NCBI GenBank assembly: GCA_002749535.1
Contig: MZZL01000405.1
Coordinates: 1,171,834-1,235,833, forward strand
Direction of reading: 5' to 3'
Origin: Apophysomyces variabilis
Lineage: Eukaryota; Mucoromycota; Mucoromycetes; Mucorales; Mucoraceae
Length of the DNA stretch: 64,000 bases
The notes beneath the pieces are model-generated. The model made no database searches. It saw only the letters and a list, made by a program, of their open reading frames with translations, and was not told where the DNA came from. Positions 1 through 64,000 of the stretch are shown piece by piece; the stretch's first letter is position 1, and each line of letters opens with the position of its first letter. Both the position numbers and the translations under genes were made by a program.

Positions 1-921
1 AAAAAAAAAAAAAAGAAGAACGCTGCTTATAACATTCCGCGTAGTTTATTCGGCTCATTGGAACAGTATCGTTTTTCTTTTTTTTTTGCGTCTTCCTGGT
101 TACCTGATAGCTTAGCAATAGGTTTTAAGTTGGTAGAATAGACAGACGGATAATAGCAAACGACTACTATGTAACATGTTACTACAGCTTTATCTACGAT
201 ATTAAAGAAAGGAGAAAAACAGGGCCCTGATAAAAAGTCCGTCTACTTTTTTTAAGGTCTGTGATTCGAATACAAAATAATGCTCGCTTTTTTTTAAGGT
301 CCAGAACCAATAGGTGTGGTTAGCAAACCTTCTTTTTCACAGTGTATTCCGACATGGTGAACAAAACAAGCTGTCGTACTAAATGGAGATAGTCCGGCGG
401 ACTCCAATGGACATTAGGCATTTCCCCGTGATCCGAATCATAGAGCTTAGTGTACTGTATCTCTATCTCTATCCTCTTTTTATAGCGCACTACCATAGGG
501 TAGAATAATGTGCTTTGGATAAAATATATAAACATCCAGTTTTTGCGGTTATTCTCTTGATTTCTTCTTCTTCTTTTCCAAATTTTTATATATCCCTTCT
601 TCTTCACCTTTCGATTACTTCCCCCGAAACTTTTTTTTTCAGAAAGCTTTTTCTTCCCTTTTCTCCATATTATCATCATTTATCTCTCTACTATTTTTTC
701 ATTTTCTTTCTTCTACCAAAAAAAAGCAGGAAAGAAAGAAAAAAACAAAGGCTTGACAAAATAAGAATATATCATTACCCACCAAAAAAACAAAAAAAAA
801 CAAACCTCTCATCTGACCCTTTTTTCTTTTTCTGTTTAACCTTTTTCTTCGTTTTACATTTTCATTTCTCTATTCTTTTTCTCGTTTCGTATTTTACTCT
901 TGTTTTTCTTTCTATCTTTCA
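1..921. other. AT-rich 5' flank of the bHLH gene
   Basis: No convincing gene is seen here. The stretch begins with a run of A and has many T-rich and CT-rich tracts, densest from about 530 to 920 just before the bHLH start. Short ORFs on both strands are lysine- or phenylalanine-rich by-products of that composition. It probably holds the promoter and 5' UTR of the gene starting at 922. Confidence 0.5.
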
Positions 922-2489
922 ATGAGTTGTCATCCGAACAGCAATCAATTCATTCCACAACCGTCCTATCCATTTGATCCCAATATGACCCTATTCTATT
1001 CTCAGACCCCGCCCGCACATGGCATCTATCAACAACAACCAGCTTTTATTGCAACCGGCACCTCATCGCCAACCGAATTGCAATCTCATCCTTCATTGCA
1101 ACATCGTTCCTCATTCCAACAACAGTCTGCCTTGCTTCAACAACAACAAAGTAAATATTAGGAGAAAAAAAGAAAGACATCTAAAAAAGACAAAAAAATT
1201 GACAGCACCCAAAGCAAAAAAACTGACTCTTAAATTTTTTTTCTGTTTATTCTTTTTTTTTTTTAAATCTCCAGTGATGTATCACCATCACCAAGCAATG
1301 CAACTCCAGGAACATCATCAACTTCTTCATCATCAACATCAACAACAGCAAGATCAACATCAACCTTCATCTCCTAATAACAAAAAGTAAACATAAAAAC
1401 AAATGGGTCATTTGTTGAAAACAACAGATTTTGTGATCTCATACCATATTTTATCCTTTAGGGCACAGTCCAAGGCAGAACGACGAGCGGAACATAACGC
1501 CATTGAAAGGGCTCGTCGTGAAAGTCTTAATACCAAGTTTCAACAACTGGCTCATTCTTTGCCCAATCTCCAAAATGATCGACGACCTTCCAAAGGCACT
1601 ATCATTGAACGTACACTTGAATTTGGTAAAGAGAAAAGAAAATTAACAAAGAATCTCCATGCCATTTGGGTTTTTTCTAATACTTTCTCTGGTTTTTTTT
1701 TAGTGAAGCAGACGATTCAAAAGGAAGAGCAGTTTCGTACGCGGATCAGCAAACTTCAGGAACGGAATGAGCAACTCAGACGTCAGATCAGGACTTGGTC
1801 AGAACATGACGAGGAGGACAGCCAGAGTATGTCGGTACCTGATTTCCCGGACGATCATTTCAGTTGCAAATCTTCCAACTCATCCTCCTCGGTTTCCTCC
1901 TCGGCAGCCATGTCGTCCATTGGACAGGCCATGTGTCCTTCTTCTTCCTCCTCGTCTTCTTCGTCACTTTCTGCTAGCATGGCGACCACCACGACATCGC
2001 CTGCTGTGCCCACCATGATCACCAGTCCCGATCAGACCCATCTTCCTACCGATTCCAACGCGGTAAGCCCTGTGGTCGTGGGTCTTCCTTTGCAATCCGC
2101 TTGGCCTGGTTTCTCCATGGGCCATGATGCCCATCTTTTGCATTTCCATGCCTCGGCTTCTCCTTGTGAAGAAGAAGAAGTAGCAGTAGGGTTTCCTGAT
2201 GAAATCAAGAGCCCCCATGTCAATGACCATCGTAAGTTTCGAGCAATAATCAAATAACAAAAAAGAAAAACCTCATGGTTTCTTATCTCTCCTTTATAAA
2301 AAAAAAGATCATTACCATGCTCTCTTTTCGAGTTCTGAAGGCTATGCGGCTATGACGAAAAGTAAGGCATTCTATTCTATTTTTTCTTCTTGGTTTCGGT
2401 TGGACTTACAAATTTCAATTTCTTTTTCTCTAGTGGCTCCTATGACAGACTATCAGGTCAAATACGAACCCTATCTTCATCATGCTTAA
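922..2489 (+). CDS. bHLH transcription factor, 6 exons
   Basis: Predicted DNA-binding transcription factor. Exons read as 922-1150, 1275-1386, 1462-1625, 1704-2231, 2308-2361 and 2434-2489; all joins keep frame and use GT-AG. The N-terminus is rich in Gln, His and Pro. Exon 3 encodes a basic region and helix 1 (RRAEHNAIERARRESLN, with the HNAIER-type signature and the Glu/Arg residues that read an E-box) and the loop. Exon 4 continues helix 2 and a leucine-containing coiled extension (KLQERNEQLRRQIR), then a long Ser-rich disordered tail. The short last exons are His/Tyr-containing and end LHHA. The bHLH call is firm; orthology within the family is not assigned and targets are unknown. Start chosen as the first ATG of the open exon after a pyrimidine-rich leader. 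Confidence 0.85.
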
Positions 2490-4781
2490 GCCTTTCTATT
2501 TCTTACTAATCCAACACTTCCAATACCGTTCCTTGTATTTTCTTTATTATCCTCTTCCAACTCATACACGTTCCCTCGATTTATCACTCTTTTCTACCTC
2601 TCTATCTTTTCGCTCACTCACTCACCCATCCTCTCTCTCTTTCTCTCTCTAACTCCTCGAACTCCTTCGTTTCCCTGTTCACCCTTCTTCTATGTATGTA
2701 TGCTTGTATTATTTCTATTGTATGTACATATGCGTCAAACGCTCTCTCCCTCTCTGTCTTTCCCTCTCTCTATTCCTCTTACCCATATTTATAATGTGTT
2801 TTATGTGTGAATATCTTGTTCCTCTCCCTCTTTCCTTACTTCTTGCTTCTCTTCTATATCTATGTGGTCAGTGGGAGTCTTTTTTTTTGTTAGATTTCAC
2901 ATAGGCCATCCATTTCATTTTGGTCTCTGGGGAATCAAACAAAAAATACCCTTTTTTTATATTTGAAATACACTTATTGTTGTTTGTAATATACTTTGGT
3001 AATAACTCTCTCTCTCTCTCTTTTTCACCCCCCCTTCTCTCTCTTTTCTATTTGATACCCTTTTCTTTTCTTTTCTTTCTTTCACTCTTTATAATTTTTA
3101 TGTAGTCTTTGTCTATTGTTTTACATAACTTAGCTATTGCTTCTTTTTTTTTAGGCAGCTTTGTTTTCTTTTCTATTTGTGAAAATAAAAGAAAGAATCA
3201 CGCTGCTAGAAAAAAGTAAAACAGATGGATGCACATGATCGACGGGATCTCCCCACCTGCCCTAAAAGGCATATGTCATGAAGTGGATTCGAAGTACGCA
3301 AACCTGTCATTTCAAAACGCATGCAACACAAAATAAATCTCCGCCCATCATTCTCTTTTCTTTTCATCCTTCTTCTTTGGCTGTTCTTTAATCTCTAACA
3401 CTCTATAGGAAAGAAACATATGACCTTAAGTTGCTATCCTTGTTCTTTCTTTAAATAATACTAGTTACCTTCTCTGTATTTATCTGTGAACAATATTTCC
3501 TTCCCAGGGAAAAGAAAAAAAAAACAAAACAGACAGAGAGAAGGCGGGTAAAATAAACTTTTTGTTTTATTTTTTTTCAAAATGTACCTTACAGGTTTTG
3601 CAATATGCAATTCGAATGGCTTGGCTTTAAATTCCCGTCGACGATCCATTTAGAATTAAGATAAAAAAAAAAAGGGCTTTGAACAAGATAGACTAATCGA
3701 TGTCCCCCTTTTTTTTTTTTATTTTGCTTCTGATCTTTTTAGTTGTTGCAACCTTATCCCCTCCGAATTGAACAATGGAAACAGCTTTAGTATGGATTTC
3801 TTCCTTGATTTATGAAATCCCTTGTGATCCTTATCCTTCTAAAATAAGGTTGTCCTCATCTTTCTCTTTTTGAGAGAAGGAAAGGGGTGGAAAAAAAATG
3901 GCCAGATGATCCATGTGAACTTTTTTTTTTCTTTATTTCCAATAGTTATCAGAAATAGACGCTTTTCTTTTTTACCCTTCTCATACACACATCCACACAC
4001 ATGTGTCTATGCAGACAAGACATATTTACCGAGGCTAGACATATGCATGTTTATACATATACATCAACGTACATACATAGACAGACACATAAAAAAAAAG
4101 ATAAGCGTTTTGTAAGCTTTAAGTGAAAAAAAAAACAATTATATAATAATAATCACAGGGCAAAGTTTAACAGGAAAGCAAAAAAAAAAAAAAGGTGTCT
4201 CGGGAGTGGGTGTGCGCGAAAGAAGGAATAAAGAAGTACACAGACGCCCTTTCTTTTTTTTCCCCCTCCTTTTCCTTCTCCCTCTGTCTCTCTCTCTCTC
4301 TCTCTCTCTCTATCGTTACTATACCTCTTCCACCTCTTCTACTTTTCCTACCCTTTCTCTTTCTGCCACTCCCCCAAAATATTGAAAAAAGAAAAGAGTT
4401 GTTCTTTATCCCCCAAACTTGCTAGCCAAAAAGATTTGCCTTTCCGGTTCTATTCCTATTTTCGCATCTCTTTTGCCTTAATCCTTTGGTGTCTTGATCA
4501 AACATTTCCCACACCAAAAAATCAAAACCCCATCTTTTCTTATAATGGATTCCCCATGATTTTAAGTTAAGAAAACATGGAACATCATCACCATCCACTT
4601 TCAATGGAAAATAAAAGGATTACCCTTCTCCTCTTCCTCATGAGGTATCTCCCCCCCAATTGAACAAGTTTCGTTTTATGCTTTTGCCCGAAAAGACCAC
4701 AACAAAAGAAAAACAAATAAATAAGATAGATAAGTAAATAAATAAAGTAAGACAAAAACGAAAAGTCTTCTTTTTTCCAAT
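2490..4781. other. Long gene-free, pyrimidine-rich intergenic region
   Basis: About 2.3 kb between the bHLH gene and the convergent RhoGAP gene. Many TC/TCTC tracts (around 2570-2870, 3000-3060 and 4250-4370) and poly(A)/poly(T) runs. Short ORFs here are low-complexity Phe/Leu/Ser strings without recognisable domains. I see no gene, tRNA or structured RNA. It probably holds the 3' UTRs of both neighbours. Confidence 0.5.
4287..4312. repeat. (TC)n microsatellite
   Basis: An almost pure run of alternating T and C of about 25 bases inside a wider CT-rich tract. Confidence 0.85.
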
Positions 4782-7700
4782 TTATCCATCTTCGTCATCA
4801 AAGAAAGAATCCAGACCGGATTGATCTGCCGTATCAATTGTACTGAGTGAGATGGATCGGTGATGTCGAAGGTATTCCTCATTCTCCCGCCGGGCAGGGA
4901 TATTGTTGGTGTGACTCTTGGCATTCATCTCGTCAGGGTCTTCAAAAAGCGTACTGGAAGAAGGGATGGGAATCGGTCTGCAGGTTACTGCACCAACGAC
5001 CCGTCCTCCTGCCGCTATTGCTGCTGTCCCTCCTCCTCCGCCTCCTTCTGCACCTCCTCCCAACACCCTGCCATGATAATGTTCACTTGAACTTCTCCGC
5101 ATAAACGACAACAAGGTCCGCCGCCGTGTTGGCGTGGCAGGTTTGATCGGGTCATTCTTTGTTGTTGTTGTTGTTGGCGTTGTCATGGCACGTTCCAGAC
5201 TACCTACGGTTGGTGTGGGGACCTGGACAGATGACGGCGTCGAACTGGATGATGCCGAAGAGGCAAACGAAGGCGCTTCCAAGGATGGTTCTTTCGAAGT
5301 CTCGCCCGCGGTTGCCGTTGCCGTCGCCGCCACAATCACCCGACGATGAACATGATCCTCATGAACTTTGACCGCTTCTTCCGAGAATACGGTTTGGACG
5401 TGTCGTATCAAATCACGAACCAGGCGTTGAGGATGCCGTTCGTGCAGATTTAGTGTCGACTGCACCTGTGGCCGGACCAAAAGATGACTGATATGCAACG
5501 CCAACGCGTTTAGAAGCCCGTCAATCTCTCCTTGCTCTGTAATCCTTAAGATGCAGAAATAAAACAAAACGTAGAAATTTAGAATATTTTTCTCGTGTCT
5601 ACCTAAGCCAAAACCGAATATCAATGCCTTTTCTTCTGTTACTTACTGGTAGAAATGTTCCATCAATAGTTTCAAAGTATAATAATTGGCGGAAGGTAAT
5701 GTCGAAAGCAATTTACTGATAGAAATGATGCGTTCATTCTCCGCCTGAGTATCTAAACCGAAATAACGGTTCCCAAAGAATGGTTAAACCTTTTTTTTTC
5801 TCGGGAAGGAATCAATGCGCTTGCTTACGATTGCTGTACAGGGCTTTCATAGGCTCGTAAAGTTCAAACGTTAACAAGCACTCGGGAAGTTCCATAAAGT
5901 AAAGCCGGATTAGGCATGCGAGCGTCAATAAGTCATACGTCTTCAGGTGTTCGGCTATGTTGACGTGAGGCCGGTTGATCCGCTCTCGAGCCGCATGGAT
6001 TTGGTCAAGTGGTAATTGAGAGGTCCAGACTTTTCTCTTTTCTGTTTTTTTGAAAAAAGCCTCAAGCTATCGTTATTTACTTTGCTATCCTGTCTTTTTT
6101 CCTTTTTGTTTTAAGAATTCACACCTTCTTCATAAAGATCGCTTAAACCTAAAATAACACAGCATTGCGTTTCATCCAGCATTAGCCTAAGTGCCAGACA
6201 GGTTGAAGCTCTTTTTATCCCCCAATTTTCCATACCAGGCCCAAGAATCTCCAATGCATGTGTAATCAATGGTGGGATCACCGTTTTGTGGGCTTGTGCA
6301 TAATCTTCCAGAGGAACTCCGAAAACTTGGTCTATTCATCGGTTCAACACGGCGGAGTTTTTCGCGCATTTCCCACTTACCAGACGCGCCACCATAGAAA
6401 TGGTTGACATAAACTATGGGTCGTGGACAGAATCGTCCCGTATGGTACTGTTCCACGATAAAATGAACATCTTTGTCTGGTTGGAACGTCTCTTGATAGA
6501 GCATCATACGGTCGTACATCTCTTTGCATAGAGGAATTGTGTTGGATAATGCCGCAGCGACGCTGATAAAAACTGCATGCAATTATTTTTTGTGGTTCAC
6601 TCAGTTAGTGTAACCTTTAAAAAGTCCGCTATAACATTACCTTGTTTGATCGTCTGAATCCGTTCGAGTTCAAGACTCTCCATCTCTTCGTAATGCATAA
6701 ACTAAACCATATCTGGCTCAGACGTACTAAACTCAAAAAAAATGACAGAGCCTTTTTTTGTTAGCTTACCAACACTTCTTCCATTGCCATTCGCATTTTC
6801 TCGGCTTTTTCAACCGCTTCTCTGTATTTAATATCCGCCTCGTTCATCTCATGGATCATCGTCCTGCGGATTTCATCCTGATTTTTCTGGCCACTCCAAC
6901 GACCTAGTAAACCAGTAAAGGTTCCTGTCTGAACTGGGGTATTTCCATCATCGCTCGGTGGTTTCCAGATCGTATACTCTGCTGTTTCCGAAGCGTCAAA
7001 GGTGTTGCTTCTCGTCGTCTCCTGCGATGCTACGGCTGCCAAAAACCCATAAGACATTAAATCTCGGCATATTTCCATCGCCTCTTCGTCAGCACCATCA
7101 GTACTATCATCGGATTGCACCTCTTGTGTTTTTTCGTCTACATCGTTCGTGTCTTTTTGTTTTTTGCAGCAATGGACTTTCACCCAATGCAAGATGGCAC
7201 GTCCTGTCAAAGATAGAAGGAGGTCCGTTTGCATCTGATCCAGCAGTTGCACAAGCTTTTCTCGTTCTAGAGTCCGGGGTCCAATGCGGAATGCCCGAAA
7301 ACCGGGGCATATTTGTTGCAATGCACTGCATTTACTGTTGTAGACAGCCTGCGTTTGACCGACGGTTCGGGCCAGATTTTCGAACTGTCCGATCCGCCTA
7401 TCGATAGCGGCCTTCGTCTGCGTGATGATGCGTTGATACCTTGCTGCAAACCGTTGAAGTGGATCGAGTGCTGTGGTTACCAAATTGCCGGCTCGTGTAC
7501 GGTGCTCCTGCGCTGATTCCGTACTTTCGCCGCATACGACTTCAAAGCATTTTTTGAGACCAGCACCAAGGTCCTTTTCAAAAGCTGTACCGGTTGTGGC
7601 GAGAGTGGCGAGTCTTTCTGCATAGGCTTCTTCGGCTTTAATACGGCATTGAAGATAGTCTATGATTGCCTGGTTTTCGTCTGTGGATTGTCGTAATTTC

Positions 7701-7795
7701 TGGTGAAGTACATTCAGGCCATAAGAGAAGTTTGGAATAGTGTCAACTGAAGCTGTGGGAGACCAAAACGATTCTTGGAATGGATGAGGATGCAT
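4782..7795 (-). CDS. F-BAR/DEP/RhoGAP protein (Rgd2-like), 8 exons
   Basis: Predicted Rho-family GTPase-activating protein at the cell cortex. Minus-strand exons: 7795-6770, 6701-6641, 6572-6381, 6331-6236, 6148-6125, 6029-5829, 5752-5647, 5544-4782; all phases agree and give about 822 residues. Order: F-BAR start (SFWSP...IPNFSYGLNVLHQKLR), a DEP-like segment inserted in the F-BAR (around residues 205-280), the rest of the F-BAR coiled coil, a RhoGAP domain (VFGVPLEDYA; the ELPE..LTFELYEP core; NYYTLKLLMEH), then a disordered Ser/Thr-rich tail. F-BAR, DEP and RhoGAP in this order is the architecture of yeast Rgd2 and related proteins. The usual GxxRxSG arginine-finger motif is not evident: the matching position reads EEVWTSQLPLDQIH. 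Start taken at 7795 (MHPHPF); an in-frame Met also exists at 7855. Confidence 0.88.
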
Positions 7796-8378
7796 AACTT
7801 TGTAGGGGTATATGGAGACAAAAAAAGAAAAAAAGAAGAAGGGAAGCGGGGGCAATGGGAAAGGTTCATATAACGGCGCTCTTTTTTACCACTCAAAATA
7901 AGTCACACACTAAGGCATTTTACTTTTTTTCCCTCGTGTTTTCTCATGGAAAAAGCCTGAGAGGAGAAATGGCGTGTTTGGAAAACTTGTTCATGCGCTG
8001 ATTTATTTACAATGATTTCAGACTTTGTAAATCCATTGGTTATAAACTTAATCGTAAGAGAAAAGAAGAAAGAAGAAAAAGGTAATAAAGAGGATGATCC
8101 CGCACAGATACCATTCTGATTAGGTATAAATAGAATAAAATAGATCAGATCGCATCATGTCCTTTTTATTCACGGCGCATCTATAAATCAATGCATCATC
8201 TATTGAAAATCGGATGGTGTCCTATCGATCAAAAAAAAAAAGCTGGTTGCCGCCCCGCATAAGGACACACATTCCGCCTGTCTTTGTGTTTGCGGTGATC
8301 GGAATGCCCCGGGACACTCTCCGAAACAAAAAGAAAGCACAAAAATGACCCAATAGGACCTATGAGTTAAAAGAAACC
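7796..8378. promoter_or_regulatory. Shared divergent promoter region
   Basis: About 580 bases separate the divergently transcribed RhoGAP gene (-) and RCC1-like gene (+). The sequence is AT-rich with purine tracts near 8050-8080. No clear TATA box or operator could be assigned, so this is a positional inference only. Confidence 0.4.
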
Positions 8379-9622
8379 ATGCTCTTTTCTTTCGGCTTTA
8401 ATGCCTTTCGTCAATGTGCAGATGAAGAAACTGTTCGTCTTCGATCACCGAAATGCTATCCCAACATAGAAAAGTTATTACTAGCCACGTGGGAATCGAC
8501 CTACTTCATGACAGGTATAAAGAGACGAGATTCTTCAAATCGTTCGCGTCCACTTAATGTGTCGGTGAAAATGTAAAGAGGATAAGCACATCGAACACCA
8601 TGGCTACGCTGAAGCACCCTACCTGCTGCCTCAGCAACCCGTTAACAGTATGATTGCCCTAGAAGATCACCTAGGCGTCATTGACGACCAAGGTACCATG
8701 TGGTTATGCGATCATACAGACCCTCCACGGCCTTGGGTAAACGAAGTCCAGTCAGCCGTTCATTTTCCGCAGAATAAAACCACCTATGTACTTAAACGTA
8801 AAATGAGTAGAACAGTACGAGCCTGAAGAGAAGCTTTTCGGTATTAACGTTTCTTTCCCCTTAAAGGCTCTGGAAAGGTCGACGTTTATCTTGGAGAAAT
8901 CTTGCATAGAACGCTGAATATACCCTCTGTACTGGCCATGGCGGGTTCACAAGCGCATGCTTTATTTTACACCGCTGGCAATGATCCCATTTATGCCCTC
9001 GGAAGCAATCGATTTTCGCAACTAGGAATGGATTATCACACTGTTCAATCTATTACGGCGGATCCCGAGCCAGTAACATACTTTTCAGGTCTCTCTAGTC
9101 AACAAGGAACGGTTGCCTGCGGATTGTTTCATTCGGCTGTCTTGTTGGATGGCGATCTGTACACCTTTGGATGGAGAAAAGACGGGCGTCTGGGAAGACC
9201 AGAAGATGAAGCTGAGGACGATGATATAGTGGGATTGGCAATCTTTTTGAATGATGAAGACGAGGAGATCGAAATCAACGCGATGAAAATAGCATGTGGA
9301 GCAACCCACACATTGGTCATCGATGGTAAGCTGGAAATTTTAGTAATGTGTTGTGTCTTACTCAAATTGAAATTATTTCAATGTAGACAAAGGTTGCGTG
9401 TGGTCTTGTGGTAGTAGTAAGCTCAACTAATTCAGATGCAAACAGCAAAGAAGATATTGACGTTCACACGGGAAATTGTTAGATAAATACGGACAATTGG
9501 GCCGCACGCTCAAAGAAGGAAAGGAATTCGACCCTGTCTTTCGACGATGCACTCTTCTTCCCCAAGGACAAGCCATTGATTGTTATGCCGGACGTTGGAA
9601 TTCGTTCGTATTGACCAAGTAG
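8379..9622 (+). CDS. RCC1-repeat (ATS1-type) beta-propeller protein
   Basis: Predicted RCC1-like seven-bladed propeller protein of about 327 residues; such proteins act as guanine-nucleotide exchange factors or scaffolds. Exons 8379-8514, 8579-8797, 8867-9325, 9387-9416 and 9483-9622 join in frame. RCC1 signatures visible: LFSFGFNAFRQC at the start, ALGSNRFSQLG, YTFGWRKDGRLG, VACGLFHSAVL, IACGATHTLVID, VWSCGSNKYGQLG and a closing CYAGRWNSFVL. The short length and single propeller resemble yeast Ats1 and other small RCC1 proteins rather than the chromatin-bound Ran exchange factor, but the exact partner cannot be told from sequence. It shares an upstream region with the RhoGAP gene. Confidence 0.82.
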
Positions 9623-9908
9623 AATCCATGAGTATAATAAGGTGTTTTATTTGTGCTAGGGTCACAAACTTTCCGTTGTACTCATGCATCCATGACGAGC
9701 AATAACTATGAGATTCTTTTACACATTGCGGAAGCAGACACAGAATCATATATCCAAAAGCTCATGTATTTTTATTCCATGTTTCATTTATACACCGTTT
9801 TTAGCCTTTAATGGTATTTTCTGGATAAAGCTTCTCTTTGACTCGCTTATGCGTGCCTCTGCTTATATTCTTCTCTCTGCATTCCCTTTTTCATGCTTGG
9901 AGATATAA

Positions 9909-10075
9909 AAGACGGCATAGCCGTTAAATGTACCCTGCTTGTCGTTAGATCATCGGGGCATCAAGTTTTCATGTTCAATGATTATCCGGTCTACAACAAT
10001 TGCTCTTCCTTAGGATTTTTTTTCGTGTATTTACTTGCAAACATCCAAAATGCAAGAAAGAGAAAATTGCGCATA
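9909..10075 (+). pseudogene. 3' relic of a GH24 lysozyme gene
   Basis: Direct comparison shows that about 160 bases here match the end of the lysozyme CDS and the 3' UTR of the intact gene 2 kb downstream (about 11910-12060). Shared blocks include AGCCG, ACCCTG, TTGTC, ATCATCG, GCATCAA and an identical stretch of about 24 bases at 9976-9999 versus 11976-11999. The rest of the gene is not recognisable upstream. This looks like the remains of a tandem duplicate whose coding part was lost or diverged. Confidence 0.7.
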
Positions 10076-10572
10076 AACCCTACTGTGAGGTGGTAAGGGG
10101 GATCTGCTTTTCTTTTAAACGTATTAGGTAAGATATATACTAAGAAAGAGAGTGGAGCAACGGATGGTCAAAGGATCAAGAAGCTAATTGCACCATGGAT
10201 ACTTCATTGCACAAGCTGAGGCACAATTCCCAACAGCAATTTAAGGCTGGATGATGGTGATGATTGTAGAATATCGATTGGCAGAAAAGAAAAGGTACAA
10301 TGAACGAGAAAAAGGTTAGGTACACCCTGTAAAGGAAACTTTACATTAGAACTCTGCACGAAAAAGCACATAATGAACGTCGAACGCCCTGTCACACAGT
10401 TCGCGCAGCGATCTTGGTTAACATGTCATTGGCGATTAGCAGAACACCTTGGTAGGACTAGAAAGCGAAAGCAGCAAATGGTTTCTTTTAAAATCTAACC
10501 GAGGCTTAATCATGCTGATGACGGTAGAACCCTAATTTAATATAACCTGCATAATAGTAAAGCTGTCCCGTA

Positions 10573-10806
10573 CTAAGTACGGTCGTATTCTGTTTCTACT
10601 GTTATTGATTTGCTTACCGCGTTTCCTATGCATGACATACAAAGCATTAGGTTGTCCAACGTCACACATGCCGATCGCTTATGCCTCCGTGTAAGTCTCA
10701 TTTTGTGGTTCCTTGCGTCTAGACTTCTCTTCGGCGCCTTTGGATCCTTTCTTCTTTTTCTTTGGTCCACGCAGGTGCTGCTATTATTTCTCCTTCCGTC
10801 TGACAT
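10573..10806 (-). pseudogene. Possible HMG-box (Nhp6-like) gene relic
   Basis: A short minus-strand ORF contains KRRKDPKAPKRSLDA, which matches the conserved start of Nhp6/HMGB-type HMG boxes (KKDPNAPKR.LSA). The helices that should follow (AYMFF...) are not found in any frame, so only the N-terminal edge survives or the rest lies in exons I cannot place. No other evidence of function. Confidence 0.35.
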
Positions 10807-11388
10807 GGTTTAGGTGCACTTAAAACGTCGGTTGTGTATTAGCAAGGCAGATTGTAACCGAAAGAACAATCATTACTGAAAGCTGATTATGAAGGACAAG
10901 CGTGCATAAAGGAATATAGACCAATAATATACAAAGCACCCTTCCCCACATGCCTGTGCTTTACTGTGCAACTACCCTAAGACTCAGCCACCCTCAATTA
11001 CCCTTTATACGTGTTGCCTGAATTTGCTTTGATTTATTTGGAAGGGATGGATGACAGAACGAGCCGAGATGCAAAGGACCAATCCTCATCGGTGCAACGT
11101 GAGTGAAATGCACTGCTTTCGTCATATACGCCCGCATTACCCCTGTTTTCTTCTTTTTTATTTACATGCATGCATACTCTATCTTCTTTTTAACATATAA
11201 AAGAGAGCATCCTGGTATTTTCCTGAACTTCTAGCTTATTGCTGTTGGAACGCAAGGCAAGGTAAGCAGTAATTTCCCTTCGTTCTCTTACTTTGTTACG
11301 TTACTTAGATCAGCGTTCATTTTACATCTAAAGCTCATATCAATACTTCTTCTAGACAAATCTTGCTGAATCTGACCCTTCAATACAT
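10807..11388 (+). promoter_or_regulatory. Lysozyme promoter with TATA box and 5' UTR intron
   Basis: A good TATA box (TATAAAAG at 11196-11203) lies about 190 bases upstream of the lysozyme ATG. A plausible 5' UTR intron runs from GTAAGC at 11262 to TTCTTCTAG ending 11355, leaving about 33 bases of leader. No gene is seen between 10807 and the TATA box. Confidence 0.5.
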
Positions 11389-11949
11389 ATGATGCACAAA
11401 GTCATTTTTGCATTTGTCGTTATCTTCACACTCTTGTTCCGTAGCGAGGGAGCCGGTTGTCCAGGCGTCAATCAAGCTACTTTGAACTTAATTGAATCAT
11501 TTGCCGGATTTGTGCCTTCGCCTAGACCAGACCCTATTGGACTTCCTACCGTGGGTTACGATTATCAATGCCGGTCGAGAGGATGTAGCGAAGTTCCATT
11601 CAAGTTCCCACTGACCAGAGCTAATGCTGAAGCATTGCTTGGACAAAACTTGAGGACATTTACTGGCTGCCTGGACTCATACATTAACAACAGCGTGAGA
11701 CTTAATGATAATCAGTGGGGGGCTCTAGCTTCATGGGCTTTTAATGTGGGTTGCGGTAACGTCAGGACCTCATCGCTTGTCAGACGGCTCAATGCTGGGC
11801 AAAACCCAAACACAGTGGTTGCTCAAGAGCTTCCTCAATGGAACAAAGGCGGAGGAAAAGTTCTTCCTGGTTTAGTACGTCGTCGGGCAGCCGAAGTAAA
11901 ACTTTTCCAGACACCATCTAGCCGACAGGCGCACCCTGTTTGTCAATAA
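11389..11949 (+). CDS. Secreted GH24 (T4-type) lysozyme, single exon
   Basis: Predicted secreted muramidase of 186 residues that would hydrolyse bacterial peptidoglycan. A hydrophobic signal peptide covers about residues 4-22 (VIFAFVVIFTLLF, cleavage likely near SEGAG). The GH24 catalytic glutamate is in LIESFAGF, followed by PDPIGLPTVGY and the C-terminal family motif WNKGGGKVLPGLVRRR. Six or more cysteines suggest extracellular disulfides. Where the family usually has VGYGH, this copy has VGYDYQC, so the His that packs near the active site is replaced. Two Met codons open the ORF. It belongs to a local lysozyme family with an intact paralogue at 37563-38039 and two relics. GH24 enzymes are best known from phages and bacteria, so ancient transfer is likely. 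Confidence 0.88.
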   Translation: MMHKVIFAFVVIFTLLFRSEGAGCPGVNQATLNLIESFAGFVPSPRPDPIGLPTVGYDYQCRSRGCSEVPFKFPLTRANAEALLGQNLRTFTGCLDSYINNSVRLNDNQWGALASWAFNVGCGNVRTSSLVRRLNAGQNPNTVVAQELPQWNKGGGKVLPGLVRRRAAEVKLFQTPSSRQAHPVCQ

Positions 11950-12452
11950 ATCATCGCTGCATCAAATTGTTCAGCTCAATGATTATCCGGTCTACAACAA
12001 TCGCCCTTTTTCTTAGAATCATTTTTGGCATGTTTATTTGCAAAATTCGAAGATGAAATAAAGAAAACTTGTTGTATATTATATACTACTGTCAAGTGAT
12101 TTTTCATGATATCTTCCGACTGAAGTAGCAAAGTGAATGGAAATAGGGAGGAAAATGGGATGTGTAGACTTGTTCAAATAATGCATATAAGAATACCATT
12201 GGTCGTCCTAACCGCAAAGGATGGGTTGCGACGTAAAGGATGAGTTTTTCCCCTCTCCCTTTTTGTCACTTCTTTTATCAAGACCAAAGTGAGGTAAATA
12301 AAAATTTGATCGTCTAGATCAAGCCATTTAGTCGACATATACCACATCCAACTTGTACAGTACTCAACAGGTGCGTCGACAGAGTTAAGTTAACAGACAA
12401 TGAAAAAAAATCATTCTATGTACTTTTCTTTTTTATTATAAACTGAATATTC
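11950..12452. other. 3' intergenic region between convergent genes
   Basis: Holds the lysozyme 3' UTR (the part duplicated at 9.95-10.07 kb) and the 3' UTR of the convergent Mrp51 gene. Nothing else recognised. Confidence 0.5.
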
Positions 12453-13373
12453 TTATTCTTTTGGTTCGGTCGAGTTTAACAATCCGTTGATACGTGCCAT
12501 AAGAAGTTGATGTCTGGGGTTAGGTTCGATGTTTTCGTTGTCCTCCTTGATCGGTGCATCTCTACGCGGTTTAAGACGGAACATCTCATCCGCACTCATC
12601 GAGCCGAATTTGGATTGTACGTAGGCAGAAGATGCGTTTGTGAAGTCATCCTCCATGATGGATGACACAGTAGATCCTGGTGCATGTAAATCCACGGTGA
12701 CAACGGGTCGACCTTCCTCGTCGATTTCGGCATCCTTCACGTAGAAAGTTCGCACACGTCTGTCACCCGTATTCCTCAATCCAATAGCGCTGTGCTTGGA
12801 CAAAAGAGCAACCACACCACCAATACCAACTGCATGACCGTGTTTATCGGCGTTCAAGATACGGCCAGGGACAGGGTAGCCCCAGCCTTGGTTATATTCA
12901 CTGTAGGTTGGACCGACGACAGGTGTGGCGGGTTTGTCGTTGAAATGAATGTTCAAATACTCAAACAATTGTTCGGGAACGAGTTCTTTCTTTTCCAACT
13001 TAGACTTGAATTCGGGTGCTTTCTTGGCGATGTCGTTGAGGAATCGCTTAAACTCGGCCGGGGTCATTAACGCGACATTGTGTTCCTCTGTTTCTGGTCG
13101 TGGCACAGGTTTTTTCGAGTTGGGGAAGTTTTCCTTCCATCGCTTCACGAACAACACTTGTCCTTCGCCGCTCTGCCATGGTGTCTGGTGCTCTGCTGTG
13201 TCGAGGTCGCTAACGGTGGCATAGCGTGTGCGGATCACGGTCGGTAATGTTCGTTTGAGACCCCAGTCGCCGACCTTTTTATGCGTTTTTGGTGTGGTGT
13301 ATACTCGTGGCAAAGTGCGATCGAAACTCGCCAGACGGGAGTTGCGCAGTAGTGAGGCGAAAGACTTGTCCAT
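12453..13373 (-). CDS. Mitochondrial small-subunit ribosomal protein Mrp51-like
   Basis: Single-exon ORF of 306 residues matching the fungal Mrp51 (bS1m-type) family of mitochondrial 37S ribosomal proteins. Recognisable features: the N-terminal SFASLLRNSRLASFD start, GDWGLKRTLP, TRYATVSDLDTAEHQTP, then PTYSEYNQGWGYPVPGRILN and VGIGGVVALL. Yeast Mrp51 is involved in translation of mitochondrial mRNAs with specific leaders; the same role is inferred here. The N-terminus is Arg/Ser-rich with few acids, compatible with mitochondrial import. Start chosen at 13373 (MDKSFASLL); an in-frame upstream Met at 13436 would add 21 residues not expected in the family. Confidence 0.82.
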   Translation of the reverse strand: MDKSFASLLRNSRLASFDRTLPRVYTTPKTHKKVGDWGLKRTLPTVIRTRYATVSDLDTAEHQTPWQSGEGQVLFVKRWKENFPNSKKPVPRPETEEHNVALMTPAEFKRFLNDIAKKAPEFKSKLEKKELVPEQLFEYLNIHFNDKPATPVVGPTYSEYNQGWGYPVPGRILNADKHGHAVGIGGVVALLSKHSAIGLRNTGDRRVRTFYVKDAEIDEEGRPVVTVDLHAPGSTVSSIMEDDFTNASSAYVQSKFGSMSADEMFRLKPRRDAPIKEDNENIEPNPRHQLLMARINGLLNSTEPKE

Positions 13374-14045
13374 GGTCAAGCTTTGTTGCGAAAGGGCCTG
13401 TCTGCTGTCTTTGAAACAGTTGTTTGGATTGCCCAACCCCTTCGTTCAAAGTGACTTGGATATCCTCAAAACTTTTTGAAGCACCGACATTGAGGATGTG
13501 CCCATAGCAAATTGGGTTGAATAATAGCCAACAATACTTTTTTTTGTCATAGGAAGTACTGGTACATTTGCGAGCTCGTTGTTTAATTTCGTGCATATAA
13601 CTGTTTTTTTAGAGTCATTTAGTAGTAGCTGACTTATGTGGTTCTTGATATGCTTTATTAAGATCGTTTCCACTTGTACGTGCTAGTTTGAAGTACTAAA
13701 TCGCAATCGACATATTTATTCCTTTTGTTCGTTTAACTATCATAAAAATAAGAATGGAGTGAAAACAAAACGTGTACGGAAACGTAGGTTGCCAAATAAA
13801 ACAAAGGAAAGAAAAATCAAATATGTGAAACACATCATAAGTTTTCGAATGCTTAAATGCATGGTATGAACATATAGTATAGCAAGATGGAAAATTGAGG
13901 AAGACAAAACTATTAAAATGCGTGAATAATAAAGAAGAAAAAGAAAATTTGGCATATAGTTGAAGGATGATGATGTTGCTGGAGTAAAGACAATTAACCA
14001 AATAGCAAACCGGATGAAAAGGGAAACTGATAAGCTTGTTGTATA
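13374..14045. other. Intergenic region upstream of Mrp51
   Basis: AT-rich. Overlapping short ORFs on the minus strand (for example 13696-14049) are Phe/Ser/Ile-rich and have no recognisable domain. Promoter of the Mrp51 gene and 3' UTR of the C2H2 gene by position. Confidence 0.4.
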
Positions 14046-14678
14046 TCATCTCCGATCTCTGTGCACTGTCTTGATGTGCCTAGCCAATGCATCAGCTCGA
14101 GAAAGCTCTTTATCGCAAAAACAGCAAATGTGAGAAATGACACCAGGTACACGTCTTGATGAAGTCCGGGGATGCCTAACTCGTCTCCTTTGATGAGGTA
14201 CTCTAGGATTCTGCGACTGACCACATGCTCGATTATTCAAAGTATTTTCTTCCAAGTTTACAGTACTGGCAATGGCATCTAATAAATGTCATTTCTTGTT
14301 AGAAAACAGACATAGCATGCTTTGAGCAAGTGGAATGTAAAGTGTACCTTCGGTAATATTTTCTGTTCTTTGCAACAAGCCATATTGGTATGTCGGAATG
14401 GCACCATGATGCATATGTACATTCGACGCTATCATATCATGTAATCTTGGCTCATTTGAACTGTGCAAAGGCATCTGACCGGTAAGTGGCGAAGCAAAAT
14501 CCAAGGGGGGATCCAACGCATAATGTAAAGAATGTGCAAGCTCGGCATGGTTATCAGTGTTCGGATACAAATGGTTGTCAAGTAAGGCAGTTCGGCCGTC
14601 AGCTGGAGCTGCCGCTTGTAGGTCGGCAAGGAGCATCTGTAGGCAAAGAATAAGCAATCCTCTAATTTCTCTATCCAT
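14046..14678 (-). CDS. Single-finger C2H2 protein, 2 exons
   Basis: About 187 residues from exons 14678-14348 and 14278-14046; the join (GTACAC donor, TTTATTAG acceptor) is phase 1 and in frame. The N-terminal half is His/Leu/Pro-rich without a known domain. A basic stretch (RRRVRHPRTSSRR) precedes one C-terminal C2H2 finger, CCFCDKELSRADALARHIKTVH, after which the protein ends within four residues. A single finger with adjacent basic residues suggests nucleic-acid or protein binding; a specific regulator cannot be named. A TATA-like TATATATAAA motif lies about 75 bases upstream of the ATG. Confidence 0.7.
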
Positions 14679-15201
14679 TTGATGAATCAAGAGGCTTGAA
14701 TCGTTGAACTGTGTGATTGCTTTATGGAAGAAAAATAATGGACCTCTCCAAGGTTTATATATATTCGCTGCATGTAAGGTTCATTCAGGACAGCGGACAA
14801 TAAATATTGTCCAGGGACGTAACTTCCTATTTAGTTACTGCTGTTATAAATCAGATTTTTAGTTTCTTTACTTTGTATCCTTGGTCACAATGTCCTTTCC
14901 TATTTTGTTTAGCGCCGTTTCTTCGATTTCCTTGTATGGTTTCTCCTTCTGTTTATTCTTTTTTTAAGACCAGCCTGAAACCTTTTTCTTAGTGACAACC
15001 ATACAGTCATGACCCACTCAAATAATTCGAGTTAACACCCTTAAAGAATTCATCGCTTTAAATATTTTACTTCCAGATCGACAGTTTGCCTAGTTTTTCT
15101 TTCTCCTTTTTCAGAATGTTTTGACTGAACCTCCAGCGATGTACTAGCGTATTATCGCAGGCTTCTCTCCTTACTTTGATGTTATCAACTATGTATACCA
15201 T
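14679..15201. other. Intergenic region
   Basis: Contains the TATA-like motif of the C2H2 gene near 14753-14763 (minus strand). No gene seen otherwise. Confidence 0.4.
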
Positions 15202-15732
15202 GTGGAACACAGTCATGTCTTGCTGCATTTCCAGAATCTTGGTCGCATTTTGCCGTATAAGACAACGCCATGTTCTGGTCCAAGTCTCACTGTGAAGGTG
15301 CATTATTCGGGAGAAAACATGCCGCTTCCCAGGAAAGCAGCGGGCCATACATACGATCGGAACTTTGCCCAATACCCTTCATCCTGGCAATGTATCTTCT
15401 GCTTTTGCTCCAGAGTGTGCAAAAGTATTAAGGAAGAGTACCGGGGCATCGGTGATACTTATTTGCTATCATCCAGTTCTCATAGAAGTGTGTCCCCAAG
15501 ATACCGAGAGCATATATCAAGACTTTTCAAGGCATCCAAAATAAATGTCGCCCATACTACTAACCGGGGAGATCTCCATGGTGTACTGCTCTTGGATAAA
15601 GATAACTTGATCAACAGCATTCATAATACTATGGATATTCGGGGTGTTGTGGCTGTCAAAGCACAGGCCGTATTTGCGAACAATGTCCACCAAGAAGCTT
15701 TAGCATACAACGTTTACTTAAACATGAAATAA
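15202..15732 (+). CDS. Uncharacterised ORF, possible transposase-derived fragment
   Basis: ORF of 176 codons with no domain I can name with confidence. It contains a CxFCxC cluster (CIFCFCSRVC) and the segment HYSGENMPLPRKAAG. Weakly similar words (YTRENMLL and RCLFC) occur in the decayed MULE-like region at 53.4-54.3 kb, and the antisense frames of both regions share IVDxIxxxxExA, so the two loci may descend from the same element family. No intron or upstream exon was established. Treat as a hypothetical or a transposon remnant. Confidence 0.3.
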   Translation: MEHSHVLLHFQNLGRILPYKTTPCSGPSLTVKVHYSGENMPLPRKAAGHTYDRNFAQYPSSWQCIFCFCSRVCKSIKEEYRGIGDTYLLSSSSHRSVSPRYREHISRLFKASKINVAHTTNRGDLHGVLLLDKDNLINSIHNTMDIRGVVAVKAQAVFANNVHQEALAYNVYLNMK

Positions 15733-16247
15733 CTGAACATTACGAAGTTCAACCATTCTATATTTTTTCGTATTTGAACCTTATAAAAAGATATTTGTTG
15801 TCGTACAACTCCATTCATCTTGGTTCTTGTCACTTTCAACACTCCCCATCCTTCAACGCTTTCTTACATTAGCAAGATGCTGAAAATAAAGGGCAGGTTT
15901 ATTCATGGGACATAGTGGCATTGAAACGCGCCTCTACTAAAAGAGCCATTGTGATACGATGTGTATACTATGACTAGATCGTACTGGAACATTATCCTAG
16001 CCACCAACGACTCCTCGAGTTAAGGCACGCACAAGGTGGATATCTTCAACAATGAAATGTTGCCCTTTCATTTGGAGGCATGCGTACCCTATGTAGCCAC
16101 AGATCCTACACAAAATGTGTTATGCTTACATGACAAAGTGAAGGATGACCGTAAAGCATGGTGCCCCACGTATCGCTGCCGCATTTTTTCCTGAGCCAAT
16201 GCAGACCCTTCTATTAAGTCCGGGAATCAGATATGACGACCGATTCA
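15733..16247. other. Intergenic region
   Basis: No gene identified. A short plus-strand ORF at 16145-16333 overlaps the next minus-strand ORF and shows no domain. Confidence 0.35.
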
Positions 16248-16944
16248 TCATAACATGGGGATCTTGGAATAAGTCCCTGTACATTTTACATGCAACGCTT
16301 GTGAACGATTACTGCTCATTAAATACGCCATGACCGTGGTCAGTACAAAGAATTGGCCAGGACGCTGGATCCCCTCACAGTAGTCACCGTTTCTTGGGTA
16401 TGTGAATATAGTGCGATAACTTCTAAATGGAATGTCATTCAGAAAACCATTGATTGGGTTCTTGCCGCGTTCTAAGATATAACCGAGATAGACACAAGCA
16501 TCATTACTGGTATTAGCGTACCAGACTAGGTTTTGTACGTTTACAGGATGAAAGCTCAGGATAGCTGCTTTGCAGCCGAGAGAGGTAATGTTAGCTACTT
16601 TTCCCTTCACCGTGAGGTATGCGTTTGATGACCTGCTTATATATATGTAGAATGTCTACAGCGGATTGCCGTTTCTTAATGCTTTTAGGAAACAGAAGTG
16701 TGATAACGTGCTGGTTGATAGGGTCTGTTGTGCAGGAATCAGTCCTTTGACCATCCGTTCTGGAAACTACGTTGACAAACGAAACAGAGAAACAAATTGG
16801 GTTCCTAGAAGCTGCTTTAAATTGTGTTGAGTCGTAGTACGAGCTCTGCAAACTTCCTAAGATGTCATTGGAAATAAACCTAATGTAGACTCGGGTCCTA
16901 TGATTGGTAATAGCGTGTGTTTTTGAGAAAATGGTGTTAAACAT
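16248..16944 (-). CDS. Uncharacterised ORF pair, minus strand
   Basis: Two overlapping minus-strand reading frames (16944-16591 and 16610-16248) look protein-like in composition. The downstream one contains HPVNVQNLVWYANTSND and FLNDIPFRSYRTIF. They may be two exons of one gene or a frameshifted remnant; no clear splice pair joins them. No family is recognised. Confidence 0.28.
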
Positions 16945-17406
16945 GGCGTGGTTGTTGCTTGGTGGTGATTTGAGATAGGTATTTGCGTAACATTAAAAAA
17001 TTCTTGTCGCATGGTCAAACAGAAAGCGATTCCAACCTGTTTTCTTTTCGATCAAGAATATTATAGAGGTGACTTTCTTGCATTTAAGAATGATTTATGG
17101 TTGGTGATATTCTTTGATATCCATGAGAAGTAGATCAGGTCTCTTTCGTATCGACCCATTCTATCATAGAGACTATCTTTAAATCTGAAACAGCCGACCA
17201 TCCTTTTTTCTGTACTGTAAGTCTAAAACTTTAAAAGATGATATACATAGTTTGATTTTTTTATTTATGCTCTGTACAAAAAAGAGAAAAGAATTCACTA
17301 GCGCAAGGGCCCCATCAAAACTGGCATGAATGGATGGCTTGAAGTAAAAGAAGAAAGGGCAAAAAAGATTCAAGATGGTATCAAGTTCCCTGTTTCCCAT
17401 TCCAGC

Positions 17407-18776
17407 TTAAAAGCCGTGCTTGCTTTCGAAGTAGTTTGTAGCAGCAGAAACAGCCATACGCTTGAGCAAGTTGGTTCTGGCTTCTTGCTTGTCAAGGTCC
17501 TCCTCGTCATCATGACCGCGTTCTTCAATCAATTTAACAAGCTATGGAAACTTAGCGTTAGAAACTCGTAGCATAACAGTATATTTTGCTTTCTTTGTTT
17601 ACCTCTGTGGCAGCAACAGTAGCAATCAATTGCTTGGCAACCTTGTGTTTGACTTCCTTGCCGTCCTCCTTTTGTTTCCTTTCCCATGCCTTGACCGCTT
17701 CAAAGGCAGCAGCAGCAGCTAACAATTCGTGGCTTACTTTTGCCTTTCTAGCACCATAGGCTTTCTTGTGTGCCTGGTGCAGATCCTTCTCATCTAAAAG
17801 CTCGTTCTTACGCTTGCCCCAGCCTTTCCAGTTTCCGAACCAAGCTCGTAGTCGGGCACGCTTGCCATCATCTTCACTTTCGTCTTCCGAGTCATCCACG
17901 CGGGGTGGATCTCCCAACTCGATATCCCACAACTGATTGTGCGCTTTTTCGAAATGTTTACGCTTGTAAATCATCACCCGGGCATCGGGCTTTGGATTTT
18001 CTCGGACGATGTCCACCACCATGGTTGGATCATTTAATGAGTAAATGAAACCCGTATCCGGTTCATAGCCATATCGCTGGTCGGCAGCCTATTTCAAACG
18101 GAAAGAAGACGATGAGCCGAAGACTTTCCTCTTGTGGGTGATAAATGACATGTACTTACATGGTCTTCTTCCTTCATATGATCCAAATACAAACGACTTT
18201 CACCGGTAAAGATGGCTATGCAAAAAAGAAGAAAATTTGTGGGTCAGACAAAAAAGGTGATACGGAAAGGTGCGGAAACATAAACAGCTGAGCTAGCAAA
18301 AAAAGAAAGGGAAAAAAAGGTTGTGCCATATTTTTATTCTGGCATCCTCTTTCTCTCTGTGCGCAGTAGGGATTGATCGTTCTACTTACCGATAAATGTC
18401 TCTGCGGCATGAATATCCAAGACAAGACCCGTTAATTTGTTGGTCAAGAAGCCTACGTGGCGATGAGTAATTTTTTTTTACTCTCAGTTTTCTTCTTCTG
18501 TTTTGTTTTGGCTTCTCTAGGTACTTTACCATTTTGATGGATCCAGAGTTGACTGTCTCTCTCAGGAGACTCGGTCTTCTTAGGCATCATGACAATCTTG
18601 GACTTTGGCTATCCAAGACATAGAAAGGGGTTATTGATCTATCTTCAATCGTTTCATCTTATCAATATACTTACACCAAAAGTTTGAGGATCACCCCGGA
18701 CGTCGACTGCAAAGCCGTTCATCTTGGAGAGGATATAGAAGTACCCCAGAGGGAAGTTATTGTGCGCTAATGTCAT
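17407..18776 (-). CDS. Ricin-B lectin / CipC-like (DUF3759) fusion protein
   Basis: Multi-exon gene read from ATG at 18776 (MTLAHNNFPLGYFYILS) to TAA at 17407, with six introns that all keep frame. The N-terminal half is a beta-trefoil of ricin-B type: FYILSKMNGFAVDVRG, SQLWIHQNGFLTNKLTGLVLDI, FIYSLNDPTMVVDI and NQLWDIE give the repeated Gln-x-Trp pattern of that fold. An acidic linker (DDSEDESEDDGKR) leads to a C-terminal helical domain, HQAHKKAYGARKAKVSHELLAA with AAAFEAVKAWE and KQLIATVAATEV, which matches the CipC-like DUF3759 family known in fungi from antibiotic-response proteins. No signal peptide, so likely cytosolic. Carbohydrate binding is inferred from the fold only. Confidence 0.82.
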
Positions 18777-19812
18777 TGCTTGGGTATAAGGGAAACAAAG
18801 AAAACGAAAAGAGAAGTGACAAATGTCGGCTCTTCCGAAGAGTGACATATATAAAAAAAATCAGTCTGTTACACAGTAACCCACTTTGGCGTTTTTGTTC
18901 TTTCGAGTGCAAAAAGCCGCAGTTACGGTCCGAAAATCTCGCCATGGAACACAAAAGGATTTACGACCAAAAAAGAAGTAAAAAGCAAGAAGATACCCTA
19001 CTACCCTTGATTCACATCTTCTTCTACGTCAAGCACACTGCCATGACTTAACCTGTCATAACGTCTTTCTATCATGACGAAATGCTACGGCATGTGATGG
19101 CTCAGCGAACAATCATTTGCTTAAGGAAAATGCTTCCTCTTGACAGATCCGATAACCCATGATGCCTTCTAAATGTAGAACTCATCCGGTTCTTTAAATA
19201 CACATTACTACTCTTTTTATGCGGCTTCTACACGGTTGCAAGACATGACACCACCTGGCACTTTTAAAAGGCTCCACTTTTTCAACCCCGTCCATAGCAA
19301 TTTTTTCCCTTTTTTTCTTCATTGTTATGTCATCGCGGTAACACGACTTTTTCTCTTGCGTGACCAAGCTCCAAAGCCTTAGTGGGTTGTGTTCTGATTG
19401 TTCTCCGATCAAGACCATAGATTATTCCGTTAGGTCTCTGTTGGATATTTAGCTGCAATTACAAGGTCTTTATGTCCTTTGCTAAGTAAACTTTCTATTT
19501 AAAACTGTTGTACCGTTTAAAGATCGAAAAATAGCATAAACGTTTAACATGCATAGTCAAGGGTCCTCCGCCGCTATGTATGCAGCAACACTCCGACCCC
19601 TTTGATAAGAATCCCGTCACGGTCATAACCCAGCTAATGTCTTGCTTCCTCCATCGTCAGCAGTGGTTAAAAGAAATGGGGATAATGAGACGATTTATTG
19701 AATGTTCATCGGATATAAACAGCTTAGTAATATTATGGGGAATGGCATAGGGGAGTATGTGTCATTTGAAGCTAATAGTACAGGTTACCATTATTCGTCC
19801 TTTAGAGAGTAT
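18777..19812. other. Intergenic region
   Basis: About 1 kb between the start of the lectin-CipC gene and the end of the acyl-CoA oxidase gene. No gene found; ORFs are short and without domains. Confidence 0.4.
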
Positions 19813-22537
19813 TTATTCTTCATCTTCGTCCTCCTCTTCTTCCAAACCAGCCTCTTCATCCTCTACGTCCTCAGCTTCCACCTTGCGTTCTATCATTGGC
19901 TTGATCAAACGTTCAAAGTAGGGATGTTCGCCTTGTGGATTGGATCGTTTCACTTGTTCAAAGTAATGAACGTACACATTACCATCAGCACGTCCCAGCG
20001 GGCTATTGATAATGAAATCGCTCAAATTGAAGGCGTCAACCAAAGGAATAGCTTGGTCACGTACAGACTTGCATAGCACATTGGTCTGACTGCGAATAAA
20101 CTCAACATGAGCAGGGGTAAAGTATTCATACTGCAGGAACGCTCCAGCATTATCTTCGATAGCAAAGAGACCATATAGAAGGCACACCTCCATTAAGACC
20201 TCCTTGAGATTGCCAGTGAGTTTGGCAACAGCATCAGCAAATCTGTTAAACAGATAACCATAAGAATGCAGTTTGGCAGCATACAGACGTGCTTGAGCTA
20301 TTTGTTTACAGAACAAAAGGTTTAGAAACATCTGGTACACGATCAAACCATTGATCCTTACAGCATTGCTCGTATGCATCATCCGTGTCCAGTCCCTTAG
20401 CGAGACACGCTTCAAATTCTAAAGCAGCATTCTTCACAACATTTGCACATATGACTTGCCAAGCTTCAGTAATGACTAGGGGATCCAAGATGTCTTGAAG
20501 GTTTTTGGCAGCACATCGTTTGCCAATCAAAGCGTCTAGCTTATTCAAGTATCCCACACCAGGCGACAGCTTCTTGCCATTCATTGCCTCACGGTAGCTA
20601 CTCACTAGATAGCGACCTGCCTGAAGCGTTAGGATGGTGTTGTCTCCTTCCCAGGTACATTGGACCGCAAAGTCTTGATACATTGCAGCCAGACCGGTAT
20701 AGGCAGAATACCCATGCCCACCACATGCTTGTCGACACTGTTCGATGGTATGAAGACAGTTCCATGTACAAAAGGCCTTCAAGCCTGCGCTCGTAGAGTG
20801 AGTTTCTTTTAGTACTTCCATCACCTCGTCCAAGTCATTGTCGCCTTCCCTAGCACTATCCAATCGAACCATCATTGCATTGTACATTTCCGTCATTTCT
20901 GCAGCGGTGAAAAGCATAGCAAATGTTTGTGCAAGCAAAGGCATCAAACGACGTTGATGGATTGGGTAGTCAAGAAGCTTGGTCTCAATACCGTTCGCCT
21001 TTGAGTTGGAAAACTGACGTCGAACAGCTGCATAACGGATGGCAATAGCAAGTGCTTTCTTGGAAACATGAGCACTATCGGCAACCATAGCTACACGTCC
21101 TTGGAGAAGTGCACCATAGGTCTAACAATGTCCAATTTCAGCGTCCGGATGACAAAGTTCAACGTGTGGCATCTTACCAGTTGTTGAAGTTTGGGCTCTC
21201 TTACAAGTCCCGCTCTGGAAACCTGGAAAAGTGTTCAGGCTCTTTAAGTCCTGGCTGATTTTTGCTACTTTCTGCCTTACCTTTGTATGTTTCATAAGCA
21301 TATATCCTCTGGGAATACGAACATTCGTAAATTGGATCCATCCATTATCGATTCCATCCCTTCCCTAAATATGACAAGTCAGTTCCTTTTCTGTCCTGGT
21401 TTTTCTATTCGATAAAAGCTTTGTTTACCATCTTCTTTCCAATATCACCGATATTAATTCCCGGCAATGTGGCGTAGGTTTTTGGGTCTCGTAAAGGCAC
21501 TACAAAACATTTTGTTCCATACCGTTTGCCCTTGACTATCAGCTGTGCAAAGACAGCTGCGTGGGTTGCGCTATGAGCAGCTCCACCAATCCACCACTGA
21601 ATAGATGGTATAGATTTCAGGTTGCATTAGTTCATTTTGTGCACGTTTCTCTTAGCGTTAGACAAACCTTGGTTGCGGTTAATGTAGGTGTGTGGATAAT
21701 AAATTGATCTGAAGCTTCGTCAAAGGTAGCGGTGGTTTCCAGGCCGGGGACGTTACTTCCGTGTCCAAGTTCAGTCATAGCAAAGCAGCCGACAAAGTTG
21801 GACAAGGATAAAGCACCTCTTTCAAACCAGTATCCTAGTTGTCCCGGGGACGCATTGCTCTGTAGAGCTCCGACAAAAAGCCCATCTAGGAATGATGCAT
21901 TGAGTACAATACATCATGAAAAAGACCAGGAAAATAGGATAATCATACAATGAACACCGAACCGAGTCCAAAAGCCAGGGTCTACTAACGAGACAATTTC
22001 CATTCTTTTCTTGAACTGTTCCACTGATTCGCTTTGGAGATGATGAAGCATGCTTCGGAACTAAATATTCGAAATTAGATATGCATTAGTTTCTTTCCTT
22101 TCTTTCAGATGCATGACCCAATTGCAGAAAACAAGTACCTTTTCCATTGTTCTCTCCCGGAGTTCTGCCTTTGTGATATCGTGAATATCGTCCATACGAA
22201 ACAGAGGGTCTCGCTCGAGCTCAAGCATAATTTGCTGCTTTAGCTAATGAACATGTCAATATGGAGAGGAAAAGGGTGGGTTTTTTGATCTCTCTTTCTT
22301 TTTTACCTGAGTGACCTTCTCGCCTCCATCCAATAAGTAGGTCAGTTCGCGGACGTTGAACTTGGCTCTCGCCCTTTCTTCTGCCATACTGTTCACAGGA
22401 CTAAGCCGATGAATCCATGTCAGCCAGGATTATCATCACGACATCATGTGATCGTTCACCACTTACTCAACAGCTTCAGCATAAGCTTGTTCTGGTGTTA
22501 AATGTTGTTTGATGCTATTCAATCGTGCCTGGACCAT
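19813..22537 (-). CDS. Acyl-CoA oxidase
   Basis: Predicted FAD-dependent acyl-CoA oxidase (first step of peroxisomal beta-oxidation, fatty acyl-CoA plus O2 to trans-2-enoyl-CoA plus H2O2). It starts at 22537 ([21 protein letters not shown]) and is split into at least nine exons. Signatures: [22 protein letters not shown] (FAD and substrate loop), [23 protein letters not shown], and the C-terminal [19 protein letters not shown] followed by [11 protein letters not shown], which carries the catalytic glutamate. The last join is best read as donor GTGTAC near 20316 to an ATAG acceptor near 20300. The protein ends in an acidic run (EEEEDEDEE) rather than an SKL-type peroxisomal signal, as in some fungal Pox1 proteins imported through other contacts. 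Confidence 0.9.
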
Positions 22538-23411
22538 GTTCGTAAAGGAGACTTGTGGATAGGTTGTTCGCGTAGAAAAGCGCGGTAAGCATATTTATTC
22601 GTATTTAGGCGTGCCCCGAATTGGCTTGACTAAAGCAAAACCATCTTTTTTTGGACACGACGACCTGTCACTAGAATCGTCGCTTTCAGCTATTTTTCTT
22701 TGACCGAATTGTCCCCACGCACACGTGCGTACCTAAACCCAAACCCCAAATTCTTCTTCTTTTCATATCACAGTTGACAGAAATTCGCGCATCCTATATC
22801 CAGAGAGATTCAATCTGGATGAATTGTACTCACTATAAATAGGATGATCCTAAGAAGATCAAACAGACGCTATATGGGAGAATAGCCGATATTACATGCT
22901 GGCTACTAAATACGCCTGATGGATAGACATCGAAAAAAAGAGTAGGGCCAATACATTAAGATGCAAAGCCTTTATGAATTGAGTTACAGGTCTTTAATTC
23001 CTCCATCTATCTATAATAACTGTCTGACTTTCCGGGACAGGAACCGTTCCTGGAGCTAAGTCTTCTATATATAGCGTCCACAAACTTCAACATAACGTGT
23101 CATCCAGGCGCTTGGTGCCTTTCATGTTTTACCTTTTCTTTTTTCTTATTTGGATACTTTTTAAAGCTGAACGGTTGGGCAATTTTGACCTCACCATGCC
23201 CGAATGGCAATTGATATATGACAGAAATGATGGAATCCGGTCACAAATATATACTGGGATCGACAGTTTTGTCGAGCCATGTAAGTAATACTGATCGTTC
23301 CGAGTCAGTAACAATACATGTCAGCAAGGGATCAAAGTACGTGTTCCACAAGTCTGTTTCACTTATAGTGGTAGTATCATTGATAAAAAAAACTTCGACA
23401 GCTTTTGAATC
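22538..23411. other. Intergenic region left of the first Fanzor element
   Basis: Promoter of the acyl-CoA oxidase by position, then AT-rich DNA up to the terminal repeat at 23412. ORFs at 23097-23499 are short and unrecognised. Confidence 0.4.
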
Positions 23412-23477
23412 CTACTGTTTATTGAATACATATTTTGCGCTACTGCAAAACAAATTCTGCGCCCATGAAAGCACCAA
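23412..23477 (+). repeat. Terminal inverted repeat, left end of Fanzor element 1
   Basis: About 66 bases beginning CTACTGTTTATTG and containing two TTTGCGC/TCTGCGCC boxes about 20 bases apart, ending ATGAAAGCACCAA. It aligns at roughly 80 percent with 31101-31165 (same orientation), and in inverted orientation with 34861-34920 and, more weakly, 27561-27620. Alignment was done by eye. Confidence 0.7.
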
Positions 23478-23584
23478 ATTTATGCTAAAAGTAAACTAAT
23501 TTTATGTCATTAACCAAATCAGTTATGCGAGAAGTATACTTTGCTTACATGAATCTGGTACTTCAGTGGGACACAGAATTCATT

Positions 23585-23700
23585 CGAGTAGCGAGAAATA
23601 TAATTCATGGTTAGCAAACCGGAAGGGTACATTGCTGTCCTTTTACTTACCCCGAAGGGTATCCCGCTGCTAAGCGCGGGCACCCACGCCGCACCCCTCC
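23585..23700 (-). ncRNA. Candidate guide-RNA (omega/fRNA) scaffold at Fanzor 1 3' end
   Basis: Read on the minus strand, the end of the Fanzor 1 CDS and the bases just after it form two perfect hairpins in a locally GC-rich block: CCCGC/GCGGG (23663-23680), whose loop contains the TAG stop, and TACCC-TTCG-GGGTA (23648-23661), a UUCG tetraloop hairpin. TnpB and Fanzor guide RNAs are known to overlap the 3' end of the nuclease gene, so this is the expected place. Expression and exact ends are not visible in sequence. Confidence 0.5.
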
Positions 23701-26500
23701 GGGATGGACATAAGCGAAGCTAACAGATTATTATCCAGCAAGTATTTACTGGCTTTCTTTGGGTTGAACTCCGGAAATGGTTCGTGGTGTTTTGAGAAAA
23801 GGGCACTCGTCCCGGTGAGAGCAATGTTCAGGGCAGCATTTTGGTCCCGGCCACGTGAGCCGTACCCTTTCTTCACACTAATGCATTCGGAATTTGTACA
23901 AATGACTGTGCCAAAGTTTTTCTTGATATAGCCATCTTTTTTCTTGTTCGGGTGGGAGAGAACTTGGTAGTAGAAAGGACACAGTTGAGAAGAACGAAAT
24001 TCGTTTGTCATCCCCTCCGAGATTTGTTGTAAATGTTGCTCTCTCAATTTCTTCCCACCACGACGGTAATGCCCTCGGATAGGGGAGCACACTCCTGTTC
24101 CAGCCGAGCCAGTCATCATAAGTAAGACATTGGTTTTCTTTCCCGAACCATTCAGGAAATTGCGTTCATTCGAAGCAACGGTAGCGTATGCCTTCTGTGT
24201 GTATATATCTTGAATGCGTTTTGACTTCTTTATGATTTCTTCTCCGAATAAAATTTCCTCAAAGTATCTCTGTTTTCTATCGCAACCTATAATCAGATCT
24301 AAGTTATTTGTTTAGTTCAGTAGAACAGTATAATACTACCTTGCGATAATTGTGCAAACTGTCGATGTCAACTGCATTTCCGACATTGTTCTTTAACAAT
24401 TTCTTTTCCATAGCTTTTACCTTCTTTCCCTCTTCGGTCGCCTACGATGCAGAAAGAATTGTCATTGCAGCGTAGCTCCATATGAAACACGGCTCTTACC
24501 CTTTTCCTATACTCCCTTTGTCTTCTGACGCGTCTTGTAAAGGAAAGGTCATCAATTTGTTTCGCAGTGATTTTGAAGGTCTTTGGTATCTTTTGGAAAT
24601 CTGACGCCAAGTCATCGTCGGTGTCTTTATCCTGAGTCTCAAGTGCACTGAATTGGTTATGAAGCTTCAGATGGTAGGCAAAACGTTCAGTTGGCAAAGA
24701 AACCGATTCCGACATTGTGACAACACCGTAATCGGTGCCGGAAAACGTGATTCCTGTTCTTGGATCTTCGGTCATTCCTCTGATATCCATTTTTAAAACG
24801 TCATCTTCACATTTGAAACTATTCGCTGTAATTTTCGTCAGATCTTTGTCCTTCGTTTTCCGTTTTCTTTTGCGTCCTTTGATTAATTTTTGATCGCTCT
24901 TTTCGATCTCTTCGTCAACGATGGCCTGTAAAAGGGAGACGCTTACTTAGCAAGGTTTGTGCCAGTAGGCATTTTACCTGGACTGCGAGATACTTGTCGT
25001 GTCGGAAATTCTGCAATTTTTTCCGTTCGAGAAGCAGTTTTTTGTTTTCTTGTTTCCTTTCGTTTTTCAAACCATTCCTGAAAGCAATAGTATCAATAAG
25101 ATCTTCCGCATTCGATGTGTTGGGTCGACCGTCTTTGATAGCGTTGATTTCTTCCGTCAATAAACATATAGTTTCCGTCCTATCTCTAAGGCTATTTTCC
25201 AATTGCTTGACTTTTCCTGTGGTTTTAACGATATCCTTGCCGATGGCTGTAACGGTATCGCTTTCTTGAGCCTTTCGCAAAATCGTTGCTGAAGGCCGTG
25301 CATGCTTCTTTTTGCGTTTCTCGTATCGGGATCTTGCAACTTTTCTGCTTTTCAACACAGTCCCTTGTATGCTCGTAGAACCATATGATGAAATTTTTAG
25401 GACATTGTCAAATTTCAGACCATGTTTGTGGCATATGCGATCTATTCGCTCGAGGTCAAAAAAGGCACCGAGAATGTATTTAGGATTATGGGTGGCATCG
25501 GGGCAGCTTGTCATTGTTTTGCCATTTGGGCCAACGACGTCAAACCCGTCCATGTCGTCTCTGGTACAGCATAATATTTCGAAGGTTGTGGTAGGATTTA
25601 AAACAAGGGAATATATGGCCGACGGTCGAACAGCGGGGTAAATAGAACGCGTAAATTTTTTGTTATCAGTTATCGTAAAGACTGCATTTGCGAGCAGCAC
25701 CAAAGGGGCATTCAGCAACGGGTGTCGATCAACAGCAAGCTAGCCAGTAGGACAAAGAAAAAAAGGCTTGATGAAGCTATACACGTCTATGACTGCTTCG
25801 GCTTCTTTCAGGTACAACTCGGCAGTGCTAAATTCCTTTTGTAGCTTCCTCACTGTGATGTTGTCTACCGAGACGTCTTCCAATGCTAATAGCCGCTTCC
25901 TTAGAGTTGTTAACCTTTGAAGTCTGGAGCGGCTCGTTTCTTGGGTTATTTTCCTCTTTTTTGAATTCGGTTCTGAAGATGTCGATGCTAGAATAGGGCG
26001 CTTTTCACGTGCTTGATGGCTGCCGGATGTTGGCACTTCCTCTTCCTCCTCTGCTTCCTTTCCGTCATTTTTCGTACCATTCTGATATTCTTCGTCTTCT
26101 TCGTCTTCTTCTCCGTTCCTTTCCCATTCTGCATCTTCATCGTTCAACTGGACCTTGTCCATTTCGTCATCTTCTGTTTCCCTAGATGGGTTACTTGCTA
26201 GTTCTTTCTGATTGCTCCTTTGTGCAAGTAAATTTGATCTGGTTGATTTTAGGGTAGCGATAATGGCGGACAGCTTCTGTACACGTGGATCGTCCGCGGA
26301 TACCCGGTTTTCGAGCTTTCTTAGGCGGCGAGTTTGATACTTTATGCGCCAGTCGAGAGTTGCAACTGACGATTTATTCTCGCACCTAGATTATTATATC
26401 CTAGTTAGATCTACATGACACGTAAGGAAAAAGTATACATACTTTTCATGTTTGTCTTTTCTTTCCTGCTTCCGCTTCCGCAAGTTGTAGTTTGGTCTTT
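23670..26500 (-). CDS. Fanzor (eukaryotic TnpB-like nuclease) 1, 5' end unresolved
   Basis: Predicted RNA-guided DNA endonuclease of the Fanzor family. Exons read right to left: about 26500-26443, 26385 to about 25784, about 25739-24975, then four more exons to TAG at 23670; joins are in frame, using an ACAG acceptor near 24274. The N-terminus is basic, then acidic (EEDEEDEEYQN). RuvC-like residues: Asp in SGTDYGVVTMS (about 24732), Glu in MTNEFRSSQLC (about 24001), Asp in GRDQNAALNI (about 23845). Between the last two is a zinc-finger region with only one clean pair (CTNSEC); the first pair is degenerate (CPFY). A Fanzor-type helix SLHNYRK and a Lys/Arg-rich bridge are present. No ATG is found in frame in the first exon, so a 5' exon is missing from this model. 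Transcription starts near the right terminal repeat. Confidence 0.8.
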
Positions 26501-27560
26501 CCCTTTCGGGAGCCAGAGCGAATCGTAATAGCAACAGTATGAGTCATTGGGTAATATAGGGAACCGTGGCGCCATTCCACATATTTCGACAGGCTGTGGC
26601 ATATTGCCGCAGTTTTGCTATTGAAATTTTTGGGAGCATAAAGAGGAGGCAGACTGTAAAAGAAACGGGCGATGGGAAGGAAAAAGAAAAAGAGCCTTCT
26701 GTGTATAAAAAAGTAAGAAACGCTAAGGAACAAGCGAAACTCTGATTAATTCTTTTATGTGATAAATAATTGTTCTACTTGGATATCTATGATAGGGCGC
26801 GGATAATGCGCCGGTTGGGACGGTTACTAACATATTTTGTAAAATCTGAACGATTGGCGATGATAAGTGGTTCTTCTCACTTTGCTATTCTGTGTCCACC
26901 GGTGCCTCAGTAGCACATAGATAGAATAGAATGTTAATGTGTTAACCAAATCTAAATGATAATTACAGCCAATACATTCACTGAAGAGTCTGGAGTGATC
27001 AGCAAGATCTACCGCTATTAAAACAAAATGTTGGAGATATATCTTAAAGTAGGTTCGGAAGTTCAAGGAAGTGGAGAAATCCTTCAACCAAGCATACAAA
27101 TTTCATACACGAGTTGGTAGACGTGACTGGTTTTGCTTTATCACCCAACCACCTTTCTGTTCTTATAGTGCCACTTACTTGAATGCACCATAACTTAATG
27201 AGAGCATACCAGTTTATTCTCATGTTTATCTTAGAACTTGGCAAGATTTGGACTACTTACATTGGGGATTCTTCTTTCTAGTTGGCGCAAAGGCGAAGGT
27301 TGCCGAAGAGAAGACGAAAGATGTGGTTCACACCCAACCATGCTTCTTCCATCGTTTCTTCTGACATCTCCCCTCCCCCAAAAAAAGTCGACTGTAGTGC
27401 GTCTTTCAAGATATGAGTTGAGATGGATGAAGGGGTTTTTTATTTTATATTATTTTTTCTACGAATAAAGCGCGGTTTTGGGGGATTATACCATATCTGG
27501 AGTCGGAGCGGAGGCAACCGGATTTAGCGTAGGAACGAACGTTAAGGTATCATATTCGCT
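26501..27560. other. 5' flank of Fanzor 1 inside its element
   Basis: About 1 kb between the first placed exon of Fanzor 1 and the right terminal repeat. It may hold the missing 5' exon and promoter. Short ORFs (26827-27099, 27044-27244, 27238-27468) show no domains. Confidence 0.4.
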
Positions 27561-27620
27561 GGCGCAAAAGTACTTTTTGGCTGACGCAAATTACCTTGCA
27601 AGAACCTGTAAAATCAAAGG
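27561..27620 (-). repeat. Terminal inverted repeat, right end of Fanzor element 1
   Basis: In reverse complement it begins CCTTTG and has two boxes, AATTTGCGT and TTTTGCGCC, spaced as in the repeat at 34861-34920. It is more diverged than the other three copies. With 23412-23477 it brackets Fanzor 1 as an element of about 4.2 kb. Confidence 0.5.
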
Positions 27621-27922
27621 GTGAGGTGAATAAATGATTAGAATGAATTCTTACATGACAGCTAATCCGGCGACAATTGTTTGCTTTTAATATGACATCG
27701 ATGAAGCCAAATGTAATAACTTCATTGTGGCCGATAATGTCAATGCTGTGCCACAGTCATAGCTTGAAACGGCCGGGTCAAGTGATCGACCCATGGCCCG
27801 CTGGGCTGGGCCAACATCTTATCTGGAGCCCGGCACAGTAGGCCTAACACACTAAGGCCCGCCCGAGCCCTAGTTGTAAGCTAGTCTGTTTTGAAGGTAG
27901 GCTCTCTTGGAGAAGCTGCTTG

Positions 27923-28981
27923 CTATCCAACCTTCGGAGAAAAATTATTGGGCAACGGCGTACTTGGCTGGAGCTTGGTTGTGATGTAGGGCCCGCTCGA
28001 TACGGTCACAGTTATGCATGAAAGCGAAATCGCCTCGTTTGGTTTCATAAGGGGGGGGGATTTGGGATCGCAAAGGGTTTTTGGACCGCATGGATTAAAG
28101 TTGTCTTTTATGGTTATTCTGAAGCGTTGTAGTTGTTCTCGGAGCTCGTGTTGATGGTCGTTGTGGATTAGCAAGGCTAGAATGTTACGATCTGGGTAGT
28201 GGATGTCAAGTATTCGGTTGTTGTTAATGTACAGTTTCTGTAAAGAAGAGCGGATTTGTCCGATGGTTATTCTGGCTTTGGTTGACAGGTAAATGTATTT
28301 GAATCCTTGGGTAGTGGAGGGTAGTTGCAAAAGTCGTGAAGCTGCTTCCTGTCGTTGCTGGCGCCGTTGTTGTCGTTGGGTGAGCAATTGATCTTTAAGT
28401 TGCCGAAGTCTTTTGGATTGATGCCAGGAAGAGGGTTCTGAGGGGTTTCCGGGGCTCTATCTCCGAGGAAAGGTCATGTTGTTCAATGACATTGGTTGCT
28501 GCTGGAATGGAGCGTTGTTGAGCAAGTTGGTCCTGCAGATGGCTGTCTCTTCATGTAGACGTGCAATTTCAGCTTTGGCGGAGGCGAGTTTTCTTGTAAG
28601 GTTCTCGACCATAGTGAGCAGTCGTTGCAGATACGGTTGATTGGCATTGGTGGGCATCGTTTTGTGTTGGAAATATCAAGAAATTTCGGCATCAGTTGGT
28701 GTATGAAGTTGTCTTCCAGTAGACCAGACGGATTGTATTATATGCATCGAGGTCTTGGCTCCGAAGCTACTACCGCAACCACTACAGCGGAAAACAGGTT
28801 GGGAAGGCCTAGTTTTAGTGGAGCCATTGTGACGAAAAGTACCCATTTCCTCGCAAGTGGGACATTTTAATGACTTTCGGTGAGTCTCAAAATTCGAGAT
28901 AAGGAAATTAATTTCTTTATGGGACATATTGTTAAGAGCGTTAGATACATGATCTGTTTGGTTTATAGCGCCTGAAGGCAT
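27923..28981 (-). pseudogene. LINE ORF1-like (gag-type) pseudogene
   Basis: One minus-strand frame is open from MPSGAINQTD (28981) to a stop at 27923 except for two in-frame nonsense codons: TGA at 28676-28678 and TAG at 28457-28459. The translated protein has a zinc-ribbon-like segment (CPTCEEMGTFRHNG and FRCSGCGSSFG), a coiled coil with leucine heptads (MVENLTRKLASAKAEIARLH), a Gln/Arg-rich stretch and a C-terminal ordered domain (IRSSLQKLYINNNRILDIHY). This order fits nucleic-acid-binding ORF1 proteins of fungal LINE elements; that assignment is inferred from architecture. No reverse transcriptase is attached. GC-rich unusual DNA at 27770-27880 lies just beyond its end. Confidence 0.5.
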
Positions 28982-29189
28982 TTTATATAGGCGTATATGT
29001 TGTTTTACTTTTCTGATATATTCGCGAAAGAAAAGAGTGACAGGGATTTTTCCGAGCTGCGACTTTTACGTTTTAAAAACTGTACAAACAGTCACGTACG
29101 AGTTTTTGTGGTCCTGTCTTGCGTGTCCGAAGCCTGAAAACTCCAAGGACAGCCCGTCTTCAAAACTCCTTTTCCGCTTACCGTCTCTC

Positions 29190-30604
29190 ATGAACTCCAC
29201 CCATGGCTCCGACATCAGTGGCAATCACCCTCGTAATCCCTTTATAATACCATCGATACACAGCGATGTCAAAGCAATATACCCACCCTATTTTGACGTA
29301 TGTACATCGCGAACAGCCCCCCCTTCATCGTCGAAACTATTCAACTCATCATTTAACAAAACGGACAGGCCATTCTTGCCGGAGGCATAGGAGGTGCTAC
29401 AGCCGATTTTCTCATGCACAGGTAAAAGATTGTGCAGCATTACCTTTGGTTTCTTTTACAGATACCTTATTCAACTTGCTATATCTATTTAACTTAGCGT
29501 GGACACTGTAAAGACTCGGTTACAAGGTCAACCTCATCATCGACCATTCAAATACCATAACATGGTTCAAGCATACCGTCTTATTTTAAAGGATGAAGGT
29601 GTTCTTAGAGGACTTTATGCGGGTGTGACACCAGCCATGCTAGGCTCAGGTAAAAGAAAGGAATGGACATAGAAAATCAAGAGATAGGGCTAAGCGTTTG
29701 AATAGTACCGGGTACTGCCTTGTATTTCGCGATATACGAGTTCACAAAGCGTAATTTGACAGCCAATGGTGTTCCTGGGGTTATTGCTCATTTAACGGCC
29801 GGTTCTGTGGGAGATTTGGCTGCCTCCATCGTATATGTACCCTCCGAGGTGTTAAAGACACGAATGCAACTCCAGGGACGGTATAACAACCCACACTTTA
29901 TTAGTGGGTATAATTATCGAAATACATGGCATGCTGCGTCTGTGGTACGAAATGTTGTTATTGTATTGTCTTTATTGAGTGCTAAAACCAATCAATTCTG
30001 CAGATTGTAAAATATGATGGCTGGGGTGCTCTGTTCCATGGATTTAGAGCTACCATCCTCCGTGATGTGCCTTACTCAGCTGTCCAGTTTGCTCTATATG
30101 GTAAATATTGCTCTAGGAATAAAGATGGACGTACTAACACAACGAATGATAGAGAGATTCAAGGCCATTGCACATTCGAATTATATAACACCGGATGGTC
30201 AGATACCCATGGGTATCGATATGGTGACAGGATCCTTAGCAGGTGGTATTGCTGGCGCAGTGACGACGCCTTTGGATGTGATGAAGACGCTGCTTCAAAC
30301 ACAACAGACCAGCAAAAAAGGGAACAAACCGACGACAGCACCCGAGATAAACCCACCCGCAGCGGGTACTGCTGCACCTCAACCAAAGCATTATAGCGGT
30401 ATTGTGGAAGGACTTGTATGGAATTATAAGAATCAGGGTATTGGTGGATTGTTCCGTGGTATTGGACCCAGAGTCTTCTGGACAAGTCTTCAAAGTGCGA
30501 TTATGTTTGTCATTTATGAACAGATCCTGCATCTCGAAGAGACACTACGGGAACGTGGAGAATGGCCTCCTAATCAAGCAGTACGACATATCTTTACCAC
30601 TTAA
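29190..30604 (+). CDS. Mitochondrial carrier, Mme1-like (Mg2+ exporter family)
   Basis: Inner-membrane solute carrier of the SLC25 type. Exons begin at 29190 (MNSTHGSD) with introns at 29298, about 29420, about 29650, about 29950 and about 30103; all joins are in frame. Three carrier repeats are seen: [20 protein letters not shown], the middle [20 protein letters not shown] with [10 protein letters not shown], and [20 protein letters not shown], each carrying a PxD/ExxK-type signature (first repeat SVDTVK). The pattern [14 protein letters not shown], and [12 protein letters not shown] near the end, matches yeast Mme1 (YMR166C), reported as a mitochondrial magnesium exporter, better than other carriers I know. 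It lies between the two Fanzor elements and appears intact. Confidence 0.85.
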
Positions 30605-31100
30605 TTTTTGCCGAAGAAGAAGAGTACATGTTTTTTTTGGAGAACTTGTACATGTAAAAAGAAAAACAACGTCAAGCTACGGTGGCTTGAATGAGAGAAG
30701 GTTAACGTTTTTTTGCTCCTCAGTCCTCCCGCGGTTTCTATTACTTTTTCTTGTTGGTTTGACCACCTTCCTCATTGTATATTCTCAGACTATTTATGTA
30801 GTGAAATTCTTGTGTTACCCCTCTTTTTTTCTTTTTGTTTTCCCTTGTAGACCGCCTTAAAATAATAGACAATAGAATGAATACAACTTTGTGTCGATAC
30901 TTGTTTCTTGATTTGATACTTTGGTTGTGGTGGCTAGAATGGTTTTCGTCTGCATCTCCTAAAGAAGAGTAGACGTACTTCCGAAGCTGGCGAAGCGAGG
31001 CTGGCAAAAATATATGTTTCGGAATAGCGATTCTATTGCTACCTTCTCTGTCATAGACGTAGCATAAATCCGGGATTTGTTACAGTTCGAAACCAAACGT
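30605..31100. other. Intergenic region between the carrier gene and Fanzor element 2
   Basis: Carrier 3' UTR and AT-rich DNA up to the terminal repeat at 31101. No gene seen. Confidence 0.4.
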
Positions 31101-31165
31101 CTACAGTTTATTGAATTATATTTTGCGCCACTTTGAAACAAATTTTGCCTCGATGAAAGAACCAA
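31101..31165 (+). repeat. Terminal inverted repeat, left end of Fanzor element 2
   Basis: Begins CTACAGTTTATTGAAT, has TTTTGCGCC and TTTTGCC boxes and ends ATGAAAGAACCAA. It is the closest match to 23412-23477 and pairs in inverted orientation with 34861-34920. Confidence 0.7.
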
Positions 31166-31169
31166 GATA

Positions 31170-31326
31170 GTGGATCCAGAGATTGTGTTATCATCTTTCC
31201 TTATTTATTCGAGAGAAAAAATAAAAATCCTATGGTGCTAAAGGAATAACTCTATCATCTGGAAACGAGAGAGCGAGCGAAGAAAGAAAGAAAGGGGAGG
31301 GGGGGAGGGACAATCTCTGGATCCAC
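31170..31326. repeat. Perfect 17-base inverted repeat bracketing a 123-base insert
   Basis: GTGGATCCAGAGATTGT at 31170-31186 is found as its exact reverse complement at 31310-31326. The insert is purine-rich on its right side. The pair sits just inside the left end of Fanzor element 2; no target duplication is evident. Confidence 0.8.
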
Positions 31327-31968
31327 AATTCTCGGATAATGGTGTTAAGTGGTCGGCCTACGGCCTCCACTAAAAGAACACATGGGTAACTATTCGTCAG
31401 TGTAATTACGGTATGCACCGCGTTTATTCTTGCGAATTCGAACTATAATTGCCCGTCGAAAATTTTGTTGCGAGTCGCTTGCAAGCACGCTTATAGAAGC
31501 ATTGCTATTGCACATTCAACAAATTGTAACGGACTATAGCAAAAGTGATGGATGAAATAGTATTTGAGGATGATCCATAACTTTCGATCCAAGGCGCAGT
31601 ATCATACAGACAACTATCATGAACATGTCGATGGGCAAATCGTTCCTTATCAGAATTTAGCCTTGGGTAAGGTCAATGATACTCTGCTAATTTTATGTGA
31701 AACCTGTCTTTGGGCGACTGTTAGTTTACACTGTCCTGTAAGATAAATGTTGTCATTATAAGAAAAAAAAAAGAAATAGTTTAATGTGAGTAACCTGAGC
31801 GTTATCATCTTTTCTTCCTTGTTATTTCTTCTTTTACAGTTGAATTCATCATGGATGATTTTGCGTATTATATGCGTTCGCTTATCTGGTCTTTTTTCAT
31901 GTTGTCTCTGACCGCCTTGACAGGCAAAGACTACATCCAGAAGAAAAAGGAAAAAAAAAGCCGCTGAT

Positions 31969-34682
31969 ATGGAATTACAGAAGCAGCTACAAGAGGAGGA
32001 AAGGTTAAAAAGAGGTACGTACACATCCTCATAAAAGAAAGTTAACTGACAGCAACCAATCTCAGCAAATCAGTCTCAGTGTAACTCTTGTGGACTCTGG
32101 GGGCATCAAAGCATGAGGTCGAAACTGTGTCCAACGAGAGAAGTCAAAGGTTTGCAATGCACATTGCTATATAGTGTATCACGCTTAAAGTATGCCCAAT
32201 AGCTGGTAGTAAGCGGACGCGCCAGCCAGAAGTTCAGAGTGTGGCGCTCAAAAAAGCAAAGAAAACGGGTCGAGCGAGTAAGCAAGCAAGTTCCAGTAAT
32301 ACGGCCTTTATAGCAAATCCATGCCCTGCATGTGGTTCCACTGAACACAGAAGTACCCGAGCGAAGAGTTGCCTGCGACACACTAAGTCGACCGAGGAGA
32401 TATTAGAAGATCAACTCTGGAAAGGTTTCGAAACATTCACTCGAAAAGCTCCTCTACATTCCGTTGTCGTTGAAGCACATCGAGATCAGCTTCAAAGAAA
32501 AGTTCAAGAGCTTTCACAATATACGAGAGAGGTGATTGCAAGAACTCAACTGTTTGTCAACCAGTATATACTTGATCATCAAGTAATCCCACCCATCTGT
32601 TTCACTCAAAATTTCTTCTATTCGGTCACGCAACTTGTGCTCAACAAGTCAATGACAACTAAAAACGATAAAATGCCAACAGATCTTAGCAGCTCGTGGA
32701 GAGAATTTCGTGACAAGCACCCTCAGATGCAACAAGCGCCCAACACACAACTAAGATCATCTGATGTATTGTCAGAAGCTTGTGTATTGCTGGCCACATG
32801 CTATTCAAACAATATAGTCGAAAATTTCGAAACTCGTGTGCGTTCATTTGTTGAACATAAGCTGTCAGTAGCGTTTCCGGCATGTATCGTGTTTTGGTAT
32901 ATCTGAACTAAGTTTCATCATATATAGAGTATGAATAAAACTGAGATACGAAATATTGCATGGGAATATGCCTTCGAACGCATCGCTGGTGGATCAACTC
33001 AATGGCCTAATCTGATTGAACCGGATTTGCCTTTACTGGCTATTGTCGATAAGATTTGTGATGATTTAGAGGCACTGACGCCTAAGCCTGCAACGCAGCA
33101 AGCCATACCGGCATCGCCTGGCGCGTACATTCCAACGTTAAAACACATCCTGTCTTCCTATGAAGAAGAGCATGAAATTGTTGCTGCTTCCGAAAAAAGT
33201 TCTAGTGATACAACTCTGCCTCGTCTTTTCTCGATTTCACCAAAACCAAGTTGCAAGTGGCGTTTTGTTTCAATAAACACCAAACTTTTGGCAAGTCTGT
33301 TATCCATTCGAGAACCAACACAGCCGAGCGAATATCCACGAGTATTTTTTGAAGCGCTTGATCTTACTCGTTTCGGATTTAATAAGTATGGGAAATAGCG
33401 GTAGTTACCTTTAATTTCAAACACTCACTCTGTGTTAATATATACGTACAGCTTGGGAGATTTTACCGGGAATGGAAATCATCGTTTCGCATGCAGAATT
33501 CTTTCTGATGGATTTGCAGTAAATCTAGTTTTCGCAAGAAAACAAAAGGAAAGGTTGCTGGCAACGGAAATTGACCTCGAGGGCTTTACCGTTGATGAAG
33601 TCGAGCAGTGGTTCGAACCGTGGGCCGTGGATCCGGGTTTGAATCAAATATACACAGCTGCAGACGGTAGTGGCTCACAGAGGCATCAAGTACGCCGTGT
33701 GTCGACAAAAGAGTATTATGCCATAACTGGCTCTACGCGGAGAGCGAAGCAACTCGAAAAACAGAAGGATGCGGCGGGTATCACTCGTATCGAGACTGGT
33801 TTAGAGAGTTGTAAAACAGCATCAGCAGAGCAACATCATCAGTTGGTGGAGTGCTTCGCCCAGAATTTTCCAGTATTGACAGCTTTTTACGGGCCCGGCA
33901 TGGCTGAGAAGCGTTTCCACAATTACCAAGGAGTACAACGTGCTCGTGAAGAGCTCGTTAATGTGTTAGTCAACGGTGGAAAAAAGTACTGCAAGCAGCG
34001 GCGAAGAAAGACTCGAAAGAATAGACGAAAGAAGAAGAGAAAGACTCTGAAACGGCGAGAACAAGAGAAGCTGAAATGGCGATCAGGGTCAGAGACTAAG
34101 TGCAAAGTACTGAAATAAGTGATATTAACGAAATCTTCTAACCTAGGCCACAAGAGTCTGGAATCAGATCAACGCAAAATAAACCGCACCCAAGCACAAA
34201 GAAATGGCATCCAAAGGCATTTCAAGCAAGCAAAAAAATACCATTAATTGTATTCAGATCTGCAATGTTTGGTGCGAGTGGACATGCGTCAAGAAAGGGC
34301 AAGCGTGCTGCGTTAGTCAACACCTGTTGGAAAATGCTAAAGAGAAGAGAAAGGAGAGGGGAATTGATTGCAACAACAGTCGATGAATTTTACACGTCTC
34401 AAGTTTGTTGTCTTTTGCTTCGTATGTACCCTCATGGTTTATCTATAGGTGTGCAACAGCTGCCTTCAGAGAGGGCTGGAGAAAGTCACCACATCCGATT
34501 CTGTGTCCCACCATGGTGTAGTAGTTTGCAAACACTGCCGTACACTATGGCGACGGGACATTAATTCGGCAAAAAACGTGTTCTACATTGCAAACTCGGT
34601 TTGGCGCGGACAAGGTCGCCCCATAGAATTCTGCCGTCCGGCTAAAAATGATATCGCCACTAAGAATGTGGTTTCCTCGTAA
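31969..34682 (+). CDS. Fanzor (eukaryotic TnpB-like nuclease) 2
   Basis: Predicted RNA-guided DNA endonuclease, apparently intact. The first in-frame Met placed is 31969 (MELQKQLQEEERLKR); an upstream basic exon part (RRKRKKKAAD) may extend it. Introns are read near 32015-32065, 32150-32190, 32872-32930, 33383-33452, 34115-34146 and 34402-34448, all in frame. The N-terminus has two zinc-knuckle-like CX2CX4HX7C motifs (CNSCGLWGHQSMRSKLC and CPACGSTEHRSTRAKSC). The nuclease part shows HRFACRILSDGFAVNLVFAR, RuvC Asp in WAVDPGLNQIYTAADG (33629-33631), Glu in TTVDEFYTSQ (34384-34386), a canonical finger (CNSC and CKHC) and Asp in WRRDINSAKNV (34557-34559). A Lys/Arg-rich block (KTRKNRRKKKRKTLKRRE) precedes the second RuvC segment. 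The gene lies between inverted repeats at 31101 and 34861. Confidence 0.87.
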
Positions 34683-34860
34683 CGAGGATTTAGATTTATA
34701 CGTCTCGAACGGTAAGTTCAATGCTTTAAATTCACATTTTTCTAACGACTGGTCTTTTCACCTTGCCCAACCTTTTCTTGTGCATATCATCTGGTTAAGT
34801 AAGAAATTATTATCCTGGAGAAGCAATGTTCTCACAAGCCCTTTATCTATATCATTTCCA
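34660..34860 (+). ncRNA. Candidate guide-RNA scaffold region at Fanzor 2 3' end
   Basis: The last codons and stop form a perfect hairpin, TCCTCG-TAA-CGAGGA (34674-34688), with the TAA stop as the loop. About 170 bases of AT-rich DNA then lead to the right terminal repeat at 34861, the same spacing as in Fanzor element 1. By analogy with TnpB/Fanzor loci this is where a guide scaffold would end; its real limits are unknown. Confidence 0.4.
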
Positions 34861-34920
34861 GTTGACGCAAACTATTTCTCTAAACAACGCAAATTGTTAT
34901 GCAATAAACAGTAGCAAAGG
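34861..34920 (-). repeat. Terminal inverted repeat, right end of Fanzor element 2
   Basis: In reverse complement reads CCTTTGCTACTGTTTATTG, followed by AATTTGCG and GTTTGCGTC boxes. It shares CTACTGTTTATTG exactly with 23412-23424. Confidence 0.7.
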
Positions 34921-35059
34921 GCTAGCTTCTGACCCGGCGCCTGCCAGGCGAGTGTTCCGGATTAATAAAACTCCGAATGTTGGACTGTCTTTCTGCGTCA
35001 TTGGCTTTTTGAAATTGTCGGATTTTCTTGGATGGGGCGAAGAGAAAGTGTTGCTGATC

Positions 35060-36692
35060 ATGGTCGCAGAAGTCAAAACTAACGAGACGCAACCAGTCGT
35101 CAATGGTTCAGTGGATGAGAAGAAAAAGCTATTAAAACAGAAAAAGCGAGATCGAAAGAAAGCTAGAAAGCAGCGTCTTGAAGAAGAAGCAAGGCTACGA
35201 GCAGTAAGTCTTCTAAACAGAAACATGCATTCGTCTCACAATAGTTTAAGGAACGGCAAAATGGCAATAGCAAGGACGACTCTCTCGATGATGTGGAGAT
35301 TGAATACGTTGTTCAGCCCATCGATTTGGAAAGTTTGAAAAAAGCCAATGGCTTGGAAGAAGTGGATGAAGATACCTTACAAGAATTTTCTGACATCTTT
35401 AAGCATTTCCAAAAATCGGAAGCCGCAGATGAAGTAAGTTCACAATTTTCTTGCGTTATTGTAGGTGATTCACATGATTTAGGATCAGGAAGCCGGCGAT
35501 GAAGGAGAGAAGAAACCTGATCAGGCTGCTACGGACGAATTCGCCGATTCCGAAAACGAGAATGAGAACGAGGAGGCCCAGGCGGTGTCAAAAAAGAAAA
35601 TGAAGCAACTTACTCGTCTTAGTGTTGCAGAGCTTAAACAATTGGTGAAGAAACCTGAAGTTGTGGAGGTAATTGCGTTCTATCTTTGAGCGAAGTCTTT
35701 TTTGACCTATTTGGGAAATTAGTGGTGGGATGCAACGGCAGCAGATCCAAGATTACTTGTTGAACTTAAAGCGTACCGTAACACTGTTCCAGTTCCTGCA
35801 CACTGGAGTCAAAAACGAAAATACCTGCAAGGAAAGCGAGGTATTGAGAAACCACCATGGGAACTTCCAGGTAAATTGTTAGCTAGTAATGGCGATGGCA
35901 TCAGGCTTATGCTTCCAAAGATTTTATCAAGGATACTGGTATCATGGAAATGCGAGAAGCTGTCAAGGAGAAGGAAGATGCAGCAAGACTTAAGAATAAG
36001 ACGCGTGAACGTGTTGCACCAAGAATGGGCAAATTGGATATTGATTATCAAAAGCTCCATGACGCTTTCTTCCGATTCCAGACAAAGCCGAAATTGACGA
36101 TCCATGGAGAACTGTAAGTTCTGAACAGCAAGGAAAATTGCATTTTGTATTTACGCTTTTATTTTTGCAGTTATTACGAAGGAAAAGAATTCGAAACAAA
36201 GTTAAAAGAGAAGAAACCAGGACAGCTATCAGAAGATCTCAAAGCCGCATTAAATATGCCACCATTGGCACCGCCACCATGGCTCATTAATATGCAGCGA
36301 TATGGACCTCCACCAAGTTATCCTAGTTTGAAGATTCCTGGTTTAAATACGCCCATTCCAGATGGAGCACAGTGGGGTTATCATCCAGGTGGTTGGGGAC
36401 GGCCTCCTGTGGATGAGGTATGTTCAATTCACTAGTTGAGTTCGGGTGCTAAATGATAGAATAGATGAACCGACCGCTCTATGGTGACGTGTTTGGTCTT
36501 ACACAACTGCATGACGACGTACCTCCAGAGGTAAGTAAATTGATTAATCTGATACCTTTACTTATATTTTTGCAATAGGTTGTTGAACCTATTGATCGAC
36601 ATCTATGGGGCGAGTTGGAATCAGAAGAAGGTCAGCAACATTAACCATAGTAAAATTGATAGTCCGATGCTAATGCTCTATTCTTAGAATAC

Positions 36693-36735
<43 letters not shown>

Positions 36736-37256
36736 CAGAAGAGGAACCACAGCCGGAAGAGGAACCCACAGAACCTGCACCGCCAGACGAGGCAACACTC
36801 AAGGAAGGACTTGTGACACCATCAGGAATGGCATCAGTTGCATCTGGTTTAGAAACACCTGATTTCATCGAACTACGAAAGGACGTACGAAAACCACAGG
36901 AGGAGGATGAAGGACCTAAACAACTGTATCAAGTCCTTCCTGAAGTACAAAAATCAATTACCGGGTTCATGGGATCACAGCACGGTTATGAAATTAGCTC
37001 TTCCAGTTCCCGGTCTACAAAGCGAAAAATGGGCGAGAACGTCGATGTCGCTATTGATCCCAGTGAGCTGGAAAGCGGATTGGACGAGTCAACACTTCGT
37101 TCCAAGTATGAGGCACAAATGAAGGCGAAGTTACCGGGTGGCGGTGTTAATGAAGATCTTTCGGATATGTACGCGGAACACGCAAGTAGACAGGCTAAGA
37201 AACTGAAGGTGAAAGAGAGTAAAAAGGAAAGTAAAAGAAAGGATCCCAAGTTTTAA
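35060..37256 (+). CDS. Splicing factor SF3b subunit 2 (SAP145/Cus1-like)
   Basis: Core U2 snRNP component (SF3b) that acts in branch-site recognition. Start at 35060 (MVAEVKTNETQP). Exons continue with introns near 35202, 35434, 35669, 35871, 36113, 36418, 36531 and 36632. Signatures: KKRDRKKARKQRLEEEARLRA at the N-terminus, the DUF382 block (LTRLSVAELKQLVKKPEVVEWWD with AHWSQKRKYLQGKRG), the PSP domain (PGQLSEDLKAALNM, then PPPWLINMQRYGPPPSYP), and IPDGAQWGYHPGGWGRPPVDE. An acidic Glu-rich stretch and a Lys-rich C-terminus (KKESKRKDPKF) follow. All of this agrees with SF3B2; confidence is high. Its start lies only 140 bases from the right end of Fanzor element 2, so the element may sit in its promoter. 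Confidence 0.93.
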
Positions 37257-37562
37257 ATAAAGTTATTCTGTCTTTGGTATAAACGATCAATGATGGTTGG
37301 CGCATCCTCGAACAGAAATTATATGCGGCGTTTTCAGAAATTAAGGTTTTGGTTGTATGCTCACTCTAGCCACGATGGTTACCTGAGTGGATAAAGATCC
37401 CTAACTGTAGAAATATACACAACAAATTCTTTTTTATTTATTCCATCTCTGAACTTTTACAAACAAAGATCGAAGGGAAGGGGGGCTATTACTGTAAACT
37501 GCATAATGATTGTACAAACAAAGGTCATGCATCAACTACTTCACCGACCAACATGGTATGCT
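37257..37562. other. 3' intergenic region between convergent genes
   Basis: Holds 3' UTRs of SF3b2 (+) and lysozyme 2 (-). No gene seen. Confidence 0.4.
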
Positions 37563-38039
37563 TCATGGCCCAGTCGGTTTCTTGAAGAGTTCTACTTCGG
37601 CCTTTCGTCGACGCACTAAGCCAGGTAAAACATTTCCTCCAGCCTTGTTCCATCTGGGCAGCTCTTCAGCAGCAACAGTATTTGGATCTTCCCCAGCATT
37701 CAGGCGCTTGACTAGCGTAGAAGTTTTAAAATTAGCAGGGCCCACATTATATGTGAATGAAGTAAGAGCTGCTCGTTGATTCTCATTCAATTTCACGTTG
37801 TCCTTAAGGGACGAGTCCACAGCACGCATGAATTGCGGAAGATCTTGCCTAAGTAATGCTTCCGCGTCAGCTTTGGTCAGTGGGTAGCTGTATGGTACTT
37901 CGCTACAGTCTGGCGATGTGCATTTATGCCCGTAACCTACGGTAGGTAGTCCAATAGGATCGGGAGCAGGCGAGGCTGCAAATCCCTCAAATGTTTTGAT
38001 GAGGTCGATACCCTCTTGAATGATATTGTCCCAGCTCAT
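37563..38039 (-). CDS. GH24 lysozyme paralogue without signal peptide
   Basis: Predicted muramidase of 158 residues, same family as the gene at 11389-11949. It starts MSWDNIIQEGIDLIKTFEGF at 38039 (the Glu in TFEGF is the likely catalytic acid), has the canonical PTVGYGHKC, LTKADAEALLRQDL, RAALTSFTYNVG and the C-terminal WNKAGGNVLPGLVRRRKAE. Unlike the paralogue it has no hydrophobic leader when started here. A 5' UTR intron is likely (GTAAGC donor near 38114, TTCAG acceptor near 38061). A four-codon upstream ORF starts at 38050 and its TGA overlaps the main ATG (ATGA), which could tune translation. Alternatively an upstream in-frame reading to 38258 would give a long Phe/Leu-rich leader, but it would run through the predicted intron. 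Confidence 0.82.
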   Translation of the reverse strand: MSWDNIIQEGIDLIKTFEGFAASPAPDPIGLPTVGYGHKCTSPDCSEVPYSYPLTKADAEALLRQDLPQFMRAVDSSLKDNVKLNENQRAALTSFTYNVGPANFKTSTLVKRLNAGEDPNTVAAEELPRWNKAGGNVLPGLVRRRKAEVELFKKPTGP

Positions 38040-39424
38040 CCTGTGCACATGGCCTTTTAGTCTGAAGGTATTAGAATAGAAAGCTAAGCGAAAGAGGAAA
38101 GAGCAGTGCTTACTTGTTTTGCGTTCGGAGAATGACAAGAACAAAGGAGAGAAAGAGACGAGTATGGCGTCTTTTAGATTAGTGAAAGGAAAGTATAAAC
38201 AAGTGAAAACGAGTAAAAACACGTCAAAACAACCGAAGCAGAAGGGCAGTCGCACCAATGAGCATCAATCGTTCAAATGTTGATAACATAGCTTGTTTCA
38301 CGAGTCATGTTCGAGATAGAGAACAAGGAGAATCAAGGCCAATTCGGACGAGGTATAAGACAAGGTTTTGGAGATCTGGACTTCCGATGGAACGTAAATA
38401 TTTAAGTTAAGATATGTTAATGCAGGCATCTCTGTAATACAATGCCTACTGTCCTTTTCCGTTTGGGATCAACAGTTCAGAGCTTTGTTGAGTGACAATG
38501 CAATTCTTTTGCTGAAGTCCGCCCCCTTCCATTGCAGCCTACTGCTGCCAATCCACGTAAACCATTTCAAATGAAGAAGAAACAATAACAGCATGGTTAA
38601 AGTATTGCGAGGGCGGTCAAAGCAATCGGGGTGTAACCTTGCACAAGACGAGGTTTGTAGGCTACGTATAGTTAGCGAGCAAACCACAAACGGTGGAAAT
38701 GGCACATAGCTCTAGGAGCTTTCATGGCTTGATCAATAATAGCAAATATCTTAAGAGACTTGTGGTAGATTGTCTGCTAAAGTAACTTGATTTATCTCAG
38801 TCATAACTTTTAAAAATCATCCAAGGTTATTTGCTCCGCTAGTCCAATCTTTTTTACATTACGTAGAATTAAATTTAGGAAGGCAAAGTGATAGCATTAA
38901 AAGTAGACAAAAAAGATCAACTATATTCTTTAAAAGAATATTACCGAGAGACGTTTGCTGTGTGTCAACCCGGAAACCAAACCTACAAAGACAGTACTCC
39001 CATTTTAGACCTAGCTCTGCTGTGGAAAGCGTCTTACTGAACAGATTGTTTGTCCGTCTTAAAGGTGCCACATGAAGAAGCAAAAATTCTTAAACCACTT
39101 TAAACCGCCAATGAGGCGCTAATCACATGGCTCCCGCAATCTAAAAGCGGCTCAGCGTTAGAAGTTCATTATCCCTTGACAGGAAGGTTGATCAAGTGAT
39201 CGTTTCCCGTCTTTCTATCTCCAAGTGCATTTCGCATTTTCGTTCACATTACCAACCTAATCCAGCTTAGAAGCAGCTTTAAGCTGTCTTAATGACTTTG
39301 GTATAGCGCTATACGGTGTTGATATATGTATTAGAATTTTCATGCCTTCGATCATACTCTTTCGTAAGGGCCAAATTTCTCGAATTAAAAGACTTTATGA
39401 TATAGCTAAAAGGTGAATCATAGG
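38040..39424. other. 5' flank of lysozyme 2
   Basis: Contains the probable 5' UTR intron and promoter of lysozyme 2, then about 1.1 kb without a convincing gene. Confidence 0.4.
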
Positions 39425-39660
39425 TATTCTTCCAAACAAGCTTTGTGCTGTCTGATATCCTCTAAAAGTAACCTGTGCGCTTCAGTCACCGTCATTGGAG
39501 GTTTATCTGCATATCCCTAATGTTCTCTTTTTCCGCAGTGGTAACCGTAACCTACCTTAGGCAGCCCAGCAGGATCAGGTTTAGGCGAAGCTACAAATTT
39601 CTCTTTTTTTTTTGGTGAAATTGATACCCTTATGGATTGATGTTAAAACGACCAGTAGTT
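39425..39660 (-). pseudogene. Degraded GH24 lysozyme pseudogene
   Basis: Minus-strand translation recovers family words in the right order: SIHKGINFTKK near 39640, then EKFVASPKPDPAGLPKVGYGYH (39541-39603; compare EGFAASPAPDPIGLPTVGYGH in the intact paralogue), then TVTEAHRLLLEDIRQH near 39440-39500 (compare LTKADAEALLRQDLPQF). These blocks lie in different frames, with a poly(A) run where the catalytic Glu should be, so the gene is dead. Nothing of the C-terminal half was found. Confidence 0.75.
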
Positions 39661-41135
39661 GTGCCAAACATTCTAGGCATCGCAAGCTTTTAGCTTGAAA
39701 ACTTCTTGAAAAACAATCAAGAGAAATATAATAAAGGCTCTAGCCAATTACCTCATGTTGGTTTAAAAGTTGATGAGATGCAAGGGAGCAAAGGAATTAG
39801 GTGGGTTATGTATATATTGAAGGAAAATATAACACTATGGGAAATTTTCCGCTAAACCAATCCAGTGGCGCACAGACCCGTCGGTTTCGCCAGCCAAGCA
39901 TAACATGCGTAAAAGAAACCCTAAGAATCTGACGCTATTTTTCTGTAATGTGTAACCGAGAAAAAGTGCATACGACTAGATCCCTCCACTCCGAAACCTT
40001 TTCAGCGCCAGCTATTATTGGGAAATGTAGAGATGAAAAAGTAGTAAGACTAATTCAAGCTACACATAGATCGTATTCGCCTGAAATTCGCCAATTTCTC
40101 ACGATGCGTAAGTCTGGCACAATGCAAATCAATTGTTTTCCTTTTTGCACAGGCACTATGCTTACCTAGTCCGGTGTCTCAGTCTAAAGCCATTTTAAGA
40201 CCTTTTTATCTCTGCTAAAGCTATTCGAAGGTTCCACAGTTTGAAGGCCCATACACCTTCTATCATGATAAAAAGCTATGAAAATAAACGATAATGTTTG
40301 TTGATACAAAGTATCTGAATAGTGTACATCGTCCCTCCGCTGTTGGCTTAAACATGCAACAATATAGCTACTCTCAAAGTGGGTCACCGACTAATGAACA
40401 ATCCGCTTTCTGCGATAACTTTGTCATCTCGTAGCATCAGACACCGGCAAATTCCAAGTGCGTGAGCAACTCGCTATTTATAAGAAGAACTTTTAGCATA
40501 GTTTGCATCTTCGCCCTTCTTACTTCTCGATTGGTGCATATGTGGCGAAAGAGTCGGAAAATCAAACGCACTTCTCCGTTGATGTCGGCATCGGTTGCTT
40601 TCTTTTTCCCTGCAGCGTAATAGTAATCTCCTACGGAAGATCTGCCACAGAATGTTCTGCTTATCTGATTTTATTTTTTATGTGTTTATTTTGATTTCGC
40701 CCGCATTCTTTCTTATCATTAGCTTAAATTTGTTTCGGCTGAAAGATTTGAAAGACAAGTGGACATAGTGAAGTAAGCTCAGCGCTCATGATGCTTCTAG
40801 GGGACGAAACCGTCCGCTTGCATATGATAGCCGACCTGCTTTACTACTTAATATTCACAACCTGATAGTAAACACATTGATAAACGATGTGTTATTCAAC
40901 CCTAAATCTATATGTTTGGCAGACAAAAAGCAATGGACTGGGCGCAACACGTGATTGCGGTTCACCAACTGTCATGCTTGCTTGGCCTTGCACATATATT
41001 CTTCTTTACCCAAATAGCTCACTACAAATCTGCAGTATTTCATCTCCACAGTAAAAAAGGATACGACCGTCAGTAGCTTTATTGGTTTTCCGCTAGCTAC
41101 GAAACCACTTTTTACCTTGAACCGCCTGAGACGCC
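39661..41135. other. Gene-free stretch upstream of VPS8
   Basis: About 1.5 kb with only short domain-less ORFs. Presumably the VPS8 promoter near its right end and lysozyme-duplication flank at its left. Confidence 0.4.
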
Positions 41136-44100
41136 ATGGATTCTTTGAAACCAAACGAATCGTCAGATCAAACTAGCGATAATCTAGCTGTCCATGACTT
41201 TATCCGGCCTGACAATATAAGCCGTACAAACAACACAGATGATTCTGCGAGTATTTTGATGGAACACAGCTCCAGCACAAGCACCATCAAGTTTCGTAAC
41301 AATTACGATGCGCTCCTGAAAGAAGTGTTGGAAGAGAATTCTGACGACGACGATGAAGAAGACCGTTTACTCAACCAAATCGATATTGATTTGGACGCAG
41401 CAACTGCTGAACTTCCCGATGAATTGCGAGCAGCCCTGGAAGATCGTTCACTAGCAGATAAATATCTGGCCAACCTGAAGACATTTATGAGTCATCGTCG
41501 GACCCATTCCATGAGCTCCATGACAAGTGGCAAGGGTGAATTTTCGAGGTAGATACACATAGTTTGTATTGGCTAGGGTTGGCTAACCGATATCTATGTA
41601 TTTCTGATCTTTACAGTCCAAGTACTCCCCTTCAACCTTCCTTCGCTCAATCTCTTTCACCGAAGAACTATTTCCGGGTGCAACAAGATCCTCTATCCAA
41701 AGTTTTGGATGCTATACCCTATCAAACACGGCTAGTGAACGGCGTTCAGTCCCTAACTGTGCTTGAGCAAAAATTTCATACATTGCAGATTCCCGAGCTT
41801 GATTTACCCATTATCTCAGAAACAGTGATAAGATCACGATTGGACGACCTGTATAAAATTCAAGACGACTTGTATATCCATCTACATGGTGGCCCGCTGG
41901 TTAAAAATACGCTTGCACATAATATTGGAGAGAAAAAACGAACGAAAGTCATGAACTTGCTGGATAAGATATCAAAAGAGATTGGACTTTATGAAGAATT
42001 TGTAAAGCGAGGTAAACGACAGAAAGGAAAAAAAAAGAGAAGAATAAAAAGGATTTATACGAAGTTACATTGTATTAGCGAATTATCTTAGTTTGGAAAA
42101 TATTCTGAACGAGTCTGACAGTTCTAGCATTGATGAAGGACAAGATTCAGAGACATTCGAAACAGAATCTGGGAGTCTACTACATTTCGTATGTTTGGGT
42201 ACAATTGAACTAAGGAGAAAGAAGCCTGACAATCCTTGTTCTGTTTTAGGATTCTTCATCTGACATGTCGAGGATGTCAGCTGGGACGCCTGCATCGCCG
42301 GCAGCACACCTGTCGATTTCACCGATATCTTCTACACATACAGTGAGCCCATCGCCAAAATCTCCACGCCGTACCCCTGATATTTCAGGGCCAGATTCCC
42401 GCCCATCTAGCGCCACTGCGGTAATGCAGAGATATTCCCCAGGAGGTTCATCAGCATCTCGGCACTCATCTGATTTCGGAAATATGTCGGATAAATCTTC
42501 AGACTTATCCGTATTATTGGGAGACAGCAATGCTTCTAGACCAGAAAGCAAAGACGGCCCGGAACCGTGGGAAGCATTCAAATGGACACGTCTGGAAAAA
42601 ATATCAGATCAGCTATACTCGGAGGAGATCAAAAGAAGTAGTGGCCTTGTTTCTGTCATTGCTGTAAGTTATACGAATCTTAAAGATTTGGTGCTTATTC
42701 ACTTCCTTTTCTTCTTAAAGGTGAGTGGTATTATCGCTGTTGGAACCATGCGCGGCCTGATTTTTGTCTATGATTATTCTCAAAACTTAAAATGCATCCT
42801 GGGTGATAGCACACGCGGTAAGTGAAAAGCAAATATGAGGATTCTGTCGCTAGTCAATATTGATTGTTATGATTTCCTTTCCTTTGTTTTTGTTTTAGCG
42901 GTCGAAGTTGGATCTGTTACATCGTTGGCAATATCAGCTGATCATACGACGGTTGCTTGTGGTCACAGTCAAGGCCATATCGTAGTATGGGATGTCCGAA
43001 AGCCCTCACAGCCATTTAGGACCATTGATCCAATGCCTATGAATCAAGTTACTTCAACAGATGCGTCCTTAGCTACCCAGCAACAGCAATTATCACGGAA
43101 AGAGGGCCATGTCAAAGGCGCTGCTATCCTTCATATTGGGTTTGTTGGTGTCAAAAAATCTGAGATAGTCTCGGGTGATGACCAGGGCATGGCATTTTAT
43201 CATGTCTTATACAAGGTGGTGATGATCAATGCAGTCGATACGACGAGAATCCTAGGCCGATACCAAAACTTGTCTTTTCCATCTGAGCTTTCTGATTCTC
43301 CCAATGGTTCCATTTATGGACGCAATATCACAGCAGAAGATATGCCACGTGGTCCAAAACCGAAACGGCCAAGTACAGTGTTTGCAATGCAGCCCTTACC
43401 GCTGGGCCAGATCCCACATCCAGCAGAAAACTTTGGTCTCGTGGCATTATTAACTCCTTATAAGGTAATAAGACAGCATAGATGTCGATACGCTTACAAG
43501 CTGCAATAGATGATTATTGTGGGCCTTAAGCCTACACCTCAGACCCAATACAAATATTTGAAACCCAAACCTTCATCTCAGAATGCTTCGGCCATAGAAA
43601 CTACTGGACTGGACGCAACTCATTCCCAGAGTGACGGACAATTGAATTCTAGAGTAAACGTTGAAAGTTTAAGTGGATGCCTTGCATGGCTACCTGTAAC
43701 CAAATCTACATTGTCCAATACAAAAGATGTTGTGAAAGGTAACTAGGAACCTACTGTATGGATAAATAATCAATCAAGATTTATTAGATAAGAAAACGAA
43801 AGAGATGATGCCATCTACAGATCCTATGCTGGCTTTTTCATGGGGAAATCATCTATTCATTTTATGCGTTGGCATCGAAAATACTGAGAATGGTCGTCAA
43901 AATGGTCGTTTGCACCGCACTTCTGTGGGAAGCAAGAATAAGCGAGGCACAAGACTTGAGTTTGTTAAGCAAGGGGAGTGGAAGTGCCGTGATCCAATTG
44001 TAGGACTTCATTGGATCAATCGACAGGTATAGTTCGAAAATAGTTTGTATGGATGGAAGAACTTACTTGATATGGAAGATCCTTGTTCTATTTACGCCCA

Positions 44101-47100
44101 ATGAAGAAATGATCTTGTTTGATCCTAAAAAGATGGTGGAAACGGAACGAGCGAGCATACGAAACAAGCAGCTCATCTATCATGACTGGTTCAATGCTCC
44201 TTTGAAAGAACTGGTTAAAGACTCTGTTACGCTCACACAGCAACTACCAGTAGGGACTAACGAGATAACTACTACATTCAAAAACGTAGAGATGTCGTAC
44301 TACCATTCTTTAAGAGGCTACAAGGGCAAAATATTTCTGCTCGTAAGTGAGGCATCTTTATGCATGGATAACTTTAGGTAAACCGGTAATGGGTTGAGTA
44401 GGGCTTGAAACACATTTTCGTTGGTACTCTACTTTCTTGGGCTGATCGCATCATTGCACTTGTCAAAACCGGTGACTTCCTGGAAGCCATTGAGCTTGCC
44501 ACGTTGTTTTACAATGGCAAATGTGTTCAAACAGTCATTGGTCTTCCTGAGGATGAAGCTGTGCGTAAACAGGTGGTTGGCGGGCAACTGATGGAACTGC
44601 TTAATGCTTCTCTTAATTACACCTTTTCATCCAAGCGTACTTATGTGGGTATGGGCGACAGCGACTCCGTTTTATTCCGTGATCTTGCTGCAGGATGCAT
44701 CGAGGCTTGTCTCAGTATGAATGATTTGGAGTTCCTTTTCGAAACAGTGTATGAACGATTTGCGGAGTCGGGAGTGAGAGGAATATTCCTGGAAGTTCTA
44801 GAGCCGTATATTGTGAAGCAACATCTATCTGACCTTCCGCCGTCTGTTATGAAAGACTTGGTAGAACATTATGGCCAGAAGAAAATGCTCCGAGAATTAG
44901 AGCAAGTTATTTGGCATGTTAATCCTCAGTGCCTTGGTATCGACCAGATTGTCAGTATGTGTCATAAGGAAGGCATGTATGAAGCGATGATGTATGTATG
45001 GAACCGAAGTATGGAGGATTATGTTAGCCCTGTGGTTGAGATGCTCAAGGTTATCCGTGAAGTACTTAAAGCCGAGAATTCGCAAGCAAATGAAGATGAG
45101 CGATACGGATCCCAGATGATGCGATGTTCCAGCGCTGAAACTGAAGGCGCCAGAAGCGCAGCGGAAAACAGCGATAGAAAGAGAGCAGAAAAACTGTTTG
45201 ATTATTTGACATTGATATTGAGGGGCCGGACTTTCCCGGACGGAGATCCGATGCCCAAGTCGCGAGCGAACGAAGCCAGAAGTGCTGTGTACTCTTTCGT
45301 GTTTTCTGGGCGTTGCGTGATATGGCCACGTGTGGGTGGCAAGCTCGTTTTGACAGCAGATGACGAAACCGAAATGTTCGAACCGACCTATCCATACCTA
45401 CGCCTGCTCCTTCGATTTAATACGAAAAGATTTTTGGAAACGCTGGTGATCGCTTTCGAAGATCCATGGCTCAACGGGGGAGACGACATTATGACATCCA
45501 AAGCAGAACCAGAAGAGATGCCAGGAAAAGTAATATCTCGCCAAATCATCATTAACACTTTATTGGACGTTATGGGAGGAGGACTTGCTGGTAGAGAGCT
45601 TCCCCCACCGAGACCAAAGCAGTCCGTTTCAGCATCCACGGTTCATTCGTCCGGGACACCTGTTCATGGATCTACCCGAGGTTCAGATACAGCATCATCT
45701 TACGACCGTGCAAGCAATGACGGACTAATCCAGTTCTGCACGTTTATCGCGCTGAATTTGCACAAGTACACGACCTTTATCCTTCTACCTCCCAAAACGC
45801 TTCATAAGATCTTGGTGCGTCTTGCTGATGACCATAACAAAGAAACGCGAAAACAACGACAACGTGCTGTTCAAAGCCTGCTTACAGTTTATAATCCTCC
45901 TAACGAAGAGCAAATGATCTTACTATACGAAGACGCTGGATTTTGGCGGGTGCTTGAGGATGTCTATCGACGAGACAGAAAATATGGCAAGTTAGTGGAA
46001 GCCTACCTTAAAGATGAGGACAGAAAGGAAATGGTGTTTAGCTGTGTCAATGAACTTTTAAGCGAACAGTCGAGTCTTAGTCAAAAGCAACGAAATGAGG
46101 TTAAACAGGTGTTTATGATCCGTATATCGCAATTTGTTGAAATCGATGGACAAAAGACGGCAGAGATAGTTGAGGCCTTTTTTGAACGGAAACATGCGGA
46201 GGCTATCCGACGATTGGAAGAAGATCAAGAGTTTGACGATGACGAGTATCATACTACCGTAGATAAGCGCGTCTTTTCGTATTTACGTGGATTACTTGAG
46301 CCAAACGAAAGCGACAATGTCCACTTTGACAAGATCCCAGTAGACCGACTGGTTGACGATGCAGGCATTGTTGTTCAGCGCCCAGCTTCGCAGGTTAGCG
46401 CTGCAATACAAGAACGTTACATCGAATTGATGTGCCGATTTGATCCATCTGGTGTGTACAACTTCTTCAACACGAAACTGGATGGGGATGTCAACTTGGA
46501 TAATATCATCAAATGCTGTGAGAAATACGGCGTGATGGATGCCGTGGTTTGGATCATGGAGAAAAGTGGTAACACAAAAGGAGCTCTTGAAAAAATGCTC
46601 GAGGTTGGAAAGGAAAAGATGACCACCCTTTTAAGTACCATCCGAGACCGGGAGCAATCTGAGGAATGGATGTGGACGTTCGAAAAGCAGAACATTATCA
46701 GCACCTGCTTAATAGGCTTGAAAGGTGTTTTGCGAGTCGGAATACAATCATGCGAGAAACATAGTCGAATGGCAGTAAGCACTTATATGACTGGACTGGA
46801 TAGCGAGAGAGAAGAAAAGCAAGAAGGAGAAGACGAAGAACAGGAGAAAAAGAACAAGAACCGGCAGGAAGCGAGGGAAGATATATACAAGGAAGAGGAG
46901 GGCACGAGTGAAATACCGAACGAGGAAAGCGAGACATTATGGTTTCGTCTATTGGATGCCTACGTCGAATGGTCTATTGAAGTATACAATGCGTTGGGTT
47001 CACTAGGAGAGACGGAGGCTATGCCATCAGGTCTTCATCAACACGTAGTTTCATCTTTCAAATCCTACGTACAGTCCATCTTGACTTCGCTTCTTTTATC

Positions 47101-47677
47101 CACATCACCTGAAGTGTCTTTGCCTCGACTTTTGATGCGACTGATCCATTCACAATCGCAAGGCGAAACGACTTTTGCCGATTTCCGCGATATTTTCCTC
47201 AGTATGCTTGATACCTATAAATATGAAGGCAAATTGTTGGAGATGACGAATCGGTTATTTGAACGGGATCTATTTTGCGGTGTACAAGAAATGGTGCGTA
47301 AGAAAGGCCGAGGCTGGCGACCACGGCGGCCTGTTTGCGAGATCTGCAGAGCAACTGTTCTCGACCTTGGACTCATGAATCCAAAGCTTACGTGGGGTTT
47401 GGAACCAGAGGATGAGAAGCAGAAAGCAAAGAAGAAGAAGAAGGAAGAGCAGGAGGACGAAGAGGATAACGAGGCCGAGGATGAGGATGAGAATGATGGA
47501 ACGGAAGAGGGACCAGAAGCAGAGAACAAGGAGGTGATCATTTTCCACTGCGGCCATGTATATCATCGACAATGTATGGATTTGCAATGTGTATCTACTC
47601 AAGTTTGTACTGTGTGTCACCATGGAGTTTCCAAAACAAAAGACCAGGACAAGGGCAAAGGCAAAGCACAGTTGTAG
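41136..47677 (+). CDS. Vps8-like CORVET tethering subunit
   Basis: Predicted Rab5-effector subunit of the endosomal CORVET complex, which tethers early endosomes and endosome-vacuole intermediates. The first ATG (41136) opens MDSLKPNESSD. Several short exons encode a Ser/Asp-rich N-terminus (ENSDDDDEEDRL, LPDELRAALEDRSLADKYLANL), a helical segment and the beta-propeller (ISADHTTVACGHSQGHIVVWDVRKPSQPF and MRGLIFVYDYSQNLKCILGD). The last exon alone runs from about 44404 to 47677 and encodes about 1,080 residues of alpha-solenoid. It ends in a C-terminal RING-like finger (CEICRATVL, HCGHVYHRQC, CTVCHHG) interrupted by a long Lys/Glu-rich insertion between the first and second Cys pairs. Domain order matches Vps8. 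Confidence 0.88.
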
Positions 47678-48262
47678 TTTAATTTTTTAATCGTAGTATT
47701 ATCTATATTTTTCTCTTTCTCCGTTTCTGTTGAATACCCCACATTGTTAAGAAAATAACGTCTATGCGTTTTCTTTCTGGTAGATAGATTTCCTGATCAT
47801 CAAAAAAGAGCTGGGAGATGTAAGTGTCGTTGTACCAATGGTATTGTCAAATCAGCCAGCTCAGACCATGCAACGTGCACAGATACCTGCTGTTTTTGAT
47901 CTGGTTACACTGTGAATTTTTATCTACGGTCGGTTCAACCTCCTTCAACCCTTGTCACTAAACAGAACGTATCTTTTACCGTCATACGTGGATCCATCCA
48001 AAACGCGAAGGACAGTAAACAAGAAAGCCAGAACAGGACATACAGTTAGTCTATGCACACTTTCATAATAAGAGCAATAAATGACAAGGAAATCCATAGC
48101 GAATCCCAAAGCAAAACAAAAAAAAAAAGAAAGCAACTGGGCAAATAGAAATGAAGGTCCGATCTTCTCAACTGATTTTTTTCCCGCTATTCCTGTTTCC
48201 TTTTTTTCTGAGAGAGCAAATCCTCTTTCCTTTTCCTTCGTTAGGTTTTCAAAAACAAAGTC
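47678..48262. other. Intergenic region upstream of the VTC gene
   Basis: 3' UTR of VPS8 and promoter/5' UTR of the VTC gene, with CT-rich leader just before the ATG. No gene seen. Confidence 0.4.
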
Positions 48263-50786
48263 ATGAAGTTTGGATCGCAATTAAGGGATGCTGTTTATCC
48301 TGAATGGCAAGAGTATTACATTGACTACGATGGCCTGAAGAAGAAGTTGAGGAAGGCTGAGAAAGACCGACCGTTTACCGAGAAAGACGAGAGCGAGTTT
48401 GTGGAAATGCTCGACCAGAATCTTGAAAAGGTAAAATGCGCACGTCAAGAAGAAGAAGAGGAAGAAGAAGAAAAGGAAAAGCTGTCTATGGGAGAATAAA
48501 TAAGGAAGAGGCAGAAGCTATAAATTTCCCGTTGACACGTGGGAAACAGGTTTTCTTACTATTTCTCTTTCCTTTTCCTCTTTCTTCTTTTATGTAGGTG
48601 TATGCTTTTCATCAAGAAAAGATTGAGGAGATCAAAAGTCGCATAGACACATGGGCTGAAACGATCGCCTCCCAATTACCTGGGCCGGACTCAGTAGCGG
48701 AGATGGCCCAAATTCAGGAAAACATCAACGAGATCGCCGACGACATCAATCGACTCGCGCGTTTTTCGCGTCTGAATTATACAGGCTTCTTGAAAATCGT
48801 AAAGAAACACGACCGACATACAACCTATGCCCTTCGACCCATGGCCATGGTCCGATTAAATCAATGTCCCTTTTGGAACGAAGATAATGATGCCTTGTTG
48901 ATCAAACTGTCGGAGCTCTTTGCCAAGGTACGACAAGGTGGTCGGACCATGTCCTTCAAAGCATCGACCGATGCCCTACCAGAACTCAGCGTTGATGGGC
49001 GACGAACGGTCGTCAAACGCTTCTTTGTGCGAGCTGAAAATGTACTCGAATTGAAAACCTACGTCCTGAGACATTTGCCGGTACTGGTCTACCGTGACAA
49101 CAGCATGAAACAGGACGACATTGATCCTCCCATTTCATCGCTTTATTTGGATAATGCCGATCTGGATGCCTATAGCTCCCGCGTCGAATCGGCTCAGGGA
49201 TCCCAAATCATTCGTCTGCGATGGTATGGCAGCGTAAAGGGTAACAAATCGATTGCGTTCGAAAGACGTACCTTGGCAGAAGAAAACCGCGGTGAACTTA
49301 AGGACCGCTTTGTGATCAAGGACAAGTACGTCGCAGGTTTCCTTCGGGGTGAGCAGACCTTTTTGGAAAAATACGCAGCCAAAATGAGAAGTGGCAATGG
49401 AAAATCTGAAGAAGAAGTACAGAAGTTCGAGCAGTTGGTGAAAGAGGTCCAACAAACCATTCTAAGTAACCACATGCAGCCAGGTAAAAAGAAGAAAATA
49501 AGGGATATTATTTTTGCTGTTGAGACCTTTTGCTCATCGTCTCCTCTCTAGTTTTACGCACATACTATAAGCGTACTGCTTTTCAGATTCCTGGCGATAC
49601 CAGTGTACGCATTGCTCTGGATACTGATCTTTGTTTTATTCGTGAGGACTCTCAACTCTTTTCGAACGATCCTACTGTCCGGCGCCGTAAAGAAGAATGG
49701 CGCCGATCGGATGTGGATATCAATTATCCATTTGAGAATTTGGAAGATGGCGAGGTGAACCGATACCCCTTTGCGACATTTGAGATCAAATTGGATCTTG
49801 CCCCTGGAGAGAAGGAGCCAAGATGGGTGCTGGATCTAGAGGAAAGCGGCATTCTGGAAGAAGCGTTTGATTTCAGTAAATTCGTTCATGGTATTGCCGT
49901 GATGTTTGATACCAGAGTTGCCTTGTTGCCCTATTGGCTTGCTCAGATCAACGACGAAGTGTTGAGCCAATTGCCCATCTTACCCTCCCAAATCCCTTCA
50001 GTCACGGCCCGACAACCGAAAGGCAAGCGCAGGACAGCAGAAGAGGAAGAAGAAGAAGAACAGCAGGAAGGCGAAGTCCGGCTTTTACTGGAAGAAACAC
50101 AACATTCGCCTCGCATCCAGGAACAACCTGCTTCGCCAGTTACCGAACGCACATCGCTTCTACGCAGTGCTCAGCCCTCTACATCTTATATGGGTGTTCA
50201 ATCCTCGGCGGGACCCTCGTCTTGGGATCAAGGTCGTCATCAACGGTCTTTGGAGGAGAATGGTGATGTAGGAGTGAAGCGTCATGGTTGGCTTTCTGCT
50301 CTTCAGGCGATGCCAGACCATATTTCTCAAACGTTCCAACATTTGTTCGGTCGGCAGGAAAAGACCGCAACCGGTAATGGTCAGAAAGCATTGGCCCCTG
50401 TTGTCCTGCCACCCGGTGTCAAGGTTCCCAAGAAGGTAGTGACCCCGCTTCGTGTGGAGCCCAAGGTGTTCTTTGCTAACGAACGCACGTACTTTTCCTG
50501 GATGTCTTTTGGTACGTTGCTTGCCACGTTCTCAATTGCTTTGTTCAATGCTGGCGATGCCGTGGGTAAACTGAGTGGTGTTGTTTATACCTTGGTTTCC
50601 CTTTCCACCTTGCTTTATGGCATGGGTCTCTATTACCGTCGACGCGAACTGATTCGCGCCAGAGCCCCTGGTCCTTACGATGATGTAGCCGGTCCGACCG
50701 TCATTTGTTTTGCCTTGATGTTCGCCGTCGCTCTGAATGCTTATCTGAAATTCACTGTTAAATCACCCACCGTCTTGTACTTTTAA
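48263..50786 (+). CDS. Vacuolar transporter chaperone (VTC) subunit, Vtc2/3-like
   Basis: Subunit of the vacuolar polyphosphate polymerase complex, 762 residues in three exons (48263-48430, 48598-49483, 49552-50786). Order: SPX domain with the inositol-phosphate-binding basic helix (MKFGSQLRDAVYPEWQEYY, IDYDGLKKKLRKAEKD, FLKIVKKHDRH), VTC tunnel domain (LRHLPVLVYRD, IRLRWYG, YKRTAFQIPGD, LDTDLCFIREDSQ, FATFEIKLDL, FSKFVHGIA), an acidic/Ser-rich linker, and three C-terminal membrane helices of the DUF202/Vtc1 type (YFSWMSFGTLLATFSIALF onwards). The start sequence resembles Vtc2/Vtc3 (VYP.W...YIDY) more than catalytic Vtc4. Two Lys positions of the Vtc4 active tunnel appear as Arg (VVKRFFV and FERRT), consistent with a regulatory subunit. 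Confidence 0.88.
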
Positions 50787-51377
50787 TTAAGAAGTAGAGA
50801 AAAAAAGGATATATATACATATATATTTCTTAGCAATGATGTCTTTTTATTTTACTGGTTCTTTTCCCTAAAACTTTTGCATTCCCTCTTTTTTCCTCTT
50901 TAATATAAGCATTTTAAACATTGACATTCGTTTTCATATCTTTTTCTTTTCGGTGACAGGTAAATCCGACATAAAAGAAAGTGATTTCCCACTTTCATAT
51001 CGCCGAAAACAACTGAAGGATTCTCATGAACGTATTCTAAAACAAGCGTTTTTTTTAAATGTCATTAAAAAGGTGCGATGGGCGAACTGTCCTTCCACCC
51101 CCCAACTTGCACTCCTTCCAGGCATTGGGCACCGTGGCAAGTTTCGCAAACTGGAATGGAATCCTCAGGGCATGGTGTTGCGTGACAGTGAGAAACATCA
51201 GAAATATAAGGAAATAGGTATGACTAAGTGAAAAGTCGAATAGTCATTAATATGATGTGATCGACAAGAAAAATGTATAATGGTTGTTTCGTATGAATTT
51301 GAGCAATGATATTTAGAAAGGGGGAAGAGGTCTATTTTGTTTATCCCACGTCTTCCTATCTTTTGTAGTTTCTTGGA
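50787..51377. other. Intergenic region with one unassigned ORF
   Basis: VTC 3' UTR, then a plus-strand open frame of about 90 codons (50953-51231, no ATG at its start) rich in Lys and Arg with no recognised domain. It may be a fragment of an older element. Confidence 0.3.
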
Positions 51378-52255
51378 TTATCCATATTTCATATATATAA
51401 AAAAAGACTCGCTTTCAATGGTTCCTCGGACTGCGGCTGTGGTTGCCGAAGCGGCCATCCCATCCATCAGGGAATTAACGGCCTTTTTCAAATTTTCAAT
51501 AGACGTATCCAAACAGAGGCGCAAGGAATCATAGTGGATCTCGTTTTGGCGGTATATTGCATCCAGGCGGCGGCTCACATCGGGTATAACGGTTGCTAAC
51601 CGCAAATCAGCTGGGGTATTTTCGGTTTGGGTATAGTGTTGAAGGTTATCCGAGAATGAAATAAATTCCGGCGACTGGAAGATGTCGTGGTTGAATATGG
51701 CATGGTTAGGTACCAAGTGCCGAAGGCACGCGACGTCTTGCACCAGCACCGTCCTCATCACCTGCAGCAGCCGGAGGAACCCTTGGGCACATATGGTCGG
51801 CTCTGCTTCTCGTCCTGCTTCTACNTGCCGAAGGCACGCGACGTCTTGCACCACCACCGTCCTCATCACCTGCAGCAGCCGGAGGAACCCTTGGGCACAT
51901 ATGGTCGGCTCTGCTTCTCGTCCTGCTTCTACCCTCTCCAACCAGCCATCCACCTCGGGAAAAATACGCGCAGTCAATGCTGCTGGCGGTTCTAAGGAGG
52001 AGCGAGGCGGCCAGTACTGCCCTCGGCTTGCCGGGAAGCCAGTCATGATTCGGATGGCCCCACGAGGCAATGCAGTGAGGTACCAGGTCTCCATCACATC
52101 GTTGCTCCACCTTCCATGACCCCTGACGTCGTCGATTTCGGCTCCGTTTTCCTCTGCATACCGGACGCCCGAGCCACGGCCAGCGTGCGTCTTCTTTTTG
52201 CTGCATATGTGGCACGCCTCAAATGCCCGGTTGATGGCGGCAAATTAAGCATTGT
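51378..52255 (-). mobile_element. Crypton-type tyrosine recombinase, C-terminal remnant
   Basis: The minus frame reads KKTHAGRGSGVRYAEENG, then DDVRGHGRWSNDVMETWYLT and LPRGAIRIMTGFPA, which matches the catalytic end of Crypton-type tyrosine recombinases and the related Ndc10-like domain (His-x-x-Arg, Gly-His-x-Arg-Trp and the terminal Tyr). It continues into the C-terminal helical part (FLRLLQVMRTV, HAIFNHDIFQSPEFISF, VIPDVSRRLDAIYRQ). The N-terminal part of the recombinase is not found in frame. The reading frame crosses a duplicated block around the single N at 51825, so this copy as printed may be distorted by assembly. Confidence 0.6.
51718..51932. repeat. Near-identical 107-base tandem copies joined by one N
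   Basis: 51718-51824 and 51826-51932 are the same sequence with one mismatch (CACCAGCACC versus CACCACCACC), separated by a single N at 51825. This is the pattern left when two overlapping contig ends are joined without merging. Confidence 0.85.
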
Positions 52256-52688
52256 ATGTGATCTCTTCGGTTGGAAGTCTACCTGTCGCTGACTTTAGTG
52301 TCCATGATCGACACTCCGACTTTTTTCCCTTTCATTCTCAATACGTGGCGACATGTCAGAGTTGTCCGGAGTAACCGGCGAAAGAGGCGCTGTCCCATCA
52401 AGCGTGTCCATCATGTGTTGGGCGTCAAGATCGTCAGGAAGAACAACTAGACGATCCTGTATGAGAGGCAATGAACTGACTGACGACACTGTCTCAGATG
52501 CGATTGTACTAGGTCGTCGACTAGAAACGAAGTTATAAAATATAATAACTGCTTAAATTTTTACGCAGCGATCAAGTAGTAAAAAGGTAGTGATCACTTG
52601 AATCTCATAACCCTTTTAAGCCCGAATATGTCGGGCAGGAAGTCTAACATATGTTTATCAATAAAAGCATACAATGAAAGCAACACAT

Positions 52689-52997
52689 TTACTTACTATT
52701 ACTTTGGCTGTAAACACCCTGCCATTTACGCTTAATTAGACAATCTGCCCCCCAGTACTTCTCGCAAAGGTCCAAAGAGACATCTTTCTTCAGTGCCATC
52801 GCCTCCAACGTGATGTAAGCGGCTTTCCGCTTTTCACCCAGCACCTCGCTCCATCTGTGTGTGGTCACCGAAAAGCCACATACCGCCTCCAGTTGCTGCA
52901 ATACCGTTTGCATCTTCTGTCCCAGATGCAGGTACTGGGATTGCAACAAGGAAACTGGCGACCGAGTGTGCTCCTGGCAGTTCAGGAACGTAAACAC
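52689..52997 (-). CDS. Uncharacterised element-associated ORF
   Basis: ORF encoding about 100 residues with HRWSEVLGEKRKAAYITLE and CEKYWGADCLIKRKWQ. The pattern recalls conserved proteins linked to fungal mobile elements (GCR1/Ndc10-type), but I cannot name the domain with confidence. It lies upstream of, and on the same strand as, the recombinase remnant and may be a former exon of the same element. Confidence 0.3.
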   Translation of the reverse strand: MFTFLNCQEHTRSPVSLLQSQYLHLGQKMQTVLQQLEAVCGFSVTTHRWSEVLGEKRKAAYITLEAMALKKDVSLDLCEKYWGADCLIKRKWQGVYSQSNSK

Positions 52998-53339
52998 TGA
53001 ATTCTCCGCAAGCAGCAGCCACGTAGGCGGAATTTAAAGGAGACGGTCCCACACAACAACAGCTGTACCCAAAGCCCAGTTGCCCCGGTGTGCATGACCG
53101 GAATTCTGCCGGCATGCGCTACTTTTTAACTGACAGCTTTATTAGTCAAATCGATTGTTTACAGAATGGAATGAAATTACTTGCTTTGGGATCCAGTGAA
53201 TTGAATTCATTCTTTGCATAATAACAGCCAATATGGTTTCATTATTCTGAGGATTCGTCACAAGCGTACCAGAAAGATGTACCATATCCTAGGATCGAGC
53301 ACCAAGGAACGCAAACCAACTAAGACTCTTCAGCGTTCG

Positions 53340-54280
53340 GTCTTGTTTTGCCAGCATCAGGCATTCAGGAGGTCTTTCCGCTATTCATCACTTTTAGACG
53401 GGATAAACTTTTAATCGACAAAAACATAAGACAGAGTTATCTAAGATTTCGCAACATCTCGAATATTCTCGCAGTGAGCTTTGAAACGTTACGTGCAGGC
53501 TCCTTTTCCAATATAATATCGTCAACTATGGTACTCCATGTGCAGTAAACTTGTGGCTCCTGGTCGTAATAAAGCGGTTGGTGTACAAACAAGGTTTCGA
53601 CATCATACACGAGAGAAAACATGCTACTACACGGAGTGGTAAACGCAGTGCAAAACACCAGACCCCGTTCAAAAACCGATTAAAGTGGATAGCAAAGCGG
53701 ATTTGACCGTTGCCTGCTTTCAGGAACGCCCCGATCGAGGTGCCTATTTTGCACAAAAAGACACATTGTCGTGCAGTAGGATCGCTGCAAGATTACAACA
53801 TCCTCCTCCTTTTTAAACAGTGAAAGCTGGGATTATTTAGCGCGATGAGGGATATGATCGACGTGAGATCCACGTTGTTTTGGAAAGGCACTTCAACTAC
53901 GAGAATGATAATGTGTGTCATCGCGATTAAAACTGTGCACTCTGTGCACGTTTACAACTTGTACCGCAGAGTGCAAAAGAACAATTATAAGAGGAACAGC
54001 GATGAGAAGCGATCAGTGATGGTTTGGTTTGCAGGAGTTGCAACACAAAAGTTTTACCATTCATATTGATGATGATTTTGAAGCGTCCTATATATCTGGA
54101 TTCTGTTCTCCATGGCGGAAATCCCTGTTTTGTGTGGGCACCAGTTTTTGTTTGGAGGCCACACATAATGTCACCGTGATTCCCAACGGTGTGCTATATA
54201 CCATTGTTATCCGCCACCCACAGACAGGAACTGGTGGTCCCATAGCCTATCTGTTCACTGCAAGCTTGATATTATATTAA
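53340..54280 (+). pseudogene. Decayed MULE-like transposase
   Basis: The clearest part is at about 54029-54280: DDDFEASYISGFCSPWRKSL, then FCLEATHNVTVIPNGVLYTI and VIRHPQTGTGGPIAYLFT. This matches the catalytic block of MULE-like transposases in fungi (first acidic residues around the DATH motif; here EATH). The preceding block (YNLYRRVQKNNYKRNSDEK at about 53960) is in another frame, and further upstream stop codons interrupt all frames. So it is a frameshifted remnant, and the first catalytic Asp is replaced by Glu. Confidence 0.55.
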
Positions 54281-54440
54281 TGGAAGGTGTGATTGATATT
54301 CTTAAAAAACAACGGCTTCTCCTCTCCAACAACTATTACCATTGACAACTACAGCCTCCATTTAAGTAATTTACTGCGTGTCTATTGCGATTGGTCCCTG
54401 CTGTCTTCCTCCCTCCCTCTGCAATTTAGCTTTCTCCATT

Positions 54441-54760
54441 GACGTTTGGTTGCGGATAACGGTATGGTCGTTGAAGAATTATTATCGAACAAGCGACTTT
54501 TACAAAAGACTTCCACCCTTGGTCTTGTGCTAGACCAAGAAAAAGCATACGATCCTATCTCCCACCACCTATCTATGCCCATTTGTACTTCGCTTTGGAT
54601 CTTTTTTCTATACCACATTCTCGGGATTGTCTCGGCATTCTGCATCCAGAGGTCTAACAGCAAGCCTTGCAACTAGCGCTGCTTCGAACCTCTTCTTCAA
54701 CATTTGTATGCCAACCAATCCTCCCGCGTATGTTAGCTGTTGCTTGGCTTGTCAAACGGG
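54441..54760 (+). pseudogene. LINE reverse-transcriptase fragment
   Basis: Contains LGLVLDQEKAYDPISHHL, which matches the RT motif LLLDQEKAYDRV.P.YL of fungal LINE elements (the first catalytic Asp is in that motif), after VVEELLSNKRLLQK. The frame then shifts and decays within about 100 residues; no endonuclease or YADD motif remains. Confidence 0.55.
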
Positions 54761-55189
54761 ACAATCCTTTTTCTTGTTATCTGACATAAGTTATTGGAAG
54801 TATTATTAACCGCACAATTCTCGAAACAATTGCAAGAATCATACGCAATAAACAACAATGTTTAGACCCAAAATAACAAAGGTTAAATTAAGCAACGAAC
54901 TTGCCAAACTACAAAATACACTACCATTGCTATTAGCTCATTCTTACACTATCAACCTTATTATCCCCTTCCCATTTTAAAATGCTGATAGCGTAGTGAT
55001 CGAAACTTTGGATTTCAGAAAAGTTGATATCTTCAAATAATAGCAAAAAGCGATCTAGGTTTTAAGAGAAGTCTCCATTTGTTTTCGGGCAAAAATAAAT
55101 AAAGAAACAGACAGTTTACATGTCTTTTGCCTTTTTTCTTTCTTCTTCTACTGTCATCGTGTATCTCTATATACGTGCGTGTGTATATT
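54761..55189. other. Intergenic region
   Basis: AT-rich with no gene seen; holds the 3' UTR of the PQ-loop gene. Confidence 0.4.
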
Positions 55190-56326
55190 TTAGGGTATCG
55201 ATTCATAGACATGCTGCCCACTATCTTCTTCTGAAGCGACCAACATGGGTTCGGCAATTCCCAACCATTTCTTGACCTTTGGAGAGAACAGGATAAACTG
55301 CAAAACAATGACAGTATCGATGGTCAATTGGATGGCTCCACAGATGTCAAATTGAAGAGGTGCATCGGTGTAAATGAAGTAACCAAGTTTGAAACCATCT
55401 CCGAGGAACTAAAAAAAAAAATTGAGCTTTTTCAACTTTTCCTTTTACTTTCTTCCTTTACCCAGCTGCCGAGGACAAGTAAACTAAAGCCGTCGGTCGA
55501 TCTTCGAGCAAAGTTATAAAGACATTGAGGTAGAGGGAGTGTGCTTTCAATGCCGAGACTTAATGCACCGAGGAGTTCGATAAAGGCCGTGTAACGATGC
55601 AGACCAAGATAAAGTGCGCCAATGATGGTGGTAAAGGTAAGTAAACAATTCATATAATCCAAATAATGAGGCCAGTTCCAGAACGAGCGGTAGCATTGCT
55701 CACATAAAGAAGGTTTTGTATGTGTTTTGGCCCGAAGGACATCCTCATTGCCCTCTCCGTCTTCGTCTTCTCGGAGTCGGCTGTATTCCGTTGGTCCGCC
55801 GACGCCATTTCCTGGTACATCTTCCAGCCGGAATTTGACAACCGTATGTAACAAGATCAGCTGGGCCACGATCATTGCAATGGATTGTATCAATAACGTC
55901 GTATCAAACCGTTTACCAAGCCTTCAGATGCAAACGAAACGTCAATATGTGTCCTTCTTTGTTTTTTTTTCCTTCTTTCTTACCAAAAGTAAATACGCAA
56001 GATACTAAATAAACAAGGAAGAAGATATTCTATGATAAATACACCTTCCTTTGTCCTTTATTTATTGTTTCAACTTACTTTGCGAAGAGCAAAATAGCAC
56101 ATGTCTTTGGATTAAAACCGGCACTCGATTGGGTTCGTCGAATGATAAAGTACTATATGTATAGAAGAAAGTATGACTGCTTGAATCTTTATACTTTTTT
56201 GACATGAAGAAAAAAGAAAAAGAAGGAAGTACGCGACTCTTTTTTTTTCTGTACCTGATCAATATAACCGACCACAGGAGCAAAGACCATGGCCACCGAC
56301 AATGCCAGTGATGCCCAGTCGGTCAT
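55190..56326 (-). CDS. PQ-loop membrane protein (SLC66A2/Any1-like)
   Basis: Small multi-pass membrane protein of the PQ-loop family. Start at 56326 (MTDWASLALSVAMVFAPVVGY); exons join through RRTQSSAGFNPKTCAILLFA, NILRIYFW, GKRFDTTLLIQSIAMIVAQL, then HYLDYMNCLLTFTTIIGALY and LPLPQCLYNFARRSTDGFS (second PQ-loop motif), then GDGFKLGYFIYTDAPLQF, ending HVYESIP at 55190. The two PQ motifs, the NILR segment and the F.W..Y.DY block match human PQLC1/SLC66A2 and its yeast homologue Any1, which act in endosomal or Golgi membranes and oppose phospholipid flippases. Function here is inferred from that family. Confidence 0.82.
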
Positions 56327-56363
56327 GATGGTGTAATGTAGGAATGAAAAGGGAAAGAAAGAA

Positions 56364-56365
<2 letters not shown>

Positions 56366-56394
<29 letters not shown>
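56366..56394. repeat. (GA)n microsatellite
   Basis: Pure alternating GA run of about 28 bases in the 5' flank of the PQ-loop gene. Confidence 0.9.
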
Positions 56395-56397
<3 letters not shown>

Positions 56398-56972
56398 CAG
56401 AAAGAATATCACAGTTGTGCGTTTAGCTTGGTAAGTTTGGAAAGTGGAAATTTCCCTATTTTGGTTTGGAATCAGAGTGACCTGGAAAATTTCTGCTTAC
56501 AACGAAAAACATTGTCATGAAATAAGTTGGCAGGACTCAATGTTGGCAACTTTTTTTTTGTTTATATAGCTTTCATTACACATTAAAATATACTTATAGT
56601 AAAACACAAAAAGAAGTAGATTAAAAGAAGCAGTTAGTAAATAAAAGATAAAGAAGAAAAAGAAAAAAAAAGCCTGAAAATGGATCCTTTTTCTTTTTTT
56701 AACCTTCTTCATCGGACGGTATAGGTCTATAATGGGGGATAGATAAAAAGAACTAAAGCGGAGGGTAAAAAGGCGTAGAGGGTAAACAGAAATAATGCAA
56801 AAGAAAGAGAAAAAAGATCATAAAGACTAATAAGTAAATTAGTAAGGTAAAAATGCGTATGATGTTCAATGCGTAATGTTTGTAAAGGTCTAGAGTAGCA
56901 TAAAGGTGATTGAGGTAGTTGCCTTGTCTTTTTTTTTAGTTTAGATGCAGAGATTCCTTTTCTCTGATTTTC
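56395..56972. other. Intergenic region
   Basis: Promoter of the PQ-loop gene and 3' UTR of the Ser-rich gene; A-rich, no gene seen. Confidence 0.4.
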
Positions 56973-58132
56973 TCAGATGGCTCTTTCTTTGCCCTTGGAT
57001 TTCTTGCCTGGATTGCACAATAATCTTGACCATCGTTTAGCCTTTTTTCCAATTGAGCCAAAGCGACCATGGATTGCATCTGAATCTGATCTCCGTCGGT
57101 CCTCCTGATGAGAAGATGATGATGGTGAAGCAGCATTAGGTCGGTTCAGTAAAGGTAAGGAGATTCGATGTTTTGGTTTCTTTTGTTGCGAATCAAAGGC
57201 AGGGGATGCTGTTGCGGATAATGGGGATGATCGGAAAGGAGAAGAAGAAGAAGAGTAGGCAGTTGATGCGGAAGGTGGTTCCACTGGTGAGTATTTGAGT
57301 GGTTTAGGTGGATACTGCGTGATAACCGGGGGTTGGACAGATGCATAATGCATCGAGGTTGCGGCCGAAATCTGTGGAATCGAAATTGTCGTATTGATAG
57401 CAATTTTCGAAGGAAGTGGGAAAAAAGAAGAAGACAGATTGGACTCTTGCATGGAAGAATTACCCATGATACCCCTACTACTACTTTTGTTGTTGTTGTT
57501 GCCGTTGCTGGTGGTGGCCGTTGTGGCGGCAGGGTGACTTTTTCGGAATAGGATTCGCGGATCTGATTCAGGCATGGTCTCGTGCTTAAATGCTTCAAAT
57601 TTGGCTCGCAGGTAAGCAGACGATCTGCGAAGCAACTCTCCGGCTGACCTCCGACGACGGTCTTTTACCGACGATGCCTGCTGCTGCTGCTTCTGCTGAT
57701 GTTGTTCTGCTGCTTCTTGTTCTGGTTCCGTTCTTTCCTGCACTCCGGAATGAGGTGAATACTGTTCATAATCGGATGATTCGGATGGACCCTGATCGAG
57801 AACGTGCCTTTCCGGTAGAATGGATCTGGAACCGGAAGGTGGGTGAATAGAAGACGGTGAAGAGGACGAGTCGCTGTCGGAGGCCTACGGTTATTTTGCC
57901 TTTGTCAGATTACCTTTTAAGGGCTTTATACACGCTGTCGTTTATATTATGTTGCTTTTTTTTATTATTGATTTACCTCTCCACCCATAAATTCTTTTTG
58001 AAGTCTCGATCGTTTCTTGTCGAATTGTCGAATGAGATCACCAGCAAATGAATCTGCGTCATTGAAGATGCCTTTTGGTATGGGTAACCATTCCTGAGGA
58101 GGTGCTGCTCGCGTCGTCGTCGAGAGAGACAT
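56973..58132 (-). CDS. Ser/Gln-rich disordered protein of unknown function
   Basis: Two-exon gene. Exon 1 starts at 58132 (MSLSTTTRAAPPQEWLPIPK) and ends FMGGE before a GTAAAT donor; exon 2 runs to the TGA at 56973. The N-terminus has an ordered-looking segment (GIFNDADSFAGDLIRQFD). The rest is low complexity, with Ser runs, Gln/Glu stretches, Asn runs, Pro-rich parts and a basic C-terminus (GKKAKRWSRLLCNPGKKSKG). A possible short helix (AGELLRRSSAYLRAKFEAF) is the only other feature. I do not recognise the family. Confidence 0.65.
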
Positions 58133-59036
58133 TAAATTAAGAAGAAGAAAGGAAAAGGGTGCTAAATAAGAAAGAAGAGGAGGGGGAGGGGGAGGAAGAA
58201 GAAGAAGAGGAAGAGGAGGAGGAGAAGCTTAGAAGTGCAAGTAGGGAAAAAAAAGGTAAAAATATAAAAGTTAAGGTTGACGTACGTAGACGCAAGTTGT
58301 TTAAGTTGGGATTAACCGCGCTTTTAATTGGAAGAGACGGGGGACAGCAAGGTATGTATAACCTCGAATAAACAAACAAAATGCAGTATGCACTGATGAT
58401 GACGATGATGATGATCAGAAGAAGAAAAAGGAATCACAATTAAGCGCGAGGGCGCGTTCATGATATAAAGAAAAGGCTTGTAATCTATTCCATCGCTCCT
58501 TTTGTGATGCTTGCACGTGCGACACGCCACGATACAAGTGCGCAACAGAAACCTATTGGATAAAAAATACAAAGCATCGCCATCGAACCTTATTCCCATC
58601 TTATTCCTTACACTAACACAAACGTTCGTAATAGAGCTTCTTTTCTACTCTCTCACTCTCTCTTATATACACTGATTCTCTTCGTATTTTATCATCAACG
58701 ACCAACTATCCTCCCTAACTTTCGTCATTGGCAAATCTAATAGAACAATGAAAAAAAAAACATCACCTTACTAAAAAACCTAATCTTAAAATATATGATT
58801 ACTTTATTTTAGTATCTTGTATTCCTTTTGCTCCTTGTCTCTTTCTTTCTTTTTTAGTACTCCAGGGTCCGTGCGCCCGACCAATGGTGGCAAACTCTGT
58901 AATATGTAGATGTCTGTATGTGTATGTGTGATAGTGTGTGTGTCTGTGTTTTTCCTTTGATTGGCGTCGTCTGTGTTGTCTCTGTAAGTGGGAGGGGTAT
59001 GTCTACTTTCTCCTTTTTGCCCCTTGAACAATAATT
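58133..59036. other. Intergenic region with purine-rich tracts
   Basis: Contains a GAA/GAGGA-rich tract at 58165-58230 and AT-rich DNA. The apparent poly-Ser or poly-Glu ORFs come from this tract. No gene seen; promoter of the Ser-rich gene and 3' UTR of the isomerase gene. Confidence 0.4.
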
Positions 59037-59981
<945 letters not shown>

Positions 59982-60933
59982 GACGTTATAGGAGTAGGGA
60001 ATAAAGACTTAGTATAAGGTAAAGAAAAATGAGAAAGCAAGAAAAAAGAGAGAAAAAAGCGACACTGCGAGATTTTTTTTGATTTACCCGAGACTAGTAA
60101 ACCAAACAAAACTTAGGAACCCGCTGCTGAGACTGAATATGGTGAGAGAAAAGCTCAGACTGAGATGAAATAAGCATCCAATCACAACAAGCCCTTTCCA
60201 AAAAGAGATGGCTGCACAAAAAGGCTCGGACGTCGATGCCTACACTGTCCTTGATCCGTTTAACCTTTCATGACTCATAGAGCGAATTCAGCTGTATACT
60301 ATCCCTATTTTAACCTGGATAAGTTTTATTGTTCTTTACTGTTTTGTATTGTGAGCTTTAGCATAGCTTTCTTTGATGTTTTCGGGATGCTGCTGCTTCT
60401 GTTCTGCATGTATACGAAACAGGATTGACGTTTCTTGATCAAAATGATACATATTAGAACTTCAATACGGTGAATATAAGCCATATAATATAACAGGAGC
60501 ATCTGACCATCATTGTCAAGAATATCAGATAAAATTATGTTCATGTGCATCGCATCATCGACCTTCCGGTTCCTTCTGCCTAACTTTTTCACGGCGCCCT
60601 GGATTTTTTGATTCCTTAACTGATCAATTGATATAGTTAGTCTTATGTAAGTGCTTTGACTCAAAAGGAACGCACATCCATACGGACATCGGGAAATTAA
60701 GTTTTCAAACAAGGCTCAGTCTACAAGAAACAAGAGAAGCTTACACAGTGTAGCTTTCTTGATATGCTAACTGGCGTCAATGCTGAGACTGCTGCCTGAA
60801 TTACGTTACGATGGATTGGATAAAGTAACGTATCTCTCTGACTGCCCTTTAATGCAGAACGATGTTTGAATTCCCGCACTGCTCTTGTTTTTCCCATTCC
60901 TTTTTTTTATATTCTCGGGTGAGGTCACAATCA
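59982..60933. other. Divergent intergenic region
   Basis: Lies between the isomerase (-) and the uncharacterised gene (+). The minus ORF at 60326-60712 is Ile/Ser-rich with no domain and is probably chance. Promoters of both genes expected. Confidence 0.4.
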
Positions 60934-61946
60934 ATGGCGTCTGTGTCCGCAACTCCCGAGAAAGCACTCATCCTATACAGTCATGCACCTCATAATCGTC
61001 AATGGAGCACGCCAGCCATTCATGAGCTTTGTCATCGCGGTTGTGCAGGCCAATTAGCCATGGAAGAACAAGACGTTCAAGGTAAATCCTGGAGAGACAA
61101 CAAAGGAGTCACAGAACGCTATCAAGCTGCGTACACCGGAATTGACTGAGTATGTCACGTAAAATAGAGAGAAATAGACTCGGAAATTTAATCCAATTAT
61201 TGGGTGTTTATGGTTGCGCTACAGCAGTCGAGGTAAGTTATACGGGAACCAAGATGGGCCGATCATCTAACAACATAATAAACCCGCAAGATGAAACGTA
61301 CGCTGTCACACAGGTATAGGACATAATCTAGATCATGATAGGAGTGATTTATCGTATGAAAATGTAGATTTGGCAAGATGAAGTTAGGGATTATCTCAAG
61401 CTGTCCTGAAGTCATTTCCTGGGCAAGTGAACTAGAAATCGTTTTCGCTCGCGTGGAGACGTATGAACAATACACACAACAAGTGAAACAGATTTTACCA
61501 TCCGTGGACTGTCTGTTGCTTGATGTGACTGGACGCACGGAAGAAGAAGCATGGATATGTATCGATGAGATTGTGCAATCATACTTGGATGCATCGAATA
61601 TCCTTAAATGTGTTGTTTCACCTGCAGAGCTTCTTCCGCATAAATCAGCATGGTGGGATGAATTAGTCCCTCGACAAAGTTGTGTGATGAAAGATGGTCA
61701 ACAAGTGACCATTGGGAAGAGGTAACAGAAAACCTTAAAAAAAAAGGCGCAGCGTGATAAACAGAGGCTTTTTTCAGTGGAATGGTATGCGCTTATTTCG
61801 CCAATGGATCAACACGACGGGATCATGTTGAACAGTATGACGTACAAGCTATACGAGCTAATGGATGTAACGGAACGATTCTCGCGTGGCATTTTCTGGC
61901 TGAGATTGGACATAAACTTGGTTACGTACCAAAATATGGGGCATAA
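60934..61946 (+). CDS. Uncharacterised conserved-looking protein, 5 exons
   Basis: A consistent splice model gives about 255 residues: exon 1 from 60934 (MASVSATPEKALILYSHAPH) to 61081, then exons beginning near 61163 (RNRLGNLIQLLGVYGCATAVE), 61291 (MKRTLSHR), 61370 (MKLGIISSCPEVISW) and 61777 (GMVCAYFANGSTRRDH), ending at 61946. Short GT-AG introns and good phase agreement argue for a real gene. I do not recognise the family. There is no signal peptide or membrane segment. The alternation of hydrophobic beta strands and helices suggests a compact globular enzyme-like fold, but that is inference. Confidence 0.6.
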
Positions 61947-62411
61947 AGCTTTGAAGCAGATCATTGATGATAGACATCGCTACACAGACTGCAGCATTGA
62001 CCAGACTAGATCACCTTTATCTTTCAATAGCAAAATTTTAATACTCCGCTTCCAAAAGGCAGCTGTTGTATTTTTAATATAGATTCTACAACAAAGCAAT
62101 TAGAGAAAACGAACCATATTACACGCATGTTAAAATTGCATTCATCAGTCTGTAACTGTTACCGCTTATGCATGGATTTTAAGCGTGAAAGCAACTGCGA
62201 TGGCTCCGTTGCAAAATCTTTACATTAAGCTCAGCAGTGTACCGTATAATGGACCTTTAGCAAAAAAGGGACTATGCAATGATTTGATTCAATCAAAGCG
62301 AAGAGCATTAATTCAGATCGTGATTGGCTAATACAAAATATAAGATGGAAAGACGACGACCCTACCAAAACTTCACTTCTTCCCCTTTCTTCTCCTTTTC
62401 CTTTTCCTGAC
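61947..62411. other. Intergenic region
   Basis: AT-rich, then pyrimidine-rich just before the ATG at 62412. Nothing else recognised. Confidence 0.4.
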
Positions 62412-64000
62412 ATGGACCTCACTCAAAACAATTTGCACTACCAGATATCACAATACGAAGATGAATACGACACGAGAGCATCCCGTGTTGCTCTGTTTGT
62501 CAAAGATCAAAGAAACAGACACCCTTTAGGATCCAAAACAAACATACCTTCTTTACGTCATCCCATGACCAGTTCCGATAATACAACAAATCCTCCACTT
62601 CTGACCACAGAAAAGGCTTGCAGAAAACCTACTTCCGGTAAATAAGACCCTCAAAATGCAGTATGACGCCATCTGATGTCTGGTCTGCTTTTGGCTCGGC
62701 ATGATCGACATACAGGAAAGGAAAACGAACCCGTTATCCCAACTCGACTATGTGACATAGCTTCTCCCAAAGGGGATCACCAAGATACACCAATTGTACT
62801 GCCTAAAGACCCCTCCACCGGTCTACATCTGTTAAACGTATGTCGTTCGATCAAAAGACGGATAGACTTATTTCTGCCTTCTTCCCGGAAAAAGAAATTC
62901 TCATCACCCAACATCAGCACGAATAGGCTTACTGTATGCTGCTTAAATCGTTTTTAATCTTGGAGATCTTAATGCTTTATATCTGTCCCTACAGACACTG
63001 CCAAAAAAACGGCATACAGAACGGTTAGGCCTATTTAACAAAGGCAAGTCGTCCGCAAAGGGTAAAATCATTAAAGGAGGTAACAACAGCAAAGGAACGT
63101 TAGTAAAAGGGTGATGCCCAAGTGATCCATTGTATTAGTTTCCGACGTGGTGTTCTGTGAAACTGATTTCCTTGGTCAACCTTGCGGCTCGATGAACTCT
63201 CATAGTAATCGATCAACATCCTCCCATAGAAGAAAAAATGGCCCATCCTTAGCGGAAAGTTCATCACCAGAGACTATTTCGCGATTCTTTTCTAAGCAGC
63301 AAAAGCAAAGCAGACCGACAAGGGCAAATCCATGCGAAACAGGTAATACTGCCCTTGCCTTATCCATCACCTATATATATGTTCACGCCTGACCTAAAAG
63401 AGCACACACCTCCTGGTTCCGTGCAGCTCATCCGATCTCCAAACAGCGCGTACAGAAAGTGTATCCCTCAAGAAGTAAGTTAACAGAGGCGAGTAGCATT
63501 CGGTAAGTGATGCTATTGAAAAAAACCCTATTAGCGGTCATCTCGGTGTAGCATCGTATCATCTACTTCTGGTTTAAGACGTTTAATGCCTGGGGGCAGC
63601 CAGACACCTTTCACGGATAGTGCTGCAGCACCTGATACGGCACTGATCTGTAGATCCATTTTTCCCACGGCCAGTGCACCTTGTTATTCGCGCGGTAGAA
63701 CACCGGCGGATTTCACAACGCGAATGGACAGGCCAAGGTGGAAGCAAAAGATTGGAGAAGCATCTGACATGATGAGTTGGAGACAGAAGTCATTAAGAAC
63801 GTTCCGATCCTTCCAGCACGATACAAAGACAGCGAACCATAGCGTGACAGACTGTCTATCCTCTCGCAACGATTTGGCAGTGGAAAGTATGCTAGATGTT
63901 ACAGAAGCAGAAGTAAAAGAAGAGCACAAGGAAGCGGAGAATAGTACATGGTTGTTTCAGGACCGGGACACCATAGGAGGAAGAACACCGCACCATGAAG
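62412..64000 (+). CDS. Disordered Ser/Lys-rich protein, 3' end outside window
   Basis: Starts at 62412 (MDLTQNNLHYQISQYEDEYD). Exon 2 begins after CATACAG near 62714 (KENEPVIPTRLCDIASPKGD), exon 3 near 62995 (LPKKRHTERLGLFNKG). Further open segments (SSHRRKNGPSLAESSSPETI, then about 63720-64000 reading RPRWKQKIGEASDMMSW and TEAEVKEEHKEAEN) suggest more exons. The frame is open at the right edge. Composition is low-complexity and charged; no domain is recognised. The exact joins after 63060 are uncertain. Confidence 0.5.

Follow-up and report, generated by a model that had tools for sequence, protein, structure and literature searches.

Fanzor genes of two lineages on related Tc1/mariner-type ends in Apophysomyces variabilis, and lineage-linked bases beside their insertion sites

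Fanzor1 genes are known from Tc1/mariner-type elements that have TIR-type ends and a TA duplication and come with or without a transposase (Bao & Jurka 2013, PMC3627910). The sections of that survey dealing with Fanzor1 include elements that lack a transposase, end in Mariner-like sequences and show TA duplications, report Fanzor1 families in Mucor (10), Rhizopus (4) and Phycomyces (3), and define the Fanzor/TnpB superfamily pattern as D-X(125,275)-[TS][TS]-X-X-C4 zinc finger-X(5,50)-RD. In its passages on motifs, PMC10711439 describes as Fanzor signature a DPG at RuvC-I together with a glutamate placed six residues ahead of the zinc finger, adds a TDG motif in the WED region for Fanzor1, and assigns the combination of DPhiG with the alternative glutamate to some prokaryotic TnpBs. 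The part of PMC11423790 on GtFz1 and PpFz1 presents them as sharing the Fanzor1 RuvC and zinc-ribbon region. For SpuFz1 of Spizellomyces punctatus, the account of its element in Saito et al. (2023, PMC10432273) gives CA as the conserved bases on the outer side of the left repeat, and CATA as the target-adjacent motif (TAM).

We analysed 64,000 nucleotides of the Apophysomyces variabilis contig MZZL01000405.1, hereafter the window, in which a first-pass annotation had proposed two divergent Fanzor genes, one per repeat-bounded element. Both genes lie where it had placed them, gene 1 on the minus and gene 2 on the plus strand, pointing apart, with their 5′ ends about 5.4 kb and not 8 kb from each other, and copy comparison delimits two elements, E1 and E2, each with TA at both ends (Table 1). 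The ends are indeed related, as had been suggested: the E1 right end is 81.5% identical to the E2 left end along 65 nt, and three gene 2 copies bear an E1-type left end. The two ends of an element are not alike in sequence, and the end repeats expected of Tc1/mariner elements are present in both E1 and E2, short and imperfect (26 nt at 81% in E2). A search of the window for direct and inverted repeats returned only low-complexity and unrelated repeats and missed the shared ends. Inside E1 and E2 neither a transposase nor a relic of one was found. To judge from sequence comparison, both appear to be non-autonomous elements of the Tc1/mariner type whose ends are related. In L057, a decayed DDE_3 transposase adjoins an end that matches at 85% and 77%; its opposite outer end was not found. 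Since the outer 13 nt of 23413-34913 are exact inverted repeats (matches at 23412 and 34902), the whole might be taken for a single 11.5-kb composite element. We rejected this reading, which is extremely improbable, because further copies with the same ends, which the first-pass annotation had suggested looking for, were found for each element separately, with their own ends and different flanks, and because a mitochondrial carrier gene sits between E1 and E2.

Table 1. Positions of the two elements and their parts in the window
Feature	Position	Strand	Remark
Element E1	23413..27610	-	left TA 27610-27609 and right TA 23414-23413 in gene 1 direction; copy alignment ends here, flanks differ
Gene 1, DYG-clade Fanzor relic, truncated	23670..26612	-	RuvC motifs, comparison with families A and B, stops and frame break
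Gene 1 RuvC-I motif F-S-GTDYG	24726..24745	-	pattern match at contig positions 1196559-1196578
E1 right end, resembles E2 left end	23413..23477	-	
E1 left end	27540..27610	-	
Left flank ATTT, read toward E1	27611..27614	-	TT abutting TA kept in 9/11 copies
Element E2	31102..34913	+	TA at both ends; bounds from copy comparison
Gene 2, Fanzor1 gene of seven exons and 796 aa without interruption	31969..34682	+	start codon inferred
Gene 2 exons 1-4	31969-32014, 32066-32149, 32203-32867, 32928-33385	+	
Gene 2 exons 5-7	33452-34099, 34147-34402, 34449-34682	+	
E2 right-end noncoding block	34683..34913	+	conserved; proposed guide-RNA scaffold region
TC immediately outside E2 left TA	31100..31101	+	
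E2 right flank	34914..34933	+	predicted guide, on the assumption that it comes after the right TA, by analogy with SpuFz1 as its element is described in PMC10432273

Membership of both genes in the TnpB/Fanzor superfamily, as separate lineages, is supported by sequence. The three RuvC acids occur in the contexts that had been read from the sequence, namely GTDYG, NEFRSSQ and GRDQNAA in gene 1, and AVDPG (D478), DEFYTSQ (E714) and RRDINSA (D756) in gene 2. Gene 2 follows the superfamily pattern throughout (D478, T717-S718, a C4 ribbon formed by C721/C724/C746/C749, and R755-D756), carries the DPG of the Fanzor signature and has its glutamate, E714, six residues ahead of C721; a 46-nt intron must be spliced out to join E714 with the zinc ribbon. 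Its WED-region motif is SDG, TDG being found in its relatives L035, L058 and P0001. Gene 1 shows the D-X209-SS spacing and the RD, but in the window copy a Tyr occupies one zinc Cys position, the CxxC being kept in the related families A and B. A PDB search with the gene 2 profile found SpuFz1 (1e-11) and, second best, GtFz1 (1.9e-9), which relates gene 2 to Fanzor1; the profile of gene 1-like C-termini, L059 included, also returned SpuFz1 first (3.2e-6), with PpFz1 only at E=0.068. These searches agree with the first-pass assignment, as does the separation of the lineages, since the best BLASTP match between the two genes has E=2.8 and their profile-profile match is limited to about 90 C-terminal columns. 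With Pfam, the last exon of gene 2 scored under the cut-off and TNB was not matched by any gene 1 piece; at least 73 PF07282 matches (E<=0.001) were counted in the fungus's own genome. Protein searches found one relative for gene 2 and two for the DYG-clade C-terminus, one of the latter from Apophysomyces sp. BC1015. A structure model was made for the proxy P0001 only, and because its mean pLDDT of 32.5 made it unusable no fold search was run.

Gene 1 is a truncated pseudogene. Compared with families A and B, which have roughly 1,200-1,300 codons of open exons, its N-terminus is short by about 350 residues, in-frame stops lie near 26545 and 25741, and the frame breaks near 24232. Each of the 10 other E1-family copies aligned over gene 1 (the partial copy L051 being left out) carries one or more stops or frameshifts. 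The description of both genes as RNA-guided nuclease genes is thus borne out as regards superfamily membership and the intact gene 2, but not for gene 1, a mutated relic. At RuvC-I, gene 1 and families A and B have DYG in place of the published DPG, and this motif recurs across the genome, at 46 sites; the glutamate six residues ahead of the zinc finger is present in all three (NEFRSSQLC in gene 1, DEHRSSQTC and NEHRSSQLC in families A and B). This DYG-type Fanzor clade therefore departs from the published signature. Could it stem from an independent acquisition, by eukaryotes, of a TnpB of the clade combining DPhiG with the alternative glutamate, and not be an offshoot of Fanzor1? Some prokaryotic TnpBs do pair the same two motifs, as far as the motif passages of PMC10711439 go, and gene 1 has no full-length similarity to gene 2; however, L059, the closest further family identified, carries DPG, and the C-terminal profile, although L059 is part of it, has SpuFz1 as its first match, so that we regard a separate gain as very unlikely. 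Families A and B were also considered as additional Tc1 cases and set aside, the ends of B being without inverted repeats and the left end of A not being reached.

Gene 2 is the sole uninterrupted copy among 16 aligned (L025 is partly misaligned), and a stop or frameshift is present in 15/15 other E2-family copies. Downstream of it, the noncoding block is 87-89% identical to that of a relative family over 34683-34840 (158 nt) and 69-89% identical over the last 73 nt (34841-34913). Between the same two families, introns are 47-51% identical and the three codon positions 70/76-78/37%, third positions being saturated; this codon pattern shows that the protein was kept. The right block fits a guide-RNA scaffold. 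Alternatively, both elements may be dead passengers, with chance preserving gene 2, and with recombined ends or transposase binding explaining the likeness of the right block. The disruption of all the other copies and the observed exchange of ends would agree with this, as would the folding of the right ends of both elements, which is no better than that of shuffles (z -0.74 to 0.18). Yet the codon pattern speaks against this reading, and the conserved right block extends for about 230 nt when the left-end match at such family distance is about 60 nt; we consider dead passengers quite unlikely. For the gene 1 lineage no conserved right block could be shown, the E1 3′ end having no similarity to the 3′ regions at four loci resembling gene 1.

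The bases beside the TA differ by lineage and by side. Left flanks have C at -1 in 12/13 E2-lineage places, C at -1 and a purine at -2 each in 20/21 places of the sister lineage F, and TT in 9/11 E1-lineage places, the background before TA in the window being 18% for C and 11% for TT. On the right the mirrored bases are absent (G 5/18 for E2, G 1/9 for F, AA 1/12 for E1). L080, a 63%-identical relative, has TG in its flank. This asymmetry, like the missing transposase and the DYG departure, did not figure in the first-pass annotation. Place lists were compiled by hand from match lists, and the control groups are small and were grouped by the analyst. For E2, 18 left flanks were labelled and 13 counted after dropping five without a clear E2-type left end (L052, L055, L056, L065 and L081; 14 if L056 is included), with L072, which has CA in place of TA, kept; 18/19 right flanks were used, L039 being unclear and L028 and L030 having the same flank. 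The 11 left flanks of E1 include none for L050 and score L043, whose first 10 nt are unaligned, as a miss; its 12 right flanks include the same flank in L048 and L050. For F, 18 labelled left flanks minus L136 plus L100-L103 (L104 is truncated) make 21, and 9/10 right flanks remained after L111 was dropped.

We read these bases as target-adjacent motifs, probably YCTA (E2), RCTA (F) and TTTA (E1), by analogy with the CATA of SpuFz1. They may instead reflect the target preference of a transposase that tells the left from the right end, the Fanzor being a passenger. All insertions are at TA, F-type and E2-type elements alike favour C at -1, and, as the sequences of the left and right ends are unlike, a polar choice by the transposase is possible. 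In addition, 25 further ends of E1-right/L057 type with no Fanzor assigned, which were left out of the tests, have G in 13 and C in 6 at -1. Nevertheless, the mirrored G occurs at 3/12 E1 right ends, against 12/13 for the C at E2 left ends, which belong to the same end type (p=0.001), and E1-type left ends show TC on gene 2 (at 2 independent sites) and TT on gene 1. Among the matches listed, C is present at 2/5 ends of elements that have F-type ends and only a transposase (p=0.014; p=0.008 with the 2 unassigned ends, L155 and L163, added). This set began with 18 sequences, of which 11 were dropped: L153, L156-L158 and L165 without a TA-flanked end, L154, L160-L162 and L164 as one repeated internal junction, and L159, whose flank is that of L101. 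The left-flank bases thus seem to follow the Fanzor lineage and not the end type, and a transposase preference is unlikely.

A model of how such motifs might arise, to which we give a probability of about 0.68 as a whole, joins mobilisation in trans with Fanzor-guided cutting of emptied sites and repair. A DDE_3 transposase acting in trans would move E1 and E2 into TA sites, and the Fanzor would bind an RNA transcribed from the element's right end, with the first 14-20 nt of flank beyond the right TA as the guide. Where the element has gone or is absent from one copy of the site, the rejoined site would present the TAM, made up of TA and the two left-flank bases before it, and next to it the guide sequence; an emptied E2 site is expected to read TCTA and then GCAAAGGG. 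The Fanzor would cut this rejoined site and repair from the occupied copy would restore the element, so that insertions beside the appropriate two bases would be kept and a lineage-specific left-flank motif would result. As the E1 Fanzor is truncated, the E1 motif would need a Fanzor from other copies or lineages. Counted against the model are the spread of E1 despite a truncated Fanzor in all copies aligned over gene 1, the G bias at the unassigned ends, for which it has no explanation, the TG of L080, the small control groups, and the right ends, whose folding does not exceed shuffles and for which no conserved block could be shown in the gene 1 lineage. More tentatively, and at odds just short of even, we propose that it is the Fanzor and not the transposase that decides, through the three TAMs, which Tc1-type insertions persist, even with exchanged ends, and that the DYG clade has spread recently.

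With regard to the role of Fanzors in the elements that carry them, several lineages on related or exchanged ends offer a natural test of whether a nuclease shapes insertion sites, with explicit TAM predictions for three of them. Short DNA tags next to numerous related copies point to the nuclease, and not the jumping enzyme, as what may set where such elements persist. The DYG clade would widen the published Fanzor definition and be a source of nucleases whose active-site motif differs.

Comparison with known systems places E2 close to the SpuFz1 element: both have a Fanzor1, inverted repeats, a conserved right-end noncoding region and two conserved bases beyond the left end, whereas gene 2 is spliced, larger and has an N-terminal zinc-knuckle region, and its flank motif is YC in place of CA. 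With GtFz1 and PpFz1, as presented in the part of PMC11423790 on them, gene 2 has the Fanzor1 RuvC and zinc-ribbon region in common, and neither window gene is closely related to PpFz1. The prokaryotic TnpBs that combine DPhiG and the alternative glutamate (motif passages of PMC10711439) have the same motif pair as the gene 1 clade, which differs from them in being fungal and spliced. With the elements in the Fanzor1 sections of Bao & Jurka (2013), the shared features are TIR-type ends, TA duplication and Fanzor1; relative to those sections, the present elements add two Fanzor lineages on related, exchanged ends, one clade with DYG, and lineage-specific flank motifs.

Gene 2, carried by element E2, is an intact Fanzor1 gene. 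Its six introns, all GT-AG, measure 46–66 nt, and its product retains the RuvC acids D478 (AVDPG), E714 (DEFYTSQ) and D756 (RRDINSA) together with a complete zinc ribbon (C721-C724-C746-C749). A PDB search with a profile of gene 2 and three relatives matched SpuFz1 (1e-11) and GtFz1 (1.9e-9), and LaTranC weakly (0.001). The N-terminus carries two CCHC-like motifs, one of which matches a Pfam zinc knuckle, below the Pfam cut-off (E 0.003–0.004), in gene 2 and in L058, a locus of its sister F lineage. When 16 copies of the E2 family were aligned, the coding sequence was uninterrupted only in the window copy, a stop or frameshift being present in all 15 others. Differences from the window copy are evenly spread over the codon positions (443, 398 and 493, leaving out the partly misaligned copy L025), a pattern as in decay after insertion. 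Comparison with a relative family, whose RuvC-I exon shares 61–62% identity with that of gene 2 and which is represented by four non-independent loci of one family, gave identities of 70, 76–78 and 37% at the three codon positions, showing that the gene 2 lineage was maintained as protein.

Features of the two Fanzor elements and their surroundings
Feature	Position	Strand	Description
Element E1	23413-27610	minus	carries gene 1
Gene 1	26612-23670	minus	motifs GTDYG, NEFRSSQ, GRDQNAA
Element E2	31102-34913	plus	carries gene 2
Gene 2	31969-34682	plus	spliced, 796 aa, uninterrupted; start codon inferred
Short open frame	28676-28981	minus	weak zinc-ribbon match; between E1 and mitochondrial carrier gene
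NDC10_II frame	51378-52097	minus	open frame with NDC10_II domain (7e-26)
Tandem duplication	51718-51932		108 bp, near-perfect, inside NDC10_II frame

Gene 1 is a relic of a lineage other than that of gene 2. In its relatives, families A (L062) and B (L063), the first exon is about 510 codons long; gene 1 retains only the last part of it, its match beginning at residue 358 of family A and residue 323 of family B. In-frame stops interrupt the window copy near 26545 and 25741; it also has a tyrosine at one zinc-ribbon cysteine position, and it shares a frame break near 24232 with two other copies. All 10 other copies aligned over gene 1 carry one or more stops or frameshifts, and the RuvC aspartates are altered in some E1-family copies. 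Identity of E1 copies to the window copy is about 95%, even across all six parts measured. These disruptions, together with the even divergence from the window copy, indicate that E1 lacked a full-length Fanzor of its own while it spread, or else decayed later.

Like gene 1, families A and B read GTDYG at RuvC-I. Searched as DNA in the genome (38.7 Mb in 126 contigs), the F-x-GTDYG pattern has 46 sites and a reversed control pattern none; at 42 of the 46, a gene 1-like C-terminal match lies within 1.5 kb downstream on the same strand. Of the two Fanzor marks described by Yoon et al. (PMC10711439), this DYG clade retains the glutamate six residues before the zinc finger and lacks DPG; a clade member from Apophysomyces reads TNYG. 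The profile of gene 1-like C-termini, which takes in locus L059 (with DPG at RuvC-I) and protein P0003 (without that part), placed SpuFz1 first in the PDB (3.2e-6), followed by Cas12f (0.02) and PpFz1 (0.068), and aligned with that of gene 2 across 90 columns with a probability of 92%; a Pfam TNB match was found in only one of its five members. The search with gene 1 gave two sets of matches with equal scores, of 10 and 12, which point to a recent spread of the clade. The element formed by family B is about 5 kb long and lacks inverted repeats (left end GGAAATACCGAGTGGG, right end CAGATACCG, from L063, L121-L123, L126 and L127), so that a further transposon class carries the DYG clade.

Alignment of copies stops at 23413 for E1 and at 34913 for E2. 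Both elements are bounded by TA on either side, with TAC[AT]G as the tip of all four ends and a TTTGCG box in every one; taken in the direction of the Fanzor genes, the E2 left end and the E1 right end are 81.5% identical over 65 nt. A search for a transposase inside E1 or E2 found none. At locus L057, a decayed DDE_3 transposase frame adjoins an end that matches the E2 left end (85%, 75 nt) and the E1 right end (77%, 92 nt); no opposite outer end was recognised there. Of the places drawn from hit lists, 58 resembling gene 1 and 71 resembling gene 2, a listed DDE_3 match lies within 8 kb in at least three and at least nine, respectively, and, among the matches listed, at least five gene 2-like places have DDE_3 4.5–4.8 kb upstream on the same strand. 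In the lineage of these five places, F (L058, with a RuvC-I exon 45% identical to that of gene 2), the transposase is bounded by its own pair of F-type ends and may thus be a nested or fused unit. Three gene 2 copies (L055, L146, L147) bear an E1-type left end, indicating that ends were exchanged between the two families.

The genome contains 51 exact sites of the repeat ACTAGTCCTTCTGCAC; this repeat or a near form stands 6–9 nt outside several E1/E2-type ends (E1 copies L042, L044, L048 and L050, E2 copy L024, and loci L082 and L094). Some other sites lie about 310–350 bp from DDE_3 fragments, so that this repeat may form an end in a different Tc1-like family.

Immediately beyond the left TA, TT is found in 9 of 11 E1 copies. 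In E2-lineage copies C occupies position -1 in 12 of 13 (TC in 10 of 13), and in F-lineage copies C at -1 and a purine at -2 each occur in 20 of 21. As background, the window has 7,450 TA sites on its two strands, of which 18% are preceded by C, 5.5% by TC and 11% by TT. The mirror image is absent from the right flank (G in 5/18 for E2 and 1/9 for F; AA in 1/12 for E1). Three comparisons separate transposase from Fanzor effects. E1 right ends share their type with E2 left ends, yet only 3 of 12 have the mirrored C, i.e. G (p=0.001). Of the three gene 2 copies whose left end is of E1 type, two are independent and have TC, and the remaining one has the same flank as one of them. At the F-type ends of transposase-only elements, C is seen at two of five ends, from three elements, versus the 20 of 21 of the F lineage (p=0.014); both of these last samples are small and were grouped by ourselves. 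Against a simple picture of the flank motif counts the G bias at 25 ends of E1-right/L057 type that have no Fanzor assignment (L073-L099), of which 13 have G and 6 have C at position -1. In SpuFz1 elements, CA is conserved outside the left repeat and the target-adjacent motif (TAM) of SpuFz1 is CATA (PMC10432273); by this analogy, the predicted TAMs are YCTA for E2, RCTA for F and TTTA for E1.

Downstream of gene 2, E2 is 87–89% identical to the relative family at 34683-34840 and 69–89% at 34841-34913, introns in the same comparison reaching 47–51%; at the left end, two such relatives (C91:788603 and C78:786974) match over about 60 nt. A guide-RNA scaffold would call for a long right block like this one. 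Folding of the right ends as RNA gave no support for a scaffold, and the likeness of the block may come from exchange between families. Most likely, a transposase acting in trans puts the element into a TA. To the anatomy of the elements and their flank motifs, which are observed, we would add the following inferred steps: the Fanzor would pair with RNA from the right end of its element, the right flank being the guide; after excision, it would cut the rejoined site, because this reads TAM plus guide target; and repair from an occupied copy would restore the element.

As for the surroundings, the Vps8 protein of the window is 56–60% identical to named proteins of Mucorales (Mucor, Rhizopus, Parasitella, Phycomyces and others) and 62% identical to its best match among unnamed proteins, which makes the host a fungus of Mucorales type. 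The NDC10_II frame, with its internal duplication, we take to be possibly part of a Crypton-like element, and the short frame beside E1 is perhaps another transposon relic.

As far as our searches show, the open-licence literature, outside which most subscription journals lie, holds no description of the DYG clade or of a lineage-bound flank motif. Fanzor1 families have been published for Mucor, Rhizopus and Phycomyces (PMC3627910). Since the same source describes elements that have Mariner-like ends and TA, lack a transposase and carry Fanzor1 genes, E1 and E2 belong to an already known type of element.
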